Below are positions 1-64,000 of a DNA stretch of 64,000 nucleotides, piece after piece; the first letter of the stretch is position 1, and each line of letters begins with the position of its first letter. A program made the translations under genes and the position numbers. The stretch is from NCBI GenBank assembly GCA_020723485.1, contig DYIU01000002.1, positions 157,543 to 221,542 of the forward strand. The letters are read 5' to 3'. The stretch is from Acidimicrobium ferrooxidans (GTDB lineage: Bacteria > Actinomycetota > Geothermincolia > Fen-727 > Anoxymicrobiaceae). The notes under the pieces were generated by a model. That model worked only from the letters and a program-made list of their open reading frames with translations. It was not told where the DNA came from and searched no databases.

Positions 1-205
1 CCATGTAGAGGAGCACGGCCGTGGGTATCATCACCCAAAGGATGGCGTAGCCGTACCTTGCGCCGGCGACCGAATATGTGGCGATGCCTCCCGCGTCGTT
101 GTCCACCATCGCGACGATTATCCCCGGCCCCAGGACCGCCAGCAGGGGGCCCAGGTTGCTCTCTCTTATTCTCTTCCTCAGGTTGGAGAAACCTACGGCG
201 GACAA
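1..205 (-). CDS. Nramp-family divalent metal transporter, N-terminal part only
   Basis: The gene runs off the left edge, so only about 68 N-terminal residues are visible. After a short basic cytoplasmic stretch comes the first membrane helix, with GPGIIVAMVDNDAGG at about residues 29-43 and then an IATYSVAGARYG segment. This is the layout of Nramp (SLC11) helix 1, with DNDAGG where classical Mn/Fe transporters have DPGN. The start is a TTG with GGAG six bases upstream; a stop lies in frame four codons before it. It begins 29 bases after the MgtE-like gene and is probably co-transcribed with it, suggesting a shared role in Mg or Mn uptake. Metal specificity cannot be read from this fragment. 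Confidence 0.75.
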   Translation of the reverse strand, partial: MSAVGFSNLRKRIRESNLGPLLAVLGPGIIVAMVDNDAGGIATYSVAGARYGYAILWVMIPTAVLLYM

Positions 206-234
206 GTCATTCTCCGATCATCGCAAACGGCGGG

Positions 235-2043
235 CTACCTCCAGGCGCGGACGAGCAGCCCGCTCACCACCAGGAACGAGAGCAGCGATACCGACATCAC
301 CGCTACCCCCAGGAGCCTGCCCGGCGCAAGTACCAGGTCCAGCTTGAACCGGCGCAGGACCAGCGGCATCACCAGCCCCAGGAAGCCGGCGATGGCGACC
401 CCCACGAACAGCGCGACGGCACCGGCCACCAGCGGGACCCTCGAGGTGGTCCAGACCATCATGAGCGCGAAGGCCAACGCGCTCACCAGGAGGGCGGCGG
501 CGAGCGCGTACAGGTACTCCCTCGCGAAGAACCTGGCGAACCTTCCTCCCCCGGAGAGCGCCTCGGGCTCACCTCTAACCGACATGGCCAGCGACCAGAC
601 CGAGACGTCGTGAGAGGCCCGCAGGGCGAGCGGGACGAAATAGACCAGGGCCAGGGCCGTGGCGAACTCGCTCTTGAATATGCCGAACAGGGCGGTAGCA
701 ACGATGCCCCCCATGAAGGTGACCATGGTGCCCGCCCACCTGCGCGCGTCCAGGGCCTGTCTCGCCGGCGCGCCCTCGGCCTCCAGGGCTACTCCCGAGA
801 GCTGCGCGAAGTCCTCCGAGGACTCTTCTCTTATCACGTCTATCGCGTCGTCGACGGTGACGATGCCCTTGAGGGTATGGTCGGAGTCGACGACGGGCAG
901 CGCGAGGAGGTTGTAGCGTGTAAGCCTCTCGGCCGCGACCTCCTGGTCTTCGTCGACCTCCGCGGTTATGACGTCCCGCATCATGAGTCGCCCGACGACC
1001 TGGTCTGTGGGCGCCCGGAGGAGGTCCCTGAGGGAGAGCACGCCGGACAGGTGCCCGTCGCGGTCCACGACGTAGACGTAGTAGATGGTCTCAGCTTCCT
1101 CGCCCTTCTCCCGGAGCATCTCGATGGTCTGGGCAACGGTCATGTAGTCGGGCAACGCGACGAACTCCGTGGTCATCCTGCCGCCCGCGGTCGAGGGTTC
1201 ATATCCCAGCAGTTCGGAGACCACCGACGCTTCCTCGATGCCCATGAGCGAGAGGAGCGCCTGGGCTTTCTCCCTCGGGAGGGAACCCAGGATGTCCGCT
1301 GCCTCGTCGGGCGGCATTATCTCGAGAAGGTCGGACAGGCGCTCGTCGTCCAGCGACTCGGCCACGGATGACCTTATCCCCGGGAGTATCTGGGCGAGCA
1401 CCTCCGCCGCCTTCGGGGTCTCGACCAGTGCGAGCACCTTGGCCCTCTGGTCAACGTCGAGCTGCTCGATGATGTCGGCAATGTCAGACGGGTGGATCTC
1501 GAGGAACTCCCGGTAACCCACGTTGAGCCTGACGTCGTACGGCATCGGCTCGACCGGCGACACGATGCTCCAGGGGATGACCTTCTCCTTGATGAACCCG
1601 ATCCTCAAGTCGCGAAGGCGCTCCGCGACAGAGCTAAGCCCGAGCCTCCTGAGGATGGCAAGGAGCCCTACGTCGGCCCCGATGACGCGCAGCTGCCTGC
1701 CGGACCAGGCGAGCCTTATATCGCTGACCCTGACTATCCGGTAGCCGTCCATGTCGACCATCTGCTTGTCCAGCAGGTCGCGCGCCAGGTAGACGTCCCC
1801 CCCGGCGGGCTCAGCGCCGTCCGCCGGGACGCGCGCCACCACGCACTCGTCGCGCCACTCCCTGATGTCCGACCACCGGAGATAGAACCGCCGCCTGCCG
1901 CGGGCCCTGGACCCCGCGACCTCTATCCCCTTCACTGTGGGGAACTTGGCCGAGGGCTCCACCACCACGTCCGACAGGCGGCCCATCAGTCCACCACTGG
2001 CGTCCCGTATTCTTTTCCCCAGCATCACGCTCAGGTAAGGCAC
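235..2043 (-). CDS. mgtE: MgtE-like magnesium transporter with N-terminal PRC-barrel domain
   Basis: A 602-residue protein predicted to sit in the cytoplasmic membrane and move Mg2+. Domains in order: a PRC-barrel-like segment (about residues 5-75, LGKRIRDASGGLMGRLSDVV), an MgtE N-terminal helical repeat domain (about 165-275, with PPDEAADILGSLP), two CBS domains (about 280-410), and a hydrophobic C-terminal half with about five membrane segments from residue 430. The PRC-barrel plus MgtE layout is common in actinobacteria. I chose the GTG at 2043 because GGAGG lies six bases upstream; an in-frame start at 2070 has no such site. The gene follows a roughly 210-base leader with an internal terminator and precedes an Nramp-like gene, so expression is probably metal-controlled (inference). 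Confidence 0.85.
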   Translation of the reverse strand: MPYLSVMLGKRIRDASGGLMGRLSDVVVEPSAKFPTVKGIEVAGSRARGRRRFYLRWSDIREWRDECVVARVPADGAEPAGGDVYLARDLLDKQMVDMDGYRIVRVSDIRLAWSGRQLRVIGADVGLLAILRRLGLSSVAERLRDLRIGFIKEKVIPWSIVSPVEPMPYDVRLNVGYREFLEIHPSDIADIIEQLDVDQRAKVLALVETPKAAEVLAQILPGIRSSVAESLDDERLSDLLEIMPPDEAADILGSLPREKAQALLSLMGIEEASVVSELLGYEPSTAGGRMTTEFVALPDYMTVAQTIEMLREKGEEAETIYYVYVVDRDGHLSGVLSLRDLLRAPTDQVVGRLMMRDVITAEVDEDQEVAAERLTRYNLLALPVVDSDHTLKGIVTVDDAIDVIREESSEDFAQLSGVALEAEGAPARQALDARRWAGTMVTFMGGIVATALFGIFKSEFATALALVYFVPLALRASHDVSVWSLAMSVRGEPEALSGGGRFARFFAREYLYALAAALLVSALAFALMMVWTTSRVPLVAGAVALFVGVAIAGFLGLVMPLVLRRFKLDLVLAPGRLLGVAVMSVSLLSFLVVSGLLVRAWR

Positions 2044-2256
2044 GGTATGCCTCCAATGTCCGGGCGACAAAAAAGCCCTCAGGAAGAGGGCGCGCTGTCA
2101 CCCGCCGTCCCTTTAAATCAGATCAAGGCCTGATCCCTCCCGCGAAGTAATCCCGCCGCAGGCGGTTCAGCCTGTCCGCTGTTCGGTTTTCCCGGTCTGT
2201 CACTCTCTGCCATCTGGTCCGTCACGCTCGCTTCCTTGGTCGAGGAAGCACTCCTT
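2044..2256 (-). promoter_or_regulatory. Long structured 5' leader of the mgtE-nramp operon (possible riboswitch)
   Basis: About 210 bases separate the likely transcription start from the MgtE-like gene. On the minus strand the leader opens with a GCTTCC/GGAAGC hairpin, contains a GATCA...TGATC inverted repeat and G-rich runs in the middle, and ends in an intrinsic terminator. I compared it by eye with the M-box, yybP-ykoY and ydaO consensus cores and recognised none of them. A metal-responsive attenuator is an inference from gene context and layout. Confidence 0.45.
2069..2091 (-). terminator. Intrinsic terminator inside the mgtE leader (attenuator candidate)
   Basis: Read on the minus strand, a 6-bp stem GCCCTC/GAGGGC with a 5-base loop is followed directly by six T. 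It ends only 25 bases before the GTG start of the MgtE-like gene and downstream of the likely promoter, so it would stop transcription before the gene unless an alternative fold forms. Confidence 0.7.
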
Positions 2257-2261
2257 TATGC

Positions 2262-2267
2262 AATTAT
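2262..2267 (-). promoter_or_regulatory. -10 element TATAAT for the mgtE leader
   Basis: A perfect TATAAT on the minus strand in an otherwise GC-rich intergenic region. No good -35 hexamer is found 16-18 bases upstream, so activator help may be needed. It lies between the end of the MerR gene and the mgtE leader. Confidence 0.4.
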
Positions 2268-2307
2268 AGTACATGGTTAACGGTGCCGCAGCCCCGAAGC
2301 GGGCCTC

Positions 2308-3186
2308 TTATTCCGGGAACATCTCCCCGCCGTCGCCCTCGGGGGCGGGCGGCTCCGGCTCCTCGGCGTAGCCCTCCGCCTGCTCTTCTTCCTCTGCCTC
2401 GGGCTGTGCCTCGGGGCGCTCCTGGTCCGGCGCGGCGACCTGGGCGGCCGAATCTGCCTCCTGCTCCTCGAGGACGTCCAGGGTGGCCGGCCTGGGGAGG
2501 TACTTCGCGAGCGCCTCCCGGAGGAGCGCCTGGGTGAACATCCTGGAGAGAGCCATCAGGCTCTCGAGGTCCTTGATGGCGCTGCGCTTGGTGTTCGGGT
2601 CCTTGTGCTGGAGCTGGGGCCTGATTATCTGCTCGATGAACGAGGCCTCCCTCCCCACGAACTGTATGTACATGCGGAGGTGCCGCGGCTCCACCCCGTA
2701 GCGGAAGAACTCCTTGGCTATGCTCAGGACCTTCACGTCGTCCGGCGAGAAATACTTGCCTTCCGGCCCTTCGCGGACTGTTACTATCCCGTAATCGACA
2801 AGCTCGTTCAGGGTCTCCGCGGAGAGGTGCAGCTTGGACGGGGCGAGGTCGAAAGAGACCGGGACCGCCCCGGTCAGGCCCGGCTCTGCCCCCTGGCCGG
2901 ACATGACGGCGAGGTCTCCCGCCACCACTTTGCCCGAGCGCAGGTCCTGTATCTTCTTCTTGATGACATTCAGCGGTAGATACTCCTCACGCTGAAGTCG
3001 AAGTACATAGCTAAGCTGCTTGATGTTTGCCTTGCTGTACTTCCGGTAGCCGCTCGGTGTCCTCTCGGGATTGATGAGTCCCTCTTTCTCGAGGAACCGG
3101 ATCTTGCTTATGGTGATGTCGGGGAACTCCTTTTTGAGGATCTCCTGGACTTCCCCTATCCCGTACTTTTTTTCCTCTGCAGCCAT
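2308..3186 (-). CDS. ftsR: MerR-family regulator, FtsR type
   Basis: A 292-residue cytoplasmic DNA-binding protein. The N-terminal winged-helix motif (about residues 5-80) reads YGIGEVQEILKKEFPDITIS, then IRFLEKEGLI and GYRKYS, the MerR DNA-binding signature. A second helical region (about 130-215, with FSPDDVKVL) resembles the C-terminal half of the actinobacterial FtsR/Rv1828 family. The last 60 residues are acidic, Glu/Ala/Pro-rich and probably disordered. The gene lies directly downstream of the GarA-like FHA gene, the same pair as Rv1827-Rv1828 in mycobacteria. FtsR activates ftsZ in Corynebacterium (established knowledge); the target here is unknown. The ATG at 3186 is preferred over a TTG eight codons upstream. 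Confidence 0.8.
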   Translation of the reverse strand: MAAEEKKYGIGEVQEILKKEFPDITISKIRFLEKEGLINPERTPSGYRKYSKANIKQLSYVLRLQREEYLPLNVIKKKIQDLRSGKVVAGDLAVMSGQGAEPGLTGAVPVSFDLAPSKLHLSAETLNELVDYGIVTVREGPEGKYFSPDDVKVLSIAKEFFRYGVEPRHLRMYIQFVGREASFIEQIIRPQLQHKDPNTKRSAIKDLESLMALSRMFTQALLREALAKYLPRPATLDVLEEQEADSAAQVAAPDQERPEAQPEAEEEEQAEGYAEEPEPPAPEGDGGEMFPE

Positions 3187-3240
3187 GATACCAGCCCGCA
3201 ATCGTGCCAACTCTGAACGTAAAGTGAAACCTTAAGAATA

Positions 3241-3270
3241 AATATGCTTGGAAATGGCCGTTGATGTCAA
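3241..3270 (-). promoter_or_regulatory. Promoter for the MerR gene
   Basis: TTGACA (3270-3265) and CATATT (3246-3241) on the minus strand, 18 bases apart, in the 116-base gap between the FHA and MerR genes. It would let the regulator be expressed separately from the upstream operon. Confidence 0.55.
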
Positions 3271-3302
3271 GCCCCGCCCCCGTGTTTCCGGCAGGCGAAG
3301 GG

Positions 3303-3770
3303 TCACTTGCAGAAGAAGATGAGCCTGAACTTGCCTATCTGTATCTCGTCGCCGCTGGAAAGGTCGGCTTCCTCAACCCTCAATTTATTGACGTACGTGC
3401 CGTTGAGGCTGCCCATGTCGGTAATACGGAATCCGGACTCCACCCGGCGTATCTCGGCATGCCTGCGGGACACTGTTATGTCGTCGAGGAAGATGTCGCT
3501 CTCGGGGTGCCTTCCCGCGCCCGTTACCTCCTTGGCGATGACGAATCGCGTGCCCGCGCTGGGCCCTCTCTTGACCACCAGCATCGCAGCTCCGGACGCG
3601 AGCTCGTCCTCGGGCACCTGTATCTCTTCCTCGGTCTCGACATCGGCCTCGACCGGCGTGAGGGTTATGGTGGTGTCGCCGTCCTGACCCTCTGTGGACA
3701 GATACGCGCCGCACTGCCCGCAGTAGACGCTGTCATCCGGGTTGTTCTTTCCGCAAGCCGGGCAAAACAT
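3303..3770 (-). CDS. garA: GarA/OdhI-like FHA-domain protein with N-terminal zinc ribbon
   Basis: A 155-residue cytoplasmic protein. Residues 3-23 form a zinc ribbon (CPACGKNN and CGQCGAYL). Residues about 60-155 form an FHA domain with LVVKRGPSAG, GRHPESDIFLDD, TVSRRHAEI and GSLNGTYVN, very close to mycobacterial GarA. GarA binds and inhibits 2-oxoglutarate dehydrogenase and glutamate enzymes depending on phosphorylation of an N-terminal Thr-Thr motif (established). Here the linker has DGDTTITLT, so TT is present although the classical ETTS is not. The zinc ribbon is an addition to the classical GarA layout. I placed the start at the ATG just before the ribbon; the longer frame adds a non-conserved Arg-rich extension. 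The MerR/FtsR gene follows. Confidence 0.85.
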   Translation of the reverse strand: MFCPACGKNNPDDSVYCGQCGAYLSTEGQDGDTTITLTPVEADVETEEEIQVPEDELASGAAMLVVKRGPSAGTRFVIAKEVTGAGRHPESDIFLDDITVSRRHAEIRRVESGFRITDMGSLNGTYVNKLRVEEADLSSGDEIQIGKFRLIFFCK

Positions 3771-3774
3771 CTTC

Positions 3775-3984
3775 TCACTTCCGTTTCCCGCGGCGGCCCT
3801 GCGCGGACTCGCCGGAGTCGACCTGCTCCGGCAACTGCACAACGACCTCGCTTATCTCCTCCGGCGCGAAGCCTACGTCCCTGATAAGTCCGAGGACGGC
3901 CCCGCGCTGCTTCGAGGAGAGCTCCCCCAGCTCGATGTATATCTTACTGCGGGGTATCGTCTCCTCCGGCGCCTCCTGGCTCAC
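3775..3984 (-). CDS. Small conserved-looking hypothetical protein
   Basis: I do not recognise this 69-residue protein. It starts at a GTG with GGGAG four bases upstream, and its stop lies four bases before the FHA gene. The middle (IPRSKIYIELGELSSKQRG, then IRDVGFAPEEISEVVVQLPE) looks like a compact alpha/beta fold; the tail is basic. It overlaps the upstream small gene by 41 bases in another frame, which suggests translational coupling. Context links it to the GarA-like gene, perhaps as a partner; this is only an inference. Confidence 0.55.
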   Translation of the reverse strand: MSQEAPEETIPRSKIYIELGELSSKQRGAVLGLIRDVGFAPEEISEVVVQLPEQVDSGESAQGRRGKRK

Positions 3985-4201
3985 TGCGCTCCCTTTCGAC
4001 GCTCTTCGCGGGCTGCTTCTGTTTCGCCTCCCTGCGGCGGAACTTGTCGAGCAGGCTTTCCCGCGTCTTCTTGGCCTCGGACTTCTCCCCGAACGAGATG
4101 GCGTGCTTCTCGCCTATCCCGTGGACGTGCCTCTGTGTCGGGGTCTGTATCCCCTCGACCGTGGTCGACCGAACGTTCCTCTCGACATCTTTATCTGTCA
4201 C
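3944..4201 (-). CDS. Small hypothetical charged protein
   Basis: Function unknown, about 85 residues. The GTG at 4201 has GGGAGG five bases upstream; an ATG at 4231 is an alternative. The sequence is polar, with a TPTQRHVHGIGEKHAISFGE segment followed by a strongly basic helix (KKTRESLLDKFRRREAKQKQ) and a disordered tail. It sits between the lipM-like gene and another small unknown gene and overlaps the latter by 41 bases. The overlap and ribosome-binding site are the main support that it is real. Confidence 0.5.
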   Translation of the reverse strand: MTDKDVERNVRSTTVEGIQTPTQRHVHGIGEKHAISFGEKSEAKKTRESLLDKFRRREAKQKQPAKSVERERSEPGGAGGDDTPQ

Positions 4202-4235
4202 GGTTGCCTCCCCCGGGAAGGGTACGAACATGATA

Positions 4236-5066
4236 TCACAAACCACCCACAGCCCCTTCGGGCCAACGCCCCGTGGTCCATCCCTTGCCCGCGTATTTGG
4301 TCCGCTCGAGCTCCTCCGCGAGCTCGAGCTCCGCATCGGTCAGGCTCCCCGTCTCGAGCGACACGCGCATTTCGCTCTCGAAACCCTCCCTGAACGCCAC
4401 CGACATCTCCTCGCGGCTCACAGCGCGACCCACCGCCTCGTCCAGGGCGGCGAACCGCGCTCCGCCGGTTGAGCCGCTCCGTCCCCCCGCGCCTATCCGC
4501 GCCATCACATCGGCCGTGTCCCTCAGGAACAGGGACCCGTGCTGCAGCACCCCCCCGGCGAACACGCGCTGGGCACTGCCGCAGATCTTCTTTCCATTCC
4601 ATTCGATATCGACGCCTGTAATCCCCTCCACGCACCAGGGCCCGCCCTCTTCATCCCGCCTTCCATGCTCGACCTGGGCGGCCTCCACCCCCAGCGTCCC
4701 CAGCGCCGCCACTATTCCCCGCGCCACATCATCGAAGCACTCCCTCCGGCCGGGCACCTTCCCTCCACTGGAGCGCATAACGACGCTGTAGGTGAAGTCC
4801 TCCAGGTGCAGTATCGCCAGGCCGCCGGTCGCCCGCCTCACGACGTCTATTCCCTCTCTCGCGCACAGCACAGGGTCCACCGTTCCCTCGAGGTCCTGGA
4901 ACCTTCCGAGGGTGACCGCCGGGGGTTCGAAGCCATACAGCCTGAGGGTGGCGACGGGGATGCCGGGGCCGGCGCACCGTGCCTCCGCCTCGTCCCTCGC
5001 CATGTTGCGGGCGCCTGGCATGGCGCCATCGTCGATGAAGCGCCATGTCCGGAAAGGTTCAGCCAA
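4236..5066 (-). CDS. lipM: Lipoate/octanoate transferase, LipM type
   Basis: A 276-residue biotin/lipoate protein ligase fold enzyme that probably moves octanoyl groups from acyl carrier protein to lipoyl domains. The family signature RRATGG is at residues 77-82 and GKKICGSAQ at 158-166, with the conserved Lys. Cys145 (in GPWCVEG) is at the position of the catalytic Cys of Bacillus LipM, which favours an octanoyltransferase over an ATP-dependent lipoate ligase. The TTG start has AGGAG eight bases upstream. It follows pncB by 36 bases and may be the last cofactor gene of the pncA-pncB-lipM operon. A glycine-cleavage-specific LipL-like role cannot be excluded. Confidence 0.8.
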   Translation of the reverse strand: MAEPFRTWRFIDDGAMPGARNMARDEAEARCAGPGIPVATLRLYGFEPPAVTLGRFQDLEGTVDPVLCAREGIDVVRRATGGLAILHLEDFTYSVVMRSSGGKVPGRRECFDDVARGIVAALGTLGVEAAQVEHGRRDEEGGPWCVEGITGVDIEWNGKKICGSAQRVFAGGVLQHGSLFLRDTADVMARIGAGGRSGSTGGARFAALDEAVGRAVSREEMSVAFREGFESEMRVSLETGSLTDAELELAEELERTKYAGKGWTTGRWPEGAVGGL

Positions 5067-5102
5067 CTGTCGCTCTCCTGACCCGGCACGATCCTGGGCC
5101 CT

Positions 5103-6266
5103 TCAAAGGGTGACCTCCGAGAGCTGCTCGAGGACGCGCTCGCGGACCTCGCGCGGGGACGGGTCCGGAAAGTGCCTTCGTCCGTCGCCGTAGCGCTCCA
5201 CCAGCATGGGCTCCATCTCCTGCGAGCACTCGGGGCAGGGGACGCTGCCGCGCGCCGCGAGCACCGTGGCGCGAGCGCCGTCTACCGGGCACCTCCACAC
5301 CTGCTTGAGCCCGGACGGCTTGCCCCTCTTGGCCAGGGGACGTCCCTCGATCTCGATTATGTCCATCGCGAAGTTTATGACCGGGGAGTTGCTGATGTGG
5401 GTGCCCACCCCGTAAGCGTCAGCGACCTCGTTGTACTCCAGTATCTTCTGCTCGTTGATGTCGCCGCTTACGAATATCCTGACGTCGGCGAAACCGCGGA
5501 TGTCGAGCTCCCAGCGGACCTCCCTCATTATCTCGAGGAAATCCCCCCTCCGCGACCCGGGGGTGTCGAGACGGACGCCGTAAAGCCTGTCGCCCAGTAC
5601 CTCAGCGGCGTACAGCGCGCCGAACTTCTCGTCCTGGAAGGTGTCAACCAGGGCTATCCTCTTGACCTCAGGGCCCATCGCCTCGTCGAACATCTCGTAG
5701 GCGAGCCTCTCGTCCTGAGCGCAGAGAATGAGGGTGTGAGACATGGTGCCGGAGGGCTCCTCCCCGAGCATCTCCGCGCTCTCGATGACCGCGACTCCAT
5801 CGCAGCCGCCGATGAAAGCGTTGCGCTCGATCATCGGCGCCAGGGCCGGGTGCATCCGCCTCGCGCCGAAGCTGACGAGCGTCCGCCCCCCGGCAGCCTT
5901 CCTGCAGCGGGCCGCGTTGGTCGCGACTCCCGAGGCCTGGCACAGAAGCCCCAGCATGGCCGTCTCGAACACCCCGAAATCCAGGTACTTCCCGGTGACC
6001 GAGAGCACCGGCTCACCGGCCCGGAACAGTTTTCCCTCGTCCATGGAGCGGAGCTTCACAGGGAGCCCGTCGACGAGCTCGAGCAGCTCCTCCAGCCCGG
6101 CGAAGACCGCCCACGGCCACTCGCGGGGGAGCGACGAGGCCCTGACCTCCATAGAGACAAGGGGATTTATGCCCCTCGACTCTAGCGCGGCCTTCACGCG
6201 CTCGAAGTAGACGTCGGTGACCCTCCCTTGCCTGATATGCTCGTCTGGGGCGATTTGAAATCCCAC
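5103..6266 (-). CDS. pncB: Nicotinate phosphoribosyltransferase
   Basis: A 387-residue enzyme of NAD salvage joining nicotinate and PRPP to form nicotinate mononucleotide. Visible family features include VSFGARRMHPALAP (about residues 130-143), GTMSHTLIL, LVDTFQDE, GVRLDTPGSRRGDF, and the phosphate loop segment VSGDINEQKI. A C-terminal cysteine set (WRCPVDG and PCPECSQEM, about 335-360) forms a probable zinc ribbon, typical of the short archaeal/actinobacterial-type enzymes. The GTG start has GGGAGG six bases upstream. It follows the nicotinamidase gene by 23 bases, so nicotinamide can be deamidated and reused in two steps from one transcript. Confidence 0.9.
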   Translation of the reverse strand: MGFQIAPDEHIRQGRVTDVYFERVKAALESRGINPLVSMEVRASSLPREWPWAVFAGLEELLELVDGLPVKLRSMDEGKLFRAGEPVLSVTGKYLDFGVFETAMLGLLCQASGVATNAARCRKAAGGRTLVSFGARRMHPALAPMIERNAFIGGCDGVAVIESAEMLGEEPSGTMSHTLILCAQDERLAYEMFDEAMGPEVKRIALVDTFQDEKFGALYAAEVLGDRLYGVRLDTPGSRRGDFLEIMREVRWELDIRGFADVRIFVSGDINEQKILEYNEVADAYGVGTHISNSPVINFAMDIIEIEGRPLAKRGKPSGLKQVWRCPVDGARATVLAARGSVPCPECSQEMEPMLVERYGDGRRHFPDPSPREVRERVLEQLSEVTL

Positions 6267-6289
6267 CTGGCACCTCCCACCGGTATGCT

Positions 6290-6820
6290 CTAGACCACCT
6301 CGCCGCCGAACACCCGCTCTACCTGGTCGAGCGCCATCTCCTGGTCGGCGTCATTGAGCGCGTGCACACCCGCCCGCGGTACAGTCACCCGGTAGCCGCG
6401 CATCAGGGCTTCTATGGCCGACACCAGCACGCAGATGTTGGTCACCGTGCCGGTGACCACCAGGTGGTCCACGCCGAGCTTCTCCAGGAGTTCGTCGAGC
6501 TCGGTGCCGTAGAAAGCGGAGTACCTCTTCTTCTCGAGCACGTAGTCGGCGTCCACGGGCGCGAGTTCCGGCACCACCTCGGTCCCGGGGGTGCCCTTGA
6601 CCGCGTGCTCCCCCCACTGGTGGAACTCCTCGTCGTCCGGGTCGTGCGCGTCGTTGACGTAGATGACCGGCACTCCGGAGGAGCGCGCCTCGTCTACCAG
6701 CCCTTTCAGAAAAGGCACTATCGACTCGACCCCGGGGACGTAAAGCTTCCCGCCGGGGTCCACGAAGTCGTGTATCATGTCCGCGATCAACAGCGCGCTG
6801 TGTTCACCGAATATTCCCAT
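6290..6820 (-). CDS. pncA: Nicotinamidase (isochorismatase-like hydrolase)
   Basis: A 176-residue cysteine hydrolase converting nicotinamide to nicotinate. The triad is visible: Asp14 (LIADMIHDF), Lys97/98 (EKKRYSAF) and Cys130 (TVTNICVL). Residues around DAHDPDD (57-63) match the metal-binding loop of nicotinamidases. The ATG start has GAGGAGG five bases upstream. Placement just before pncB supports nicotinamidase rather than another member of the superfamily. A copy of the dispersed repeat lies immediately upstream, between this gene and miaB. Confidence 0.88.
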   Translation of the reverse strand: MGIFGEHSALLIADMIHDFVDPGGKLYVPGVESIVPFLKGLVDEARSSGVPVIYVNDAHDPDDEEFHQWGEHAVKGTPGTEVVPELAPVDADYVLEKKRYSAFYGTELDELLEKLGVDHLVVTGTVTNICVLVSAIEALMRGYRVTVPRAGVHALNDADQEMALDQVERVFGGEVV

Positions 6821-6836
6821 CTCAACCTCCTCGACA

Positions 6837-6871
6837 AACGCAAAAAAGGGGTCAGGTCACTTTGTTGCATT
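6837..6871. repeat. Dispersed palindromic repeat, copy 1
   Basis: AACGCAA arm, core GGGGTCAGGTCACTTT, and a TTGTTGCATT arm. The core is identical to the two copies near 40.5 kb. It sits between miaB and pncA. Its arms are less perfect than those of the copy at 45.7 kb. Confidence 0.7.
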
Positions 6872-6875
6872 TCCG

Positions 6876-8222
6876 TCAACTGACCTCCCGCCTGTACAGC
6901 ACTTCCCTCACCGTCGCCCTGACGGAGTGAGCCCCTGAGCCGGTGACGGCCGCCCTCACCAGCGTGCCGGGGGGGATCCCACCGCCCGCCAGGACCACCA
7001 CCTGGTGGCCCCTGGTTCGCCCGATGACCTGGTCGGGCTTTCTGCCCGGCCCTTCGACGAGTACTTCTACGTCGGAGCCCACAACCTTGCCGAGGGCGGC
7101 TCGCGTTATCTCGTTCTGCAGTCGGACCAGGCGGGTCAAGCGCTCCTTTTTACGCTCCGCGGGGACGTCGTCCGGGATGCCGTACGCGGCCGTCCCCTCC
7201 CTCGGAGAATAGATGAACGTGTACGCTGAGTCGAACTCCACGGTCCGGAGCACTTCGAGAGTCTGCTCGAAGTCACTCTCGGTCTCCCCGGGGAACCCGA
7301 CGATCAGGTCCGTGGACAGCGTGACACCGGGCACCAGCTGCCTCGCCCTGGCGGCCAGCTCTATGATGAACTCTTTTCCGTAGCCCCTCCCCATCGCGTC
7401 CAGGACGCGGTCTGAGCCTGACTGCACGGGCAGGTGCAGGTACTCGCACAATGCGGGATGGGACGCCATCGCCTGGAGGATGTCGTCACCCATGTCCCCT
7501 GGATGGGAGGTCTCGAACTTGACCCGCCTGATGCCTGGAACGTCAGCCACGCAGCCGAGCAGTCGAGCGAAACCCGCCTCGCCTTCGATATCGCTGCCGT
7601 AGGTGTTGACGTTCTGCCCCAGGAGCGTGACCTCGATGACCCCGTCCCGGGCGAGCCCCGTCACCTCGGCCAGAATCTCCCTGAACGGCCTGCTCCTCTG
7701 CCGCCCCCTCACGGATGGGACTACGCAGTACGCGCAGTCGTTGTCGCAGCCGTGGCTTACCGGGACCCATGCTGCGGACGCCGACCGGCGCAGAGCGGGA
7801 AGGCGATCAATGCGGTCATCCTCGATATCACCGAGGTCGCTGGTCCTCTTGGCGAGGCAGGTCTCGATGAGACCCGGCAGCCGCTCGACAGACTCCGGGC
7901 CGAACACCAGTCTCACGGCGCCCGTGCGCCTGAGCACCTCGACGCCGTGCTTGCGGGCCATGCACCCGCACACCGCGACGACCCGGGCGGACCCGTCCTT
8001 CGCCCCGATCGCGGCCAGGTTCGACCAGACCCTGTCCTCGGCGCCCTGCCGCACGCAGCAGGTGTTGAAGATGAGGATGTCCGCGGCTTCGGCTTCGCCG
8101 CAGGGCGTGTAGCCCGCCGATGCTAGCACCCCCGCGATGTGCTCGGAGTCGTGCTCATTCATCTGGCAGCCGAAGGTCCGGATGTGGAACGTTGATAGCG
8201 GCGGTCCTGGAGCCGACATCAT
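6876..8222 (-). CDS. miaB: tRNA-2-methylthio-N6-isopentenyladenosine37 synthase
   Basis: A 448-residue radical-SAM methylthiotransferase acting on A37 of tRNAs reading UNN codons. Domains in order: N-terminal UPF0004 with its three cluster cysteines (FGCQMNEHD, NTCCVR, CGCMAR), the radical-SAM core with C-x3-C-x2-C (CDNDCAYC), the HLPVQSGSDRVL segment, GFPGETESDF, and a C-terminal TRAM domain (about 375-448). The start is one of two tandem ATGs that contain the TGA stop of the DUF948 gene, so translation is likely coupled. A longer open frame exists upstream, but its extra sequence is the out-of-frame shadow of the DUF948 gene. Confidence 0.93.
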   Translation of the reverse strand: MMSAPGPPLSTFHIRTFGCQMNEHDSEHIAGVLASAGYTPCGEAEAADILIFNTCCVRQGAEDRVWSNLAAIGAKDGSARVVAVCGCMARKHGVEVLRRTGAVRLVFGPESVERLPGLIETCLAKRTSDLGDIEDDRIDRLPALRRSASAAWVPVSHGCDNDCAYCVVPSVRGRQRSRPFREILAEVTGLARDGVIEVTLLGQNVNTYGSDIEGEAGFARLLGCVADVPGIRRVKFETSHPGDMGDDILQAMASHPALCEYLHLPVQSGSDRVLDAMGRGYGKEFIIELAARARQLVPGVTLSTDLIVGFPGETESDFEQTLEVLRTVEFDSAYTFIYSPREGTAAYGIPDDVPAERKKERLTRLVRLQNEITRAALGKVVGSDVEVLVEGPGRKPDQVIGRTRGHQVVVLAGGGIPPGTLVRAAVTGSGAHSVRATVREVLYRREVS

Positions 8223-8596
8223 CCTTTGCCGGGCTTCTTCTTCGCCAGGTGCTTCCTGACCACGAAGCCGGTCGTGGCGGCGCCGGCGGTTATGAAACCC
8301 ATCTTGGACATGGGAGACTTGATGGCGCGCTCGACGGCCTCCGACGCGTCGCCGACCCTGTCGATGAGCACCTGTGTCTCCTCGGTTATCTCCCCTATGT
8401 TGTCGAGTTCCTCGTTGACGCTGTCCAGCGTGACCTGCGCCTTCTTGAGGAGGTTCAGCGTCTGGGGGCGCGCTTCGCTGACGATTCCGCCGACCTCGTC
8501 CAGCGTCCGGCGGAGCCTCAGGAGTACCGGGATGAGGAAGAGCACGATGATGACGACTGCGACAGCCCCCACCACCTGCAGCACCTTCAGAGCCAT
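8219..8596 (-). CDS. DUF948-family membrane-anchored coiled-coil protein
   Basis: A 125-residue protein with one N-terminal membrane helix (about residues 6-28), then a heptad-like amphipathic region (about 30-95), then a basic tail (HLAKKKPGKG). This matches the DUF948 / YtxG general stress family, whose molecular role is unknown. The ATG has a GGAAAGGAAG site upstream. Its stop overlaps the miaB start (ATGATG/TGA), so the two are co-translated. A -10-like TAGAAT lies about 35 bases upstream. Confidence 0.75.
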   Translation of the reverse strand: MALKVLQVVGAVAVVIIVLFLIPVLLRLRRTLDEVGGIVSEARPQTLNLLKKAQVTLDSVNEELDNIGEITEETQVLIDRVGDASEAVERAIKSPMSKMGFITAGAATTGFVVRKHLAKKKPGKG

Positions 8597-8697
8597 TGCC
8601 TTCCTTTCCCGAGCCCGGCAGAATCAATCCATTCTAGACCATCGCGCGGAGCTTCAACAACAGACCGCGCGGCGCACCCGGTGACCGCTCAGGGAGC

Positions 8698-9816
8698 TCA
8701 CTCCTCGTCGCCGTCCTCGCCCGTTATGTAGAACGAGAGCGTGATCTTTCCCCGCCCGCGTCTCACCCTGGGCTCGGCCGACGGCTTGAGGAAATAGCGC
8801 CCGACGACCCTCTCGACCACCTCTTCCGCTCCGCGGGCGATCTCATCCATGTCGGCTTTTCCCAGGCGCTTGAGCGGATTGCGGGCGGGCTGCGGCCGCC
8901 TCTCCCGGGCCCGCTCCGGCGTGCCGGGAACCGGGGTCTCTCCGGGAACGGAATCGACCTCAGCCCCCAGGCCGGCAAGCACTCCGACAGGCCTCAGCGG
9001 AGAGATCTCCCCGCTTAGCACCCTGTAGGCGTTCCTCTCCGAGACCGGCAGGCCCAGCTCGCCCGCCGAAGCCTCCGCGAGGGCCTTCGCCTCGACGATC
9101 CTGGAGACGTCGGTCCAGATTGCGTCCGCGGCGCCCTCCCCCGACGAGAGCCCCAGGCGTATCGAAGTGGCCAGCACTTCCGCAAAAGACCCCATGTAGA
9201 AAGCCACGTCGGGGCAGTCGATGGACATCTCGAGGAGGACCCGGAGCACGTTGTGCGGCCCCGGGCCCACCTCCTGCCCGTGGGCAGTGGGCTCGAGCCT
9301 GGGAAGCGTAGCCTGGTCGGACCGTTCCTGGACCCGCTCGGTATCGACAGTAAGCGTGATGACGGTCCCCAGGCCGGGGACGGATGATACGATGCCGGCG
9401 GTCTCGGCCCGGGACCTGATAGAGAACAGGGCCATTCCCCTGCCGTGCACACCGTAGCGGTCCTCCTCGAAATCCTCACGTTTCGAGGTGACCCTTGGCT
9501 CGAACACCAGCCCGTGCATGTCGCCGGGGATTCCCGCCCCGTCATCGAGCACGGTCAGCTTGCGGTAGCGCCCCTGCTCTTTCTGGAAAGCCACGAGCAC
9601 GTTTCGAGCCCCGGCGTCCCTGGAGTTCCTGACCAGCTCGGTCACGACGTCCTCGACCGAGCGGATGTCGTGCTGCGCCTGGCGCCGTTCGGCCTCGGCG
9701 ACCTTAAGGCGCACGAAGCCGTGAGGGAGGTTCTCCTCGATGCGCATGCGCGCCGGGCCGGTGATGCTCGATACAAAATCGAGGACGTCTCTGTCTGTGG
9801 GGTCGGATCTTTCCAT
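8698..9816 (-). CDS. GHKL-superfamily ATPase without a histidine-kinase phosphoacceptor
   Basis: A 372-residue protein with a Bergerat ATP-binding fold at residues about 40-155: N box ELVRNSRDAGA, G1 box LDDGAGIPGD, and a G2-like GVHGRGMALFSI. There is no HisKA domain, receiver or membrane segment. The G1 region and lid resemble MutL/Hsp90/topoisomerase VI members more than kinases, but the remaining 200 residues (a helical region, then a charged Pro-rich linker and a basic C-terminus) match nothing I recognise. It lies alone between rny and the DUF948 gene. ATP binding is well supported; substrate and role are unknown. Confidence 0.7.
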   Translation of the reverse strand: MERSDPTDRDVLDFVSSITGPARMRIEENLPHGFVRLKVAEAERRQAQHDIRSVEDVVTELVRNSRDAGARNVLVAFQKEQGRYRKLTVLDDGAGIPGDMHGLVFEPRVTSKREDFEEDRYGVHGRGMALFSIRSRAETAGIVSSVPGLGTVITLTVDTERVQERSDQATLPRLEPTAHGQEVGPGPHNVLRVLLEMSIDCPDVAFYMGSFAEVLATSIRLGLSSGEGAADAIWTDVSRIVEAKALAEASAGELGLPVSERNAYRVLSGEISPLRPVGVLAGLGAEVDSVPGETPVPGTPERARERRPQPARNPLKRLGKADMDEIARGAEEVVERVVGRYFLKPSAEPRVRRGRGKITLSFYITGEDGDEE

Positions 9817-9886
9817 GGCTGTACCGTCTGCCGCCCTTGCCGGGGCCCGCGGGTGCCCGCGAGACCGCCCGTCCGTGAACCCGGTC

Positions 9887-11425
9887 CTACTTGGCGTACT
9901 CCACTACCCTGGTCTCCCGTATAACGGTTATCTTTATCTGGCCCGGGTAGTCGAGCTGGTCCTCGACCTCCTTGGCGACGTCCCGCGCGAGCGCGGCGCT
10001 CTGAAGGTCGTCGACGGAATCTGACTGCACCACTATCCTGATCTCGCGTCCGGCCTGCATCGCGTACGCCTTCTCGACCCCCTCGAAGGAGTCGGCCAGC
10101 GTCTCGAGTTTTTCGAGTCGCTTGATGTAGCTCTCCAGAGTCTCACGCCGGGCGCCGGGCCTCGCGGCCGATATGGCGTCCGCGGCCTGCACGAGAACCG
10201 CTTCGATGGTCTTTATCTCGACCTCGCCGTGGTGGGCTTCCACCGCGTGGCAGATCATGTTGCTCTCCCCGAGCCTCTTTGTCAGCTCGGCCCCGATGAG
10301 CGCGTGCGAGCCTTCCACCTCGTGGTCGATGGCCTTTCCGATGTCATGCAGCAGGCCAGCTCGTTTCGGCACCTTCTGGTCGAGGCCCAGCTCGGCAGCC
10401 ATTATCCCCGAGAGGTGAGCTACCTCGAGTGCGTGCATGAGGACGTTCTGTCCGTACGAGGTCCGGTATTTGAGCCTGCCGAGCGCACGCACGAGTTCCT
10501 TGTTGAGGTTGTGGATCCCGACTTCGAACGCGGCCTCCTCGCCGGCCTCCCGTATCTCGTTCTCGACCTCGGCCTTCGACTTCTCGTACATCTCCTCTAT
10601 CCTGGCCGGCTGTATCCTGCCGTCGCTTATCAGCTTCTCGAGCGTGAGCCTTGCTATCTCACGGCGTATCGGGTCAAAGCTGGACAGGATGACGGCTTCG
10701 GGCGTGTCGTCGATGATGAGGTTTATGCCGGTGAGGTTCTCGAAGGTGCGGATGTTCCGGCCCTCGCGACCGATTATCCTTCCCTTCATCTCATCGTTCG
10801 GGAGCGGCACCACGGAGACGGTGGTCTCGGCCACGTGCTCCGAGGCACACCGCTGGATGGCCAGCGAGATTATCTTCCGGGCCCTCTTCTCGGCCTCTTC
10901 TCTGGCCTTGCTCTCTTCCTCCTTGATGAGCAGGGCGCTCTCCCGCTTTATCTCGTCCGAGATGCTCGCGAAGAGGTAATCCTTGGCCTCTTGCGTCGAC
11001 ATGCCGGCGACCTTCTCGAGCAGCCTCTTCTGCTCCGAGGCGGCCTTCATGAGCTTGGATTCCTGGGATTTCAGGTGCTCCTCCCAGGATGCGATGCGCT
11101 TGTCGCGCTTGTCTATCTCTGATTCCTTGGCTTCCAGGGTCTCCTCGCGCTGCATGAGACGGCGCTCGAGACGCTGCATGTCGCTCCGGCGTCCCTTGAG
11201 CTCGCGCTCGGCGTCTGCCCGCATGGAATGGATTGTATCTTTAGCCTCGACCTGAGCTTCACGCTTTATGCTCTCTGCTTCACGCTCTGCGTCCGAGATA
11301 AGCTTCTTGGCGCTTGCCTCCGCGGTGGATATCCTTGCCTCGGCGAGGTACTTCCTGCCCAGGAACCCCGCTATTATGCCTACCAGGACCGCAGCTACCC
11401 CGATGATTGCGTAAATGATGTCAAT
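9887..11425 (-). CDS. rny: Ribonuclease Y
   Basis: About 512 residues: membrane-anchored endoribonuclease that starts mRNA decay. An N-terminal membrane helix is followed by a long charged coiled coil (to about residue 190), a KH domain ([15 protein letters not shown]), and an HD domain (HALEVAHL, then [14 protein letters not shown]). The reading frame has no ATG, GTG or TTG between the hairpin at 11448-11464 and the membrane helix. The best-placed start is an ATT at 11425, five bases after a GAGG core; the alternative GTG at 11482 adds 19 residues that do not look like an RNase Y N-terminus. It is transcribed from a strong promoter overlapping the recX stop. Confidence 0.9.
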
Positions 11426-11440
11426 TACCCCCTCTCTATG

Positions 11441-11464
11441 AAAACGCGCCGAGCAACGCTCGGC
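11441..11464 (-). terminator. Hairpin with T-run in the rny leader
   Basis: On the minus strand GCCGAGC-GTT-GCTCGGC forms a 7-bp stem with a 3-base loop, followed by GCG and four T. It lies between the rny promoter and the likely rny start. It could be a weak terminator, an attenuator, or a processing site. Confidence 0.45.
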
Positions 11465-11598
11465 GGCGGAATACAAGTGCACCCGGCTCCCGGCTCGCAG
11501 CCGTTATGCCGATGGTGATGTCCCCTCTTGTAAACCAGAAATCCAGTATATATATCGCAACATCTACGATATGTCCGCGCGTTTTTTACTCACATTCA

Positions 11599-11627
11599 AT
11601 TCTATTCTCGCCAATTTTGAGTGTCAA
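11599..11627 (-). promoter_or_regulatory. Sigma-70-type promoter for rny
   Basis: A consensus TTGACA (11627-11622) and TAGAAT (11604-11599) with exactly 17 bases between. The -10 box overlaps the TAG stop of recX. The leader to the likely rny start is about 165 bases. Confidence 0.8.
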
Positions 11628-12105
11628 CATCGGCGATGAGCCGACATGCCTCCATAGCTATCTGGCGAGAGTAGCCCCTTCGTACCAGGTAGTCGCACAG
11701 TTTCCTAGTAAATGCCCGTGGCTCCGCTCCCGCGAACCTGGAGGCCTGAGCGCGGGCAACCCTTTCCGCGCGCGGGAGTTCTTCTTCCAGGGGATAATCG
11801 GCCAGGACCTCTTCGACAAGGGCTCTCTCGAGCTTCTTCTCGATGAGAGCCTTGCGCACCCTGTAGTAGCCCAGGTGTTTGCGCAGCATCTCGTCGAGGT
11901 AAACGCTTGCGAACCTGCGGTCATCGATGACCCCGCAGCTCTCGAGGTACCCCGCCACGTCCTCGGCTGTGGCACGGCTGTATCCCCAGCGCACCAGCCT
12001 GTCGGTGGTCTCACCCCTGCTGCGCGGCCTGTAGTCGATGAACCTCAGGGCCCTGGACAGGGCCTCCTCATCGGGCCCCCGGGGTACGCCTTCAGCTGGT
12101 GCCAA
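11602..12105 (-). CDS. recX: Regulatory protein RecX
   Basis: A 167-residue helical protein that modulates RecA filaments. Three-helix repeats typical of RecX are visible: [14 protein letters not shown] at the start, [20 protein letters not shown] (about 50-70), and [20 protein letters not shown] near the end. It overlaps the 3' end of recA by 14 bases, a common arrangement giving translational coupling. Its terminal codons carry the promoter for rny. Confidence 0.88.
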
Positions 12106-13180
12106 CTTTGCCCGAGCCCTTGGACTTTTTCTTCTCTACCGGTTCGACCTCCCTGGCCGGGGCGCCCTCCTCTGCCGCAGCCGGCGCACTGGCGGGCGCA
12201 AGACCCGCCTCTTCTCTTATCTTTGCTTCGATCGTCTCGGAGAGGTCGACGTGTTCCGCGAGGAATGTCTTGGAGTTCTCACGGCCTTGCCCGAGCTGGT
12301 CCTCGTCGTACATGTACCAGGCGCCGCTCTTCTTCACTATCCCGTAGTTGACCCCGAGGTCGAGGATGTCGCCCTCTTTCGAGACGCCTTCGCCGTACAT
12401 AATGTCGAACTCGGCGTTCCTGAACGGAGGGGCGACCTTGTTCTTCACGACCCTCGCCCTGACCCGGTTACCCACGATGTCCGTGCCCTTCTTGATGGTG
12501 TCGATCTTGCGGAGGTCGATCCGGACGGAGGAGTAGAACTTGAGCGCCCTGCCGCCGGGTGTGACCTCGGGATTGCCGAACATCACGCCGATCTTCTCTC
12601 GGAGCTGGTTGATGAATATGGCAATCGTGTTGGACCTATTTATCGCGTTGGAGAGCTTTCGCAGGGCTTGAGACATCAGCCTGGCCTGGAGTCCGACGTG
12701 GGAGTCGCCGATGTCCCCTTCGATCTCGGCCCTGGGAACGAGCGCCGCGACGGAGTCGATGACGATGACGTCAACCGCGGCCGACCTCACCAGGAGCTCG
12801 GTTATCTCGAGAGCCTGCTCGCCCGTATCCGGCTGGCTTATGAGGAGCTCCTCGATGTTAACGCCGAGCGCCTGTGAATACTGCGGGTCGAGGGCGTTCT
12901 CCGCGTCGATGAAAGCCCCCACTCCTCCGCGCTTCTGGGCCTCGGCTATCATGTGCAGCGCGACGGTGGTCTTACCGCTCGACTCCGGGCCGAATATCTC
13001 GATGACCCTGCCTCTCGGCACCCCACCCACTCCCAGAGCGATGTCGAGCGCGAGCGACCCGGTCGGTATCACCTCCACCGCCATGCGGTCGGCCTCGGCG
13101 CCCAGCTTCATTATCGAGCCCCGGCCGAACTGGCGCTCGATCTGCATCAGGGCCATCTCAAGTGACTTGTCCTTCTCCAA
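12092..13180 (-). CDS. recA: Recombinase RecA
   Basis: A 362-residue ATP-dependent DNA strand-exchange protein. Walker A GPESSGKT (about residues 66-73), [16 protein letters not shown] with loop L1, [30 protein letters not shown] and [10 protein letters not shown] are all present; the tail is Ala/Glu-rich. I chose the TTG at 13180 because the product then starts [11 protein letters not shown], matching RecA N-termini, with AGGAGG nine bases upstream; a GTG three codons earlier lies too close to that site. thpR lies just upstream and recX overlaps the end. No SOS box was identified upstream. Confidence 0.97.
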
Positions 13181-13214
13181 GTATCTCACCCTCCTAAGGA
13201 CCTTTCGGCCCCGC

Positions 13215-13790
13215 TCAAAGGCCGACTTTCTCTACTACCGAGTACTCGGCTCCGGTGCTCTTGAGCTCGCTCGAGAAGAGCACGATCTCGGACACCTCCA
13301 GCCTGACACTGCCGGCGAACCCGCCGGCGACCTCCGTGGGTATGCGTACCGGTCTCCTGCGGCAGCGACCAATGGTGACATGCGGGGTGTAAGCCCGCTT
13401 CTCGCGGGAGACCCCGCACCTCTCGGCGCCCTTATCGATGACATTGAAAACCTTGACAGCCCCGCCCTCGAGGTCCCTGGCGCCCACCCATAATACTCTA
13501 GCAGAACCCAGTGACGGGAAAGCGCCCAGTCCTCCGACCTCCAGGCCGAACGGGAGGTGTTTCGCAGCCCTGCTCATGGCATCCAGAAGACAAGGGACGT
13601 CCCCTGCGTCACTGGCTCCGATGAACTTGAGGGTCACGTGGAGGTTCCCGGCGGGTACCCAGCGGACGCCCTCCACGACCGCGGACAGCTCGCCGGTGAT
13701 CCGAGTGACCAGCTCCACGGCCTCTTCGGACAGTAAAAGCCCTGTGAAGAGTCTAGATCCCGACCCGTTTGCCGCTATCATCGTCCCCAC
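13215..13790 (-). CDS. thpR: RNA 2',3'-cyclic phosphodiesterase (LigT/ThpR)
   Basis: A 191-residue 2H phosphoesterase. The two HxTx motifs are visible: HVTLKF (about residues 52-57) and HVTIGR (about 138-143). [11 protein letters not shown] at the N-terminus and [13 protein letters not shown] in the middle match bacterial ThpR. The family hydrolyses 2',3'-cyclic phosphodiester RNA ends, with weak ligase activity in vitro. It precedes recA in the same direction with a 34-base gap. Confidence 0.88.
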
Positions 13791-13827
13791 AGTCTACCAC
13801 CGGCGCTCAAGCAATACAAGCAATATC

Positions 13828-14076
13828 TCAACGTTCGTCGAGCCTGAAGAGCTTGTCTCTGGAGGTATGCCCCCTTACGAGTTCCAGACTGGCCTTTCTT
13901 ACCCCGAGGTGTTCCGCAAGCGCCTTCTTCACCTGCGCGTTCGCCTTGCCTTTCTCCGGCGCGGCGGAGACATACACCCGGAACTCTCCCTCGGGGTTCT
14001 CCTCCACCCGCGGGTTCGAAGCTCCCGTTACGACCCTGACCCGTATCGTCCTCGGTTCTCCCGCGTTCACTGGCAT
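13828..14076 (-). CDS. DUF167/YggU family protein
   Basis: An 82-residue protein with the family core RVRVVTGASNPRVEEN, EFRVYVSAAPEKGKAN and VKKALAEHLGV. The family is widespread, small and of unknown function, often found near proC and yggS as it is here. The GC-rich hairpin just upstream on this strand lies in its leader, not at its 3' end. Confidence 0.85.
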   Translation of the reverse strand: MPVNAGEPRTIRVRVVTGASNPRVEENPEGEFRVYVSAAPEKGKANAQVKKALAEHLGVRKASLELVRGHTSRDKLFRLDER

Positions 14077-14096
14077 ACCTGCCCTGATACAGGACG

Positions 14097-14120
14097 CCGG
14101 GCGCCCCGTGGCGCCCGGCC
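14097..14120. other. Perfect GC-rich inverted repeat between divIVA and the DUF167 gene
   Basis: A 10-bp stem GCCGGGCGCC/GGCGCCCGGC around a 4-base loop. Neither side has a T-run, so it is not a classical intrinsic terminator. It could slow polymerase, define a processed 3' end for divIVA, or block the DUF167 leader. Confidence 0.5.
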
Positions 14121-14160
14121 CTCCGCCGCCCTATCCGAGCCTGCAGGACCCGCCTTAAAT

Positions 14161-14190
14161 CGGGGTCAGGCCCGGACTCAAGTCCCGTGC
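14161..14190. repeat. Degenerate copy of the dispersed repeat
   Basis: CGGGGTCAGG followed by CCCGGACTCAAGTCCCGTGC. On the minus strand the CACGGGACTTGA part matches the inner part of the copy at 45.7 kb, and the GGGGTCAGG part matches the other copies. The GCAAC/GTTGC arms are lost. Confidence 0.35.
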
Positions 14191-14193
14191 TGC

Positions 14194-15153
14194 CTACTCC
14201 CAGAAGAAGTGCTTCTCCTTCTTCTGCTTGCGGCCTTTCCTCCCGCGTTCGTCCAGCTCGCCGGATTCATCGTCCAGCCCCTCGTATATGTCCTCGCCGT
14301 TGTCCATGGCGAGCACTTCCTCCACCAGGTTGGAACTGGGCGGCGCCGGCTTTTCAGCGGTCGGCTCCACGGCGGGACCCGGTGTGTCAATCGCAGTCCT
14401 CTCGGGCGCCTCGACCTCCGCCGCGGCCGGCGGCTCGAGCGGCGGCGGCGAGGGTGCCGGCCTCTCCGGGGCAGTTGCCGCGGTCTCCGGCATGGCCGGT
14501 GGCGCTGCCGGTGGCGGGCCCTCTTCCCTAGGCGCCTCGGCCTCTTCAACGGCGGGCTGCCCGATCGGAGGAGCCTCCGCCTCGATGAGAGGAGGCGGCT
14601 CGACCTCGGGGGTGCCCGCCACTACCTCCGCGGGGGGCGCTACATCCTCGACCATCGTCTCGGCTTCGTCCCTGGCCTCCAGGTCCTCGACCTGGGCGAG
14701 GTGCTCGTCGGCCAACTCCCTTATTGACTGCAGGTACCTCTTCTTTATCTGCTTCAGCTGGGCGAAGCTGCGCTCGAGCTTCTGCCGCTCGTTCTGAGCC
14801 CTGAGCGTCATCTGCCTGGCCTGCTCCTGCGCGCTCCTTATGAGCGCGTCGGCCTCCTCCTGGGCTTTGGAGATCATCGCTTCGGACTCCTGCCGTGCCT
14901 GCTCCCGTACCGCCTCGGCGGACTTGGTCGCCGTCAGCAGCGCACTCTGCAGGGAGCTCTGCATCTCCTCGTATTCAGCCAGGCGCGCCCTCATCTGCTC
15001 CATCTGGCTCCTGATGTCGCTGTCCTCCTGCATCAGCCTCTCGAGCTCGTCGGCCACCAGGTCGAGAAAGGAATCGACCTCTTCCTCGTTGTAACCGCCG
15101 AATCGGGCTGACTTGAACTCCTTGTGGTGTATGTCGAGCGGAGTCAGTGCCAT
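14194..15153 (-). CDS. divIVA: DivIVA-domain cell division/polarity protein
   Basis: A 319-residue cytoplasmic protein. The N-terminal DivIVA motif ALTPLDIHHKEFKSARFGGY with EEEVDSFLD (residues 2-31) matches the membrane-curvature-binding head of actinobacterial DivIVA/Wag31. A long coiled coil follows (to about residue 175), then a Pro/Ala/Glu-rich disordered linker, and a basic end with KQKKEKHFFWE. The ATG at 15153 has GGAGG nine bases upstream; 35 upstream codons in frame are non-conserved. It stands in the yggS-sepF-proC-divIVA order found in many Gram-positive division clusters. Confidence 0.88.
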   Translation of the reverse strand: MALTPLDIHHKEFKSARFGGYNEEEVDSFLDLVADELERLMQEDSDIRSQMEQMRARLAEYEEMQSSLQSALLTATKSAEAVREQARQESEAMISKAQEEADALIRSAQEQARQMTLRAQNERQKLERSFAQLKQIKKRYLQSIRELADEHLAQVEDLEARDEAETMVEDVAPPAEVVAGTPEVEPPPLIEAEAPPIGQPAVEEAEAPREEGPPPAAPPAMPETAATAPERPAPSPPPLEPPAAAEVEAPERTAIDTPGPAVEPTAEKPAPPSSNLVEEVLAMDNGEDIYEGLDDESGELDERGRKGRKQKKEKHFFWE

Positions 15154-15181
15154 CAGACCGTACCTCCATATCTCTGGTCTG

Positions 15182-15985
15182 TCATGTTGAGAGCTCCCCG
15201 GCCCTCTTGCGTGCGGCTTCCACCGCGCGTGCAACGGCTTCGGTGAAGCCCTCCGCATCCAGTATCTCGAGCGCGGCGAGAGTGGTCCCTCCGGGAGAGG
15301 AGACCGCTCTCCTCAGCTCGTCAGCGTCCCGTCCCGTCTCCTTGAGCACCCTGGCCGCGCCCCACAGGGTCTCACGCGCAAGAACGCGTGCGACGTCCTC
15401 CGGCATGCCCTGGCCGACCGCCGCCTTTTCGAGCGCTTCCACCATCGCGAAGAAGTAGGCTGGACCGCTGCCGCTGACCGCGGTGACGAGATCGAGCCAC
15501 CCCTCCTCGACCTCCACCACCTCGCCCACCGCCTCCAGCAGCCTGACGGGCAGCTCCCTATCGAACCCCGCCTCTCCAGGGTCCAGCGCATACGCGGAGA
15601 CCGCGGCTCCGACCTGAGCCCCCATGTTCGGCATGACTCTCACTACCGAAGGCCCGCTTCCGATCCTCCGGCGTATGCCCTCCACGGTAAGCCCGGCCAC
15701 AATAGACACCACGACCTTGTCCGTGTCGAGAGAACCGGCTATCTCCTCGAGCACCGCGGGGCTGTCCTGCGGCTTTACCGCCAGCACCACGACATCGGCC
15801 CAACCCGCGGCGTCCTCGTTCGACTCAGCAATTGACGCCCCCGTGGACCCGGCCAGGGTCTCCGCCTTCGAGACGTCCTTATCACTTACCCGAACGCTTC
15901 CCGCCTCGAGGGTACCTGTGTCGAGCCAGCTGTTGAGCATGGCCGAGCCCATGTTTCCGGCACCTAACAGGGATACTTTTTCCAA
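15182..15985 (-). CDS. proC: Pyrroline-5-carboxylate reductase
   Basis: A 267-residue enzyme making the last step of proline synthesis with NAD(P)H. The N-terminal Rossmann motif LGAGNMGSAM (residues 6-15), AVKPQD, VVRVMPNMGAQVG, and the C-terminal signature SSPGGTTLAALEIL with AVSGSGPAYFF are all typical. It starts at TTG and sits between sepF and divIVA, a conserved location not known to relate to proline metabolism itself. Confidence 0.95.
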   Translation of the reverse strand: MEKVSLLGAGNMGSAMLNSWLDTGTLEAGSVRVSDKDVSKAETLAGSTGASIAESNEDAAGWADVVVLAVKPQDSPAVLEEIAGSLDTDKVVVSIVAGLTVEGIRRRIGSGPSVVRVMPNMGAQVGAAVSAYALDPGEAGFDRELPVRLLEAVGEVVEVEEGWLDLVTAVSGSGPAYFFAMVEALEKAAVGQGMPEDVARVLARETLWGAARVLKETGRDADELRRAVSSPGGTTLAALEILDAEGFTEAVARAVEAARKRAGELST

Positions 15986-16001
15986 CTCTCACCCGCCGTC
16001 C

Positions 16002-16439
16002 TCAGAACTGGTTGAAGAAACCTTTCTCGCGCATCCATTTCCTGTCTTCCGCGGAGACCTCTATGTTCGCCGGGGTGAGCAGGAAGACCATCTCCGCGAC
16101 CCGCTGGATGCCACCGTCCAGTCCGTAGGTGAGACCGCTCACGAAATCTATGAGGCGCTTTGCCAGCTCCCTGTCGATGTTCTGCAGGTTGACGATAACA
16201 GGCGTATCGTTCTTGAACTTGGCCCCTATCTGTTCGGCGTCGTTGAAGCTCTTGGGCTCGACCACGTGCACCCGGGCCGTCGACTCCGGGACCGGCTGCA
16301 GAACCCTCTCCGAGCCCCTCCTCCGCGGTACCCTGTCGGAAATCTCCTCCACCGCTTCTTCACGGGCTCGCATCTCCCCGAATTCGTCTGGCTCCTTGAG
16401 ACCCAGCCATTCGGCGACCCTGCCCCAGAAACCGGGCAT
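16002..16439 (-). CDS. sepF: Cell division protein SepF
   Basis: A 145-residue FtsZ-associated protein. The N-terminal amphipathic helix (MPGFWGRVAEWLGL) is the membrane anchor of the family; a variable linker leads to the conserved C-terminal domain with VHVVEPKSFNDAEQI, VIVNLQNIDRELAKRLIDF and GLTYGLDGGI. AAGGAGG lies eight bases before the ATG. In bacteria lacking FtsA/ZipA, SepF tethers FtsZ filaments to the membrane. Confidence 0.93.
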   Translation of the reverse strand: MPGFWGRVAEWLGLKEPDEFGEMRAREEAVEEISDRVPRRRGSERVLQPVPESTARVHVVEPKSFNDAEQIGAKFKNDTPVIVNLQNIDRELAKRLIDFVSGLTYGLDGGIQRVAEMVFLLTPANIEVSAEDRKWMREKGFFNQF

Positions 16440-16474
16440 CTAAACGACCTCCTTGCCTTGCCTTCTTTCAGGCG

Positions 16475-17161
16475 CTACCGCGGACCGAATATCGCGGTCC
16501 CGATCCGAACACAGGTGGAGCCTTCCTCGACCGCCACCTCGAAATCGTTCGTCATACCCATCGAGAGCACCGGTCCCTCCGGGACCCCCTGCGCCCCCGA
16601 CAGCTCCCCCGCCAGCTCATAGAGCCTCCTGAAGACCCAGCGCACCTCCTCCGGGTCCTCGACCAGCGGGGCTATCGTCGAGAATCCTCTCACGTTGATA
16701 CCGGGCATCCCTCCGGTCGCATCGAACGCTTCGGCGAGCTCCTCCGGCCCGAAACCCGACTTGCTCTCCTCGCCGGCCATGTTCACCTGCAGGAGAACCT
16801 CTTGAACGATCCCGACTTCCAGCGCCCGAACACTCAGCTCCTCGGCGAGCCGTAGGCTGTCTACAGAATGCACCAGCCTTACCCGGCCCACCACCTGCCG
16901 GACCTTGTTGCGCTGAAGGTGGCCGATGAAGTCCCATTCCACGGGACCCTCGACCGACCCCATCTTGGTCAGCAGCTCCTGGACCCTGTTCTCCCCCGCT
17001 ACTCTTACCCCGCCCCTAACGGCCTCGTCGACCTCGTCGGGGGACCTGTTCTTCGTAGCGGCAAGCAACGTCACGCGCTCAGCATCCCGGCCCGCCCGCA
17101 GCGCGGCCGACTCGATGCGCGACTGCACCTCTCTGATGTTTTCCGAAATCTGCTTCTCCAT
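16475..17161 (-). CDS. yggS: PLP homeostasis protein (YggS/PROSC family)
   Basis: A 228-residue single-domain fold-III PLP-binding protein. Lys37 in LLAATKNRS is the PLP Schiff-base residue; AGENRVQELLTK, WDFIGHLQRNK, HSVDS, VLLQVNMAGEESKSGF and LSMGMTNDFEVAVEEGST are the family blocks. It buffers pyridoxal phosphate and affects amino-acid pools; it is not a racemase. The ribosome-binding site is weak (GGAAGCG). Confidence 0.93.
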   Translation of the reverse strand: MEKQISENIREVQSRIESAALRAGRDAERVTLLAATKNRSPDEVDEAVRGGVRVAGENRVQELLTKMGSVEGPVEWDFIGHLQRNKVRQVVGRVRLVHSVDSLRLAEELSVRALEVGIVQEVLLQVNMAGEESKSGFGPEELAEAFDATGGMPGINVRGFSTIAPLVEDPEEVRWVFRRLYELAGELSGAQGVPEGPVLSMGMTNDFEVAVEEGSTCVRIGTAIFGPR

Positions 17162-17227
17162 AGTTTTTTCGCTTCCGTCAAACGTTATTCCTTCAACCCC
17201 CGGCGCGCCCCCCTCGAGCCATCGCGC

Positions 17228-17506
17228 TCAGTATCTGACCTCGAAGCCCCGCTCCCCGGCCGGCTCCTGCCACTCTACGTCGACGGAGTCGACACGGGCT
17301 CCCGGCGGCCCGCTCCTCGCCCACTCGACGGCCTCCTCGACAGGCAGTCGCTCGCCCTCGAAAACCGCCTCCACCGTCCCGTCCGGCACGTTCCTCACCC
17401 AGCCGGAAAGCCCCAGCGACGAGGCGGTCCGCCTGGTCTCCGCACGGAAGAACACGCCCTGGACCAGGCCTCTCACTGTGACGTGCGCCCTGGCAATTCC
17501 TGCCAT
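17228..17506 (-). CDS. acyP: Acylphosphatase
   Basis: A 92-residue enzyme hydrolysing acyl phosphates. The active-site loop is VRGLVQGVFFRAETRRTA (catalytic Arg in FFRAET) and the Asn motif is LGLSGWVRNVPDGTVEAVFEG. The ATG at 17506 immediately follows the pgeF stop. A longer upstream extension in the same frame is the out-of-frame shadow of pgeF and is rejected. Confidence 0.9.
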   Translation of the reverse strand: MAGIARAHVTVRGLVQGVFFRAETRRTASSLGLSGWVRNVPDGTVEAVFEGERLPVEEAVEWARSGPPGARVDSVDVEWQEPAGERGFEVRY

Positions 17507-17508
17507 GC

Positions 17509-18336
17509 TCAGCCCCAGTCCTCGCCCAGGACCGCGGCGAACCCTCCCTGCCTGCCGCAAGTCCCACCCGAAGCGCGGAACGAGAAGTGACCCTCGCCGC
17601 AGCACGTGCAGGTCCCTGAGCCGAAAATGTTGCCGGCCGACACCCCGGCCTCCAGCAGCTGCAGCTCGCAAGCACGCTCCATGTCCAGGAAGGTCTTTCC
17701 GGTGTCATCATCCGGTCTTGTCACCGTGTCACCGAAGCGCCTGACAAAATCCGCTCCCACGTCCTCGCCGACCTCCATGCAACAGCTCCTGATGTGCGGT
17801 CCCATGAAGACGAGTATCTCTCCGGGAGGGCACACGGCAAAGCCGGCAAGCGCCCTCAAGGCAGCCGCGGTGGCGCCGCCCAGGGCGCCCCGCCATCCCG
17901 CGTGCGCCACGGCTACCGCCCTGCCGCAGGCTCCGCCCGTGGCGACCATGACAACGGGCAGGCAGTCGGCGGTCAATACGCAGAGCGCGCAGTCGGGCTG
18001 GCCCGTCACGAGGGCGTCGGTCCTCGGCAGGCCCGAGAGGAAATCCCTGGCTCCGCGCCCGACCTCCAGAGGGCCCGCTACACTGACCCTCGCGCCGTGG
18101 ACCTGCCTTCCCACGACCCACCTCTCGAGAGGCGCCCCCAGCGCGCGGGAGACCAACAGCCTGTTCGCGGTGACATCGCCGGGAGCGTCCCCCACGTCGT
18201 AGGAGAGGTTGAGGCTCGAGCAGGCACCGGTGCTGACGCCTCCTTCCCTCCCCGTGAACGCTACGACCACCCCGCGTTCGAGCAGTTCGCCCGCTGCAAG
18301 CACGTCTATGCCGCCCAGCGCGATGCGGTCCAGCAT
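17509..18336 (-). CDS. pgeF: YlmD/PgeF-family purine nucleoside phosphorylase / peptidoglycan editing factor
   Basis: A 275-residue member of the former polyphenol-oxidase (laccase domain) family, a metal-dependent purine nucleoside phosphorylase and adenosine deaminase in characterised members. Metal ligands are visible in GRQVHGARV, LTADCLPVVM and AVAHAGWRGALGG; GPHIRSCCMEVGEDV and the Cys-rich CTCCGEGHFSFR are conserved. It lies upstream of acyP with almost no gap and downstream of the CBS-domain membrane protein, in the usual ylm-type division neighbourhood. Confidence 0.88.
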   Translation of the reverse strand: MLDRIALGGIDVLAAGELLERGVVVAFTGREGGVSTGACSSLNLSYDVGDAPGDVTANRLLVSRALGAPLERWVVGRQVHGARVSVAGPLEVGRGARDFLSGLPRTDALVTGQPDCALCVLTADCLPVVMVATGGACGRAVAVAHAGWRGALGGATAAALRALAGFAVCPPGEILVFMGPHIRSCCMEVGEDVGADFVRRFGDTVTRPDDDTGKTFLDMERACELQLLEAGVSAGNIFGSGTCTCCGEGHFSFRASGGTCGRQGGFAAVLGEDWG

Positions 18337-18345
18337 GAGGAGCCC

Positions 18346-19632
18346 TCAATCCCGCCTGGAGTCCCGGTCCTCCGGCAGCAGCTCGATGAGCACCTTGGAG
18401 ATGCGGTTGTTTCGGAGCTTCTCCACCTTTACGGCGAGGCCGTTGTACACGAGTGACTCGCCCGGTATGGGAACGTGACCGAGGACCTTCAAGACCAGGC
18501 CCCCTACCGAGTCGACGTCCTCCTCGGCCGGTATGTCCACCTGCAGGATCTCAGCGAGGTCCTCCAGGTTCAGGCGGGCGTCCACGCGGAACCTGTTCTC
18601 CGCCACCTTCTCGAACAGCTCCAGTTCGCGGTCGAACTCGTCGAATATCTCCCCAACGATCTCCTCCAGCAGGTCCTCTATCGTCACGAGGCCGGCCACC
18701 GTGCCGTACTCGTCGACAACGATGGCGATGTGCACCTTTCTCTGCTGGAGCTCCTTCAAAAGGTCGCTCAGGACCTTGGTCTCCGGGATGATGAAAGCGT
18801 CTCTCACAAGCCCGCGGACGTCCTGGTCGAGCCTCCCCTCCTGGAGGCAGCGCATGAGATCCTTCGCGTAGAGCACGCCGGTGATGTTGTCCAGCTCGCC
18901 GTCGAAGACCGGTATCCTCGAGTACCCGTGCTCGATGGTAAGCACAAGCGCGTCTTTGACGGTGGCGTCCGCCGGGAGCGTGACCATGTCGGGACGGGGC
19001 ACCATGACCTCGCGCACGAGCGTGTCGGAGAACTCGAAGACGGAGTGGATCATCTCCTTCTCCTCCTCCTCGATCACGTCGCTCTCCTCCGCCGCGCTCA
19101 CGAGCGCCTTGATCTCCCCCTCGTCCGTCACGAGGCCCTCCCTCGCCACGTCGGCCTTCCCGAGGACGGTCAGGATACCTCTGGCGATCCACTCGAACAG
19201 TATTGCCAGGGGCCTCAGTACGCGGCTTATCAGTGTGACCGGGCCGGTGACGGCAAGGGCCATCCTCTCCGAGTTCTTGCTCGCGGCGGCTTTCGGCACC
19301 AGCTCCCCGAAGACGAACATCAGGGCCGTTATGACCGCGGTCCCGACCGCCACCCCCATCCCGGCGTTGCCGGTCAGCTCGGTGGTGAGCCACGTGGCCA
19401 GCGAGGCGGTCGTGAGCTGCACCGTCAGTACCATGAGCAGCAGGGGGGGGAGAAACCGGTCGGGGTCCTCTATGAGCTTCTCCAGCCTGGAGGCGTTCCT
19501 GACCTTTTTCTCCACGAGGTACCGCACCCTGATACGGCTCACGCGCATAAGGGACGTCTCGGAAGCGGCGAGGAACGCCGCCACCCCTATCAGGATGACC
19601 ATGCTCGTTATTCCCAGGATCAAACCCAACAA
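18346..19632 (-). CDS. CNNM/CorC-type CBS-domain membrane protein
   Basis: A 428-residue hemolysin-C/CorC family protein. Residues 1-180 form a DUF21 (CNNM) membrane domain with several helices and the motif AASETSLMRVSRIR; residues about 200-330 are two CBS domains (VMVPRPDMVTL and VHIAIVVDEYGTVAGLVTIE); the end is a CorC/HlyC domain. The TTG start has GGAG seven bases upstream. Such proteins act in Mg2+ efflux/homeostasis or related ion transport; the exact ion is unknown here. It follows pgpH-ybeY, its common bacterial position. Confidence 0.85.
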   Translation of the reverse strand: MLGLILGITSMVILIGVAAFLAASETSLMRVSRIRVRYLVEKKVRNASRLEKLIEDPDRFLPPLLLMVLTVQLTTASLATWLTTELTGNAGMGVAVGTAVITALMFVFGELVPKAAASKNSERMALAVTGPVTLISRVLRPLAILFEWIARGILTVLGKADVAREGLVTDEGEIKALVSAAEESDVIEEEEKEMIHSVFEFSDTLVREVMVPRPDMVTLPADATVKDALVLTIEHGYSRIPVFDGELDNITGVLYAKDLMRCLQEGRLDQDVRGLVRDAFIIPETKVLSDLLKELQQRKVHIAIVVDEYGTVAGLVTIEDLLEEIVGEIFDEFDRELELFEKVAENRFRVDARLNLEDLAEILQVDIPAEEDVDSVGGLVLKVLGHVPIPGESLVYNGLAVKVEKLRNNRISKVLIELLPEDRDSRRD

Positions 19633-19650
19633 TTCGTTTCTCCGTTCCGC

Positions 19651-20103
19651 CTAACTGATTATACTTCGACCGAGGAGGTGGCTTTCCATCTCCCGCATCG
19701 CCGCGGCGGCCTCGTCATCGGCGTCGTCGTAACCGAGAAGGTGGAGCAGGCCGTGCGCCGCGAGGAGTTCCAGCTCCTCGGTCAGCGTCTCGCCCCGCGC
19801 GGCCGCCTGCCGTTCCGCCACCGGCACGCAGATCGCGATGTCACCCAACGGCTCACCCGTCTCCGCGCGTCCGCGCCCCGTGTCGCCGGCCTCCGTCATC
19901 GGGAACGCGAGCACGTCGGTCGGCTCGTCGAGCCCCCTGTACCGCGAGTTGAGACGGCGCATCTCTTCCTCGCTCACGAGCGCCACGCTCAGCTCACCGC
20001 CCGCTCGCCCGAGCAGCTCACGCGTCATCCCCTTTATGGACCTCATGAGCCGGCGAAGCTCACTGCGTCGCAGCGGCGCCTGCGCCGTGACCTGGACCCG
20101 CAT
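19651..20103 (-). CDS. ybeY: Endoribonuclease YbeY, with an altered metal site
   Basis: A 150-residue rRNA-maturation factor. LNSRYRGLDEPTDVLAFPM (about 51-69) and LGDIAICV are typical. The zinc motif is normally HGxLHLxGYDH; here it reads HGLLHLLGYDD, with His117 and His121 present but Asp127 in place of the third His. Asp can ligate metal, so activity may remain. The gene overlaps the 3' end of the pgpH gene by 44 bases, in the conserved phoH-pgpH-ybeY order. Confidence 0.9.
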   Translation of the reverse strand: MRVQVTAQAPLRRSELRRLMRSIKGMTRELLGRAGGELSVALVSEEEMRRLNSRYRGLDEPTDVLAFPMTEAGDTGRGRAETGEPLGDIAICVPVAERQAAARGETLTEELELLAAHGLLHLLGYDDADDEAAAAMREMESHLLGRSIIS

Positions 20104-22210
20104 TTCCCACGCTCCTGGACGGTTGCCCGGGGTAGTCGATCCTCGGGTGGTGGCTCCCTATCAGGATCCTGGCGAAGACCTTTTTGATCCTCGCGATGTC
20201 ACTGAAGGTCAGATCGCACTCATCCAGCTGGCCGTCCTCCAGCTTGCCGTTTACGATCCTCTCGACTGTCTGCTCTATCGCAGAGGCGGACGGACGCTCC
20301 AGGGCCCTCGTGCCCGCCTCCACGGAATCGGCCAGCATCAGTATGCCGGCGGTGCGTCTCTGCGGCTTCGTGAAGTGGTACCTGAACCTGTTCTCGTCCA
20401 CCGGCTCGCCGTCCGCCTGTTCCACCGCCTTCTCGTAGAAGAACCTCACCACGCTGGTGCCGTGGTGCTGCTCGATTATCTCGATGAGGTCCGGCGGCAC
20501 GTGGTATTTCTCGAGCATCTCCACCCCGTCCCTGACGTGGGACGTGATTATTATGCTCGAGAGGTTGGGGCTTATGTCCCTGTGCATGTTGGAGCCCTCG
20601 GGCTGGTTCTCCACGAAGAACTGCGGCCTGAGCATCTTGCCGACGTCGTGGTAGTAGGCGGTAACGCGCGCGAGCATCTGGTCGCTCCCTACCTCGCGCG
20701 CCGCCGCCTCGGCGAGGTTCGCCACCATTATGCTGTGCGAGTAAGTACCGGGCGCCTTCACAGAAAGGTCTTTCAGCATGGGCTGCTCGGGTGAGCCGAG
20801 CTCGAGCAGCCAGGTGTTAGTGGTGATGCGGAAAGTCGTCTCCAGGAACGGCAGGCTGCCCAGGGCGGCGATCGTGCACAGGGCCCCGTTCAAAAAGCCT
20901 ATGGCCGTGTTTACCAGGAGGCCCTGGTTCACCTGTGTCAGGGCGGTGGTCCCGAAGGCGGTGAGCGCGACCCACAGGGCGGTATAGAGCCCGGCCCGCC
21001 GTAGCTCGTGCCTTGTCGAGAAACGCGTGATGTAGAGCGCCGGGAAGAACCCGGACAGCAGGGCGAACGCCGATAGCGAGAAGTTGCCGTTGGTCACAAC
21101 GCCGGTCACCATCGCGCACACTATGGAAAGCACGATGGCTATGCCGCTGTCGAACAGCACCGCCGCTATCATGGTCACCGCCGCCGCGGGCATCAGGTAT
21201 CCCCAGAAGGGAGACCAGCTCCGGGACGCGACGTCGAGCACCTTCGCGAGGAGCGCGTAGACGATTACCATGTTGCCCATCAGGGCCAGCAGTCCGGGGC
21301 TGTCGTAGTACACCCTCCTGTACCTGGCCATGAACATCCCTGCAAGCCCGAGGAGTATCAGCGTGAAGACGGCGGTGTAAAGCAGGTTCAACGGGGAAAA
21401 TGTCGACCTGGTGAACCCGAGTGTCTTCAGCAGCTCGACCTGCTCGTCGGTAACCACCTCGCCCTTGCTTACGACTACCTCTCCCTGGAGCCTAGTGGTG
21501 ATCACCGGCCTGACCGCGTCTCTGGCCGCCTTCTTCCGGCGGTCGGTCTGTACCTTGTCCAGAACCGCGTTTGCGGTGATGTAGTCAGAAGATAGCTGCA
21601 TGAGCAGCCTCTGGAGCACCGGGTCTGAGAGCGGAGGATTCGAGGCGATAGAACGGGCTTTCTCCCTGGCTTCGTCCAGACCCTCCGGGGTGATCTGTTC
21701 CTCCATCACGATGCTGGCGAGTTTCTTCGCCGTGGTCTCCAGGTTGTCCCTCGCCTCGGCGCCCAGCAGGAGCAGGGCTTCCACGTCCGGTCCCGACAGG
21801 CTGGTCCCTGTAAGTTCGGACAGGGTGGCCGCTTTCTGCTGCAGGCTCTGCTGGCCCGCGTTCACCTCGTCAGCGGTGTCGAAGAATTCGGAGATCTGGC
21901 GCTCGACATTTCCTGACGCCTTAGGGTCGCTCACGTAGACATTCTCAATAGCGGCCGCCGCCGCGTCCCTGGCCTCCTCGGTGCCGGCCTTGTCGATGTA
22001 CTGGACCGTCTTCGGGGCGATGACAGTGCGGGGGCTTGGCTCACCCGCGTCGACCAGGGAACCGAAAGGTGATATCTCGACGGACATTATGAGCACGAGG
22101 ATGACCAGGACGTATCCCGCCACCAGGAGCCTCCTCCTGCCCAGCGGTATCTTCCTCGAGCGGGCGCGCAGGCGCTCCACCGTGTCCAGGTATCGCTCGC
22201 GAACGCTCAT
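20060..22210 (-). CDS. pgpH: 7TM-HD cyclic-di-AMP phosphodiesterase (PgpH family)
   Basis: A 716-residue membrane protein. An N-terminal helix (about 28-45) is followed by an extracytoplasmic domain (to about 270), about seven membrane helices (280-470) and a C-terminal HD domain with APGTYSHSIMVANL, YYHDVGKM and ITSHVRDGVEM. The family hydrolyses c-di-AMP to pApA. The last 40 residues are low-complexity and overlap ybeY. PhoH lies upstream with a one-base gap. The HD His-Asp pair is intact, so the protein is probably active. Confidence 0.88.
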   Translation of the reverse strand: MSVRERYLDTVERLRARSRKIPLGRRRLLVAGYVLVILVLIMSVEISPFGSLVDAGEPSPRTVIAPKTVQYIDKAGTEEARDAAAAAIENVYVSDPKASGNVERQISEFFDTADEVNAGQQSLQQKAATLSELTGTSLSGPDVEALLLLGAEARDNLETTAKKLASIVMEEQITPEGLDEAREKARSIASNPPLSDPVLQRLLMQLSSDYITANAVLDKVQTDRRKKAARDAVRPVITTRLQGEVVVSKGEVVTDEQVELLKTLGFTRSTFSPLNLLYTAVFTLILLGLAGMFMARYRRVYYDSPGLLALMGNMVIVYALLAKVLDVASRSWSPFWGYLMPAAAVTMIAAVLFDSGIAIVLSIVCAMVTGVVTNGNFSLSAFALLSGFFPALYITRFSTRHELRRAGLYTALWVALTAFGTTALTQVNQGLLVNTAIGFLNGALCTIAALGSLPFLETTFRITTNTWLLELGSPEQPMLKDLSVKAPGTYSHSIMVANLAEAAAREVGSDQMLARVTAYYHDVGKMLRPQFFVENQPEGSNMHRDISPNLSSIIITSHVRDGVEMLEKYHVPPDLIEIIEQHHGTSVVRFFYEKAVEQADGEPVDENRFRYHFTKPQRRTAGILMLADSVEAGTRALERPSASAIEQTVERIVNGKLEDGQLDECDLTFSDIARIKKVFARILIGSHHPRIDYPGQPSRSVGNAGPGHGAGAAATQ

Positions 22211-22211
22211 C

Positions 22212-23213
22212 TCAACCGCCGGGTCGGAGCGGCGGCGTTGATTCCGCCTCGTATGCCTTGTAGGCCTCGACGATCTGCTGGACGATCTTGTGCCTCACCA
22301 CGTCCCTGGCGTCCAGGTAGGCGAAGGCAACGCCCTCTATCTCAGAGAGGATGTTCCGCACCAGCTTGAGCCCCGAGGCAACCTCCTTGGGAAGGTCTAT
22401 CTGGGTGATGTCGCCGGTAATCACAGCCCTGCTGCCGAAACCCAGCCGGGTCAGGAACATCTTCATCTGCTCCGGGCTGGTGTTCTGGGCCTCGTCTAGT
22501 ATGATGAACGAGTCGTTGAGGGTCCGCCCGCGCATGTAGGCGAGCGGCGCCACCTCGATGATACCCTGCTCGTTCATCCTCGCGAACTTCTCGGCGCCGA
22601 GCATCTCGTACAGGGCGTCGTACAGCGGGCGGAGGTACGGGTCCACCTTCTGGTAGAGGTCACCGGGCAGGAAGCCCAGCTTCTCGCCGGCTTCGACGGC
22701 AGGCCGCGTCAGTATCAGCCTGTCCACCTTGCGGTCGAGCAGGCACTGCACGGCGTAAGCCAGGGCCAGGTATGTCTTGCCGGTGCCCGCCGGACCGATG
22801 CTGAAGACTATGGTGTTTGAGCGCATGAGCTCGACGTAGCCCTTCTGCCCAACGGTCTTGGGCCGGATTATCTTGCCGGGCGCCGTGAGCACGGCGTCTC
22901 GGAATATCTCGGTGGGCTTTATGTCCTCGCCCTTCTTGATCATCTCGATGGCGACGGCGAGGTTCTCGGGTGTTATCACCAATCCCTCGTCCAGCAGCTC
23001 GATGAGCTCCTCGAAGAGCCGCGTGCATTCGTCGGTCTCGGAGGCCTCCCCGCTGATGTCTATCTCGTTTCCCCGGGCGACGATGCGGCACCCGAAGGCG
23101 GCTTCGACCATTTTCAGGAAGCGGTCCTCCTGCCCGAGCAGCGATACCATGGGCTGGCCGTGCGGAACGACTATCTTTACCTCGGCGGTTTCGCCCAATT
23201 CAGAAGACCTCAT
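22212..23213 (-). CDS. phoH: PhoH-like ATPase
   Basis: A 333-residue P-loop protein. An N-terminal KH-like segment (about 10-75) precedes the ATPase core: Walker A FSIGPAGTGKTYLA, TRPAVEAGEKLGFLPGD, Walker B FIILDEAQNTSPEQMKMFLT and VITGDITQIDLP. The family is linked to RNA metabolism and ribosome maturation with YbeY. The start has a weak ribosome-binding site; a TTG a few codons downstream is an alternative. Confidence 0.93.
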   Translation of the reverse strand: MRSSELGETAEVKIVVPHGQPMVSLLGQEDRFLKMVEAAFGCRIVARGNEIDISGEASETDECTRLFEELIELLDEGLVITPENLAVAIEMIKKGEDIKPTEIFRDAVLTAPGKIIRPKTVGQKGYVELMRSNTIVFSIGPAGTGKTYLALAYAVQCLLDRKVDRLILTRPAVEAGEKLGFLPGDLYQKVDPYLRPLYDALYEMLGAEKFARMNEQGIIEVAPLAYMRGRTLNDSFIILDEAQNTSPEQMKMFLTRLGFGSRAVITGDITQIDLPKEVASGLKLVRNILSEIEGVAFAYLDARDVVRHKIVQQIVEAYKAYEAESTPPLRPGG

Positions 23214-23241
23214 GAGAACGGTGGCTCATAATGGGAACATC

Positions 23242-23685
23242 TCACTTGAGCATCTCGCGGACCAACTGGTTGATCAGCTTTCCGTCGGCCTTACCCTTGA
23301 CCTTCGGCATCAGCTTGCCCATGACCCTGCCCAGGTCAGCCTGGGAGGTCGCGCCCACCTCGCTTATCGCCTCTTCAGCCAGGGAGCGGACTTCCTCCTC
23401 GGAGAGCTGCTCGGGAAGGTACTCCTGGATGACCGAGAGCTCGTAGGTCTCCTTGTCCACCAGGTCCTGTCTGCCGCCTTTGCCGAACTCCTCGATCGCC
23501 TCGCGGCGCCGCCTCGCTTCCCTGGCCACCACCGCGTCGAGCTCGTCGTCGTCGAGCTCTCCGCGCTTGGCGATCTCGGCGTTCTTGGCTTCGGCGAGTA
23601 TCATCCTCAGGGTGGATACGCGCAGCTTGTCCCCGGCCTTCAGGGCGGCTCTGCAATCGTCGCCCAGTCTTTCCTTCAAACCCAT
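23242..23685 (-). CDS. yqeY: GatB/YqeY domain protein
   Basis: A 147-residue protein with the YqeY fold: LRMILAEAKNAEIAKRGEL in the first half and ADLGRVMGKLMPKVKGKADG near the end, the segment shared with the tRNA-binding tail of GatB. Its cellular role is not firmly established. The ATG at 23685 has GAGGGG nine bases upstream; an upstream extension in the same frame is not conserved. It lies between the HIT gene and phoH. Confidence 0.88.
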   Translation of the reverse strand: MGLKERLGDDCRAALKAGDKLRVSTLRMILAEAKNAEIAKRGELDDDELDAVVAREARRRREAIEEFGKGGRQDLVDKETYELSVIQEYLPEQLSEEEVRSLAEEAISEVGATSQADLGRVMGKLMPKVKGKADGKLINQLVREMLK

Positions 23686-23702
23686 CTGATCGGTCCCCTC
23701 CT

Positions 23703-24047
23703 TCAACCGGGAGGCCACTTCATGAAACGCCCGCCGAGGAGGTGGAAGTGCAGGTGGTCAACCTCCTGCCCGGCTTCTTCTCCTATGTTACAGACTATCC
23801 TGTAGCCGGTCTGCCCGATGCCTTCACTCACCGCCACGTCGTTCGCGAGGGAGAAGATGTCTCCCAGCACCTCGCACCGGTCGGGGCCGAGGTCCTTGAG
23901 CTGCGGTATGTGCTGCTTTGGCACTATGAGAACGTGGACAGGAGCCTGCGGGTTGACGTCGCGGAACGCTATCGCGTTGGGCCTCTCGTCGATTATGTCC
24001 GCTCCTACCTCGCCACGGGCGATCCTGCAGAATATGCAATCGTCCAA
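23703..24047 (-). CDS. HIT-family (HINT-type) nucleotide hydrolase
   Basis: A 114-residue protein with CIFCRIARGE at the N-terminus, RDVNPQAPVHVLIVPKQHI, and the histidine triad HLHFHLLGGR near the end (about 98-107). HINT enzymes cleave adenosine phosphoramidates. Four residues of a possible zinc site (two Cys and the triad region) are visible. It starts at TTG with GGAGGG nine bases upstream and immediately follows mtaB. Confidence 0.92.
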   Translation of the reverse strand: MDDCIFCRIARGEVGADIIDERPNAIAFRDVNPQAPVHVLIVPKQHIPQLKDLGPDRCEVLGDIFSLANDVAVSEGIGQTGYRIVCNIGEEAGQEVDHLHFHLLGGRFMKWPPG

Positions 24048-24053
24048 AGGGTA

Positions 24054-25346
24054 TCACCCTCCTGTCTCACGTCCGCCTTCCGTCAACGAGCCTCTCATGA
24101 GGCCGCCGCCGCCGGAGGTCACGAGCACGTCTACCCGCCTGCCCACGAGGGACTCGTCTCCTTCGAGGACGACCCCCGCGAAGCTCTCGGCCCTGGCGAA
24201 AAGGCACCCGGGCTCGCTGTCCATGGGCGCTTCGACCAGTACTGGGATTATACGACCAACAAACGTCCGGTGAAACCGGTCGGCCGCGGCCCCCGCCGCC
24301 CTGCGCAGCTCCGTGGCGCGCTCCTGCTTCACAGCCGGTTCGACCGGGTCTCCCAACCGGCAGGCGGAGGTCCCCCTGCGGGGCGAGTACTTGAACACGT
24401 GTACCCTCGAGAACCCCGCCGACTCCAGCGCCTGCTTCGTCCGCCCGAACGCAGGGTCGTCCTCGCCGGGGAAGCCCACCATCACGTCCGTCGTCACCGT
24501 GAGACCGGGGACCTGCCGTCGGAGCTCCCCGACACGCGCCAGGAAGTCGGCCGGCTTGTAATCCCTTCCCATGGCGGCGAGGACCGACTCGTCGGCGCTC
24601 TGCATCGGAAGGTGCAGGTGCCTGCACAGGTTGTCCCTGTCGCGGAGGAGCGCCGCGAGGCCGTCCGACACGTCCGACAGCTCTATCGAGCTCAACCTCA
24701 CCCAGGTATCGGGGACCGCGTCGAGGACGGCCGAGACGAGGGACTCGAGTCCCCCGCCGGTGTCCGGCTCGCGGTAGCTCCCGAGGTCGATCCCGCAGAT
24801 TATCACCTCTCCCACGCCGAGGCGCGCAAGCGAACGAACCTCGTCGACCACCTCCGCGGCGGCCCTGCTGCTGGAAGGAGGCCTCAGGTGCGGCACTATG
24901 CAGTACGTGCAGAAGCGCTCGCACCCTTCCTGGACTTTCACCGGTATCCTGACCAGGTCCTCCGGCGACCACTCCAGGGGCTGTGGCGCGCACGCCCGGC
25001 ATCCGGCCAGTCCTGCCGCGGCGGTGGCTGCCTCGTCCTTCCGGACGTTCCCAAAGACCGCTGCGACACCGGGGGCGTCAAGCTCCCCGGCGTCGAAATC
25101 TACCCCGCAGCCGGTCACTACCACCGCAGCGCCGCTCCTGGCGCATCTCCTGATGAGCTTACGCGACTTCTTCATGCCCTCGGCCGTGACGGCGCAGGTG
25201 TTGACCACCCATACGGTCGGGACCTCCCCGGGGTGGGCCCTTATCAACCCGGCCGAAGCCAGCTCTCTCTCTATGGCCAGGGAATCCGCCCGGTTCACCC
25301 TGCAGCCCAGCGTGCTCACGCGGTAGGTCGCGCCCGCTCGCGTCAT
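24054..25346 (-). CDS. mtaB: tRNA t6A37 methylthiotransferase
   Basis: A 430-residue radical-SAM enzyme making 2-methylthio-t6A at position 37 of ANN-decoding tRNAs. N-terminal cluster cysteines occur in TLGCRVNRAD, NTCAVTAEG and VTGCGVDF; the radical-SAM motif is CERFCTYC; GIDLGSYRE and HLHLPMQSADESVLAAMGR match MtaB rather than MiaB. A short TRAM-like tail follows. The ATG at 25346 overlaps the rsmE TGA (ATGA). A much longer upstream open frame is a shadow of rsmE. It is the second methylthiotransferase gene in this window, with miaB. Confidence 0.9.
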   Translation of the reverse strand: MTRAGATYRVSTLGCRVNRADSLAIERELASAGLIRAHPGEVPTVWVVNTCAVTAEGMKKSRKLIRRCARSGAAVVVTGCGVDFDAGELDAPGVAAVFGNVRKDEAATAAAGLAGCRACAPQPLEWSPEDLVRIPVKVQEGCERFCTYCIVPHLRPPSSSRAAAEVVDEVRSLARLGVGEVIICGIDLGSYREPDTGGGLESLVSAVLDAVPDTWVRLSSIELSDVSDGLAALLRDRDNLCRHLHLPMQSADESVLAAMGRDYKPADFLARVGELRRQVPGLTVTTDVMVGFPGEDDPAFGRTKQALESAGFSRVHVFKYSPRRGTSACRLGDPVEPAVKQERATELRRAAGAAADRFHRTFVGRIIPVLVEAPMDSEPGCLFARAESFAGVVLEGDESLVGRRVDVLVTSGGGGLMRGSLTEGGRETGG

Positions 25347-26101
25347 CGGGAGGACCCCGGTCTCATGAGGCCGTAGTGGTACCTCACGACCGCCGCGGCG
25401 AGAGGGCCCGCGGTCTGCGTCCGCAGTATGAGGTCCCCGAACCCCGCCGCGACCGCTCCCTCGCTCTTCAGGAGCGCGGCTTCCGATGAGTCGAACCCAC
25501 CCTCCGGGCCGATGATGATCCCCAGGGACACCGGCGCTTCCGCGGGCAGGACGTCCTCGAGCGCAGACTCTCTCTCGTCTTCCCACAGGAGTACGTTCAA
25601 GTCCTGTCCCGCCAGCACCGGACCGCCGGGAGGCCACGGAACGGGGCGTTCTACCGCGAGCGGCCTGGGGCGCCTGGCGACCTTGGAAGCCTCGACCGCT
25701 ATCTTCACCCAGCGGTCGAGTCGCGACGCCGATTTCTCGAGCGAGCCCTCGGGGGACCTTGGAGCAGCGAAGGGGACCAGCCTGGAGATGCCCGCCTCGG
25801 CAGCCAGCGCCACGGCCTCGTCCATCTTTGCCGGGCGCCCGAGCGCCTGCAGAAGTACGACGCGCGGCCGCTCCTCGGCGAACCTCTCCTCACCAGCTAC
25901 CGAGCCGCGCACCTCCCGGGGCTCGACGGACTGGAGTCTCACCCGGTACACGCGGCCGGCCCCGTCCGAGACCAGTATCTCTCCCCCCGGCCTGCATCGC
26001 AGGGAACGCGCGATGTGGGCTGCCTCCCCACCCCTGAGCCGAACAATGCCTCCGTCGGGATCCAGCTCGTGGGGCGCGGCATAGAACAGGGGGAGGCTCA
26101 T
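25343..26101 (-). CDS. rsmE: 16S rRNA (uracil1498-N3)-methyltransferase
   Basis: A 252-residue SPOUT methyltransferase. An N-terminal PUA-like domain (to about 75, with GGEAAHIARSLR and VRLQS) precedes the knot domain with IIIGPEGGFDSSEAALLK and LGDLILRTQTAGPLAA-type ending (here GFGDLILRTQTAGPLAAA). It methylates U1498 of 16S rRNA. The ATG at 26101 follows dnaJ by 19 bases; the longer frame upstream overlaps dnaJ and is not conserved. The common hrcA-dnaJ-rsmE-mtaB order supports the call. Confidence 0.9.
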   Translation of the reverse strand: MSLPLFYAAPHELDPDGGIVRLRGGEAAHIARSLRCRPGGEILVSDGAGRVYRVRLQSVEPREVRGSVAGEERFAEERPRVVLLQALGRPAKMDEAVALAAEAGISRLVPFAAPRSPEGSLEKSASRLDRWVKIAVEASKVARRPRPLAVERPVPWPPGGPVLAGQDLNVLLWEDERESALEDVLPAEAPVSLGIIIGPEGGFDSSEAALLKSEGAVAAGFGDLILRTQTAGPLAAAVVRYHYGLMRPGSSR

Positions 26102-26120
26102 GTCGCCTGTGGAGCCGGGA

Positions 26121-27212
26121 TCACTTCCCGACCTTTTCCTTTCGAGCCTCGAGGTACGACTGCAGGTGCTTCTTCTGCTCGGAGCTGACCTTCCTCGGGA
26201 CCGAGACGTCAACCCTTACCAGGATGTCTCCCCTGCGCCCTCCGTAACGGGGGGGCAGGCCCTTGCCTTTGGCCTTCACCACGTCGCCGGGCTGGGTGCC
26301 GGATGGTACCTTCAGGAGGAAGTCGCCGTCCAGAGATTCCATCTCGACCGAGGTGCCCAGGGCTGCTTCGACCATGTCGACCTTCACGGACGTGAACAGG
26401 TCGGTGCCGCTGCGCTCGAATCCCGGGTGCGGCTCGACGTCCACGACGACGTACAGGTCACCCGTGGCGCCGCCCCTCACGCCTCCCTCGCCCTTGCCCC
26501 TTACCCTGAGCCTGTCGCCGCGCTCGATGCCCGGAGGCACGCTGACCTGGATCTTCTCGGTCACGGACGCGAGGCCGGAGCCGCCGCACGCGGCACACGG
26601 CTCGGTGATGAGCTGGCCCGCGCCTCCGCACTTTGCGCAGGTCTGCGCGCTCACCATGGTCCCCAGCAGGCTGCGCCTGGTCGTGCGGACCTGTCCCGCT
26701 CCACCGCAGGCGTCACAGGTGCTCATGTGGGTACCTGGCATGAGCCCGGTCCCGTCGCAGTCCTCGCAGGTCGCGCGCCTGCCGACCTCGATCTCCTTCT
26801 CGGTCCCGGTCACCACTTCGCCAAGGGTCACGGTGATGAGCATCTCCATGTCCCTGCCGCGGACCTTGCCGGGACGGGAAGGCCCGCGCGAGAACGGGTC
26901 GCGGAATCCTCCCCCGAAGAAGATGTCGAACAGGTCGGATATGGACGAGAAACCGTCGAAGTCTATCCCGGCGCCGCGGCGGAGTCCTTCCAGGCCGTAC
27001 GCGTCGTACTCCCGGCGCCTCTGCGCGTCCGAGAGCACCTCGTAGGCGAACGTCAACTCCTTGAACTTGTGCTCCCCGTCCGGGTCGTCGTGCGCGACGT
27101 CGGGGTGGACCTCCCTGGCCCGCTTGCGGTAGGCGGCCTTTATGTCGGCCTGGGACGCCCCCCTGGGCACCCCCAGTATCTCGTAGAGGTCTCGGTCGAT
27201 ATCGTTGTGCAA
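26121..27212 (-). CDS. dnaJ: Chaperone DnaJ
   Basis: A 363-residue type I Hsp40. J domain at residues 6-72 with HPD (EVHPDVA); Gly/Phe-rich region (DIFFGGGFRDPFSRG); four zinc-finger repeats (CEDCDGTG, CDACGGAG, CAKCGGAG, CAACGGSG); and a C-terminal substrate domain. It stimulates DnaK. grpE and dnaK are not in the window, so this is a split heat-shock locus under HrcA control from the upstream CIRCE. The start is a TTG. Confidence 0.95.
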   Translation of the reverse strand: MHNDIDRDLYEILGVPRGASQADIKAAYRKRAREVHPDVAHDDPDGEHKFKELTFAYEVLSDAQRRREYDAYGLEGLRRGAGIDFDGFSSISDLFDIFFGGGFRDPFSRGPSRPGKVRGRDMEMLITVTLGEVVTGTEKEIEVGRRATCEDCDGTGLMPGTHMSTCDACGGAGQVRTTRRSLLGTMVSAQTCAKCGGAGQLITEPCAACGGSGLASVTEKIQVSVPPGIERGDRLRVRGKGEGGVRGGATGDLYVVVDVEPHPGFERSGTDLFTSVKVDMVEAALGTSVEMESLDGDFLLKVPSGTQPGDVVKAKGKGLPPRYGGRRGDILVRVDVSVPRKVSSEQKKHLQSYLEARKEKVGK

Positions 27213-27225
27213 GCGTTACCCCGCT

Positions 27226-28263
27226 TCAGTCCATCGTCTGCAGGAACCTTCGGCCCAGGCTCTCCGCCATGAGTTCGACCATGCTGATGGTGCGCTCGTA
27301 GTCCATGCAGGTCGGCCCGACCACCCCCAGCGAGCCGAGCAGGCCCGACCCTATGGGATAGCTGGTGCCTACGAAAGCGCACCTCTGCAGCTCGCGCAGG
27401 CTGTTCTCCTCCCCGATGCGGACTGTAAGGCGCCTTTCGCGCAGCAGCTCCTTCAACAGGTCGAGGATGAAGTACTGCTTTTCCATCGCTTCCAGGAGCA
27501 CCTGAGCCCATTCCGAGCCCGCAACGTCCATTTCCCGCACTATGTTAGCCGTGCCGCCTATGAAGACCCTGTCCTCGATGGCGCCGAGGTACTCGCAGAC
27601 TGCGTCAAGGGCGCCAGCGAGCAGCTCCCTCCCCGCCTCGCCGAACCTCGCCCTTCCGGTGATGCCGGCTGCGTCGATGCTGTCCAGCGGGACACCCGCG
27701 ACAGACCTGATCAGGAAGGTCGACACCCTCTCCACGGTGTCGCCCTTCACGTCGCGGTCGAGCGCGATAAGCCGCCGGCCGACCTGGCCCTTCGACGTGA
27801 TTATCACGACCATGACCCTGCGGTCGCCCAGGCGCACCAGCTCCACGTGACGGACCGAATCAGCGGCGCTGAACGGTGCGAACACCATGGCAGTGGTGTG
27901 GGTCAGCCTCGAGAGCAGGACGGAAGCTTCCTGGAAAAGGCCCTCGATCTCCCGCGTCCTCGCGTCGAAGAGCTTCTCGATGGCCTCGGCGTCACGCAAA
28001 GACGGCCTCGTCTGCCCCATCAGCATGTCCACGTAGAACCTGTACGCGATGTCCGTCGGGACCCTGCCGGCGGAAGTGTGGGGCTGTATGAGGAGGCCCA
28101 GCTCCTCGAGGGTCGCCATCTCGTTGCGGATCGTGGCCGAGCTCACCTTGAGACCTGCCAGCTCGGCGACCGCCCCGGAGCCCACCGGCTTTCCGGTCAG
28201 GATGAAGCTCCTGACGACCGCCTGCAGTATCTTCCTCTTGCGCTCGTCTATCTGGAATACCAT
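27226..28263 (-). CDS. hrcA: Heat-inducible transcription repressor HrcA
   Basis: A 345-residue repressor. The N-terminal winged helix contains SGAVAELAGLKVSSATIRNE and a following LEELGLLIQPHTSAGRVPTD block; the central GAF-like domain has VVIITSKGQVG-type strands, and the end carries VVGPTCMDYERTISMVELM. It binds CIRCE and is typically reactivated by GroEL. A perfect CIRCE lies 30 bases upstream, so it is autoregulated together with dnaJ. Confidence 0.96.
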   Translation of the reverse strand: MVFQIDERKRKILQAVVRSFILTGKPVGSGAVAELAGLKVSSATIRNEMATLEELGLLIQPHTSAGRVPTDIAYRFYVDMLMGQTRPSLRDAEAIEKLFDARTREIEGLFQEASVLLSRLTHTTAMVFAPFSAADSVRHVELVRLGDRRVMVVIITSKGQVGRRLIALDRDVKGDTVERVSTFLIRSVAGVPLDSIDAAGITGRARFGEAGRELLAGALDAVCEYLGAIEDRVFIGGTANIVREMDVAGSEWAQVLLEAMEKQYFILDLLKELLRERRLTVRIGEENSLRELQRCAFVGTSYPIGSGLLGSLGVVGPTCMDYERTISMVELMAESLGRRFLQTMD

Positions 28264-28292
28264 GTTAACCCCGTATCTCTGACACGGTTAGT

Positions 28293-28319
28293 TTAGCACT
28301 CACGGGGTAGGAGTGCTAA
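28293..28319 (-). promoter_or_regulatory. CIRCE operator of the hrcA-dnaJ operon
   Basis: A perfect TTAGCACTC-N9-GAGTGCTAA inverted repeat, the HrcA binding site. It lies between the end of lepA and the hrcA ATG, in the expected leader/promoter position. Confidence 0.97.
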
Positions 28320-28330
28320 CCGGCAACGCG

Positions 28331-30133
28331 CTAACCCGATTCCTCGCTCTTGATCATCGCGATGAAGGCCTCCTGCGGGAGCTCCACCTGGCCGACCATC
28401 TTCATCCTCTTCTTGCCGGCCTTCTGCTTCTCCCAGAGTTTTCGCTTGCGGGTTATGTCTCCGCCGTAGCACTTCGCGGTGACGTCCTTCCTGCGCGCCG
28501 GGACCGTCTCGCGCGCTATGACGCGGCCGCCCACGGAGGCCTGGATCGCGAGCTCGAAGAGCTGCCTTGGTATCACCGACTTGAGCTTGGCGGCTATCTC
28601 GCGGCCGCGCGACTGTGCGCGGTCCCTGGGCACGATACTCGAGAAAGCGTCCACCACCTCGCCGTGGACCATTATCTCGAGCTTGACCAGGGGCCCCTCC
28701 CTGAACTCTTCCAGCTCGTAGTCGAGCGAGGCGTATCCCCGGGAACGGCTCTTCAGCTGATCGTAGAAACCGCTGACCAGCTCAGCAAGCGGCATGTGGT
28801 AGGAGATCTCCACCCTGTTGGTGGACAGGTAGACCATGTCCCTGTAGACGGCCCGCCGCTGCTGGCACAGCTCCATCACGGGCCCCACCATGTCACCCGG
28901 CGTGATGATGAGAAGGCCCACGTAAGGCTCCTCCACCCTGGCGACGCTGTTGGCGGGCGGCATCTCGGACGGGTTCTTGACGGTGACCGTGTTGCCCGCC
29001 TTGTCGGTCACCATATAGACCACGTTCGGAGCGGTGACGATGAGCTCCAGGCCGTACTCCCTCTCGAGCCTTTCCCTGACGACGTCCATGTGCAGGAGGC
29101 CCAGGAACCCGCAGCGGAACCCGAACCCCAGGGCCTGGGACGTCTCGGGCTCGAAGTTGAACGCCGAGTCGTTCAGCCTGAGCTTCGAGAGGGCCTCCCG
29201 GAGCTGCTGGTAATCGTTGTTCTCCACGGGGAACAGGCCCGCGAACACCACGGGCTTCGGCTCGCGGTAGCCGGGGAGCGGGTCCGGAGCTCCGTGCGGG
29301 GAGGTGGTTATGGTATCCCCGACGGGAAGCTTCGACACGTCCTTTATGCCGGTCGCGACGAAGCCCACCTCGCCCGCCGACAGCTTCTCGGCCGGCTCCA
29401 GGTCGGGATTAAGATAGCCCAGGGACTCCACCTGGGCTGTGCTCCCGGCGGCCATCATGCGGATCTCCATGCCCTGGGCGAGCTCTCCGGAGACCACCCG
29501 CACGAACGTGACCACTCCCCTGTACTGGTCGTACGTCGAGTCGAACACGAGCGCCCTCAGCCTGTTGTCCCCCGGGCCCCGGGGCGGCGGCACCCGGTCG
29601 ATGACTGCGCGGAGCACCTCCTCGACCCCCAGGCCGCTCTTCGCGGAGCAGAACAGGACCTCGTCGGGCTGTATCCCGAGTATCTCCACCAGCTCATCCG
29701 AGACCTTCTCGAGCTCGGCTGAGGCGAGGTCTATCTTGTTCACGACGGGTACGATGACCAGGCCGTTCTCCTGGGCGAGGTGCAGGTTGCCGATGGTCTG
29801 CGCCTCGACCCCCTGCGTAGCGTCGACCAGGAGGACCGCCCCCTCGCAGGCTGCGAGAGTCCTGGAGACCTCGTAGGTGAAGTCGACATGGCCCGGAGTG
29901 TCGATCAGGTTTATCTGGTACGGCCGCCCGTCCACCACGTGCGAGAGCCTCACCGCCTGCGCCTTTATGGTGATGCCCCGCTCGCGCTCCAGGTCCATCC
30001 TGTCGAGGAACTGCGGCTTCTCGTGCCCCGGCTCGATGGCGCCCGTCAGCTCGAGCAGCCTGTCCGCCAGGGTCGACTTGCCGTGGTCTATGTGGGCTAT
30101 GATGCAGAAGTTCCTGATGTCGGCGGCTTCCAG
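28331..30133 (-). CDS. lepA: Elongation factor 4
   Basis: A 600-residue ribosomal back-translocase GTPase. G1 IAHIDHGKST, G2 RERGITIKAQ, G3 LIDTPGHVDF, G4 VVNKIDLA and G5 FCSAKSG are intact; the C-terminal LepA-specific domain has GGDITRKRKLWEKQK. The G1 motif lies upstream of the first ATG, so that ATG (29998) would give a dead protein. In the full frame the only suitable initiator after GGAGG (30149-30145) is a CTG at 30133, nine bases downstream; an in-frame stop lies further upstream. The divergent neighbour is rpsT. Confidence 0.92.
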   Translation of the reverse strand: MEAADIRNFCIIAHIDHGKSTLADRLLELTGAIEPGHEKPQFLDRMDLERERGITIKAQAVRLSHVVDGRPYQINLIDTPGHVDFTYEVSRTLAACEGAVLLVDATQGVEAQTIGNLHLAQENGLVIVPVVNKIDLASAELEKVSDELVEILGIQPDEVLFCSAKSGLGVEEVLRAVIDRVPPPRGPGDNRLRALVFDSTYDQYRGVVTFVRVVSGELAQGMEIRMMAAGSTAQVESLGYLNPDLEPAEKLSAGEVGFVATGIKDVSKLPVGDTITTSPHGAPDPLPGYREPKPVVFAGLFPVENNDYQQLREALSKLRLNDSAFNFEPETSQALGFGFRCGFLGLLHMDVVRERLEREYGLELIVTAPNVVYMVTDKAGNTVTVKNPSEMPPANSVARVEEPYVGLLIITPGDMVGPVMELCQQRRAVYRDMVYLSTNRVEISYHMPLAELVSGFYDQLKSRSRGYASLDYELEEFREGPLVKLEIMVHGEVVDAFSSIVPRDRAQSRGREIAAKLKSVIPRQLFELAIQASVGGRVIARETVPARRKDVTAKCYGGDITRKRKLWEKQKAGKKRMKMVGQVELPQEAFIAMIKSEESG

Positions 30134-30209
30134 GACTAAACACCTCCAGGCGTAATGATAGCAGAAGGTGAGGCCCCGTCAGGCGCACCCGCAGACCCGT
30201 CGGGGAATG

Positions 30210-30238
30210 TCGACAGAAGACACCTCCTGTGCTAAAAT
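30210..30238 (+). promoter_or_regulatory. Promoter of rpsT
   Basis: TCGACA (30210-30215) and TAAAAT (30233-30238) with 17 bases between, about 70 bases before the rpsT start. Confidence 0.65.
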
Positions 30239-30246
30239 CCTGCGGT

Positions 30247-30268
30247 AGCCGCGGCCCGGTCCGCGGCT
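30247..30268 (+). other. Hairpin in the rpsT leader
   Basis: AGCCGCGG/CCGCGGCT forms an 8-bp stem around a 6-base loop, starting about nine bases after the -10 box. No T-run follows. It may protect the 5' end or take part in S20 autoregulation (inference). Confidence 0.45.
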
Positions 30269-30310
30269 GTTACGCAGTCTCAAAGGTAGTCATCTTTCAA
30301 GGAAGTGTAG

Positions 30311-30574
30311 ATGCCCAATATCAAGTCGCAGGTTAAGAGGATGCACAAGTCGGAGCGGCAGCGGCAGCGCAACCGCTCCGTCAAGTCCGCGCTCAAGACG
30401 GTCATCAAGAAGTTCTACGCCGCCAACCAGGCGGGCGACGTCGAAGCCGCCACCGCCACGTTCGACGAGGCCTCGCGTGCGCTGGACAAGGCCGCCTCCA
30501 AGGGAGTCATCCACCGTAACAAGGCGGCCAACAAGAAGTCCCGTATGGCGCGCGACCTCAACGCGATGAAATAA
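30311..30574 (+). CDS. rpsT: 30S ribosomal protein S20
   Basis: An 87-residue basic helical protein: [20 protein letters not shown], then [16 protein letters not shown], and [17 protein letters not shown] near the end are the S20 signature. The ATG has AGGAAG five bases upstream. It is the only plus-strand gene within the first 37 kb and stands between divergent lepA and convergent holA (12-base gap), the usual holA-rpsT-lepA arrangement. Confidence 0.97.
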
Positions 30575-30586
30575 CCCCCGGGAAGC

Positions 30587-31633
30587 CTACCCTACTATCC
30601 TCACTATCAACGTCTCGAGGACGTGTCCCTGGTATTGGGCATCGGGCAGGTACTTGCTCGAGTACATCTGCTCCTGCGCGCGCTTGAAATCGCCGAACGC
30701 CGAGCGGAGCCGCTCGGCCGAGAACCTGCGGGCCTGTGCCAGGCACTTGCTGACGAGGAACGGCGGTATCTGGAGGTCGGAGGCTATCGACGAGTAATCG
30801 TGGTCCGCGGCGAGCGACTTGCACCTGGCGATGAGCCTGAACTGCCTCAGGAGGAGGCTGAATATCCGCTGGGGGCTCTCGCCCTGCCTGAGGAGCCTGT
30901 TGAGCAGGTACAGGGACACGTCCCTGCGCCTGTCGGCCACCGAATCCACCAGCTCGAAGACCCCCTGCTCGGCCACGGGCGCCACCACCTGGGACACCTC
31001 GGCGGCGGTGACCAGCTCGCTGTCCCCCGCGAACAGGCATATCCTCTCCACCGCGTCCTCCAGGTCGCGCAGCCCGCGGCCGACCTTCTCTACCAGGAGT
31101 TCACGGGCGGGCGTCTCGATCCGCTTTCCGCGCCTGGTGAACTGCTCGCTGACCCAGTCGTCCAGCTTCTGCTGCCTGCTCTTCCCCATGGTGAACTTGA
31201 GCGTCTCTCCGACCGATGACGCCTTCTTGAAGAGCGGGCTGGACTCGACGCGCCTTATCACGTTGGCGTCACGGGGCTCCCCCGCCGCGGGGACGCGCGC
31301 GACCAGTACGAGGGTGGTAGCCGGGTTGGGGCGGTCGAGGTAGGAGCAGAGGGTCTCCTGTTCCTTCCGGGAGAGAGCGCTCACGTCGCGCGCGATGACC
31401 AGCCGCCTGTCCGAGAGGAGCGGGATGGTCTCGGCGGAATCCACTATGCGTTCCGCGCCGGCCTCCGGTGCGTTCAGCACCTCCATGTTGAAGTCGGCGT
31501 CCACCTCGGCCGAGAGGAGCTTCTTCAGCCTGGTCAGCGCCTCCTCGACCAGGAGCTCCTCGTCCCCGTAAATGTAGTAGACGTTCTTGAGTTCGCTGAT
31601 GCTGTCAACGCGCTTGCGGGCCAGCTCGATCAC
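30587..31633 (-). CDS. holA: DNA polymerase III subunit delta
   Basis: A 348-residue clamp-loader subunit. NVYYIYGDEELLVEEAL at the N-terminus, a degenerate AAA+ core without Walker A, ETIPLLSDRRLVIARDV, and a C-terminal collar with FELVDSVADRRRD and LLRQFRLIARC match HolA. The GTG start overlaps the comEC stop by four bases and has GGAGAGG upstream. Confidence 0.92.
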   Translation of the reverse strand: MIELARKRVDSISELKNVYYIYGDEELLVEEALTRLKKLLSAEVDADFNMEVLNAPEAGAERIVDSAETIPLLSDRRLVIARDVSALSRKEQETLCSYLDRPNPATTLVLVARVPAAGEPRDANVIRRVESSPLFKKASSVGETLKFTMGKSRQQKLDDWVSEQFTRRGKRIETPARELLVEKVGRGLRDLEDAVERICLFAGDSELVTAAEVSQVVAPVAEQGVFELVDSVADRRRDVSLYLLNRLLRQGESPQRIFSLLLRQFRLIARCKSLAADHDYSSIASDLQIPPFLVSKCLAQARRFSAERLRSAFGDFKRAQEQMYSSKYLPDAQYQGHVLETLIVRIVG

Positions 31634-33912
31634 CGCCTCTCCTTGGCGAGGCCAATTCTACCACGGCTCACGGATACCACTATGTCGCCGTCCCGGTCGG
31701 TCCTCGCGACAGGTATGCCCCTCGCTTCGAGCATCTTTACGCAGCGCCTCGACGGGTGCCCGAAGCTGTTGTCCTCTCCGGCCGATATCGCCGCGACCAG
31801 CGGTCGGGTGGCTGACAGGAGCTCCGGGGAGGCCGACTCGCTTGCGCCGTGGTGCGGCACCTTGAGCACGTCGCTCTCGAGGTCGGGGTGTGTGCCCAGC
31901 AGGGCCTTTATGCCGTCCGGCCCTATGTCGCCGCACAGCAGGACCTTCATCCCGGAAAGCCTGGCCAGTATCACCAGGGAGCATTCGTTCAAGTCTCCGG
32001 CCTCCGCCTGCGAGTCCTCCGGGGCGTATAACACCTCGAGCGCCGTCGCCTCGGATACCCTCAAGTAGAGGCCCTCTCGCCCTTTCGTGCGGGGGATGTG
32101 CCGTGTGTCCGAGGCTTCCTTCAACCTGCGGTAATCGGCGGAAAGCGAAGGGACGCCCGGCTCCAGTATGCGCCCCACCGGCATGCTCTCGGCGACTCCC
32201 GCCAGGCCGGCGGCGTGGTCGGCGTGTGGGTGGCTAAGGACCACCAGGTCGAGCTTTCTCACCCCCCTGTCGTCAAGCTTGCGCCGCAGCAGCCGCTCGT
32301 CCGGGCCCCCGTCGATGAGCACCGCAGCCCCGGTGCTGTCGGTCAGGAGAATCGCGTCCCCCTCCCCTACGTCGAGTATTACGACCCGGTCAGCCGCTGC
32401 CCCCGGGGTCGGCAGACACGTAGCGAGCGCCAGGAACACCGCGAGCGCGCATGCGGCTGCGGGCGCGAACATCCCCCTGCCGGTCCTGGCTCTTGATACG
32501 GTCCAGACGAGGGCCGCCGAGTAGAGCAGGAAGCTGGAGGCGGAGAGCAGCTTTCCAGCAGGTCCGGTCAGCGGGACCCTGGCCATGACCCCCACCACCG
32601 CTGTCACGTACCCCGCTGCCGAGCCCGGCAGTACAGCCGCCAGGCGACCTGCAGCCGGGCTCAGGGGGACGAGCGCGGCCACTCCCCAGCCTGTCATGAG
32701 TAATAAACCCGTAACCGGGACTACCAGCAGGTTCGCTGCTACGGCCGTGACCGGGAAAGGCTCGCCCCTTGCGAGCAGCAGTGGCAGGATACCGAGCTGC
32801 GCTCCCGCGCAGACCGCCAGCAGAGAGCGCGTCCGGGAGCCATGGCCCATCCCGGATGAAGTCAGGACTATCCCGAGCGCGGCTGCGAACGAAAGCTGCA
32901 GGCCCTGGTCGAAGAGGCTCCTCGGGTTCGTCCCCAGTATCAGGAAGCCGGCGATGCAGAGCCCTGACAGCGGGTCGTATCTCCGTCCCGTCAGCCTGCC
33001 CCCGTAGCCCGCGAGGGCCATCAGGGAAGCCCGCACGGCGGACGGCCTGAAATTGGATGCGCCAAGGACGAGGAGCGCCATCCCTGATGCTGCGGCGTAC
33101 CGGGTCCGCCGCCCTGCTCCCAGGGCTCCCAGGAGGGCGGCCGTGAGCATCGCGGCGGAGCCCACGTGCAGACCGGATACCGCGACTATGTGCGAGAGCC
33201 CGCAGCGCCTCAGGTCCTCGAGCAGCCCCGGGTCCAAACCGTCGAGCTTGCTCAGGGTGACACCCTCCATCAGCCCGGCGGTCTCTTCGTCGAAGACCTC
33301 CCGGTAGGCCTCCGAGACGCGTGTCCTTGCGGCCTCGACGAGGCGCGAGACCGGGTCCGGTGGGGGGCCACACTCATCGAGCCCGCCCTCTCTGACGTGC
33401 AGGATACACCCGGCCCCACGGTCGATAAGCCACTGCTCCGAGCGCCCGGAGGGTACGAGCCCACCCCTGGCACGAACGCTGACGCCCGGATAGATACCCC
33501 GCGGGCCCCGGTTGGATTCGACCCTGACCTGCACACGCTCCCGGACCGCGCTCCAGCTCCCTGCAGTCTCGAGCCTTCGCACCTCCATGAAGAAGGAGGT
33601 GAGCTCGCCCTTCCTCGACGGGGTGGATACGACCCTGCCCTCGGCCTTTACGTTCAGCCGCCTCTCGGCGAGTGCGGGAAGGGCGCCCCGCTTTATGCGT
33701 GATGTCACGCCTGACATCAGGGCGATGCCCACCAGCAGGAAAACCACGGGTATCGCCACCACCCTGGCGCCGCGCCAGTGCGCAGCCGCGAGCATACCTG
33801 CCGCCGCTGCCGATGCCGCGAGCGCCGCGACCCACTTCAGGCCGGCATACCTGCCAGCGACGACGCCGGAGGCCATGCACGCGAGGCACAGCAGGTAGAA
33901 CCTGCCCCTCAC
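31630..33912 (-). CDS. comEC: DNA uptake channel ComEC
   Basis: A 760-residue polytopic protein: N-terminal membrane helices, an OB-like DUF4131 region (about 85-180), the competence domain with LSHIVAVSGLHVGS and about ten helices (240-500), and a C-terminal metallo-beta-lactamase-like domain with VILDVGEGDAILL, VLSHPHADHAAGL, LLCGDIG and LKVPHHGASES. It forms the inner-membrane channel for single-stranded DNA. With comEA upstream, DNA uptake capacity is likely, although pilus genes are not in the window. Confidence 0.93.
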   Translation of the reverse strand: MRGRFYLLCLACMASGVVAGRYAGLKWVAALAASAAAAGMLAAAHWRGARVVAIPVVFLLVGIALMSGVTSRIKRGALPALAERRLNVKAEGRVVSTPSRKGELTSFFMEVRRLETAGSWSAVRERVQVRVESNRGPRGIYPGVSVRARGGLVPSGRSEQWLIDRGAGCILHVREGGLDECGPPPDPVSRLVEAARTRVSEAYREVFDEETAGLMEGVTLSKLDGLDPGLLEDLRRCGLSHIVAVSGLHVGSAAMLTAALLGALGAGRRTRYAAASGMALLVLGASNFRPSAVRASLMALAGYGGRLTGRRYDPLSGLCIAGFLILGTNPRSLFDQGLQLSFAAALGIVLTSSGMGHGSRTRSLLAVCAGAQLGILPLLLARGEPFPVTAVAANLLVVPVTGLLLMTGWGVAALVPLSPAAGRLAAVLPGSAAGYVTAVVGVMARVPLTGPAGKLLSASSFLLYSAALVWTVSRARTGRGMFAPAAACALAVFLALATCLPTPGAAADRVVILDVGEGDAILLTDSTGAAVLIDGGPDERLLRRKLDDRGVRKLDLVVLSHPHADHAAGLAGVAESMPVGRILEPGVPSLSADYRRLKEASDTRHIPRTKGREGLYLRVSEATALEVLYAPEDSQAEAGDLNECSLVILARLSGMKVLLCGDIGPDGIKALLGTHPDLESDVLKVPHHGASESASPELLSATRPLVAAISAGEDNSFGHPSRRCVKMLEARGIPVARTDRDGDIVVSVSRGRIGLAKERR

Positions 33913-33913
33913 C

Positions 33914-34555
33914 TCAGATCGTCACCAGTTCCCTCAGTGAATCGAGCCTCTTCGTCCCGATCCCCTCGACTTCGTCCAGCTCGTCGACCGACGAGAACTG
34001 ACCGTTTTCGTCGCGGTACCTGATTATCCGCGCCGCCAGCGACGGGCCGACCCCGGGAAGGCTCTCGAGCTCACCGGACCCCGCGGTGTTGATGTTCACC
34101 AGGGCTCCCGGAGCCGGACCGGAAGGTGCCGAGGTGCCTCCCTGTGGCACCGCCGGCCCCTTCGTCGCGACCATGACCTTCTGTCCGTCGTTCAGCCTTG
34201 CCGCCAGGTTGAGGTTGTCGAGCGCCGCGTCAGGGGTCGGGCCCCCGGCCCTGTCGAGCGCGTCAGCCACCCTCGAGCCCTCCTCGAGCCTGTACAGCCC
34301 GGGGCTCGTCACCGCGCCTGCCACGTGCACCGTGAGCACCGCCCTGGCACTCTTCTCTGCGACCGCGTCCCGGGTCGGCAGGACAGTGACGTGCCTCGGC
34401 CTCGAGCGCGCGTACGACACCCAGCCGCCGGTTACGAGGAGCACTGCCAGCATCGATAGGGCGACGAGCTGGACCCTGGAGAGTGAGTTCACCGATAGGG
34501 CGAGCCGGCTCGCGGCGCTGGCGGCGCGCTCGCCCAGAGGTAGTTTTGCCTGCAT
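33914..34555 (-). CDS. comEA: ComEA-like DNA-binding protein
   Basis: A 213-residue membrane-anchored DNA receptor. One membrane helix (about 30-47), an SLBB domain (VHVAGAVTSPGLYRLEEGSR, about 75-135) and a C-terminal helix-hairpin-helix pair (ALVNINTAGSGELESLPGVG then IIRYRDENGQF, 150-213). The ATG has no ribosome-binding site and lies only nine bases after a -10 box, so the mRNA is probably leaderless. comEC follows with a one-base gap. Confidence 0.92.
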   Translation of the reverse strand: MQAKLPLGERAASAASRLALSVNSLSRVQLVALSMLAVLLVTGGWVSYARSRPRHVTVLPTRDAVAEKSARAVLTVHVAGAVTSPGLYRLEEGSRVADALDRAGGPTPDAALDNLNLAARLNDGQKVMVATKGPAVPQGGTSAPSGPAPGALVNINTAGSGELESLPGVGPSLAARIIRYRDENGQFSSVDELDEVEGIGTKRLDSLRELVTI

Positions 34556-34564
34556 TGCTTGTCG

Positions 34565-34593
34565 AGTCTAGCACAGCAGTACAAGCTTTTCAA
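34565..34593 (-). promoter_or_regulatory. Promoter of comEA-comEC-holA
   Basis: TTGAAA (34593-34588) and TAGACT (34570-34565), 17 bases apart. The -10 box ends nine bases before the comEA ATG, which implies a 5' UTR of only a few bases or none. Confidence 0.7.
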
Positions 34594-34668
34594 GTCTCTG
34601 CGTGCCAAGCCTGTTCACTCAGTCTGATTGAACACAGCCAAGGGATCTGGCCTGGCACCGGTCATACT

Positions 34669-37137
34669 TCAAACCACGATATTCACTAGCTTGCCCGGCA
34701 CCACTATGACCTTGCGGATCTCTTTGCCGGCTGTAAACTTGCCGGCGTTCCCGCAGGCCAGCGCCCGCTCCCGCATCTCCTCTTCGCTGATGTCCGCCGG
34801 GACGGTGACCTTGTCACGGACCTTGCCATTGACCTGCACGACAAGGGTCACCTCCTCAGGCCTTGCGAGCGCTTCGTCGTACGACGGCCAGGGCTCCGAG
34901 TGGATGCTCCCCTGTCCCCCGACCGCCTCCCAGAGCTCTTCGCATATGAACGGGGCGAACGGGGCCAGCAGGTTCAGCGCGGCCCTCACCGCCTCGGAGA
35001 GGACTTCGGGGGAAACCGGCCCCTCGGCGGTGTAGTGATATATGCCGTTGACCAGCTCCATCACGAAGCTAACCGCCGTGTTGAAGGCGAACTCCTGAAT
35101 GTCACGCGTGACGTTGGCAATCGTGCGGTGTGTGAGCCCGCGCATGGCGCGGTGCCTCGGGCCTTCCTGCTCATCCCCCTGCGTTCCGGGGGCGCCGAGG
35201 TATCTCTCGTGCACCATCCTCCAGACCCTGCCGAGGAAACGGTGCGCGCCTTCCACTCCCTGGTCGCTCCAGTCCTTGCTCACCTCGGGGGGGCCCATGA
35301 AGAGCACGTAGAGCCTCAGGGTGTCGGCGCCCAGCCTGTCTATGTAGTCGCCCGGGGTCACCACGTTGCCCTTGGACTTGGACATCTTGGCGCCGTCTTT
35401 GGTTATCATCCCCTGGCACAACAGGTTCGAGAAAGGCTCGGTGAACTCTATCAATCCGAGGTCAAAGATGACCTTCGTGAAGAACCTGGAGTACAGCAGG
35501 TGCAGTATGGCGTGCTCGATGCCGCCGATGTACTGGTCCACCGGCATCCAGTACCTCGCATCTCCGGCGTCGAACGGCGCGGAGGCGTCGTGCGGGCTGA
35601 CGTACCTGAAGTAGTACCACGAGGAGTCCACGAACGTGTCCATCGTGTCGGTCTCCCGCCTTGCGGGGCCGCCGCAAGTCGGGCAGGTGGTCTCGTAGAA
35701 GGATTCCTCGAGAGGCAGTGGCGACCTGCCGCCCTCGGCAAGCTGCAGGTCCTCAGGCAGCAGCACCGGCAGGTCCTCCTCGCGGACCGGGACCGTCCCA
35801 CAGGCATCGCAGTAGATTATGGGTATGGGAGCGCCCCAGTACCTCTGACGCGAGACGAGCCAGTCCCTGAGGCGGTAGTTGATGGCGCGGGCGCCCCAGC
35901 CGTTGGCCTCGAGGTAGTCGCAGACGTCCTCCTTGCCCTGCTCATTTTCGGTGCCCGTGAACCGTTCTGAAGCCACCATGGTGCCCGGGTCCTCGTACGC
36001 CTCGGTCATCTCGTCAGCTTCCAGCCCACCGTCCGGCGGCTGTATCACGACCCGTACAGGCAGGCCGTACTTACGGGCGAACTCGAAGTCGCGCTGGTCG
36101 TGGGCGGGCACCGCCATAACCGCCCCGGTCCCGTACTCGATCAGGACGAAGTTCGCTGTGTAGACAGGGACCTTCTCACCGTTGACCGGGTTTATCACGT
36201 AGTCGCCCAGGAAGACGCCGTCCTTCTCCGCTTCGAGCGAGGTGCGCTCTATCTCGGTCCGGCCGCTCACCCGCTCCCTGAACGCCCTGACCTCCTCCGC
36301 ATGCTCGGTTCCCTCCACGAGCCTATCCACGAGCGGGTGTTCCGGCGCAAGCAGGAAGAACGTCACCCCGTACAGGGTGTCGGGCCTCGTCGTGTAGATG
36401 CGTATCTTCTCGCCGGTTGACACCAGCTCGAAGTCGACGTCCGCGCCCCTGGACTTGCCGATCCAGTTCCTCTGCATCGTGAGCACGCGCTCCGGCCAGT
36501 CCTCGAGGTCGTCCATGTCGTCGAGCAGGCGCTCCGCGTAGTCGGTTATCCTGAAGAACCACTGGTTCAGCCACCTGGGCTGGACAAACGTGCCGCACCT
36601 CTCGCACGACCCGTCCGACAGCACCTGCTCGTTGGCAAGGACGGTGCCGCAGGAAGGGCACCAGTTCGTGGCTGCGTCGGCCTTGTACGCCAGGCCTCGC
36701 TCGTACATCTTGAGGAAGAACCACTGGGTCCACCTGTAGTACTCGGGCTCGCACGTGGCGAGCTCCCTGGACCAGTCGTAGGCGTAACCGAGCCGCTCGA
36801 GGTCGCCGCGTATCAGCTTTATGTTCTCGCGCGTCCACTCAGCCGGGTGCACGCCGCTCGAGATGGCGGCGTTCTCGGCGGGAAGGCCGAAAGCGTCGTA
36901 CCCCATAGGGTGCAGGACGTTGAAGCCGATGCGCGAGTAGTACCTGGCCACCACGTCGCCGAGGCAGTAATTCGCGACGTGGCCCATGTGCGCGGGCCCG
37001 CTCGGGTACGGGAACATCACAAGGACGTACTTCTTGTCCGCCCCAGGGCTCTTCACGGCGCGGTAGCTGCCCTCGGTCTCCCAGCGGCCCATCCATTTAA
37101 TCTCTACTGCGTTGTGGTCGTAATCGGGTACGGTCAT
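34669..37137 (-). CDS. leuS: Leucyl-tRNA synthetase
   Basis: An 822-residue class I synthetase. HIGH-type motif PYPSGPAHMGH (about 46-56), zinc-binding CPSCG and CERCG (about 160-185), an editing domain with TTRPDTLYGVTFF and GTGAVMAVPAHDQRD, KMSKSKGN (about 585), and the bacterial C-terminal domain with VQVNGKVRDKV. I prefer the ATG at 37137, five bases after GGAGG, over the GTG two codons earlier. No T-box features are visible upstream. Confidence 0.97.
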   Translation of the reverse strand: MTVPDYDHNAVEIKWMGRWETEGSYRAVKSPGADKKYVLVMFPYPSGPAHMGHVANYCLGDVVARYYSRIGFNVLHPMGYDAFGLPAENAAISSGVHPAEWTRENIKLIRGDLERLGYAYDWSRELATCEPEYYRWTQWFFLKMYERGLAYKADAATNWCPSCGTVLANEQVLSDGSCERCGTFVQPRWLNQWFFRITDYAERLLDDMDDLEDWPERVLTMQRNWIGKSRGADVDFELVSTGEKIRIYTTRPDTLYGVTFFLLAPEHPLVDRLVEGTEHAEEVRAFRERVSGRTEIERTSLEAEKDGVFLGDYVINPVNGEKVPVYTANFVLIEYGTGAVMAVPAHDQRDFEFARKYGLPVRVVIQPPDGGLEADEMTEAYEDPGTMVASERFTGTENEQGKEDVCDYLEANGWGARAINYRLRDWLVSRQRYWGAPIPIIYCDACGTVPVREEDLPVLLPEDLQLAEGGRSPLPLEESFYETTCPTCGGPARRETDTMDTFVDSSWYYFRYVSPHDASAPFDAGDARYWMPVDQYIGGIEHAILHLLYSRFFTKVIFDLGLIEFTEPFSNLLCQGMITKDGAKMSKSKGNVVTPGDYIDRLGADTLRLYVLFMGPPEVSKDWSDQGVEGAHRFLGRVWRMVHERYLGAPGTQGDEQEGPRHRAMRGLTHRTIANVTRDIQEFAFNTAVSFVMELVNGIYHYTAEGPVSPEVLSEAVRAALNLLAPFAPFICEELWEAVGGQGSIHSEPWPSYDEALARPEEVTLVVQVNGKVRDKVTVPADISEEEMRERALACGNAGKFTAGKEIRKVIVVPGKLVNIVV

Positions 37138-37360
37138 CTTCACCTCCGGAACGAAACCGATGATACCACATGAGCTCCCGGCGCAGAGGCGGACGGCATG
37201 GGGAAATCACCTGGTGACTGAGCCGGGATAAAAGATTACTCTTATAGGACTCGCGCCGAGGGGCCGTCACTACTATCATGGTGTGTGCGGGCGGGGCCGA
37301 TAATGATTGAGCAGAGGCTCGCGCCCCCTACGGGCCGACGGATGAGAAAGGGTACATGGT

Positions 37361-39793
37361 TTGACCACCGGCGCTGCCAGGCACCTGGAGGACGAGAGGC
37401 CGAGGCTGGACCGCGAGAAAACCGCGCGCGCCCTCTCCGAGTTGTTCGCGTGGAGGCAGAACCGGTTCTCCTGCCTCCTGGTCCGGGTCCTCTCGAGGTT
37501 CCTCTACCCTCTCGAGGAGGGGACTTACGTCGGGAGGGTCCTGCCCGGGCACCCCCACAGGTCCAGCAGGATAGAGACCACACCGATGACCGTCTTCATC
37601 GTGCCCGAGGGGCGCCGGCAGAAGCTCTACCTGGCGGCTCGGCTCCGGATGAGGGGGCCCATCAACCTGATCCAGGACCCGGGGGCCGACGCGAAGATGA
37701 CCTCGTTCAGGGAGCCGGGCAGGATGAGGAGGCGCCGCCGCGGGCCCTCGGACGAAGCCCGCGAGTACAACGACCTGAGCGGCGGACTGGTCCGGATGGA
37801 AGCGCTGCTGGCGGTCCAGCACGCCGCGGACGAGAGCATCACGGTGGTCCCCGTGACACGGTCGTTCCACCAGCACCACCCTGAGTCGCCCCCCACGACC
37901 TGGCCGGCCAGGTTCTACTGGTACACGCCGATGCATGTCATCAGGAGGATAGCGAGCCTCGCGAGGACGTTCCACACCGCCGGAGTCAAGAACTGCACAC
38001 CGGTCGACCTCGCCGCCTGGGTGGAGAGCAACCCGAGGAACGACCTGCGCTCGCAGGCGGTCGCCCTCCGGAGAGAGGTCATAAGCAATATCGAGTCAGA
38101 GCACCGCGCCACCACCGGGCCGCCCCTGGCTCCGCGCTGGGAGGTCAAGAAACTCGTCCTGTCGGACCCGGTCCTGAGCGAATACATCAGAAAGCGCGCG
38201 ATGCAGCTGGGCGTCAACACCGAGGTTGTGTTCAGAGAGGCCCAGGAGTACATAGGCGAGATAGCCTCTAACGTCAGGGTCGGGGTCCTCAGGTATTTCG
38301 GGGCACTCATCACCAGGGGCTTCGACAAGCTCCTCAAGGGCTTCGAGGTCGACCGCGAAGGCATCCAGCTGCTCACGCAGTGCGACAGCCGCTCGCGGGT
38401 GGTCCTTGTCTGCTGCCACAAGAGCTACATGGACCCGCTCATGATCGCCTATGGTATCTGCCGTTCGGGCCTGATGGCGCCCCAGCAGGCCGCCGGCATC
38501 AACCTCAATATCTGGCCGCTCGGCTGGGTGCTGAGGCACTGCGGGGCGTTCTACCTGCGCCGCACGTTCGTCGGCGAAAGCCTCTACAAGGAAGTCTTTA
38601 GTGCCTACGTCAGGCACCTGCTGGCGGAGAACTTCATCACCGCCTTCTACATAGAGGGGACCAGGAGCAGGGACGGCAAGCTCCAGAAACCCAAGACCGG
38701 CTACCTGGCCATCCTGGAAGAGGCTATGCAGCTGGGGGTGTGCGACGACATCACGCTGGTGCCGGTCTATCTCGGATACGACAGGGTGCCCGAGGAGGAC
38801 GGCCACGTCCGTGAGATGGAGGGCGGCCAGAAGATAGCAGAGACCATGAAGCTCTTCTCCCGGATATACAAATCCGTGACCACTACCCTCGGCCGCGCTT
38901 ACATCAAGTTCGGCCCCACTATGAACTTCCGGGCCCTTGTCGAGGAGCACGGCCTCGATGGGGCTGCCGGGATCGTATGCGACAGGATAAACGACATCAC
39001 CGTCGTGACCGCAAGGTCGCTCGCGTCGTGCGCGCTACTCTCCTGCGGTGGCACCTGGGTCTCCGTGAACGAATTCGACACGGCCGCCGGGCAGATACTG
39101 AAGGTGTGCGCCCGGATGGCCCCGCCCATGGCCGGCGATGCCGACAGGCGTGGGGTGCGCTCGGCCGTGGACTGGCTGGCCCTCGAGGACCGCGTCGCTC
39201 CCGAGGAGAGGGAGGGCGCGGCCGGTTTCAGGGTCGAGGGGGACGGCCGCCGCTTCCTGGAGTACAACAAGAACATCCTGCTCGCCCACCTGCTCAGGCC
39301 CGCCCTGGCGGCGGTAGCCGAAAGGGCCTCCGGTCGAGTCCCGGTCGAGCAGTCCATCACGTTCCTGAAGCGCCTGTTCGCCGAGGAGTTCGTGTTCGGC
39401 CCGGGTGAGCCCGAGGCTGACATCCGGCCTGCTCTCGAGGCTGGGGCGGACGTACTGGCCGCACTCCTCGACTCGTTCCTGGAGGGCTACCTCGTCGCCT
39501 GCAAGACTCTGGACTCGATGGCGGATGGGCCCCCGGTTGCTGATGCCGAGATGGTCCGACGGTGCTTCGATGCCGGGATTGAGATGCTCGACGAGGGGGT
39601 CATCGGGCGCGAGGAGTCGCTCTCCAGGATACTTTTCGGGAACGCGCTCAAGAACTTCAGGAAGATGGATATCCTGGCTCGACCCGAGCCCGATGAATCC
39701 GGAAAGGAAGAGCGGGCCCTGGTCCCGGGAGAGCTCTTCAGCGAGAGGGCGGACATCCTCGAGAGCATCGAGTCGCTGCTCGGCGGACCTTGA
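37361..39793 (+). CDS. Large PlsB-like glycerol-3-phosphate acyltransferase
   Basis: An 810-residue protein with the acyltransferase motifs in the middle: CHKSYMDP (HxxxxD), PLGWVLRHCGAFYLRR, FYIEGTRSRDGKLQKPKTG and VPVYLGYDRV. Size and motif order match the PlsB/DHAPAT family, which acylates the sn-1 position of glycerol 3-phosphate. The first 230 residues and last 250 are less conserved and helical; no clear membrane helix is visible. The start is a TTG with AAAGGG eight bases upstream. It is convergent with a TetR gene and close to flavoprotein genes that may act on lipids. The gene symbol is left blank because PlsB paralogues exist. Confidence 0.8.
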   Translation: MTTGAARHLEDERPRLDREKTARALSELFAWRQNRFSCLLVRVLSRFLYPLEEGTYVGRVLPGHPHRSSRIETTPMTVFIVPEGRRQKLYLAARLRMRGPINLIQDPGADAKMTSFREPGRMRRRRRGPSDEAREYNDLSGGLVRMEALLAVQHAADESITVVPVTRSFHQHHPESPPTTWPARFYWYTPMHVIRRIASLARTFHTAGVKNCTPVDLAAWVESNPRNDLRSQAVALRREVISNIESEHRATTGPPLAPRWEVKKLVLSDPVLSEYIRKRAMQLGVNTEVVFREAQEYIGEIASNVRVGVLRYFGALITRGFDKLLKGFEVDREGIQLLTQCDSRSRVVLVCCHKSYMDPLMIAYGICRSGLMAPQQAAGINLNIWPLGWVLRHCGAFYLRRTFVGESLYKEVFSAYVRHLLAENFITAFYIEGTRSRDGKLQKPKTGYLAILEEAMQLGVCDDITLVPVYLGYDRVPEEDGHVREMEGGQKIAETMKLFSRIYKSVTTTLGRAYIKFGPTMNFRALVEEHGLDGAAGIVCDRINDITVVTARSLASCALLSCGGTWVSVNEFDTAAGQILKVCARMAPPMAGDADRRGVRSAVDWLALEDRVAPEEREGAAGFRVEGDGRRFLEYNKNILLAHLLRPALAAVAERASGRVPVEQSITFLKRLFAEEFVFGPGEPEADIRPALEAGADVLAALLDSFLEGYLVACKTLDSMADGPPVADAEMVRRCFDAGIEMLDEGVIGREESLSRILFGNALKNFRKMDILARPEPDESGKEERALVPGELFSERADILESIESLLGGP

Positions 39794-39816
39794 GCCTCGT
39801 AGGGCCGGGCCGCCGG

Positions 39817-40470
39817 TCAGTCGAGCCCGCCGTCGAAGACACCCCTGTCGGGGGAGGGCCCGTTCCCGGGTCCGGCCCTTATCCCGTCGAACACGAGCGA
39901 CACTATCTCGCCGGCCATCGCCCCGAGGTCTATCTCCGCCATCCCCCCGAGCAGCACGTCCCAGAACGGGACCTGCAGGAAGAGCGTGAACATGGCGCGC
40001 GATACGAGAGTGGAGTCCACCTCCCTCAGCACGCCCGCTTTCCTGCCCCTGGCCATCATCTCAGAGAACAGGGCTATCATCCGTCTCTCAAAATCGTCCC
40101 AGATGGCATAGAAACCGGGGTCGCTCCTGAACGCCTCCCTGAAGTAGACGATGATCACGCCCCTGTTGTCCAGGAATAGCCTGTAGGAGACCTCGAGGCT
40201 GTTCCGCATCGCCTGCCTGAGATGCGAGGGTTCGTCCACCTCGAGCATGTCCCTGCTGGATTCGTGGAGGGTCCTGAATATCTCCGACACTATCTCGAAG
40301 AGCACCTGACGCTTGTTCGGGAAGTACTTGTAGAAGGTGCCCCTGGCAATGCCGGCCTCTGCCAGGATATCGGACACAGTCGTGGCCCTGTACCCTTTCC
40401 TGGCGAATACAGGCCTCGCGGCCTGCAGGATTTTTGCTCTTACATCGACCCGTGCCAAGCCTCCGACCAC
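39817..40470 (-). CDS. TetR-family transcriptional regulator
   Basis: About 217 residues. The helix-turn-helix is at the N-terminus: ILQAARPVFARKGYRATTVS then DILAEAGIARGTFYKYFPNK. The remaining helical part is a ligand-binding domain, with an aromatic-rich RLFLDNRGVIIVYFREAF and a Gly/Pro-rich tail. The start is uncertain: GTG at 40470, TTG at 40458, or GTG at 40512. Its position opposite the PlsB-like gene and next to the flavoprotein cluster suggests control of lipid genes, but its target is not shown by the sequence. Confidence 0.88.
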   Translation of the reverse strand: MVGGLARVDVRAKILQAARPVFARKGYRATTVSDILAEAGIARGTFYKYFPNKRQVLFEIVSEIFRTLHESSRDMLEVDEPSHLRQAMRNSLEVSYRLFLDNRGVIIVYFREAFRSDPGFYAIWDDFERRMIALFSEMMARGRKAGVLREVDSTLVSRAMFTLFLQVPFWDVLLGGMAEIDLGAMAGEIVSLVFDGIRAGPGNGPSPDRGVFDGGLD

Positions 40471-40516
40471 CTCGCCCGGTCCATCTGTCGGCGCGCAGGC
40501 AAATTCTAACACCCGC

Positions 40517-40590
40517 GCAACATCGGGGTCAGGTCACTTTGTTGCGTTTTCAGTTGCAACATCGGGGTCAGGTCACTTTGTTGCGTTTTT
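40517..40590. repeat. Tandem pair of the dispersed palindromic repeat
   Basis: Two nearly identical copies (40517-40550 and 40556-40590), 39 bases apart. Each reads GCAAC, ATCGGGGTCAGGTCACTTT, GTTGCGTTTT. GCAAC and GTTGC can pair, so each copy can form a hairpin followed by a T-run on the plus strand. They lie upstream of the TetR gene and of the FAD gene pair. Confidence 0.85.
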
Positions 40591-40658
40591 AGTCGCGCAC
40601 CGGATACGACATAATGTCGCCCTCGCGTCCCAAGAACGCTGACTCCCGGTCAACATTG

Positions 40659-40688
40659 TTGAAAACCACCCGCGGTAAGTGTTTTAAT
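40659..40688 (+). promoter_or_regulatory. Promoter candidate for the FAD gene pair
   Basis: TTGAAA (40659-40664) and TTTAAT (40683-40688), 18 bases apart, about 30 bases before the first gene's ATG and its AGGAGG. Confidence 0.5.
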
Positions 40689-40718
40689 GACCCGGGTCGG
40701 GCTGGATAAGGAGGTCAG

Positions 40719-41816
40719 ATGGCTGGCAAGAGCACTGAGGCGACCATCTACGGAGCCGGAATGTCGGGGCTGATCGCGGCGATCAACCTGGCCAGGGACG
40801 GGTATTCGGTCACCGTCCACGACCGCGAGTCGGGGTACGGGGGCTCTCAGCTGTACAACCCGTCCACCCACGTGACCCCTATCGACCCGGTGGCCACCTC
40901 CGAGTACATCGGCATCGATATCGCGCCGGTGTTCCACCAGCTTGCGCGGCCGATCCCCTTCTTCTTCCACGACACCCCGGCGCCGATTCCCGGCGAGGCG
41001 TTTTACGCCGTGGAGAGAGGCGACAGGGCGACCAGCCTGGACACGCTGCTCTTCAACGAGTGCAAGGGCCTTGACATAAAGTTCGAGTTCAACTCGCCGC
41101 TGGAGAAGGACGATCTCGCGAGCCTCCCTCCCAACACCATCATCGCGTGCGGGCTTACGCCGTCTGCGTACAGGATGCTCGACATTCCTCTCCTGCCGTG
41201 GTACGGATGGATATCCAGGGGCGAACTGGACATCGGGACTTACGCATGGATATGGTGGGACGAGTGCATCTCCGAGTACGGCTACCTCTCGTCGGTCAAC
41301 GGGTATTATTTCGACCTGCTCTTCAGCACGCGGGAGGTCAGCAGGGAGTGCCTGCGCAAGTACAACCGTTTCATGGTCCGAAACGAGGGCATCGAGCATG
41401 ATAACTGGCAGTACGTCTCAGGCGCCGTGCCCCTGGCGTCCCCCGACAACCCACGGCTGTTCTGGGGAGACCACATCCTCTGCGGCACCATCTCCGGCGC
41501 GATGGACCCGTGGTTCTGGTTCGGCATATCCGGCGCCCTGGTGACCGGGAAGGTCGCCGCGATAGCCGTCTCCGACAGGGAGAAGGCCCTCAGGGAGTTC
41601 GAGCGGTTCACAAGGAAGTTCCAGCTCATCTACCGGATAAAGAACAGCTTCTGGTACCCCTTCTTCAGGCCCTACGTCAAGCACCACGAGCGCGCCATCA
41701 ACCTAATCGGCAGCTCCACCGCCGAGAAATTCGGCGTGCTGCTTGACAGGCGCGCGGCGGCCGGCAAAGTCAAGATGGGCCTGGTGCCGGGCTTCGGCCG
41801 CTATAACTACTCGTGA
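40719..41816 (+). CDS. FAD-dependent oxidoreductase of unknown substrate (paralogue 1)
   Basis: A 365-residue soluble flavoprotein. The N-terminal dinucleotide-binding motif is YGAGMSGLIAAINLARDGY (about 9-27) with HDRESGYGG at the end of the second strand. The C-terminal FAD motif region is TISGAMDPWFWFGISGALVT (about 253-272), as in geranylgeranyl-reductase-like proteins. A conserved GSQLYNPSTHVTPIDPVATS block and many Trp/Tyr residues (DIGTYAWIWWDE) line a probable hydrophobic pocket. AGGAGG lies four bases before the ATG. It is followed by a close paralogue. The substrate is unknown; a lipid or isoprenoid is a guess from neighbours. Confidence 0.7.
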   Translation: MAGKSTEATIYGAGMSGLIAAINLARDGYSVTVHDRESGYGGSQLYNPSTHVTPIDPVATSEYIGIDIAPVFHQLARPIPFFFHDTPAPIPGEAFYAVERGDRATSLDTLLFNECKGLDIKFEFNSPLEKDDLASLPPNTIIACGLTPSAYRMLDIPLLPWYGWISRGELDIGTYAWIWWDECISEYGYLSSVNGYYFDLLFSTREVSRECLRKYNRFMVRNEGIEHDNWQYVSGAVPLASPDNPRLFWGDHILCGTISGAMDPWFWFGISGALVTGKVAAIAVSDREKALREFERFTRKFQLIYRIKNSFWYPFFRPYVKHHERAINLIGSSTAEKFGVLLDRRAAAGKVKMGLVPGFGRYNYS

Positions 41817-41831
41817 GGCCAAGGAGGCAAA

Positions 41832-42917
41832 TTGACAGCCAACAGGAATGAAGCCACCGTCTTCGGGGCCGGGATGTCCGGCCTCATAGCGGCCGTCAAC
41901 CTGGCACGGGAAGGGTACTCGGTCACCGTGCACGACCGCGAGCCGGGGTACGGGGGCTCGCAGCTGTATAACCCCTCGACTCACGTCACACCGCTCGACC
42001 CTGTGGCGACTTCCGAATACATAGGCATAGATATCACCCCGGCGTTCCACCCGGTGCTCGAGTGCCCATCGTACTTTCACGAGACCAGGGTGCGCCTCCC
42101 CGTGGAGGGCGTCTACGCAGTTGAGCGCGGCGACCGGCCTACCAGCCTCGATACCCTGCTGTTCAACGAATGCAGAGGTCTGGACATCGCATTCGAGTTC
42201 AACTCACCCCTCACGAAGGAGCGGTTGGGCGACCTCCCCCCCAACACGGTCATAGCCTGCGGCCTGACGCCCTCGGCTTACGAGATGCTCGATATCCCGT
42301 ACCTCAAGTGGTACGGGTGGATCTCCCGCGGCGAAACCGGCATAGGCAGCTACGCCTGGCTCTGGTGGGACGAGTGCATAACCGAATACGGTTACTTCTC
42401 GGCGGTCAACAACTACTACTTCAACCTTCTGTTCAGCATACGCGAGGTCGGCTGGGACGCGCTCGAGAAGTACAAGAGGTTCATGGTCCGCAACGAGGGG
42501 ATCGAGCACGACAACTGGCAGTACGTCTCAGGCGCCGTGCCCGTGCTGGTCCGCGAGAATCCGCGGCTCTTCGTGGACGGCGCGGTCCTCGCCGGGACCA
42601 TCTCCGGGGCGATGGACCCCATGATGTGGTTCGGCATCTCCGGGGCGCTCGTCACGGGCAAGGTGGCCGCCCTCGCGGTCGTCTCGAAGGAGCGCGGCCA
42701 GGAGGAGTTCGACCGCTTCATGCGCAGGTTCGCGCTCCACCACGCGATCAAGAACAAGGTATGGTACAGGTTCATCAGGCCCAACGTCGGGATGCTGGAG
42801 CGGGGCGTCAACATGCTCGGGCCCCGCAACGTCGAGCGCATGGGCGCCCTCATGCCTGCGGGCAGAATACCAGTGAAGTCGGCGGTCCCCGGCTTCAGTT
42901 ACATGTCCTGCAGCTGA
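41832..42917 (+). CDS. FAD-dependent oxidoreductase of unknown substrate (paralogue 2)
   Basis: A 361-residue paralogue of the preceding gene, alignable end to end (FGAGMSGLIAAVNLAREGY, GSQLYNPSTHVTPLDPVATS, TISGAMDPMMWFGISGALVT). Differences cluster in the pocket segments after residue 75 and in the tail. The TTG start has AGGAGG four bases upstream and lies 15 bases after the first gene, so both come from one transcript. A tandem duplication with retained operon structure suggests a heterodimer or two related substrates (inference). A strong terminator follows. Confidence 0.7.
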   Translation: MTANRNEATVFGAGMSGLIAAVNLAREGYSVTVHDREPGYGGSQLYNPSTHVTPLDPVATSEYIGIDITPAFHPVLECPSYFHETRVRLPVEGVYAVERGDRPTSLDTLLFNECRGLDIAFEFNSPLTKERLGDLPPNTVIACGLTPSAYEMLDIPYLKWYGWISRGETGIGSYAWLWWDECITEYGYFSAVNNYYFNLLFSIREVGWDALEKYKRFMVRNEGIEHDNWQYVSGAVPVLVRENPRLFVDGAVLAGTISGAMDPMMWFGISGALVTGKVAALAVVSKERGQEEFDRFMRRFALHHAIKNKVWYRFIRPNVGMLERGVNMLGPRNVERMGALMPAGRIPVKSAVPGFSYMSCS

Positions 42918-42932
42918 TAATCGCCGATTGTG

Positions 42933-42970
42933 AATGAGCCGGGGCTCGATAGCCCCGGCTCATTGTTCTT
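42933..42970. terminator. Bidirectional intrinsic terminator
   Basis: An 11-bp GC-rich stem GAGCCGGGGCT/AGCCCCGGCTC with loop CGAT, extended by three A-T pairs. ATTGTTCTT follows on the plus strand. It separates the plus-strand FAD pair from the convergent desaturase gene and probably stops both transcripts. Confidence 0.85.
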
Positions 42971-42985
42971 GCATACGTGGACCAG

Positions 42986-44467
42986 CTATTTCTTCGCCAG
43001 CTTCATGATCCATCTCAGTGCCGCCAGCACACCGAGGGCGAGTCCCGCGAACGTCATCGGCTTCAGTATCTTCAGCAGCGGCTCGTTGACCGTGAACTCC
43101 TTGTTGAGCGAGATGGACGTGCCCATCTTGTCGGCCGCCACGAGCTCCGCGACCTTGTTCGCGTTCCATATCGCCGCTTCCATGCCCCCCGAGGAGACGT
43201 GGGTCTTGGTATAGTCGCCGGTCAGGTAGAAGTTGTCGTAGGGCGAGCGCTGGAAGGGGCGGTGGTCCTCCATGCCCGGTGCCGCCCGATACACGCCCTG
43301 GCGCTCACGCACCACTTTCCACTTCTTCACCTGCGCCTCCCGGGCGATGGGGAACCTGTCCTTGATCTGCTCTATCGCGATGTCGAATATAACCTTGTCC
43401 GGCAGGCCCTGTACGTGGTCCGCCGGCGAGAGGACCATCTCGAACATGGAGCCGTCCTTGAATATGTGGGGCTGCACGTTCGAAAGGTCAGCATAGGTGT
43501 TGAAGATGCAGTCGTTCGAGAAGAACGTGACGTCGACGTCCGTGAGCTTCCTGTCGAACCACACCTGCAGAGACAGCGACGGGGCGTACTGGAAGTGCCA
43601 CAGGTCACGGAAGTACTGGTAGTCGAACGACTCGTCAGGCAGGACCCTCCTGAGAGAATAGGGGCTTATCGCCGAGACGTAGAGGTCGGCCTCCAGGGTC
43701 TCCGAGTCGTTGACCACGATATTCTTGACCTTGCCGTCCTCGACGTTTATCGCGGTGACCGCCTTGTTGAGGGCCACCTCCCCGCCCTTGCGCTTGATGT
43801 AGTCGAGGCAGTTGTCGACCCAGATCTCACCGAGCCCGCCGTTGGCGAACCCTACCCTCGCGTTGTCAGCGGAGCCCATGACCTTCATGCCCCAGTTCAT
43901 CATGACCTTGGCGCTGATGCCCCACGACGGGGTGAACGTCAGCCCGTTTATCCCCGGCTCCATGACCGCCTGGAGCCCTTCCAGTGGCGCGTAACGGTAG
44001 ATAAAGGTGGCCATGCTCATGCGGTCCAGCTTGTTTATTTTCTCCTCGCTGAACATCAGACCCAGCGCCATCGGGAAGCCCGCGGCGATGACCTTCCACT
44101 TCGCGATGCCCTTGTAGTCCTTGAGGAGGTGCGCGAAAGCGTAGGCGGCGTGGAAGGGCGCCGGTATCTTCTTGAACTTGAGCACCGCCTGGTTCCCGTT
44201 CTCCTGCGCGTAGTAGAACTCGGTGTTCTTCCAGAGAAGGTTCTCGTAGATCCCCATCTTCTTGAAGAACTCGAGCAGGTTCACGTAGTAGGGGAAGAAC
44301 ACGTGCAGGGCGTTATCGATCATGTCCCCGTCTTCGTCAAGCCAGGAGCTCGCCCTGCCGCCGAACATCTCGTCGGCCTCGACAAGGGATACCTCGACCC
44401 CGAGGTCGAGCAGGTTGATGGCGGTGGCAAGGCCGCCCATCCCCCCTCCCATGATTAATGCTTTCAT
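42986..44467 (-). CDS. Phytoene-desaturase-like FAD-dependent oxidoreductase
   Basis: A 493-residue flavoprotein of the carotenoid desaturase/isomerase and protoporphyrinogen-oxidase superfamily. The N-terminal motif is MKALIMGGGMGGLATAINL followed by GVEVSLVEADEMFGGRASS; the C-terminal FAD motif is FYLTGDYTKTHVSSGGMEAA. The last about 25 residues (FAGLALGVLAALRWIMKLAKK) form a membrane anchor. GGAGG lies five bases before the ATG at 44467. No carotenoid synthesis genes (crtB, crtE) are in the window, so the substrate may be another polyene, quinone or lipid. Confidence 0.8.
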   Translation of the reverse strand: MKALIMGGGMGGLATAINLLDLGVEVSLVEADEMFGGRASSWLDEDGDMIDNALHVFFPYYVNLLEFFKKMGIYENLLWKNTEFYYAQENGNQAVLKFKKIPAPFHAAYAFAHLLKDYKGIAKWKVIAAGFPMALGLMFSEEKINKLDRMSMATFIYRYAPLEGLQAVMEPGINGLTFTPSWGISAKVMMNWGMKVMGSADNARVGFANGGLGEIWVDNCLDYIKRKGGEVALNKAVTAINVEDGKVKNIVVNDSETLEADLYVSAISPYSLRRVLPDESFDYQYFRDLWHFQYAPSLSLQVWFDRKLTDVDVTFFSNDCIFNTYADLSNVQPHIFKDGSMFEMVLSPADHVQGLPDKVIFDIAIEQIKDRFPIAREAQVKKWKVVRERQGVYRAAPGMEDHRPFQRSPYDNFYLTGDYTKTHVSSGGMEAAIWNANKVAELVAADKMGTSISLNKEFTVNEPLLKILKPMTFAGLALGVLAALRWIMKLAKK

Positions 44468-44773
44468 CAAAACCTCCATTCAGTCATGGCTTCCGGGGCC
44501 GGTCGGGTCCCCGGCGCGACTGAGTATATTTCAAAACCCGTCGTGTTGAAAGCGCCCGTGAACCGGCCGGTACTGTTTCCTTACCGTAACCACGGACAGT
44601 GTCGCTCCTTCATGCAGCCGGCATGCCCGGGACCGGGCCTGACCATCATTCCACGAGGTGGACCTCAAACCCAGGCCTGACCCTGGTTTAAGTTGATATA
44701 GAATCGTCATGCCGGGTCTTCGAGCGACCCCGTCCAGGCGCGGCGGGGCAGGCCCATTAAGAAGGAGATTCTC
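44468..44773. other. 306-base intergenic region with divergent promoters
   Basis: No coding potential seen. On the plus strand a TAGAAT (44700-44705) with a weak CTGACC upstream precedes the hydrolase gene. On the minus strand TATACT near 44525 may serve the desaturase gene. The region also holds GGCCTGACC twice (near 44636 and 44675) and an imperfect AAACCCAGG/CCCTGGTTT palindrome at 44668-44691. These may be remnants of the dispersed repeat or operator sites. Confidence 0.4.
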
Positions 44774-45667
44774 ATGGTTGCGACCGAGGACTGGAAGGAC
44801 GAGTTCGTCGAGGCTAACGGCATAAGGTTCCACTGTGTCACCCAGGGTGAAGGCGAACTGGTCCTCCTGCTGCACGGGTTTCCGGAATGCTGGTACTCGT
44901 GGCGCCACCAGATACCGTTCCTGGCCCGGCGGTTCAAGGTGGTGGCTCCGGACCTGCGCGGGTACGGCCGGAGTGACAAGCCGGAAGGGGTGTCCGCCTA
45001 TACCCTCGACAAACTGGTCGGGGACGTGAAGGGGCTTATCGAGGCTTTCGGGGCGCCGCGGGCGCACGTGGTCTCCCACGACTGGGGAGGCGCTGTCGCC
45101 TGGATGTTCGCGGTATCCCACCCCGAGCTCCTGGACAGGCTCGTGGTCATGAACGCTCCGCACCCCGCGGCGTTCGCCAGGGAACTGTCGGCGGGTCTCC
45201 GCCAGCTTAAGCGCTCGTGGTACATGTTCTTCTTCCAGCTGCCTCACGTCCCTGAGGCTGCCTTTAGGGCAAACGACTACGCCGTTTTGAAGAGGTCGTT
45301 CAGAGGGTGGGCGATAGACAAGAGCGCGTTCCCCGATGAGGTGCTCGACGAGCTGGCGAGGGAAGCCGGGCGCCAGGGGGCGCTCACCGGGGGCATCAAC
45401 TACTACCGGGCAATGATGCGGGGCAACCTCAAGCAGATGATGAGGAACCGAGAGGCCCTGACCTTCGGGTTCCCCCGCCTAAGCAGGCCCACCCTCCTCA
45501 TCTGGGCCGAGGAGGACCGCGCACTAGAGAAAGAGCTGACCTACGGTCTCGACCGTTACTTCGAGGAGGGGATGCTCACAATCCGGTACGTACCGACCTG
45601 CAGCCACTGGGTTCAGCAGGAGCAGCCCCTGCTGGTCAACGAGTTCCTGGACGAGTTCCTCAGGTAG
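44774..45667 (+). CDS. Alpha/beta hydrolase, epoxide hydrolase-like
   Basis: A 297-residue hydrolase. HGFPE at 34-38 gives the oxyanion hole; SHDWGGAVAW (101-110) has Asp103 as nucleophile, the epoxide hydrolase or haloalkane dehalogenase type rather than a Ser esterase; AEEDRAL and CSHWVQQEQP near the end supply the acid and the His. A cap domain of about 60 residues sits between. Tyr residues typical of epoxide hydrolases are present in the cap (YYRAMMR). AAGGAG lies six bases before the ATG. The substrate is unknown. Confidence 0.82.
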   Translation: MVATEDWKDEFVEANGIRFHCVTQGEGELVLLLHGFPECWYSWRHQIPFLARRFKVVAPDLRGYGRSDKPEGVSAYTLDKLVGDVKGLIEAFGAPRAHVVSHDWGGAVAWMFAVSHPELLDRLVVMNAPHPAAFARELSAGLRQLKRSWYMFFFQLPHVPEAAFRANDYAVLKRSFRGWAIDKSAFPDEVLDELAREAGRQGALTGGINYYRAMMRGNLKQMMRNREALTFGFPRLSRPTLLIWAEEDRALEKELTYGLDRYFEEGMLTIRYVPTCSHWVQQEQPLLVNEFLDEFLR

Positions 45668-45677
45668 GAGTTCGGGT

Positions 45678-45713
45678 AAAACGCAACACGGGACTTGACC
45701 CCTTGTTGCGTTT
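45678..45713. repeat. Dispersed palindromic repeat, best-paired copy
   Basis: AACGCAAC (45680-45687) and GTTGCGTT (45705-45712) are perfect inverted repeats around ACGGGACTTGACCCCTT, flanked by AAAA and TTT. It lies between two convergent genes and could work as a bidirectional terminator. The inner sequence keeps a TTGACCCC core corresponding to the reverse of GGGGTCA in the other copies. Confidence 0.8.
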
Positions 45714-45715
45714 CG

Positions 45716-46819
45716 TCAGCCGATGAAGCGCCGCCTGCCCGCCTTGAGGAGGAGGCCCTCCCCCACGGTCACGAGCTTCATGTCGCTGAGCATTATGTCC
45801 AGGGGGAATCCCGAGATTCCGTGAGCCCGGGCGAACTCCCCGAGCCAGGACCCCCACATCGCGTACGATATGCCCAGGAAGATTATCGTATCCAGGTTAT
45901 CCCTCCAGGTGACGGGATCATCGAAGGCGGCCGTCGCCAGGCCTTCCGAAAGGGTCCGGTACCCCTGGAGCGCGGACAGGTGATGGATCCAGGAGTAGGC
46001 CTCGTTCCCCTCGAGGTCAAAGCTCCCCTGCCTGCTCACCAGTATCTCTGAGGCCTCGCGGGCCGCCCTCGCGAACAGCCCCGGGAGCGCGGAGACCACC
46101 AGGGAACGTTCCCTGGCGAACGCGCCCTTGCTGTTCTTCGAGTGCCCCTCCCCCACTCCCCCCAGCACCGAATCGGCCGGCAGTTCTACTCCGTCGAACT
46201 CCAGCTCGGCGTGAGGAGAGGTCTGGAGGAAGTTCAGGTCCATCCTCCTGGCCGTGAACCCCGGACAGGAGGTCTCCACCAGGAACGCGGTCAGCTCCTT
46301 GTCACCTGTCTCGAGCTGCCCGGTCACCGCTATCACTACTAGCAGGTCGGCCACCGGCCCGTCCGTGATGAACATCTTCCTGCCGTCGAGCCTGAACCCG
46401 GACGACGTCCGGGTGGCCGTGGTCTGCATCCCGCCGGGATGCGCCCCGGTCTTGGGCTCGGATACCGCCGCGGCGCCGACCCACTCGCCCGACGTCAGCA
46501 CCGGCAGGTATTTCTTCTTCTGCTCGTCCGTGCCGAACGCCTCGATGGACTTTTCGCACAGGCTCAAGTGGGTTATCCACGAGAGGGTGAGCCCGAGGTC
46601 GCAGCCCTGCTCGGCGAACTCCCTGACCGCGGCTGAGAGCTGCCTCACATCGCCCCCGGAGCCCCCGTAGCGTTCATCGACGGTGATGCCCAGGAGCCCC
46701 AACCGGCCCATCGACTTCCAGAGGTCTCTCGAGAACGAACCCGCCTCGTGCCGCTCTGCCAGCGTGCCGAGAACCCGCTCTGAGGCGAATGCCGTGATCT
46801 CATCCAACGACGCGTTCAA
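45716..46819 (-). CDS. Acyl-CoA dehydrogenase family protein
   Basis: A 367-residue flavoprotein. LGLLGITVDERYGGSGGDVR (about 40-59), AVSEPKTGAHPGGM (FAD/substrate region), FRLDGRKMFITDG and the C-terminal helical domain are typical of the family. It probably oxidises an acyl-CoA at C2-C3, but the catalytic Glu cannot be placed with certainty. The TTG start has GGGAGG five bases upstream. It is the last gene of the four-gene operon begun by the glycyl-radical enzyme, so its substrate may be the product of that enzyme after activation (inference). Confidence 0.82.
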   Translation of the reverse strand: MNASLDEITAFASERVLGTLAERHEAGSFSRDLWKSMGRLGLLGITVDERYGGSGGDVRQLSAAVREFAEQGCDLGLTLSWITHLSLCEKSIEAFGTDEQKKKYLPVLTSGEWVGAAAVSEPKTGAHPGGMQTTATRTSSGFRLDGRKMFITDGPVADLLVVIAVTGQLETGDKELTAFLVETSCPGFTARRMDLNFLQTSPHAELEFDGVELPADSVLGGVGEGHSKNSKGAFARERSLVVSALPGLFARAAREASEILVSRQGSFDLEGNEAYSWIHHLSALQGYRTLSEGLATAAFDDPVTWRDNLDTIIFLGISYAMWGSWLGEFARAHGISGFPLDIMLSDMKLVTVGEGLLLKAGRRRFIG

Positions 46820-46843
46820 GTGAGCCTCCCGGAGAAGTGGTGC

Positions 46844-47686
46844 CTACACTATCCTCTCGGCAACCAGCGGCGGCATGCAGGAGTAAGCCTCCTCCACCCG
46901 GACCACGCCCACCTCGAGGCCCATGTGTTTCTCGAAACGCTCCAGCGTGCCCTTCACCTGGTAGGTCATGAGCTCCATCGTGAGCACGTTCAGAGCGACC
47001 GGGGAACCGGGCTTTATGTCGGCGGCGCGCCTGTTGTACGACGAGAGCTTGAACCGCAGCTCTCCCGGGGTACGGAAGAGGACGCCGAACACCGGCACCA
47101 CGTCCGCCTCACCGTCGCCGCCCACGAACGCCAGGACCTTTATGGACATGATGCTGTCAAACTTGGAGCGTATGGTCGGAGGGACGGCCGCCCCGCCGAC
47201 AGGCCCGCCGCGGCCTATGCGTCCGAGCGTCCTCATGGCGGCGAACTCGACGCCGACCTTCAGGAACGACAGCTTCCCGGGGAGGTCCATGAGCTCGCGC
47301 ACGGAGGCGACGGCCAGGTTGTGGATGCCGCCGTAGGCGTTGTACCTGAAGAAATCTATCTCGTTTATCCGGTCGACGTACGGGCCGGACTCGGTCCAGT
47401 ACTCGAGTTCCCCCTTGAAACCCGCCATCTCCAGCTTCTCGGTGAGAGCGATGCTCGCGAACCTGGGATTGGAGGCGAGGTTCGCCTTCGTCTTTATCAT
47501 CATGAATTCGCCGAATGCGACCTTCCCGGGGTCCACGGGTGTCTGGCTCACTATCAGGACGACGTTCGGCACTCTTTCAGGTGAAACGGTCGCCAGGAAC
47601 TTCGCCACCTCGCCCTGCTCGTATATCGCCGCCGCGCCGGGTGGGAGCTCAACGGTTGTTCCGACTGCCTCTTTGACGAGCTCCAC
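46844..47686 (-). CDS. Tandem split-barrel FMN-binding (PPOX-like) protein
   Basis: A 280-residue protein that looks like two PNP-oxidase-type split barrels in a row. The first (about 22-120) has FLATVSPERVPNVV and GEFMMIKTKANLASNPRF; the second (about 180-270) has LAFVGGDGEADVVPVFGV and LSSYNRRAADIKPGSPVALN. The matching strand order in each half suggests internal duplication. Such proteins bind FMN, F420 or heme and are often reductases. The GTG start has AAGGAGG five bases upstream. Its function in this operon is unknown. Confidence 0.65.
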   Translation of the reverse strand: MELVKEAVGTTVELPPGAAAIYEQGEVAKFLATVSPERVPNVVLIVSQTPVDPGKVAFGEFMMIKTKANLASNPRFASIALTEKLEMAGFKGELEYWTESGPYVDRINEIDFFRYNAYGGIHNLAVASVRELMDLPGKLSFLKVGVEFAAMRTLGRIGRGGPVGGAAVPPTIRSKFDSIMSIKVLAFVGGDGEADVVPVFGVLFRTPGELRFKLSSYNRRAADIKPGSPVALNVLTMELMTYQVKGTLERFEKHMGLEVGVVRVEEAYSCMPPLVAERIV

Positions 47687-47709
47687 GGGAACCTCCTTTG
47701 TCTCTTCGC

Positions 47710-48672
47710 TCAGCTCTCACGCCTGGTGGCCCCCGACCAGACTACCTCTTTCACGCCCGAGCACCTGGCTATGTCGGCCAGGCGCTCCATCCGGGCCGCT
47801 TCGATGAGGGGCCTTCCCTCCAGCTTCCACTCCAGGTCGAGCCTCCGGTACTTGGAGCCGCAGGTGTTGTTGAATGCGAGCAGGTCCCACCTCCGGGCGC
47901 TCGCGAGCTCCTCTCCGATGAACGATGCGAGGGCCGCGATGTTTTCATCGGAGTCGGTGCAGCCGGGGATGACCGGGGTCCGGATCCAGAGCGGCCTGTC
48001 CCCGGTCCCGACGAGCCTGGCGCTGTCCAGGACCGGTCCGAGCTCCACGCCGGTCAGCTCGCGGTGCCTGTCGGGGTCCATCAGCTTGAGGTCCAGCAGG
48101 ACCATGTCGGCGTGTTCTAGGAGCCGCGTGAGCACCCCTGGAGGGGAATAGCCGGAAGTGTCCAGCGCAGTGTGGAGCCCTGCCTCCTTCGCCATGGAGA
48201 GGAACCGCTCGACGAACCGCCGCTGCATGCTTGGCTCTCCGCCGGAAACCGTGACACCGCCGCCCGAGTTGCGGTAAAACGCCTCGTCCCTCATGACCTC
48301 GTCGAGCGCCTCGGTGGGCGTGTAACGCCTTCCGACGACCTCGAGCGCGCCGGCGGGACACGCGTCGGCGCACTTGCCGCAGGCGTCGCAGGCTTCGCGG
48401 TCTATCAGCATGCCCTCCGCGGTGAGCTGGAGCGCGCCGACGGGACATGCCCCCAGGCAGTCCCGGGCGCCGATGCACCGGACGTCGAACCACATGAGCT
48501 GCGGTGCGGCCTCGAGCCCCTCCGGGTTGTGGCACCACACGCACCGCAGGGGGCAGCCCTTCATGAAGAGCGTGGTGCGGATGCCGGGGCCGTCCTCTAT
48601 GGAGAACCGCTGTATGTTGAAGATGTTCCCGGTCTCACCTGCCGGGTGTTCCGGGCTCACCTTAGAGCTCAT
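47710..48672 (-). CDS. Glycyl-radical enzyme activating enzyme
   Basis: A 320-residue radical-SAM activase. The SAM cluster motif is C-x3-C-x2-C in GCPLRCVWCHNPEG (about 40-53). Two extra ferredoxin-type clusters follow (CLGACPVGA and CDACGKCADACPAGA, about 72-110), the insert found in activases of dehydratase/alkylsuccinate-type enzymes and absent from PflA. SGGEPSMQ and VLLDLKLMDPDRHRELTG are family blocks. The ATG overlaps the 3' end of the glycyl-radical enzyme gene by 11 bases, so the two are coupled. Confidence 0.92.
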   Translation of the reverse strand: MSSKVSPEHPAGETGNIFNIQRFSIEDGPGIRTTLFMKGCPLRCVWCHNPEGLEAAPQLMWFDVRCIGARDCLGACPVGALQLTAEGMLIDREACDACGKCADACPAGALEVVGRRYTPTEALDEVMRDEAFYRNSGGGVTVSGGEPSMQRRFVERFLSMAKEAGLHTALDTSGYSPPGVLTRLLEHADMVLLDLKLMDPDRHRELTGVELGPVLDSARLVGTGDRPLWIRTPVIPGCTDSDENIAALASFIGEELASARRWDLLAFNNTCGSKYRRLDLEWKLEGRPLIEAARMERLADIARCSGVKEVVWSGATRRES

Positions 48673-51055
48673 GCGTCTCCCGGGCGATGATCTCGTCCTG
48701 GATCTCCTTGCCCAGCATCGTGAAATACGCGTTGTAGCCCGTCACCCTCACAAGGAGGTTGGAGTACTCGGACGGTTTCCGCTGTGCCTCCCTGAGCGTC
48801 TCGGGGTCAATCACGTTTATCTGGAGGGCGGTTCCGCCCTTCTCCCCGTATCCCCTCAGGTACGCGGCGAGCTTCTCGACGCGCCCGGGTCCGCGCAGGA
48901 GCGACGGGTTGAACGAGATGGTGTGCGAATCGCCGTTCGGGACCGTCTCGAGGCCCAGCTTGCCAACAGAGACTGCCACCGCGGTCGGCCCTTTCCTGTC
49001 GGTGCCGTCCACCGGGCACAGCCCGTTCGACAGGAACTTGCCCCGCTTCCTGCCGTCCGGCGTCGCCGACGTGAAAGGCGCGTAGGCAATCCAGTAGTTC
49101 CACGACAGGTAACCGCCCCTGTACTGGCGGCCGTTGGGCGTCTTGTGCTTGAAGACCTCCTCGGTCCAGAGCCTCGAGAGGTACCGCGCCACCCCGTCGG
49201 CATAGTCGTCGTCATTGCCGTACTTCGGCGCCTTGTTTACCAGCGTCAGCCTGAGCTTCTCGTGGCCCTCGTAGTTGTCCTCGATGGCTTTGATGAGCTC
49301 GTCCATGGAGACGGCGCCCTCCTCGTAGACCAGTTTCTTTATCGCCGTCAGCGAATCCGCGGCGGTCGCGAACGCCACCCCCTCTACGGTCACGTAGTTG
49401 TGCTCGGGACCGGCGTTGGTCACGTCGCGGCCGGACTCGGCGCAGCCGTCGACCAGCGCCGAGAGATACGGCGTGGGCTCAAAGGAGGCCCGTATCGAGT
49501 CGCTGAAGTCGTAGAACTCGATAAAGCGGTGCAGGAGCGCCATGAGCTGCTTCTCGAAGGCGGAGCGGAACTCCTCCCAGCTCCTGAACCCGCGCGGGTC
49601 GCCGGTGCGAGGCCCCAGCCTGTCGCCGGTCGCCTGGTCTTTACCGTTGAAGAGCGTGAGCTCTACCGCCTTTGCGAGGTTGACGTTGACGTCCACCGTG
49701 CCCGAGCGGTCGTTGCCCTGCAGGGTGTTCTCCAGGCAGCCCACCGGGGCGTAGTCCCAGAGGTCCTTCTCTGGCAGACCCTGCCACCTCAGCGCGGCCT
49801 CGGAGGCCTCGTCGAAGTTGAGCAGGAACGGCGAGCCCTGGGACTCGGCTATCATGCCCGCCACCCGGGCCATCAGGTCGTCGGGAGTGTTCTTGTGGAG
49901 CCTGACGTTGGGCTTGGGCTCGAGCAGGTTCATCTCCTCGATGACGTCCAGCATCAGCCAGGTCAGCTCGTTGGAGGCGTCCTCACCGTCGGGTCCGTGG
50001 CCCCCGATGGTTATCAGCTGTCCGTAGCCGCTCGTTATGCCCCGGATGCGCATCACCCTGTACATGAAGTCGTAGGCGTAGTTGGGCTTTATCCACCAGC
50101 AGTCGAGGAGCTCCTTCGCCTGCGCGCGCGTAAGCCTGCCCCCGTCGATGTCGGCCTTGTAGTAAGGGTAGAGGTACTGGTCGATGCGGCCGGGGGACAG
50201 CCCGGGTCCGGGGTATGACTCCTGGACCATCACCAGCATGTGGATGAACCAGAGCGCCTGAAGCGCCTCGTGAAACGTCTCCGGCGGCTCCCAGGGGACC
50301 TTCTCGCAGATGCGCCCGATCTCCTCGAGCTCCGCCCGGCGCGCGGGGTCGTCGCACTCGGAAGCAAGCCTCCGCGCCTCGGCGGCGTACCGCGCAGCGA
50401 ACTCCCTGGCGCCCTCACAGCAGATGATGAGCGCCTCGAGGAACTCCTTGTGGGCACGGTCCGAGGTCTCCGCGCTCAGCTTGCGGAAGTGCTCGACCAG
50501 CCCCTTGAGGCCCAGCTTCAAGGCCCTGGGGTAATCGGGTATCAGGTGCCCCGGGGTCGCCCCGGCGTTCCCCATGCCGTGGTTGTTGAGGACCTCGATC
50601 TCCTCGAGCCATTTCATGGTCTTCTTCTTCCAGGCCCTGGCCTCGGAGCGGTTCTGGGCGCGCGACAGGGCGGCATTGAACTGGCCGCCGACGATGAGCT
50701 CGCCGTCGAGTATCCGAACCGGCAGGTAGCGGGCGATGACCTCCTTGAAGAATACGGCGACCCTCACTATGTGCGGCCTGTCCCAGAAGTCGGCGGGCAG
50801 CTCGACCCTGGTCGCGACCAGCGGAAGGGACTCCATGAAAGCCTTGTGAAAGGCCAGCAGGTCGGGAACCACTCCCCACAGGGCGGGAGACCACATGGTG
50901 TCCCACTCGGTCCCGGTGGTGAAAGGCATGATCTCGTTGTGGAAATCGCGGTTGCTGATGTCGACGTATTCCTCGCGGAGCCTGGCGACTCTTTCGGAAA
51001 GCTGCTCTGAGGGGTTCCAGAGCTCCTCCGCGCCAAGAGCACATGAGTCTTTCAT
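48662..51055 (-). CDS. Glycyl-radical enzyme of uncertain substrate class
   Basis: A 797-residue anaerobic enzyme. The thiyl Cys440 is in PVGCLENTLQGN, with Glu442 two residues on (C-x-E); Gly773 in VRVTGYNAYF carries the radical. C-x-E excludes pyruvate formate-lyase, which has Cys-Cys, and fits the dehydratase, C-N/C-S lyase, decarboxylase or fumarate-adding branches. NNHGMGNAGATPGHLIPDYP and GNDDDYADGVARYL match that broad group. The ATG at 51055 has GGAGG five bases upstream; 28 further in-frame codons upstream are rejected. Adjacent activase, split-barrel and acyl-CoA dehydrogenase genes point to acyl-chain chemistry, but the substrate is not assignable by eye. Confidence 0.9.
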   Translation of the reverse strand: MKDSCALGAEELWNPSEQLSERVARLREEYVDISNRDFHNEIMPFTTGTEWDTMWSPALWGVVPDLLAFHKAFMESLPLVATRVELPADFWDRPHIVRVAVFFKEVIARYLPVRILDGELIVGGQFNAALSRAQNRSEARAWKKKTMKWLEEIEVLNNHGMGNAGATPGHLIPDYPRALKLGLKGLVEHFRKLSAETSDRAHKEFLEALIICCEGAREFAARYAAEARRLASECDDPARRAELEEIGRICEKVPWEPPETFHEALQALWFIHMLVMVQESYPGPGLSPGRIDQYLYPYYKADIDGGRLTRAQAKELLDCWWIKPNYAYDFMYRVMRIRGITSGYGQLITIGGHGPDGEDASNELTWLMLDVIEEMNLLEPKPNVRLHKNTPDDLMARVAGMIAESQGSPFLLNFDEASEAALRWQGLPEKDLWDYAPVGCLENTLQGNDRSGTVDVNVNLAKAVELTLFNGKDQATGDRLGPRTGDPRGFRSWEEFRSAFEKQLMALLHRFIEFYDFSDSIRASFEPTPYLSALVDGCAESGRDVTNAGPEHNYVTVEGVAFATAADSLTAIKKLVYEEGAVSMDELIKAIEDNYEGHEKLRLTLVNKAPKYGNDDDYADGVARYLSRLWTEEVFKHKTPNGRQYRGGYLSWNYWIAYAPFTSATPDGRKRGKFLSNGLCPVDGTDRKGPTAVAVSVGKLGLETVPNGDSHTISFNPSLLRGPGRVEKLAAYLRGYGEKGGTALQINVIDPETLREAQRKPSEYSNLLVRVTGYNAYFTMLGKEIQDEIIARETHEL

Positions 51056-51217
51056 CGGTACCTCCGTTCCAGTGCCCGGCGTATCCTTTTGCCGATAAAT
51101 ATAGCACAGAGCAGGCCCTGCGACCTTGACGCTTCTCATCCGGGCGCCCGGCCCGCGGGAGCGCTCTTCGTTGTCCGCAAGGCACGTTCACTGGTAAGCT
51201 AGCCGGAGTCGGATACA

Positions 51218-51232
51218 TCATTCATAGAATGA
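51218..51232. promoter_or_regulatory. Palindrome in the divergent region between the glycyl-radical operon and a membrane protein gene
   Basis: TCATTC-ATA-GAATGA, a perfect 6-bp inverted repeat overlapping a TAGAAT (-10-like) on the plus strand. It is placed where an operator for one or both divergent genes would be expected. Confidence 0.35.
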
Positions 51233-51266
51233 GACGTGACCCCCTTTTATGACACTGGAGGAGACC

Positions 51267-51695
51267 ATGGAAGAGCGCAAGAGACCGCTTGCACTGACCG
51301 TCCTGTCCGGGCTCCTGGCGGTAACCGGGCTGGGGACAGCGTTGTTCTGGACACTGTTCTTCGCGGGGAAGATGGACGCCACGGAGACCGAGCAGGACGA
51401 GGCTTTCGAGCGCGCCTTCCCCGCTGCGGACTCGTGGATGATAGCCTGCGCGGCCACCGCGTCCAGGAATATCCTCAGGATGAACCGAATGGGCTTCTTC
51501 GCCGGCGCCGCCGCGGGGAGCGCCCTCATATTCCTGGGCCTGATGGACATCCTGTACTCCCTGGAGAACAAGAAGTACTGGCCATTGAATGCCGACCGGG
51601 CCCAGATGCTCTTCATCCACGCGTGGACCGCCGGGCTTGGCGCCTCGACGCTCTACACGCTCTGGAAGAACCGCGACGTGTTCCAGGGGGATTGA
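51267..51695 (+). CDS. Small membrane protein, function unknown
   Basis: A 142-residue protein I do not recognise. Membrane helices are at about 9-34, 75-97 and 115-132; a polar loop (GKMDATETEQDEAFERAFPA) separates the first two. GGAGGAG lies three bases before the ATG at 51267; an ATG six codons upstream lacks such a site. It is transcribed divergently from the glycyl-radical operon and convergently with the surface-repeat protein. Several aromatic and Asp/Asn positions (PAADSWMIACAA) recur in small actinobacterial membrane proteins, but I assign no family. Confidence 0.6.
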   Translation: MEERKRPLALTVLSGLLAVTGLGTALFWTLFFAGKMDATETEQDEAFERAFPAADSWMIACAATASRNILRMNRMGFFAGAAAGSALIFLGLMDILYSLENKKYWPLNADRAQMLFIHAWTAGLGASTLYTLWKNRDVFQGD

Positions 51696-51716
51696 ACGCG
51701 GCTGTGCCGCGCGGGC

Positions 51717-52904
51717 TCACCGCGCCAGGGCGCGGTGCTTCGGCGCCGCGAGCCTGATCACCGCCGCGAGGGCCGCAAGCAGCAGCGCGTATACCGCGCA
51801 GGCTACCAGGAACACCCAGAATCCGCCGGCCCCGGGGCTCCGGGCCAGGGCGCCGGATGCCTGCCTGTACGCCCCCCTGGAGCCGGCGTTCGCCGAAGTC
51901 GTCCCTTCCCCATCCGCCGGCTCGGCGCCGGCCCCCGCGGTTCCCAGGTCGGCAGGAGTGGTGCCCGGTTCGCCCTCGTCAGTCACATCCGCCTCGAGCG
52001 CGGACAGCAGGGGGAAGTATTCTCCTTCAAGCGCCGGCACCGCCATCGCGGTGGTCATGGCGGGTTGGGACTCGACTCCACCCGAGTACTGGAAATGGCC
52101 GTCCCCGGCCTGGAGGGCCTCGAGGAACGACACCGGGTCGTTGCCCTCGAACTGCCAGTCTTCCGAGGCGGGGTCCTCGCCGCTCGCGTTGATTGCCCTT
52201 ATGACTGAGGCGGTCGCCTGGGCGTCTGAGGCCCCCGCCGCTCCGCTGAAGCCCCCGTCGGGGCCGATCTTCCCTCGGAGCAGCTCCAGGGCGGCGTCCA
52301 TCTGCTCGGCCGCGTCCTCCTCCGCCGCCACGAGCGCTTCCACGGCCAGCGCGGTGGCCTCCACTATCTCCGCGTCGCTCTCGCCCCAGCCGCCGTCCGT
52401 CCTCTGATTCTCCACCAGCCACTCGGTGTTCGCCGCCGGCACGGTCTCGCCCGCCGCGGCCAGGGCGAGCATTCCCCAGCAGTGCTCGATGATGCCGGCC
52501 CCCAGGCGACCGTCCGGCGAAGCGCTGGCCTCTACCACGGCTACCAGGTCCCTCCCCGCCACGTTCCTGGGGTCGCCCCCGGAGGAAGCCAGTGCGAGCA
52601 CTGCCAGCTCTATGTCTTCGAGGGAACTGGTCGAGGCCATCGAGCTCTCAATGAAGCGGCCCGCATCGGCGCCCGCGGGCGCCCAGGAGAGCGGGTCCTC
52701 CCCGGCGGCGGACCCCGCCAGCAGGACCCAGCAGGTCGTCCTCAGGTCGGAGGAGGCCCCCGGCTCTGAGAACCCCCCGTCGGGGTTCTGCCTGGACATC
52801 AGGTAATCGACGGCCTCCTGCGTCCCACCCCCCGTCTGTCCCGCGGCAGGCTGGGCAAGCAGGATCAGGGCCAGAAGGCATACGGCTATAGCTCTTGCAA
52901 ACAT
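51717..52904 (-). CDS. Secreted membrane-anchored protein with prenyltransferase/squalene-cyclase-like repeats
   Basis: A 395-residue protein with a signal peptide (ALILLAQPAAGQT end, cleavage near residue 22), an alpha/alpha-toroid-like repeat region and one C-terminal membrane helix (about 358-382) with a basic tail. Repeats contain the QNPDGGFSE, QRTDGGWGES and GPDGGFSG motifs of squalene-hopene cyclase/prenyltransferase-type barrels. The catalytic DxDD of cyclases is not seen, so a binding or scaffold role at the cell surface is more likely, as in transcobalamin-like domains. A Pro/Gly/Thr linker (about 305-350) precedes the anchor. The ATG lacks a ribosome-binding site and lies six bases after a -10 box. 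Confidence 0.72.
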   Translation of the reverse strand: MFARAIAVCLLALILLAQPAAGQTGGGTQEAVDYLMSRQNPDGGFSEPGASSDLRTTCWVLLAGSAAGEDPLSWAPAGADAGRFIESSMASTSSLEDIELAVLALASSGGDPRNVAGRDLVAVVEASASPDGRLGAGIIEHCWGMLALAAAGETVPAANTEWLVENQRTDGGWGESDAEIVEATALAVEALVAAEEDAAEQMDAALELLRGKIGPDGGFSGAAGASDAQATASVIRAINASGEDPASEDWQFEGNDPVSFLEALQAGDGHFQYSGGVESQPAMTTAMAVPALEGEYFPLLSALEADVTDEGEPGTTPADLGTAGAGAEPADGEGTTSANAGSRGAYRQASGALARSPGAGGFWVFLVACAVYALLLAALAAVIRLAAPKHRALAR

Positions 52905-52910
52905 GTCTAA

Positions 52911-52939
52911 ATGTTAGGACGTTGCGCCCGCGGGCACAA
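52911..52939 (-). promoter_or_regulatory. Promoter for the surface-repeat protein (leaderless mRNA candidate)
   Basis: TTGTGC (52939-52934) and TAACAT (52916-52911), 17 bases apart. The -10 ends six bases before the ATG, so transcription would begin at or next to the start codon. Confidence 0.5.
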
Positions 52940-52993
52940 ACCGCTCACACGGCGGGCGCGGCAAAGGATATACTATCTGGGTTCGGGCGCCGT

Positions 52994-53028
52994 AAAACGC
53001 AACATAACGACCTGATCCCGATTTTGCG
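52994..53028. repeat. Dispersed palindromic repeat, diverged copy
   Basis: AAAACGCAAC, then ATAACGACCTGATCCCGA, then TTTTGCG. The 5' arm is identical to that of the 45.7 kb copy; the 3' arm has lost one base pair. It lies 16 bases before the start of the MFS gene. Confidence 0.65.
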
Positions 53029-53044
53029 AGGTGGTTCATCCGGA

Positions 53045-54265
53045 ATGGACGGTTCGTTAGAGAAGAGCAACGTCTGGGCTTTCTACCCGCTCATGATTGT
53101 CCCGGGGATAGTGCTGCTGCTGGCCCCCTCGACCGTCGAGACGATAATGGAGTTCTTCGGCTTCAGGGAGAGCCTGGGCGGCCTGCTCCAGGTCTCCTAC
53201 TTCACGGGCGGCGTAGTCGGCATCCTCCTCATCACCAGGATGATGCAGAAGTACACGGTCAAGCAGATCGCCCTCTCGCAGGTCGTCCTGCTCAGCGTAT
53301 CCCTGCTCGCGGCGTCGTTCTCTCCGTGGTACCCGCTGCTCCTCGCGTTCATGCTGGTGGCGGGATTCGCCAACGGCATACTCATCGCCTTTCCGGGGGT
53401 CTATGTTACGGGGGTCTCTGGGGAGCACAGCCACGGGCCCCAGAACGTCCTATACAGCTTCTTCGCGCTGGGCGTCGTCACCGGCCCTCTCTTGAGCTCG
53501 CTCATCATAAACGACGACCCGGCGATGTGGCGCTGGGCGTTCCGGGCGCCCGCCCTGCTGATAATCCCGCTCGCGGTCCCCGCCGCCCTGGTGACCTTCC
53601 GGAAGCTCAAGGGCGTCAGGGCGCTCTCCCGTGACACAATGCGCGGCGTCCTGGACTACAACCGGGGGCTCTTCTACGGCCTGCTCGGGGCCCTCGTGCT
53701 CTACATCGCCGCTGAGAGCGCAGCCTCGATGTGGCTCATCACCTTCCTCGAGGAAGAGCACGGCCTCTCCGGGAGCTCGGCGCACTGGGCGCTGACCGGC
53801 ATGTGGATAGGCATCGTCGCGGGCCGGCTCGCGTGCGGGTGGCTGACGAAGAGGGTGGATCCTTTCAGGGTGCTAGTCTTCCTGGTCGCGGCCTCGGGGG
53901 TCACCCTGCTCGTCGCGCCTCTCGCGGGGCTTCCCGCTGCGCTGGTCCTCTACCCGCTCCTGGGGCTCTTCTACTCGGGCGTCTACCCGATACTGATCGG
54001 GTACGCCTCGTGGTTCCCGCCCGACCTCAACTCGACGGTCTTCACGGTCTTCGTCGCCGCGGGCGCGGCGGGGGGAGCGGTCCTTCCCTACCTCGTAGGG
54101 CTGGTGAACCAGTTCGCCGGTCTGGTGATAGGGATGAGCTCCATCTCGCTCGCGCTCTTCGGCGTCCTGGGGTGCCTGTTCTGGCTGAAGGAACACGTGC
54201 TGGACAGCTCGCCCGGCTGGGCCGATGCTCGAGAAGAGCGGGCCTTGAGCCCCGAGGATGCATGA
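53045..54265 (+). CDS. Major facilitator superfamily transporter
   Basis: A 406-residue membrane protein with about twelve helices in two halves and a central cytoplasmic loop (TFRKLKGVRALSRDT, about 195-210). GGLLQVSYFTGGVVGILLIT and GIVAGRLACGWLTKRVDPFR show the MFS loop motifs (RMMQK and LTKRV). The shape resembles the FHS/sugar branch, but the substrate is unclear. The start at 53045 follows a GAGGTGG site; an in-frame extension to 52895 crosses the repeat and is rejected. The Fe-S protein gene follows after about 55 bases. Confidence 0.85.
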   Translation: MDGSLEKSNVWAFYPLMIVPGIVLLLAPSTVETIMEFFGFRESLGGLLQVSYFTGGVVGILLITRMMQKYTVKQIALSQVVLLSVSLLAASFSPWYPLLLAFMLVAGFANGILIAFPGVYVTGVSGEHSHGPQNVLYSFFALGVVTGPLLSSLIINDDPAMWRWAFRAPALLIIPLAVPAALVTFRKLKGVRALSRDTMRGVLDYNRGLFYGLLGALVLYIAAESAASMWLITFLEEEHGLSGSSAHWALTGMWIGIVAGRLACGWLTKRVDPFRVLVFLVAASGVTLLVAPLAGLPAALVLYPLLGLFYSGVYPILIGYASWFPPDLNSTVFTVFVAAGAAGGAVLPYLVGLVNQFAGLVIGMSSISLALFGVLGCLFWLKEHVLDSSPGWADAREERALSPEDA

Positions 54266-54321
54266 GCCGGGCGCCGTTCTGGTATCTTTAAGGCTGTCCC
54301 GTAACACAGGTGAGAAAGCAG

Positions 54322-55536
54322 GTGTCTGAATTGCGAGAGATGGCCCTTGATGACTTCTTCGACCTTGACTCCTGCGACTTCTGCGGTGACTGCCTATCAT
54401 TGTGCCCCGAGCTCCAGGGTAAGGTATTAGACCCGCAGGGCGCCGTGCGGGCGATGGCGAACGGCCTCTACGTCAGGGAGGTGCTCGACAGGTGCAGCTC
54501 CTGCATGACCTGCAACACCGTCTGCCCCAGGGGGTGCAACCCATACGGCCTGGTGCTGTACCGCTGGTTCGAACGGGCGCGGGAGAAGGCATACCCCGCC
54601 CGGGCCGCCCTGGTGATGCCGCTCGAACCCGGCAACGCCTGGCACAACATCATGGGGAACCTCCCGTCCGAGGAGAAGCGGATGCTCGAGACCTGGGCCG
54701 ACCTCGAGCGCGACGAGCTGAAGGAGAAAGCGCTCTTCGCCGGCTGCAATCTCCAGATACTGCCGTACATGGCGGGTTCGCGTATATTCGAGGGCCTGCC
54801 GGTCTTCGGCCGCCCGGACCTCTGCTGCAGCGAGGTCTACTACCGCATGGGCGCCCTCGACAAGGTGCAGGCCGTGGCGGATAACCTGACCGAGGTATAC
54901 GCTCCGACCGGCATGCGCGAGGTGGTGGCCTACTGCCAGGCCTGCTACAACATCCTGAAGAACGTGCTGCCGCGCTACTTCGGCGCGAGCTTCCCGTTCG
55001 AGGTTTCGTACTTCGGGGACATCCTGGCCGAGAAGGTGCTGTCCGGGGAGCTCGACGTCGAGGGACGCCTGTCCGGGATGGTGGTCACGCTCCAGGACCC
55101 GTGCCACTCCAAGCTTCTCGGACCCGAGTTCCAGTCCAAGCCGCGTCGCGTGCTGGAGCACATGGGATGCGAGGTGCGCGAGATGAGACACAACAGGGAG
55201 ATGTCCCTGTGCTGCGGCCTCGGGCACGGGGCCTCCCGGTACAACCCGTTCGACATGTGGTTCGGGATAATGCGGCGCCTGAGGGAGGCCCGCTCCACCG
55301 GAGCGGACGCGCTGGTGGTCTACTGCAACTCCTGCGACCTCCTGTTCTCTGTGGGCACCCAGGTCACGCCGTTCATCATCCCCATCAGGCACTTGAACGA
55401 GCTGGTGACCGAGGCCCTCGGCCAGGAGCTGCCGCGCAGGAACCTGTCGCGCGCGCGGTCGATGATCTCGGAGCTGTTCATAAAGGGCGCGCCGACGCTC
55501 GTATCGCCGAAGCGCTTCAGGCCTTCAACCGGTTAG
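54322..55536 (+). CDS. CCG-domain Fe-S oxidoreductase subunit (HdrD/GlpC/GlcF-like)
   Basis: About 404 residues. Two N-terminal [4Fe-4S] motifs: CDFCGDCLSLCP and CSSCMTCNTVCPRGC. Two cysteine-rich CCG regions follow: PDLCCSEVYYRMG with YCQACYNIL, and DPCHSKLLG with LCCGLG and YCNSCDLL. Such subunits pass electrons to or from a dehydrogenase, a heterodisulfide or a quinone. No partner dehydrogenase is adjacent; the MFS gene upstream and zinc-ribbon genes downstream do not settle its role. The GTG at 54322 has GGTGAG seven bases upstream; the earlier GTG at 54310 is possible. Confidence 0.82.
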   Translation: MSELREMALDDFFDLDSCDFCGDCLSLCPELQGKVLDPQGAVRAMANGLYVREVLDRCSSCMTCNTVCPRGCNPYGLVLYRWFERAREKAYPARAALVMPLEPGNAWHNIMGNLPSEEKRMLETWADLERDELKEKALFAGCNLQILPYMAGSRIFEGLPVFGRPDLCCSEVYYRMGALDKVQAVADNLTEVYAPTGMREVVAYCQACYNILKNVLPRYFGASFPFEVSYFGDILAEKVLSGELDVEGRLSGMVVTLQDPCHSKLLGPEFQSKPRRVLEHMGCEVREMRHNREMSLCCGLGHGASRYNPFDMWFGIMRRLREARSTGADALVVYCNSCDLLFSVGTQVTPFIIPIRHLNELVTEALGQELPRRNLSRARSMISELFIKGAPTLVSPKRFRPSTG

Positions 55537-55547
55537 TACGGCCGCCC

Positions 55548-56180
55548 TCAGGACCGCGGCGACACCTGTTCGATCTTCCACTCGCCGTCTTCCTTGACGA
55601 GGTACATGTCCCAGGTGGCGTCGCTCCCGTCCTTGAACTCGAGGTCCATGACGACACGCGCGGTCGAGTTGTCAATCTGGATGCTGCCGGTGTTCCAGGT
55701 GGATATCTCGCCCTCGAATATCCCCACCTTGGATTCGAAGCCGGAGCGACCCTCATCGTTCTGAGTCCCCGTGGAGATGTAGCTCCAGGCAGTCGACATG
55801 TCCCCCTCGTTGAGCGCCTTGACGTAAGCGTTGGACGCGTCGGCCGGTCCGCTCACCACGTTCACCACGAAAACGACCAGGAGCACCACCGCGACCACGA
55901 TGAGGACTACGGTCAGGACCCCCAGCCATATGGCGAGCTTCGCTCCCTTTGACATCCCCTTCTTAGGACGCGCCGCAGGCGGCGCTCCGGGCGGCATTGG
56001 AGGCGGTGGCGCAGCTCCCGCTGCAGGCATTGGCGGCGGGGTTGCAGCTCCCGCTGGAGGCGGTGGCGGCTGGGGCGCTGACCCTGCCGGGGGCTCAACG
56101 GCCGACACCTGGGCGCCGCAACCGGGACAGAACCGGTCGCCCTCGGGAACGGTGCTGCCGCAGTTCTGGCATTCCGGCAC
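55548..56180 (-). CDS. Zinc-ribbon membrane protein with a C-terminal extracytoplasmic domain
   Basis: A 210-residue protein: N-terminal zinc ribbon (CQNCGSTVPEGDRFCPGCG), a long Pro/Ala linker (about 30-72), one membrane helix (about 82-110), and a C-terminal domain of about 95 residues resembling DUF4878/lumazine-like NTF2-type folds (AYVKALNEGDMSTAWSYIS, then YLVKEDGEWKIEQV). Function unknown. The GTG has AAGGAGG six bases upstream. It follows the 68-residue zinc-ribbon gene with a one-base gap. Confidence 0.7.
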   Translation of the reverse strand: MPECQNCGSTVPEGDRFCPGCGAQVSAVEPPAGSAPQPPPPPAGAATPPPMPAAGAAPPPPMPPGAPPAARPKKGMSKGAKLAIWLGVLTVVLIVVAVVLLVVFVVNVVSGPADASNAYVKALNEGDMSTAWSYISTGTQNDEGRSGFESKVGIFEGEISTWNTGSIQIDNSTARVVMDLEFKDGSDATWDMYLVKEDGEWKIEQVSPRS

Positions 56181-56181
56181 T

Positions 56182-56388
56182 TTACTCCTCCTTTTCGCGC
56201 TTGCCGAGCTCCCTCACCTGCCCGGGCTTGTAGTACTCCTGGTAGGTGCTTACGCTCGGGTTGAGGCCGCACTTGGGGCACAGGTTGATGTTACCCGGAA
56301 TGGGGGTGCGGCAGTTCTCACAGACGAGCCCCTTGTTCTCCTCGATGTACTCCTCGAGGCTCTTCTTCTTCTTCTTCTTGCCGAACAT
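56182..56388 (-). CDS. Small zinc-ribbon protein
   Basis: A 68-residue protein: a Lys-rich start (MFGKKKKKKSLEEY), a zinc ribbon (CENCRTPIPGNINLCPKCG, about 23-41) and a charged tail. It is cytoplasmic and probably nucleic-acid or protein binding. Co-transcribed with the following zinc-ribbon membrane protein, which shares the ribbon type. The role is unknown. Confidence 0.65.
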   Translation of the reverse strand: MFGKKKKKKSLEEYIEENKGLVCENCRTPIPGNINLCPKCGLNPSVSTYQEYYKPGQVRELGKREKEE

Positions 56389-56567
56389 CTCAAGCTCTCC
56401 TTTGCGTTGCTCCGGCTCCTGCTCCTGCTTATATTACTTCTCGCCCACAATGCGGCATCCTCCCGGCAGCGGCCGCCGTTGCCGTCCCCGGGCAGAGAGA
56501 AAGGGACGGGCCTGTGGGCGCCCGCCCCTTTCACCTTCTCCAGCAGGCCCTTCCGGGCCGGCCCGTC

Positions 56568-58148
56568 TCAGTCCTTGATTATCTCCCAGGCCGCTTCACT
56601 GTCCAGCTCGCTCACGAGCGGGATGCCGGACATCTTAGAGGCCTCCTCGGTCAGGGCCGCTATATCGTCCCTGGTTATGTACTCGAGCGAGAACTTACGC
56701 GCGCCGGCCATCAGCTGCCTCAGGCCCTGCGCGAGCCTCTCGTAGTAGGTGTAGACCCCTATCGCCCCGGGATGCATCTTCTCGAACTCGTCGCCGAAGG
56801 TGTCGCGCAGGTGCACGCCCGTGATGAAGACCTCGTCCATCGTGGTGCCGAACCTCTCGATGTAAACCGGGAGGTCACCCTCCATCACACGGTTGCCGAT
56901 GGTCTTGCCGACCATCGCCGCCGCGAGGGACCCCCTGGCCATCCCGATCGCTTTCACGTAGGGCGCCCCCAGGGCGAAGGCCTTGAACATCTGGTCCTCC
57001 ATCGTCAGCCCGCCCGCGAAGACCAGGTCGGGCACGTACTTGCCCTGCTTGGCCAGGTAGTCGACGTACTGGTAGGTGAGACTGCACAGCTCGATGGTCG
57101 GGACCCCCCACTCGTTCATCATGCGCCACGGGCTCATCCCGGTCCCGCCGCCGGCCCCGTCGACGGTCAGCATGTCTATCCGGTTGTCGGAGGCGTAGCG
57201 CACCGCGCGGGCGAGGTCGACCGGCCGGTACGCGCCGGTCTTCAGGAACACCCTCTTCGCTCCCATGTCGCGCAGCTCCTGGACCGCCGAGGCAAAGCCG
57301 TCCTCCGTGACCATTCCCAGGCGGGAATGCCGCTCGAAGTCCTTTACCCCGCCCAGCTTGAAAGCCTCGACGACCTCCGGGTCGTCCGGGTCGGGCAGCA
57401 CGATGTAGCCCTTGCCTTTCATCTCGCGGGCCTTCTCGATGGTCTTGAGCCTGACCTCGCCGCCGATGTCCTTGGCCCCCTGCCCCCACTTGAGCTCGAC
57501 GGTCTCTACGCCGAGGTCCTCGAGCACGTACCTGGGGACGCCGAGGTTGGTGTCCTCCACGTTGAACTGCACCACGATGTCCCCGTAGCCGGGGAGCTGC
57601 CAGTCGCGGTACGTCTTGATGCGGGACTCCATGTCCGGGGACTTCCTGATGCGGCCGTTCTCGATGGTAGACTCGTCGTCCATGCCGCAGACGTTCTCGC
57701 CGATCGTCAGGATGCAGCCGGAGACCGCGGTGCCGACCGCGAGCCCGTCCCAGTTCCTCTTCGCGACGAACGTCGAGCCGAGCCCCGGCACGACGATGGG
57801 GACCTTGAGCTTCAACGGGTTCTTGTCCCCGATGGTAGTCTCGAGGTCCACCGCCGTGAACACGGCGTGCTCGCTGTCCGCCGGGACGCCGAAGGCGCCC
57901 ACCGCGCTCCCCATTATGTTGAAGTGCGAGAAGTCGACCGGGTACTCCTTCTCGGAGGCGGCCGTCATTATCCCGAAAGGCTGCGGGTATATGCACTCCG
58001 GGCCGCGTATGGCGGATTTTCCTATCTCGCACATCCCGATGCAGCCCTCCACGCACGTCGCGCACATGCCGCTGAACGGGCTGACGCTGTCCGGCGTGCG
58101 GTTCTTCGAGAGTGTCGCAGCCGACCTGTTCAACCTTGTCATAGCCAT
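56568..58148 (-). CDS. Glutamate-synthase-like FMN/Fe-S protein
   Basis: A 526-residue protein corresponding to the FMN barrel of glutamate synthase (GltS domain), preceded by an N-terminal Cys cluster CATCVEGCIGMCEIG (about 29-43) for an Fe-S centre. FMN-barrel features are ELKWGQGAKDIGGEV (about 219-233), MLTVDGAGGGTGMSP (about 321-335) and VFAGGLTMEDQMFKAFALGA (about 367-386). There is no glutaminase (GATase) domain and no GltD-type partner in the window. It is the third gene of the operon with the NuoEF fusion, which could supply electrons from NAD(P)H. Glutamate synthesis is one possibility; another amine- or keto-acid reaction is equally open. GGAGG lies nine bases before the ATG. Confidence 0.78.
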   Translation of the reverse strand: MAMTRLNRSAATLSKNRTPDSVSPFSGMCATCVEGCIGMCEIGKSAIRGPECIYPQPFGIMTAASEKEYPVDFSHFNIMGSAVGAFGVPADSEHAVFTAVDLETTIGDKNPLKLKVPIVVPGLGSTFVAKRNWDGLAVGTAVSGCILTIGENVCGMDDESTIENGRIRKSPDMESRIKTYRDWQLPGYGDIVVQFNVEDTNLGVPRYVLEDLGVETVELKWGQGAKDIGGEVRLKTIEKAREMKGKGYIVLPDPDDPEVVEAFKLGGVKDFERHSRLGMVTEDGFASAVQELRDMGAKRVFLKTGAYRPVDLARAVRYASDNRIDMLTVDGAGGGTGMSPWRMMNEWGVPTIELCSLTYQYVDYLAKQGKYVPDLVFAGGLTMEDQMFKAFALGAPYVKAIGMARGSLAAAMVGKTIGNRVMEGDLPVYIERFGTTMDEVFITGVHLRDTFGDEFEKMHPGAIGVYTYYERLAQGLRQLMAGARKFSLEYITRDDIAALTEEASKMSGIPLVSELDSEAAWEIIKD

Positions 58149-58169
58149 TTCGAAGTTCCTCCTTGTCCT

Positions 58170-58793
58170 CTAGTCCCCGGACGGGAAAGCGTCCAGGCGC
58201 AGCTCGTCCAGGCAGGCGTTGCAGAGTTCGCCCGGCTGCATGGGGCCCTTGCAGGGCAGCTCGCATACCGGGCATATGTAAAGGCACGCGCCGCACTCGC
58301 GGCACGCTTCCGGTGTCTTGTGGAACGGCATGGAGACCTCGCGCTCCACGCCCCTCTTCGCGAACGCGATTGCGCCCCCCTGCATCTGCTCGTCGCACAT
58401 GCGCACGCACAGGCCGCACAGCAGGCAGCTGCGGTCCTCGCTGGCGAATCGCACCTGCTTCACCCCGTACTCGCTCGCCAGGCACTGCAGGGTCCTCGAG
58501 TTGGGGGTCGTGGCGAGCATCAGCTCGATAATCATCCGCCGCGCCTTCATCACCCGCTCGGACTTGGTCTTCACGTCCATGCCCTCCTCGACCGGGCACG
58601 AGCATGAGGCCACCAGCTTCGAGCGGGACCCGCGCTTTACCTCGACCACGCAGAGCCTGCAGGCGCTGTACGCCGAAAGGCCATCCCTGTAACAGAGGGT
58701 GGGGATGAATATCCCGTAGTAGGTGGCGGCATCCAGGAGGGTCCAGCCCTCCTCCGCTTCCAGCCTCTGGCCGTCGATGACAACGTTTACCAC
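58170..58793 (-). CDS. Short NuoG-like [2Fe-2S]/[4Fe-4S] electron-transfer protein
   Basis: A 207-residue protein corresponding to the N-terminal part of NuoG/HoxU/HydA. A [2Fe-2S] ferredoxin domain (CYRDGLSAYSACRLC with CSCPV, residues 1-75), a His-less middle segment with CLASEYGVKQVRF, and Cys groups CLLCGLCVRMC and CRECGACLYICPVCELPC for [4Fe-4S] centres. It passes electrons between the NuoEF-like flavoprotein and a partner. No hydrogenase or formate dehydrogenase gene is adjacent; the following gene is the GltS-like protein. The GTG start is five bases after the NuoEF stop. Confidence 0.85.
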   Translation of the reverse strand: MVNVVIDGQRLEAEEGWTLLDAATYYGIFIPTLCYRDGLSAYSACRLCVVEVKRGSRSKLVASCSCPVEEGMDVKTKSERVMKARRMIIELMLATTPNSRTLQCLASEYGVKQVRFASEDRSCLLCGLCVRMCDEQMQGGAIAFAKRGVEREVSMPFHKTPEACRECGACLYICPVCELPCKGPMQPGELCNACLDELRLDAFPSGD

Positions 58794-58797
58794 GACA

Positions 58798-61152
58798 TCA
58801 CTTCCTTATAACCGCGTCGAACTCGCAGACCTCCATGCAGATGCCGCACCGGTCGCACTTCGCGGGGTCTATCTCGTGCGGCTGCTTCTTCTCTCCGGTT
58901 ATGACTCCCGACGGGCACTGCTTGAGGCATCTCACGCACCCGGTGCAGGTCTCGGGGTCTATGCTGTAGCTGATGAGAGCGCGGCAGACGCCGGCCCTGC
59001 ATCGTTTCTCCTCGACGTGCTCCCTGTACTCCTCGGCGAAGTACCTGATGGTCGAGAGGACCGGGGTCGGCGCCGTCTGTCCGAGCCCGCACAGCGAGGT
59101 GTCCTTGACGACCTCGGCGAGCTCCTCGAGCAGCTCGAGCTGCCCGGGCTTGCCGCGCCCCTCGGTTATGTCCCTGATGATCGAGGTCATGTGCTTGATG
59201 CCCTCCCTGCACGGGGTGCACTTGCCGCACGACTCGTCGCCCAGGAAGTCGAGGAAGTACCTCGCGATGTCCACCATGCAGGTGTCCTCGTCCATGACTA
59301 TCATGCCGCCGGAGCCCATCATCGAACCGACATCGTAGAGCTCGTCGAAATCGACCGGGATATCGATGAGTGACTCCGGGATGCAGCCCCCGGACGGGCC
59401 GCCCGTCTGCACCGCCTTGAAAGCCTTTCCCCCCGGGACCCCACCCCCGATGTCGTAGATAATCTCCCTCAACGTTATGCCCATTGGCACCTCGACGAGG
59501 CCGGTGTTCCTCACCTTGCCGACCAGCGAGAATATCTTGGTCCCCTTGCTGCCCTCGGTCCCGACCGAAGCGTACTTCTCGGCGCCCTCGTTCACGATGA
59601 GCGGCACGTTGGCCCATGTCTCGACGTTGTTGAGGTTCGTCGGGCGCAGGTAGAGCCCCCTTACCGCTGTGTGAACGTACTTCTCGCGCGGTTCCCCGAC
59701 GCGCCCCTCGATGGAGGCCATCAACGCGGTGGACTCACCGGAGACGAACGCACCGGAGCCACGCGTCACCGAAACCTCGAAGTCGAAGCCCGAACCCAGG
59801 ATGTCACGCCCCAGCAGGCCCTTCTCCTCGGCCTGCGCAATCGCGCGCTCTATAGAGCGCACCGCCAGCGGGTACTCGTTGCGCACGTATATGTAGCCGT
59901 GCGTCGCCCCGATCGCGAACGCCCCGATGGTCATCCCCTCGAGCACGCTGTGCGGGTTGCCCTCGAGCAGGCAGCGGTCCATGAACGCCCCGGGGTCGCC
60001 CTCGTCGGCGTTGCAGAGGACGTACTTGACGCCATCGACGCTCCGGGCCTTGCGGCAAGCCTTCCACTTGTCCGCGGCCGGGAACCCTCCGCCTCCCCTT
60101 CCTCGAAGGCCGGCGCTCTCGACCTCGTCTATCACCTGCTCCGGCTCCATTGTGAAGAGTGCTTTGGACAGAGCTCTGTACCCGCCGCGCGCAATGTAGT
60201 CGTCTATCTCGAAGGGGTCGAGCTCCCCGTTGGGGCCCAGTATCTGGCGGACCTGCTTGGCGTAGAAGGGGACCTCGTCTTTGTGCACATAACGCGTGCC
60301 TTCGTCATCCTCATACAGCAGCCGCTCTACCACCCTGCCGTTCATCACGGTCTCGCTGACGATCTCACCGACATCGTCCGCGGTGACCTTCTGGTAGAGG
60401 ATGTTATCCGGGCCGATGATGACCAGCGGGCCCCTCTCGCAGAAGCCGTGACACCCGGTCCCCCTGAGGAAGACCTTCTGCTCGAGTCCCTGCCCCTGGA
60501 GCTCCAGCTTCATCGCTTCGAGGACCTCCATGCTCCCGCTGGCCTGGCAGCCCGTTCCAGCGCAGACGTAAACGCTGGTCTCGCCGGGGTACCTTGCATG
60601 GCTTATGCGTTCGCGGTAGCCGTCCAGCTCCGCCGGCGAGGCGAACGCTGCCTGCTCCTCGACCTCGACCGGTCCCGCCTTCTCGTACTTCTTGAGCACG
60701 CTCCGGACCCTGGCGGCGTTCATATCGCCGTAGTACTTGCCATCCACCACCATGATCGGGCCCATCGCGCACGCGCCCAGGCAGTTCACCGATTCCACGG
60801 TGAACAGCATGTCCTCGGTGGTCTCACCCGCGCCTACCCCCAGGTACCGGCAGACCTCCTCCAGGATGCCCTTCGAGTTCCTGACGTGACACGCCGTTCC
60901 CATGCATACCGTCACGACGTGTTTTCCCTTTGGTGTCATGGAGAAAGACGAGTAGAAGGTCGCGATCCCGTATATGTCGGCGAGCGAAATCTCCATCAGT
61001 TCCGCGATGTCCCGGAGCGCCTGCTCCGGCAGGAAGTTGTACTCCTTCTGGACCTCGTGCAGTATGAAACTCAGCCTGCTGCGGTCGGCCCCGTGGCTCC
61101 TGATGAGGCTCTCCACGAATCCAGCCATGCTCTCGGTCTTTACCTCTGCCAT
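58798..61152 (-). CDS. NuoE-NuoF fusion NAD(P)H dehydrogenase with extra thioredoxin-like and ferredoxin domains
   Basis: A 784-residue Fe-S flavoprotein. Order: NuoE-like [2Fe-2S] domain (Cys83, 88, 124, 128); second thioredoxin-like [2Fe-2S] domain (Cys197, 202, 234, 238); NuoF core with GLRGRGGGGFP (NADH, 349-358), LCNADEGDPGAF and GSGAFVSGESTAL (FMN); NuoF [4Fe-4S] ESCGKCTPCREG plus SLCGLG; and a C-terminal 2x[4Fe-4S] ferredoxin (CTGCVRCLKQCP, CDRCGICMEVC). This equals HydC+HydB of bifurcating hydrogenases in one chain. It is first in a three-gene operon with a NuoG-like and a GltS-like protein, behind a two-terminator leader next to a GAF-ANTAR gene. Confidence 0.9.
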   Translation of the reverse strand: MAEVKTESMAGFVESLIRSHGADRSRLSFILHEVQKEYNFLPEQALRDIAELMEISLADIYGIATFYSSFSMTPKGKHVVTVCMGTACHVRNSKGILEEVCRYLGVGAGETTEDMLFTVESVNCLGACAMGPIMVVDGKYYGDMNAARVRSVLKKYEKAGPVEVEEQAAFASPAELDGYRERISHARYPGETSVYVCAGTGCQASGSMEVLEAMKLELQGQGLEQKVFLRGTGCHGFCERGPLVIIGPDNILYQKVTADDVGEIVSETVMNGRVVERLLYEDDEGTRYVHKDEVPFYAKQVRQILGPNGELDPFEIDDYIARGGYRALSKALFTMEPEQVIDEVESAGLRGRGGGGFPAADKWKACRKARSVDGVKYVLCNADEGDPGAFMDRCLLEGNPHSVLEGMTIGAFAIGATHGYIYVRNEYPLAVRSIERAIAQAEEKGLLGRDILGSGFDFEVSVTRGSGAFVSGESTALMASIEGRVGEPREKYVHTAVRGLYLRPTNLNNVETWANVPLIVNEGAEKYASVGTEGSKGTKIFSLVGKVRNTGLVEVPMGITLREIIYDIGGGVPGGKAFKAVQTGGPSGGCIPESLIDIPVDFDELYDVGSMMGSGGMIVMDEDTCMVDIARYFLDFLGDESCGKCTPCREGIKHMTSIIRDITEGRGKPGQLELLEELAEVVKDTSLCGLGQTAPTPVLSTIRYFAEEYREHVEEKRCRAGVCRALISYSIDPETCTGCVRCLKQCPSGVITGEKKQPHEIDPAKCDRCGICMEVCEFDAVIRK

Positions 61153-61168
61153 AGCCCCTTCCTCTGCT

Positions 61169-61203
61169 AAAAAGAAAGCGATGCCGCCGGATTGACGGCA
61201 TCG
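61169..61203 (-). terminator. Second leader terminator upstream of the NuoEF operon
   Basis: On the minus strand CGATGCCG/CGGCATCG (8 bp) with a 9-base loop, followed by CTTTCTTTTT. It ends 16 bases before the NuoEF ATG. Stem sequence is nearly identical to the first leader terminator. Confidence 0.8.
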
Positions 61204-61210
61204 TCACAGG

Positions 61211-61226
61211 ACACTCTCCATTGTGC
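61211..61226 (-). promoter_or_regulatory. Second small leader hairpin (ANTAR-target candidate)
   Basis: GCAC and GTGT can pair (one G-U) around AATGGAGA; a hexaloop AATGGA with A at position 1 and G at position 4 forms if the inner C-G closes and one A-A mismatch is allowed. It stands seven bases before terminator 2, paralleling the first module. Confidence 0.45.
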
Positions 61227-61228
61227 AT

Positions 61229-61257
61229 AAAGAAACGATGCCTTCCGACGGCATCGT
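61229..61257 (-). terminator. First leader terminator upstream of the NuoEF operon
   Basis: On the minus strand ACGATGCC/GGCATCGT (8 bp) with a 7-base loop GTCGGAA, followed by TTCTTT. It lies 12 bases after the first small hairpin. Confidence 0.75.
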
Positions 61258-61269
61258 CCCGCGTTAAGC

Positions 61270-61283
61270 GCACTCCCTTGTGC
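61270..61283 (-). promoter_or_regulatory. First small leader hairpin with ANTAR-type hexaloop
   Basis: GCAC-AAGGGA-GTGC: a 4-bp stem and a six-base loop with A at position 1 and G at position 4, the loop rule known for ANTAR RNA targets. It begins about 12 bases after the predicted transcription start. Confidence 0.6.
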
Positions 61284-61297
61284 TATGTTCTGGGATG

Positions 61298-61326
61298 ATG
61301 ATAATTCAGCCCGCCCCGCCAGTCAA
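61298..61326 (-). promoter_or_regulatory. Promoter of the NuoEF operon
   Basis: TTGACT (61326-61321) and TATCAT (61303-61298) with exactly 17 bases between, located between the GAF-ANTAR stop and the leader hairpins. The operon can therefore be transcribed apart from the ANTAR gene. Confidence 0.75.
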
Positions 61327-61334
61327 CATGACTG
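61320..61334. promoter_or_regulatory. Palindrome over the -35 of the NuoEF operon promoter
   Basis: CAGTCA-ACA-TGACTG, a perfect 6-bp inverted repeat that includes the -35 hexamer. A DNA-binding repressor could act here; none is identified in the neighbourhood. Confidence 0.45.
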
Positions 61335-61353
61335 CCTGGGATCATCGTCGCGT

Positions 61354-62061
61354 CTACTTGATACCGACCTCATGGGCCAGGATGACGGCCTCGGCTATCT
61401 CTTTTATGGGGCGCCTGGTGTCCATGGACTTCCGCCGCATCGCCTGGAAGGCCTCGTAGCCGCTTATCCCCTTTTCCTCCATCAGTATGTCCTTGGCGCG
61501 CTCTATGAGCTTGCGGGCCTCGAGCTCCTCCTCCATGAGCTTCGCCTTCAAGAGGAGGTGAGTGTTCTCGATTGCCATGGCGGCCTGGTTCGCGACCGCG
61601 GCAAGGGTGGTCTTCTCCCCGTCGGTGAATTCGTGCGGCACAGAGGTGTAGCAGTTGATTACCCCGAGGACCGTGCCTTTGACGCTCATGGGCATGCTCA
61701 AGAGCGAGCAGAGGTTCTCCTGGACGGCGACCTCCTTGTTGACGTACTCGGGGTCCTCCTTGACGTCCAGCACCGCGACCGGCTCGTTGAGCTGGGCCGC
61801 CCTCCCGCTCACGCCCTCGCCGAGGCGGACGGCGGGCTTCTTCAGGTAAGCCTCGCTCACCGCCTGCGTCGCACGTATCTCGAGCAGTCCCGTCTCCTCG
61901 TTGAGGAGCATGAGAGAGCATATCTTGGAGTCCATAACCTTGGCCGTAACCACCACTATGAGCCTGAGGATGTCGTCCAGGTACGTGTCGGACGTGATGG
62001 CGTGGCTTATCTCGGAGAGCGCCTCGAGCCGTTTCGTGCTTTTCCTGACCTTCTCTTCCAT
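61354..62061 (-). CDS. GAF-ANTAR transcription antitermination regulator
   Basis: A 235-residue cytoplasmic regulator. A GAF sensor domain (about 15-165, with ALSEISHAITSDTYLDDIL, LGEGVSGRAAQL and LLSMPMSVKGTVLGVINCYT) is followed by an ANTAR RNA-binding domain (about 170-232, with ARKLIERAKDILMEEKGISG and EAFQAMRRKSM). ANTAR proteins bind paired hexaloop hairpins in leaders and prevent termination (established for AmiR, NasR and EutV). It has no receiver domain, so a ligand of the GAF domain probably sets its activity. The next genes downstream are the NuoEF operon with a matching leader. Two membrane or unknown genes lie upstream in the same operon. Confidence 0.9.
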   Translation of the reverse strand: MEEKVRKSTKRLEALSEISHAITSDTYLDDILRLIVVVTAKVMDSKICSLMLLNEETGLLEIRATQAVSEAYLKKPAVRLGEGVSGRAAQLNEPVAVLDVKEDPEYVNKEVAVQENLCSLLSMPMSVKGTVLGVINCYTSVPHEFTDGEKTTLAAVANQAAMAIENTHLLLKAKLMEEELEARKLIERAKDILMEEKGISGYEAFQAMRRKSMDTRRPIKEIAEAVILAHEVGIK

Positions 62062-62071
62062 CGTCTCGCTT

Positions 62072-62719
62072 TCAGTCGAAGAGGCCTTCGCTGCCGGGTT
62101 CCTCCAGCCACCTGGCCGGCCCGTGCCAGTACCTGAACCCGTACCGCCACTCGTCTCCCCTGGCCGTGGCGGTGTACTTGTTGCCGCGCGTGGAATAGCA
62201 GTACATCCTCACGCTCTGGTCTGTGACGCTGTCTATGTATACCGCGCCGGCGGTCCTCCCGGGTGACATCCGGAAATCGACCGACTCGTCTATCCTCTCG
62301 AGGTCGATGTCGCGCATTCCCTGGTAGCTGTCGCCGTTCTCGAAGTAGTAGACCCTCGCGGCGGCCGCGCCGTCCAGCAGCCTCGTGGTCGCCTCGAGCT
62401 CGGGCTTCACGAACACCACTCCGATGGGCACCAGCACCGCGACCAGGATGACCGGGATGGCGATGCCGATTATCCCAAGGGTGATACCGGCGGTGGCCAT
62501 GCCGGACCCCTTCATGGGCGGGCTCGATCTCTTGATCTCGCTCCGAGCGACCAGCCCGAATATGAAGGCGAGTATCGGGCCTATCAGCGGGCAGACGAGG
62601 AGGCCCGCTATGCCGAGGACCATGGACGCGACCGCCAGCCCGCTGGTCTTCGGGCCTTTCTCTCCCGCCTGCTGCTGCCCGGGGGGTGAAGGAAGTTCTT
62701 TCTCGGGTGACTCGTCCAT
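62072..62719 (-). CDS. DUF4190-type membrane protein with extracytoplasmic tail
   Basis: A 215-residue protein: a Pro-rich cytoplasmic start, two or three membrane helices (about 28-60 and 75-105, SGLAVASMVLGIAGLLVCPL), then a C-terminal domain of about 105 residues with RVYYFENGDSYQGM and RMYCYSTRGNKYTATARG that resembles type-IV-pilin-like globular domains. GCGAGG lies eight bases before the ATG. It lies between the DUF2804 gene (2-base gap) and the GAF-ANTAR gene (10-base gap). Function unknown. Confidence 0.7.
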   Translation of the reverse strand: MDESPEKELPSPPGQQQAGEKGPKTSGLAVASMVLGIAGLLVCPLIGPILAFIFGLVARSEIKRSSPPMKGSGMATAGITLGIIGIAIPVILVAVLVPIGVVFVKPELEATTRLLDGAAAARVYYFENGDSYQGMRDIDLERIDESVDFRMSPGRTAGAVYIDSVTDQSVRMYCYSTRGNKYTATARGDEWRYGFRYWHGPARWLEEPGSEGLFD

Positions 62720-62721
62720 GA

Positions 62722-63774
62722 CTAAAACCTCGCCAGGTGGTGCTCGCAGAGCCCGAAAGGACCTTCGACCTGCACGGTGGAGCCTTCGGGCCCGGCCATC
62801 CTGCCTTCGAAGGTCCCGAACGGCTGGTGGAAGTCGGACATGACGACCCCGATGGAGATCTTTCCCGCCCTCTCGCCCTGGGGCCTGAAGGTGAGGTCCA
62901 TCTCGCCGCCCGTCGTGGACAGCTTCCAGGGCTCGAGAAGCGAGTTCTCGTCGTACAGGAACCTCGCGGCCGATAGCAGGGTTATCTCACCGTCCACCCA
63001 GGTGCAGTTCTCGTTGTAGTTCTCGTCGTCCGTTATGAAGTTCTGGCAGGCGTTCATGCCGATGAGCCTGCCGCCCGCGTCCCTGCCCCCGAAGGTGGTC
63101 CACTTCCAGAACGTCCTGTACGGGTAGTACGTCTTCTGGACGTCCATCAACGCGACGTCAGTCTCCGGGTCCAGCACGACCTCCCGCGAGCCCATGGTCA
63201 CCCTGCCCTCCACGGGCACCGCGGCCTTGTGGGTATAGAGGGGCCTGTTGGGCGCCACCGGGCTCACCTGCACCAGCGGCTTGTATCGCTCTATGTCCTC
63301 CAGCACGAACACCTCCGCCTGGATGGAAGGCTTGCTCCGCTTTGCCTTTATCTCGGCCCGGAGCCTGTGCATGCCGCTGTCCAGCCGGTTCTCGAACTCC
63401 ATCGAATATCCGATGTTGCGGTAATAGCACTCGCCGTGCCACAGCTCTCGCGCCACCCTGAGCGGGCCCGCGACGGACGTCCTCTCGTGCTCGAAGAACT
63501 CGCCTGTCCTGCGGTTGAAAGCGTAGAAGAAGGAAGTCCCCATGAACTTGGCGTCGAATATGACCATCCCGAAGTACCACTCGGAGCTGATTATGCCGAA
63601 ATGCTCCCACTCCTTGAGCCTGTATTCACGCAGCGCCCGCGGGACCTTCCTGCCGCCGACCTCGAGCTCGACGTCCAGCAGGTTTACCTCGCGGAACGGG
63701 TCCTTGAATGCCCCGAACTCCGCCACCTGGCCGTCTACGACCATCCTGGGCGGCGTCTCCTTCAGCTCTCTCAT
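62722..63774 (-). CDS. DUF2804-family protein
   Basis: A 350-residue protein of the DUF2804 family, judged from KEWEHFGIISSEWYFGMVIF, FDAKFMGTSFFYAFNR, YTHKAAVPVEGRV and WKWTTFGGRDAGGRLIGMNA. It has a beta-rich, aromatic composition, possibly a lipocalin-like two-domain barrel; no signal peptide. The biochemical role of the family is not established to my knowledge. GGAGGG lies six bases before the ATG. First gene of the operon that ends with the GAF-ANTAR gene. Confidence 0.8.
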   Translation of the reverse strand: MRELKETPPRMVVDGQVAEFGAFKDPFREVNLLDVELEVGGRKVPRALREYRLKEWEHFGIISSEWYFGMVIFDAKFMGTSFFYAFNRRTGEFFEHERTSVAGPLRVARELWHGECYYRNIGYSMEFENRLDSGMHRLRAEIKAKRSKPSIQAEVFVLEDIERYKPLVQVSPVAPNRPLYTHKAAVPVEGRVTMGSREVVLDPETDVALMDVQKTYYPYRTFWKWTTFGGRDAGGRLIGMNACQNFITDDENYNENCTWVDGEITLLSAARFLYDENSLLEPWKLSTTGGEMDLTFRPQGERAGKISIGVVMSDFHQPFGTFEGRMAGPEGSTVQVEGPFGLCEHHLARF

Positions 63775-63909
63775 GTCTTTCCCTCCGGCAAGCCTTCGTC
63801 ATGTATGTTTACTGCGCCCCCTCGGGCGCTCCTTCCATATCATAATAGCGGGGGGTCTCACTTTCCAGCGCGGAGGGTGGTGCCCAGAGGGGTCAGACGC
63901 ACAGAGCGG

Positions 63910-64000
63910 TCAACGCCGGGGGTTCTTCATGGAGATGGGCATGCGCCAGTCGCGCCCGAAGGCGCGCGGGGTTATCTTGACCCCGACCGGCGCCTGCCTG
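63910..64000 (-). CDS. C-terminal end of an unidentified gene
   Basis: An open frame enters from the right edge and ends at a TGA at 63910-63912; the visible 29 residues include VGVKITPRAFGRDWRMP. The composition looks coding, but I cannot name the family. The 135 bases between it and the DUF2804 start hold a GAGGGGTCAGACGCA segment that may be a trace of the dispersed repeat; nothing else was seen there. Confidence 0.45.
   Translation of the reverse strand, partial: RQAPVGVKITPRAFGRDWRMPISMKNPRR

Follow-up and report, generated by a model that had tools for sequence, protein, structure and literature searches.

FADa and FADb, encoded by two adjacent genes in the window (the whole 64,000-nucleotide stretch that was analysed), belong, on the evidence of a predicted structure and profile comparisons, to an undescribed family of FAD oxidoreductases with the fold of the geranylgeranyl reductases (GGRs) and FixC. 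The most conserved partner of the pair is a glycyl radical enzyme (GRE) encoded about 6 kb away with its activase and a PNPOx-like protein, and not the nearby PlsB-like acyltransferase; the earlier note does not mention the GRE. FADa (40719–41816, plus strand; ATG start, 365 residues) and FADb (41832–42917, plus strand; TTG start, 361 residues) are arranged head to tail, 15 nt apart. They are identical at 243 of 360 positions (68%; BLASTP), and the earlier note was right to describe them as two adjacent, alignable flavoprotein genes; the common blocks that it pointed out, GSQLYNPSTHVTP and VRNEGIEHDNWQYVSGAVP, are present in both. Its remark that the family could not be recognised beyond the FAD fold also holds, as no Pfam or NCBIfam model claims either protein.

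Against Pfam, both proteins give only short N-terminal dinucleotide-domain matches, and neither matches PF01593 at E ≤ 0.01; weak PF01593 matches are found in ten of 24 family members at E ≤ 0.001 (best E 7.7e-7). Sequence comparison with the PDB returned only N-terminal Rossmann matches for the pair. Among NCBIfam families the highest-scoring is GG-red-SF (TIGR02032), with 30.9 bits for FADa and 27.4 for FADb against a cut-off of 158.8, which is not reached. All 24 members of a family alignment (A1) touch this same family, and comparison of the alignment with Pfam and NCBIfam showed no family specific to the members. Literature searches found nothing describing the family, and a scan of named genomes with the single proteins found no close relatives. 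Scanning with the alignment yielded 20 loci; the six at the end of the list (L062–L067; E 3e-6 to 4e-5) were dropped because their matches cover only short, mostly N-terminal stretches.

The family is present in all 31 genomes of Ca. Geothermincolia (Actinomycetota), the class of the window, at E ≤ 1e-100 throughout and with 1–15 copies each; the window's own genome (3.36 Mb) has 14 members. The class was recognised through G401, the genome of locus L053 (Ca. Geothermincola primus), which matches at the same places as the class genome G015; NCBI assigns that genus to Ca. Geothermincolia. In a phylum sample of 396 genomes (these 31 and 365 others), only one of the 365 has a match, which is weak and partial (E 2.5e-20). 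Two small unrelated classes also carry the family, in three of three genomes (the class of G398) and two of two (the class of G397). Such a distribution, class-wide and almost absent from the rest of the phylum, is the mark of a metabolic speciality of Ca. Geothermincolia. A record labelled Spirochaetes contains a copy from the clade of FADa and FADb (the a/b clade; L049:9989–11080), 62% identical to that of L044, which reflects either transfer or mis-binning.

The two copies differ with dN 0.25 and dS 0.95 (NG86), and both have therefore long been kept under purifying selection. Compared in blocks of 20 residues, they are least similar at 61–100, at 241–260 and above all in the C-terminal helices (281–365), while the β-sheet segments at 141–200 are 75–80% identical. 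The divergence had been assigned to probable substrate segments; this is only partly the case. The phylogenetic tree (75 rows) was built from all open reading frames rather than from called genes because the gene calls erred over FAD genes, placing three tandem ones on the wrong strand (L056/L098) and truncating or missing others (L046, L040). FADb falls inside a starred set of nine family and order copies (support 96/89), with L009 of genome G005 as its nearest row. FADa falls outside the surrounding ten-row order/family set and groups with L021 (92/87, not starred). These positions identify FADb as the orthologue and FADa as an older, divergent duplicate. The sister genera have a single copy, syntenic with FADb, between the TetR gene and the desaturase-like gene wherever the contig permits a view. 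Within the a/b clade, the 31 class genomes showed only one further tandem arrangement, that of G005, whose second copy is fragmented; G002, G018, G027 and G030 were counted as having no close a/b-clade member, G027 and G030 carrying copies of 42–43% at the syntenic GRE site. An old duplication would thus have produced the tandem pair, with FADb retaining the ancestral role and FADa drifting, mostly in its C-terminal helices, perhaps towards a related substrate.

A TetR-family regulator (39817–40512, minus strand; best match FadR with 57 bits, below cut-off) is divergent from FADa and is a conserved neighbour in the order. The intergenic region between them contains two tandem 39-nt copies (40517–40594; 95% identical) with short GCAAC/GTTGC arms. 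By eye, no such copies were seen in the upstream regions of six relatives, and no convincing common palindromic operator for the TetR gene was found among seven upstream regions. Convergent with FADb, and adjoining its orthologues in the order only, is the gene described earlier as a membrane-anchored desaturase-like flavoprotein (42986–44479, minus strand); it is present and has a hydrophobic C-terminal tail, and we class it as Amino_oxidase/phytoene-desaturase-like. The supposed epoxide hydrolase, 1.9 kb away, is likewise present (44774–45667, plus strand) and is a partly conserved neighbour, but the epoxide-hydrolase-like product can be classed only as an α/β hydrolase. It is followed by an acyl-CoA dehydrogenase-like protein with N and M domains only (45716–46819), the PNPOx-like protein (46844–47686), the radical SAM GRE activase (47710–48672; TIGR02494, 315.6 bits, above cut-off) and the GRE itself (48662–51139, with its start probably near 51055), all on the minus strand.

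On the other side of the pair, the PlsB-like acyltransferase (37361–39793, plus strand) is indeed there and matches GPAT_C in Pfam. A partnership with FADa and FADb was rejected, since none of 12 orthologue loci (L036–L047) has a gene that clusters with it. It lies between leuS and the TetR gene, a position in which the relatives' loci that were read have no such gene, and appears to have been inserted in this genome.

The GRE has orthologues at least 62% identical to it in 27 of the 31 class genomes, and in 15 of the 31 an FAD gene is found within 9 kb of the GRE on the same contig. In G012 and G027 the contig carries an FAD gene and the PNPOx-like gene and runs out at that point, and in six others (G003, G004, G005, G023, G025 and G026) contig ends prevent the linkage from being judged. 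FAD and GRE genes are separate in G014, G015 (by 23 kb) and G024; the GRE is absent and the FAD gene present in G006, G008 and G019; G018 has the GRE with no close FAD gene and G002 has neither. The other flank of the locus varies (leuS and TetR in the order, Rnf genes, named by eye, in family f5), and the FAD–GRE link has therefore outlived rearrangement. Aligned to glycerol dehydratase, the GRE keeps the C-x-E motif (GCLEN) and the glycyl loop (RVTGYNAYF); its score is far too low for any named NCBIfam GRE, and it belongs to no named subfamily. The activase and the PNPOx-like protein, its constant partner, accompany it in nearly every locus read. A 390-residue protein with no Pfam match (L047:7619–8794 and orthologues) is encoded beside the FAD gene in the family f5 loci, and its orthologue adjoins the PNPOx-like gene in G018.

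For FADa, the structure predicted by AlphaFold (18 rows; pLDDT 89.1, pTM 0.89) gives its best alignments with PDB entry 3oz2, the GGR-like protein Ta0516 (Z 25.6, 321 aligned residues, 3.5 Å, 16% identity), with FixC (7koe_C; Z 25.1) and with Sulfolobus GGR (Z 24.1–24.5), followed by aromatic hydroxylases at a Z of about 21; the top match of Foldseek by itself is the hydroxylase VioD. Profile comparison with hhalign against the lineage's own GGR-family set gave a probability of 97.7% (E 1.5e-12, columns 3–286; with only ten of the eleven GGRs that score above the cut-off, 95.0%, E 3.8e-8). In this alignment the GGR segments PREKICGDG, GADGPHS and VGDAASMTNP pair with GYGGSQLYNPSTH, ACGLTPS and CGTISGAMDP of the FAD family, respectively.

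All 75 family rows have the GxGxxG FAD motif and 72 have the GG doublet; Glu99 is found in 74, Arg100 in 75 and Asp108 in 74. According to PMC10821996, the motifs defining GGRs include LxGD (an FAD contact) and PxxYxWxFP (a cavity motif), the essential cysteine is Cys47 in the S. acidocaldarius enzyme, and several motifs, LxGD among them, are poorly kept among archaeal paralogues. The LxGD site is LxG[TS] (Gly256-[TS]257) in all 75 rows and never GD, and an LxGD-type pattern occurs in all ten own-lineage GGRs. At residue 144, the ADG site of GGRs and hydroxylases, 74 of 75 rows have Thr or Cys, one has Ser and none has Asp. The PxxYxWxFP motif is missing from all 75 rows, but also from all ten own-lineage GGRs, nine of which fit a more relaxed pattern designed for a P-SGW[IV]FP variant. 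The GGR-type CGxG cysteine is not kept, the CGDG segment being the one that pairs with GYGGSQLYNPSTH, and CxxxG occurs within the first 90 aligned residues in only six of 75 rows. A true GGR gene is separately present in 11 of the 12 genomes searched, including the window's own. The family thus has a GGR scaffold without the features that define a GGR; the loss of the motifs could reflect changed chemistry.

The richness in Trp and Tyr noted earlier is real and belongs to a clade-conserved segment. Trp makes up 6.7% (range 5.1–8.9%) of residues 159–237 across the 28-row a/b clade and 2.6% across the remaining 47 rows of the family, against a background of 1.3% in 62,813 residues of sampled own-genome proteins. 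Trp161, Trp164, Trp177, Trp179 and Tyr197 are 96–100% conserved in the clade and are found in 0, 6, 4, 32 and 0%, respectively, of the other 47 rows. In the AlphaFold model they fall on predicted strands (159–169, 175–180 and 196–203).

The paralogues elsewhere have their own characteristic surroundings. A cluster conserved in the class contains CrtI-like, FAD, SCP2, FAD_binding_4, CCG, GlcD-like, two or three tandem FAD genes and CrtI-like (L028, L050, L053, L056, L057, L099, L102 and L103, not every gene being present at each), with a thiolase added in the window's own genome. The own-genome locus (L028; C7:190500–210000) holds four family paralogues with GlcD/GlcE-like oxidases, a CCG Fe–S protein, SCP2, CrtI-like proteins and the thiolase, and is likely to encode a complex lipid pathway. 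A second cluster type (L033, L052; names partly by eye) adds an FMN-reductase-like protein and an α/β hydrolase, and in G398, from another class, FAD copies occur with FAD_binding_4 oxidases, CCG proteins, a thiolase, an AMP-ligase and DUF1329. Nine own-genome FAD sites were tested for neighbours within 10 kb. An Amino_oxidase gene is found at five (1.5 expected, P 0.007), an FAD_binding_4 gene at three (0.8 expected, P 0.036) and a GRE at two (0.35 expected, P 0.048); these enrichments are modest, with P values of 0.007–0.05 uncorrected for multiple tests. The calculation covered the five contigs holding FAD sites, and one FAD_binding_4 hit elsewhere and one short Amino_oxidase piece were left out. 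In the window's own genome a second, more distant GRE is encoded 1.5 kb from another family paralogue, with one gene between them (L035:3846–8958; C5 near 740–745 kb).

The window's genome has 31 Amino_oxidase (phytoene-desaturase-like) hits and 22 FAD_binding_4 hits. Squalene/phytoene synthase (PF00494) was found in none of the 31 class genomes, and the same search was positive in seven of 14 controls. The desaturase-like genes are therefore unlikely to act on carotenoids or hopanoids of the cell's own making, a route that we reject on this comparison, and neither they nor the FAD genes should be annotated as carotenoid or hopanoid enzymes.

In our reading, to which we give an even chance, the family comprises two-electron C=C reductases or dehydrogenases that act on a bulky, probably CoA- or carrier-bound lipid and exchange electrons through protein partners. 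FADa and FADb, which have dinucleotide-binding N-termini, would bind FAD and would add or remove two hydrogens at a C=C (or C–C) bond of a bulky hydrophobic substrate that may slide over the aromatic-lined central sheet. The electrons would pass to or from a protein partner (the ferredoxin/Rnf pool or Fe–S CCG proteins) and not come straight from NAD(P)H. Among characterised GGRs, ferredoxin or dithionite can be required as the reductant instead of NADPH (PMC10821996). At the window locus the substrate may be a product or precursor of the adjacent GRE module, in a pathway that would handle CoA- or carrier-linked lipids. The earlier proposal of a GGR-like role on lipid or isoprenoid double bonds thus gains from the fold (Z 25.6 to 3oz2; 97.7% with hhalign) and from the desaturase-like neighbours (five of nine sites, P 0.007), and loses with the GGR signature motifs, the unconserved PlsB-like gene and the missing squalene/phytoene synthase.

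The same fold, and the fact that TIGR02032 is the only NCBIfam family touched by all 24 scanned members, could also mean that FADa and FADb are functional GGRs (polyprenyl/menaquinone or archaeal-type prenyl reductases) that have drifted in sequence. We consider this improbable, given a score of 30.9 bits that is far below 158.8, the missing LxGD, CGxG, ADG and PxxYxWxFP motifs, the real GGR gene in 11 of 12 genomes, and multi-copy clusters that contain thiolase, SCP2 and GlcD genes and not prenyl-transfer genes. Somewhat less improbable, though still unlikely, is a flavin-dependent non-redox enzyme (a lycopene-cyclase-like cyclase, an isomerase or a dehydratase) in which reduced FAD only stabilizes a cation. 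Such an enzyme would be consistent with the loss of LxGD and of the DG motif associated with NAD(P)H, the aromatic-rich segment would suit cation stabilization, and the adjacent GRE and hydrolase are of C–X lyase and hydrolase types; a lycopene-type substrate, however, cannot be made without a phytoene/squalene synthase.

Class A flavin monooxygenases carry two marker motifs, DG (for NAD(P)H/FAD) and GD, and GREs are oxygen-sensitive. An aromatic hydroxylase or epoxidase of this class, feeding the epoxide-hydrolase-like protein 1.9 kb away, would accord with the Foldseek match to VioD, but both motifs are missing, GGR and FixC rank 3–4 Z units above the hydroxylases in VIA and the genomic partners include GREs, making this very unlikely. 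In the window's genome, 14 FAD copies, 31 Amino_oxidase and 22 FAD_binding_4 hits and no synthase suggest anaerobic chemistry on large external hydrophobic molecules, for which the conserved GRE module is a concrete locus. More tentatively, and rather doubtfully as a whole, the family, the GREs and the GlcD/CCG-type carriers might together carry out the anaerobic breakdown or remodelling of terpenoid- or steroid-like lipids from the environment, in organisms that are themselves unable to make C30/C40 isoprenoids.

Among known systems, phytoene desaturases and amine oxidases (PF01593) share the N-terminal dinucleotide motif with the GG doublet and are frequent neighbours of the FAD genes, but the fold list of FADa is headed by GGR and FixC. 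The FixC/ETF-quinone oxidoreductase group is alike in fold (7koe_C), and the paralogous FAD clusters also have Fe–S partners, although the identity is 12% and no EtfAB-type partner was recognised beside the window copy. The family differs from the GGRs (TIGR02032; PDB entries 3oz2 and 3atq) in falling below the family cut-off, in the replacement of CGxG, ADG, LxGD and PxxYxWxFP, in the extra GG doublet and in a length of 361–365 residues with its own C-terminal helices; it resembles them in fold over about 320 residues, in GxGxxG and in profile homology across columns 3–286.
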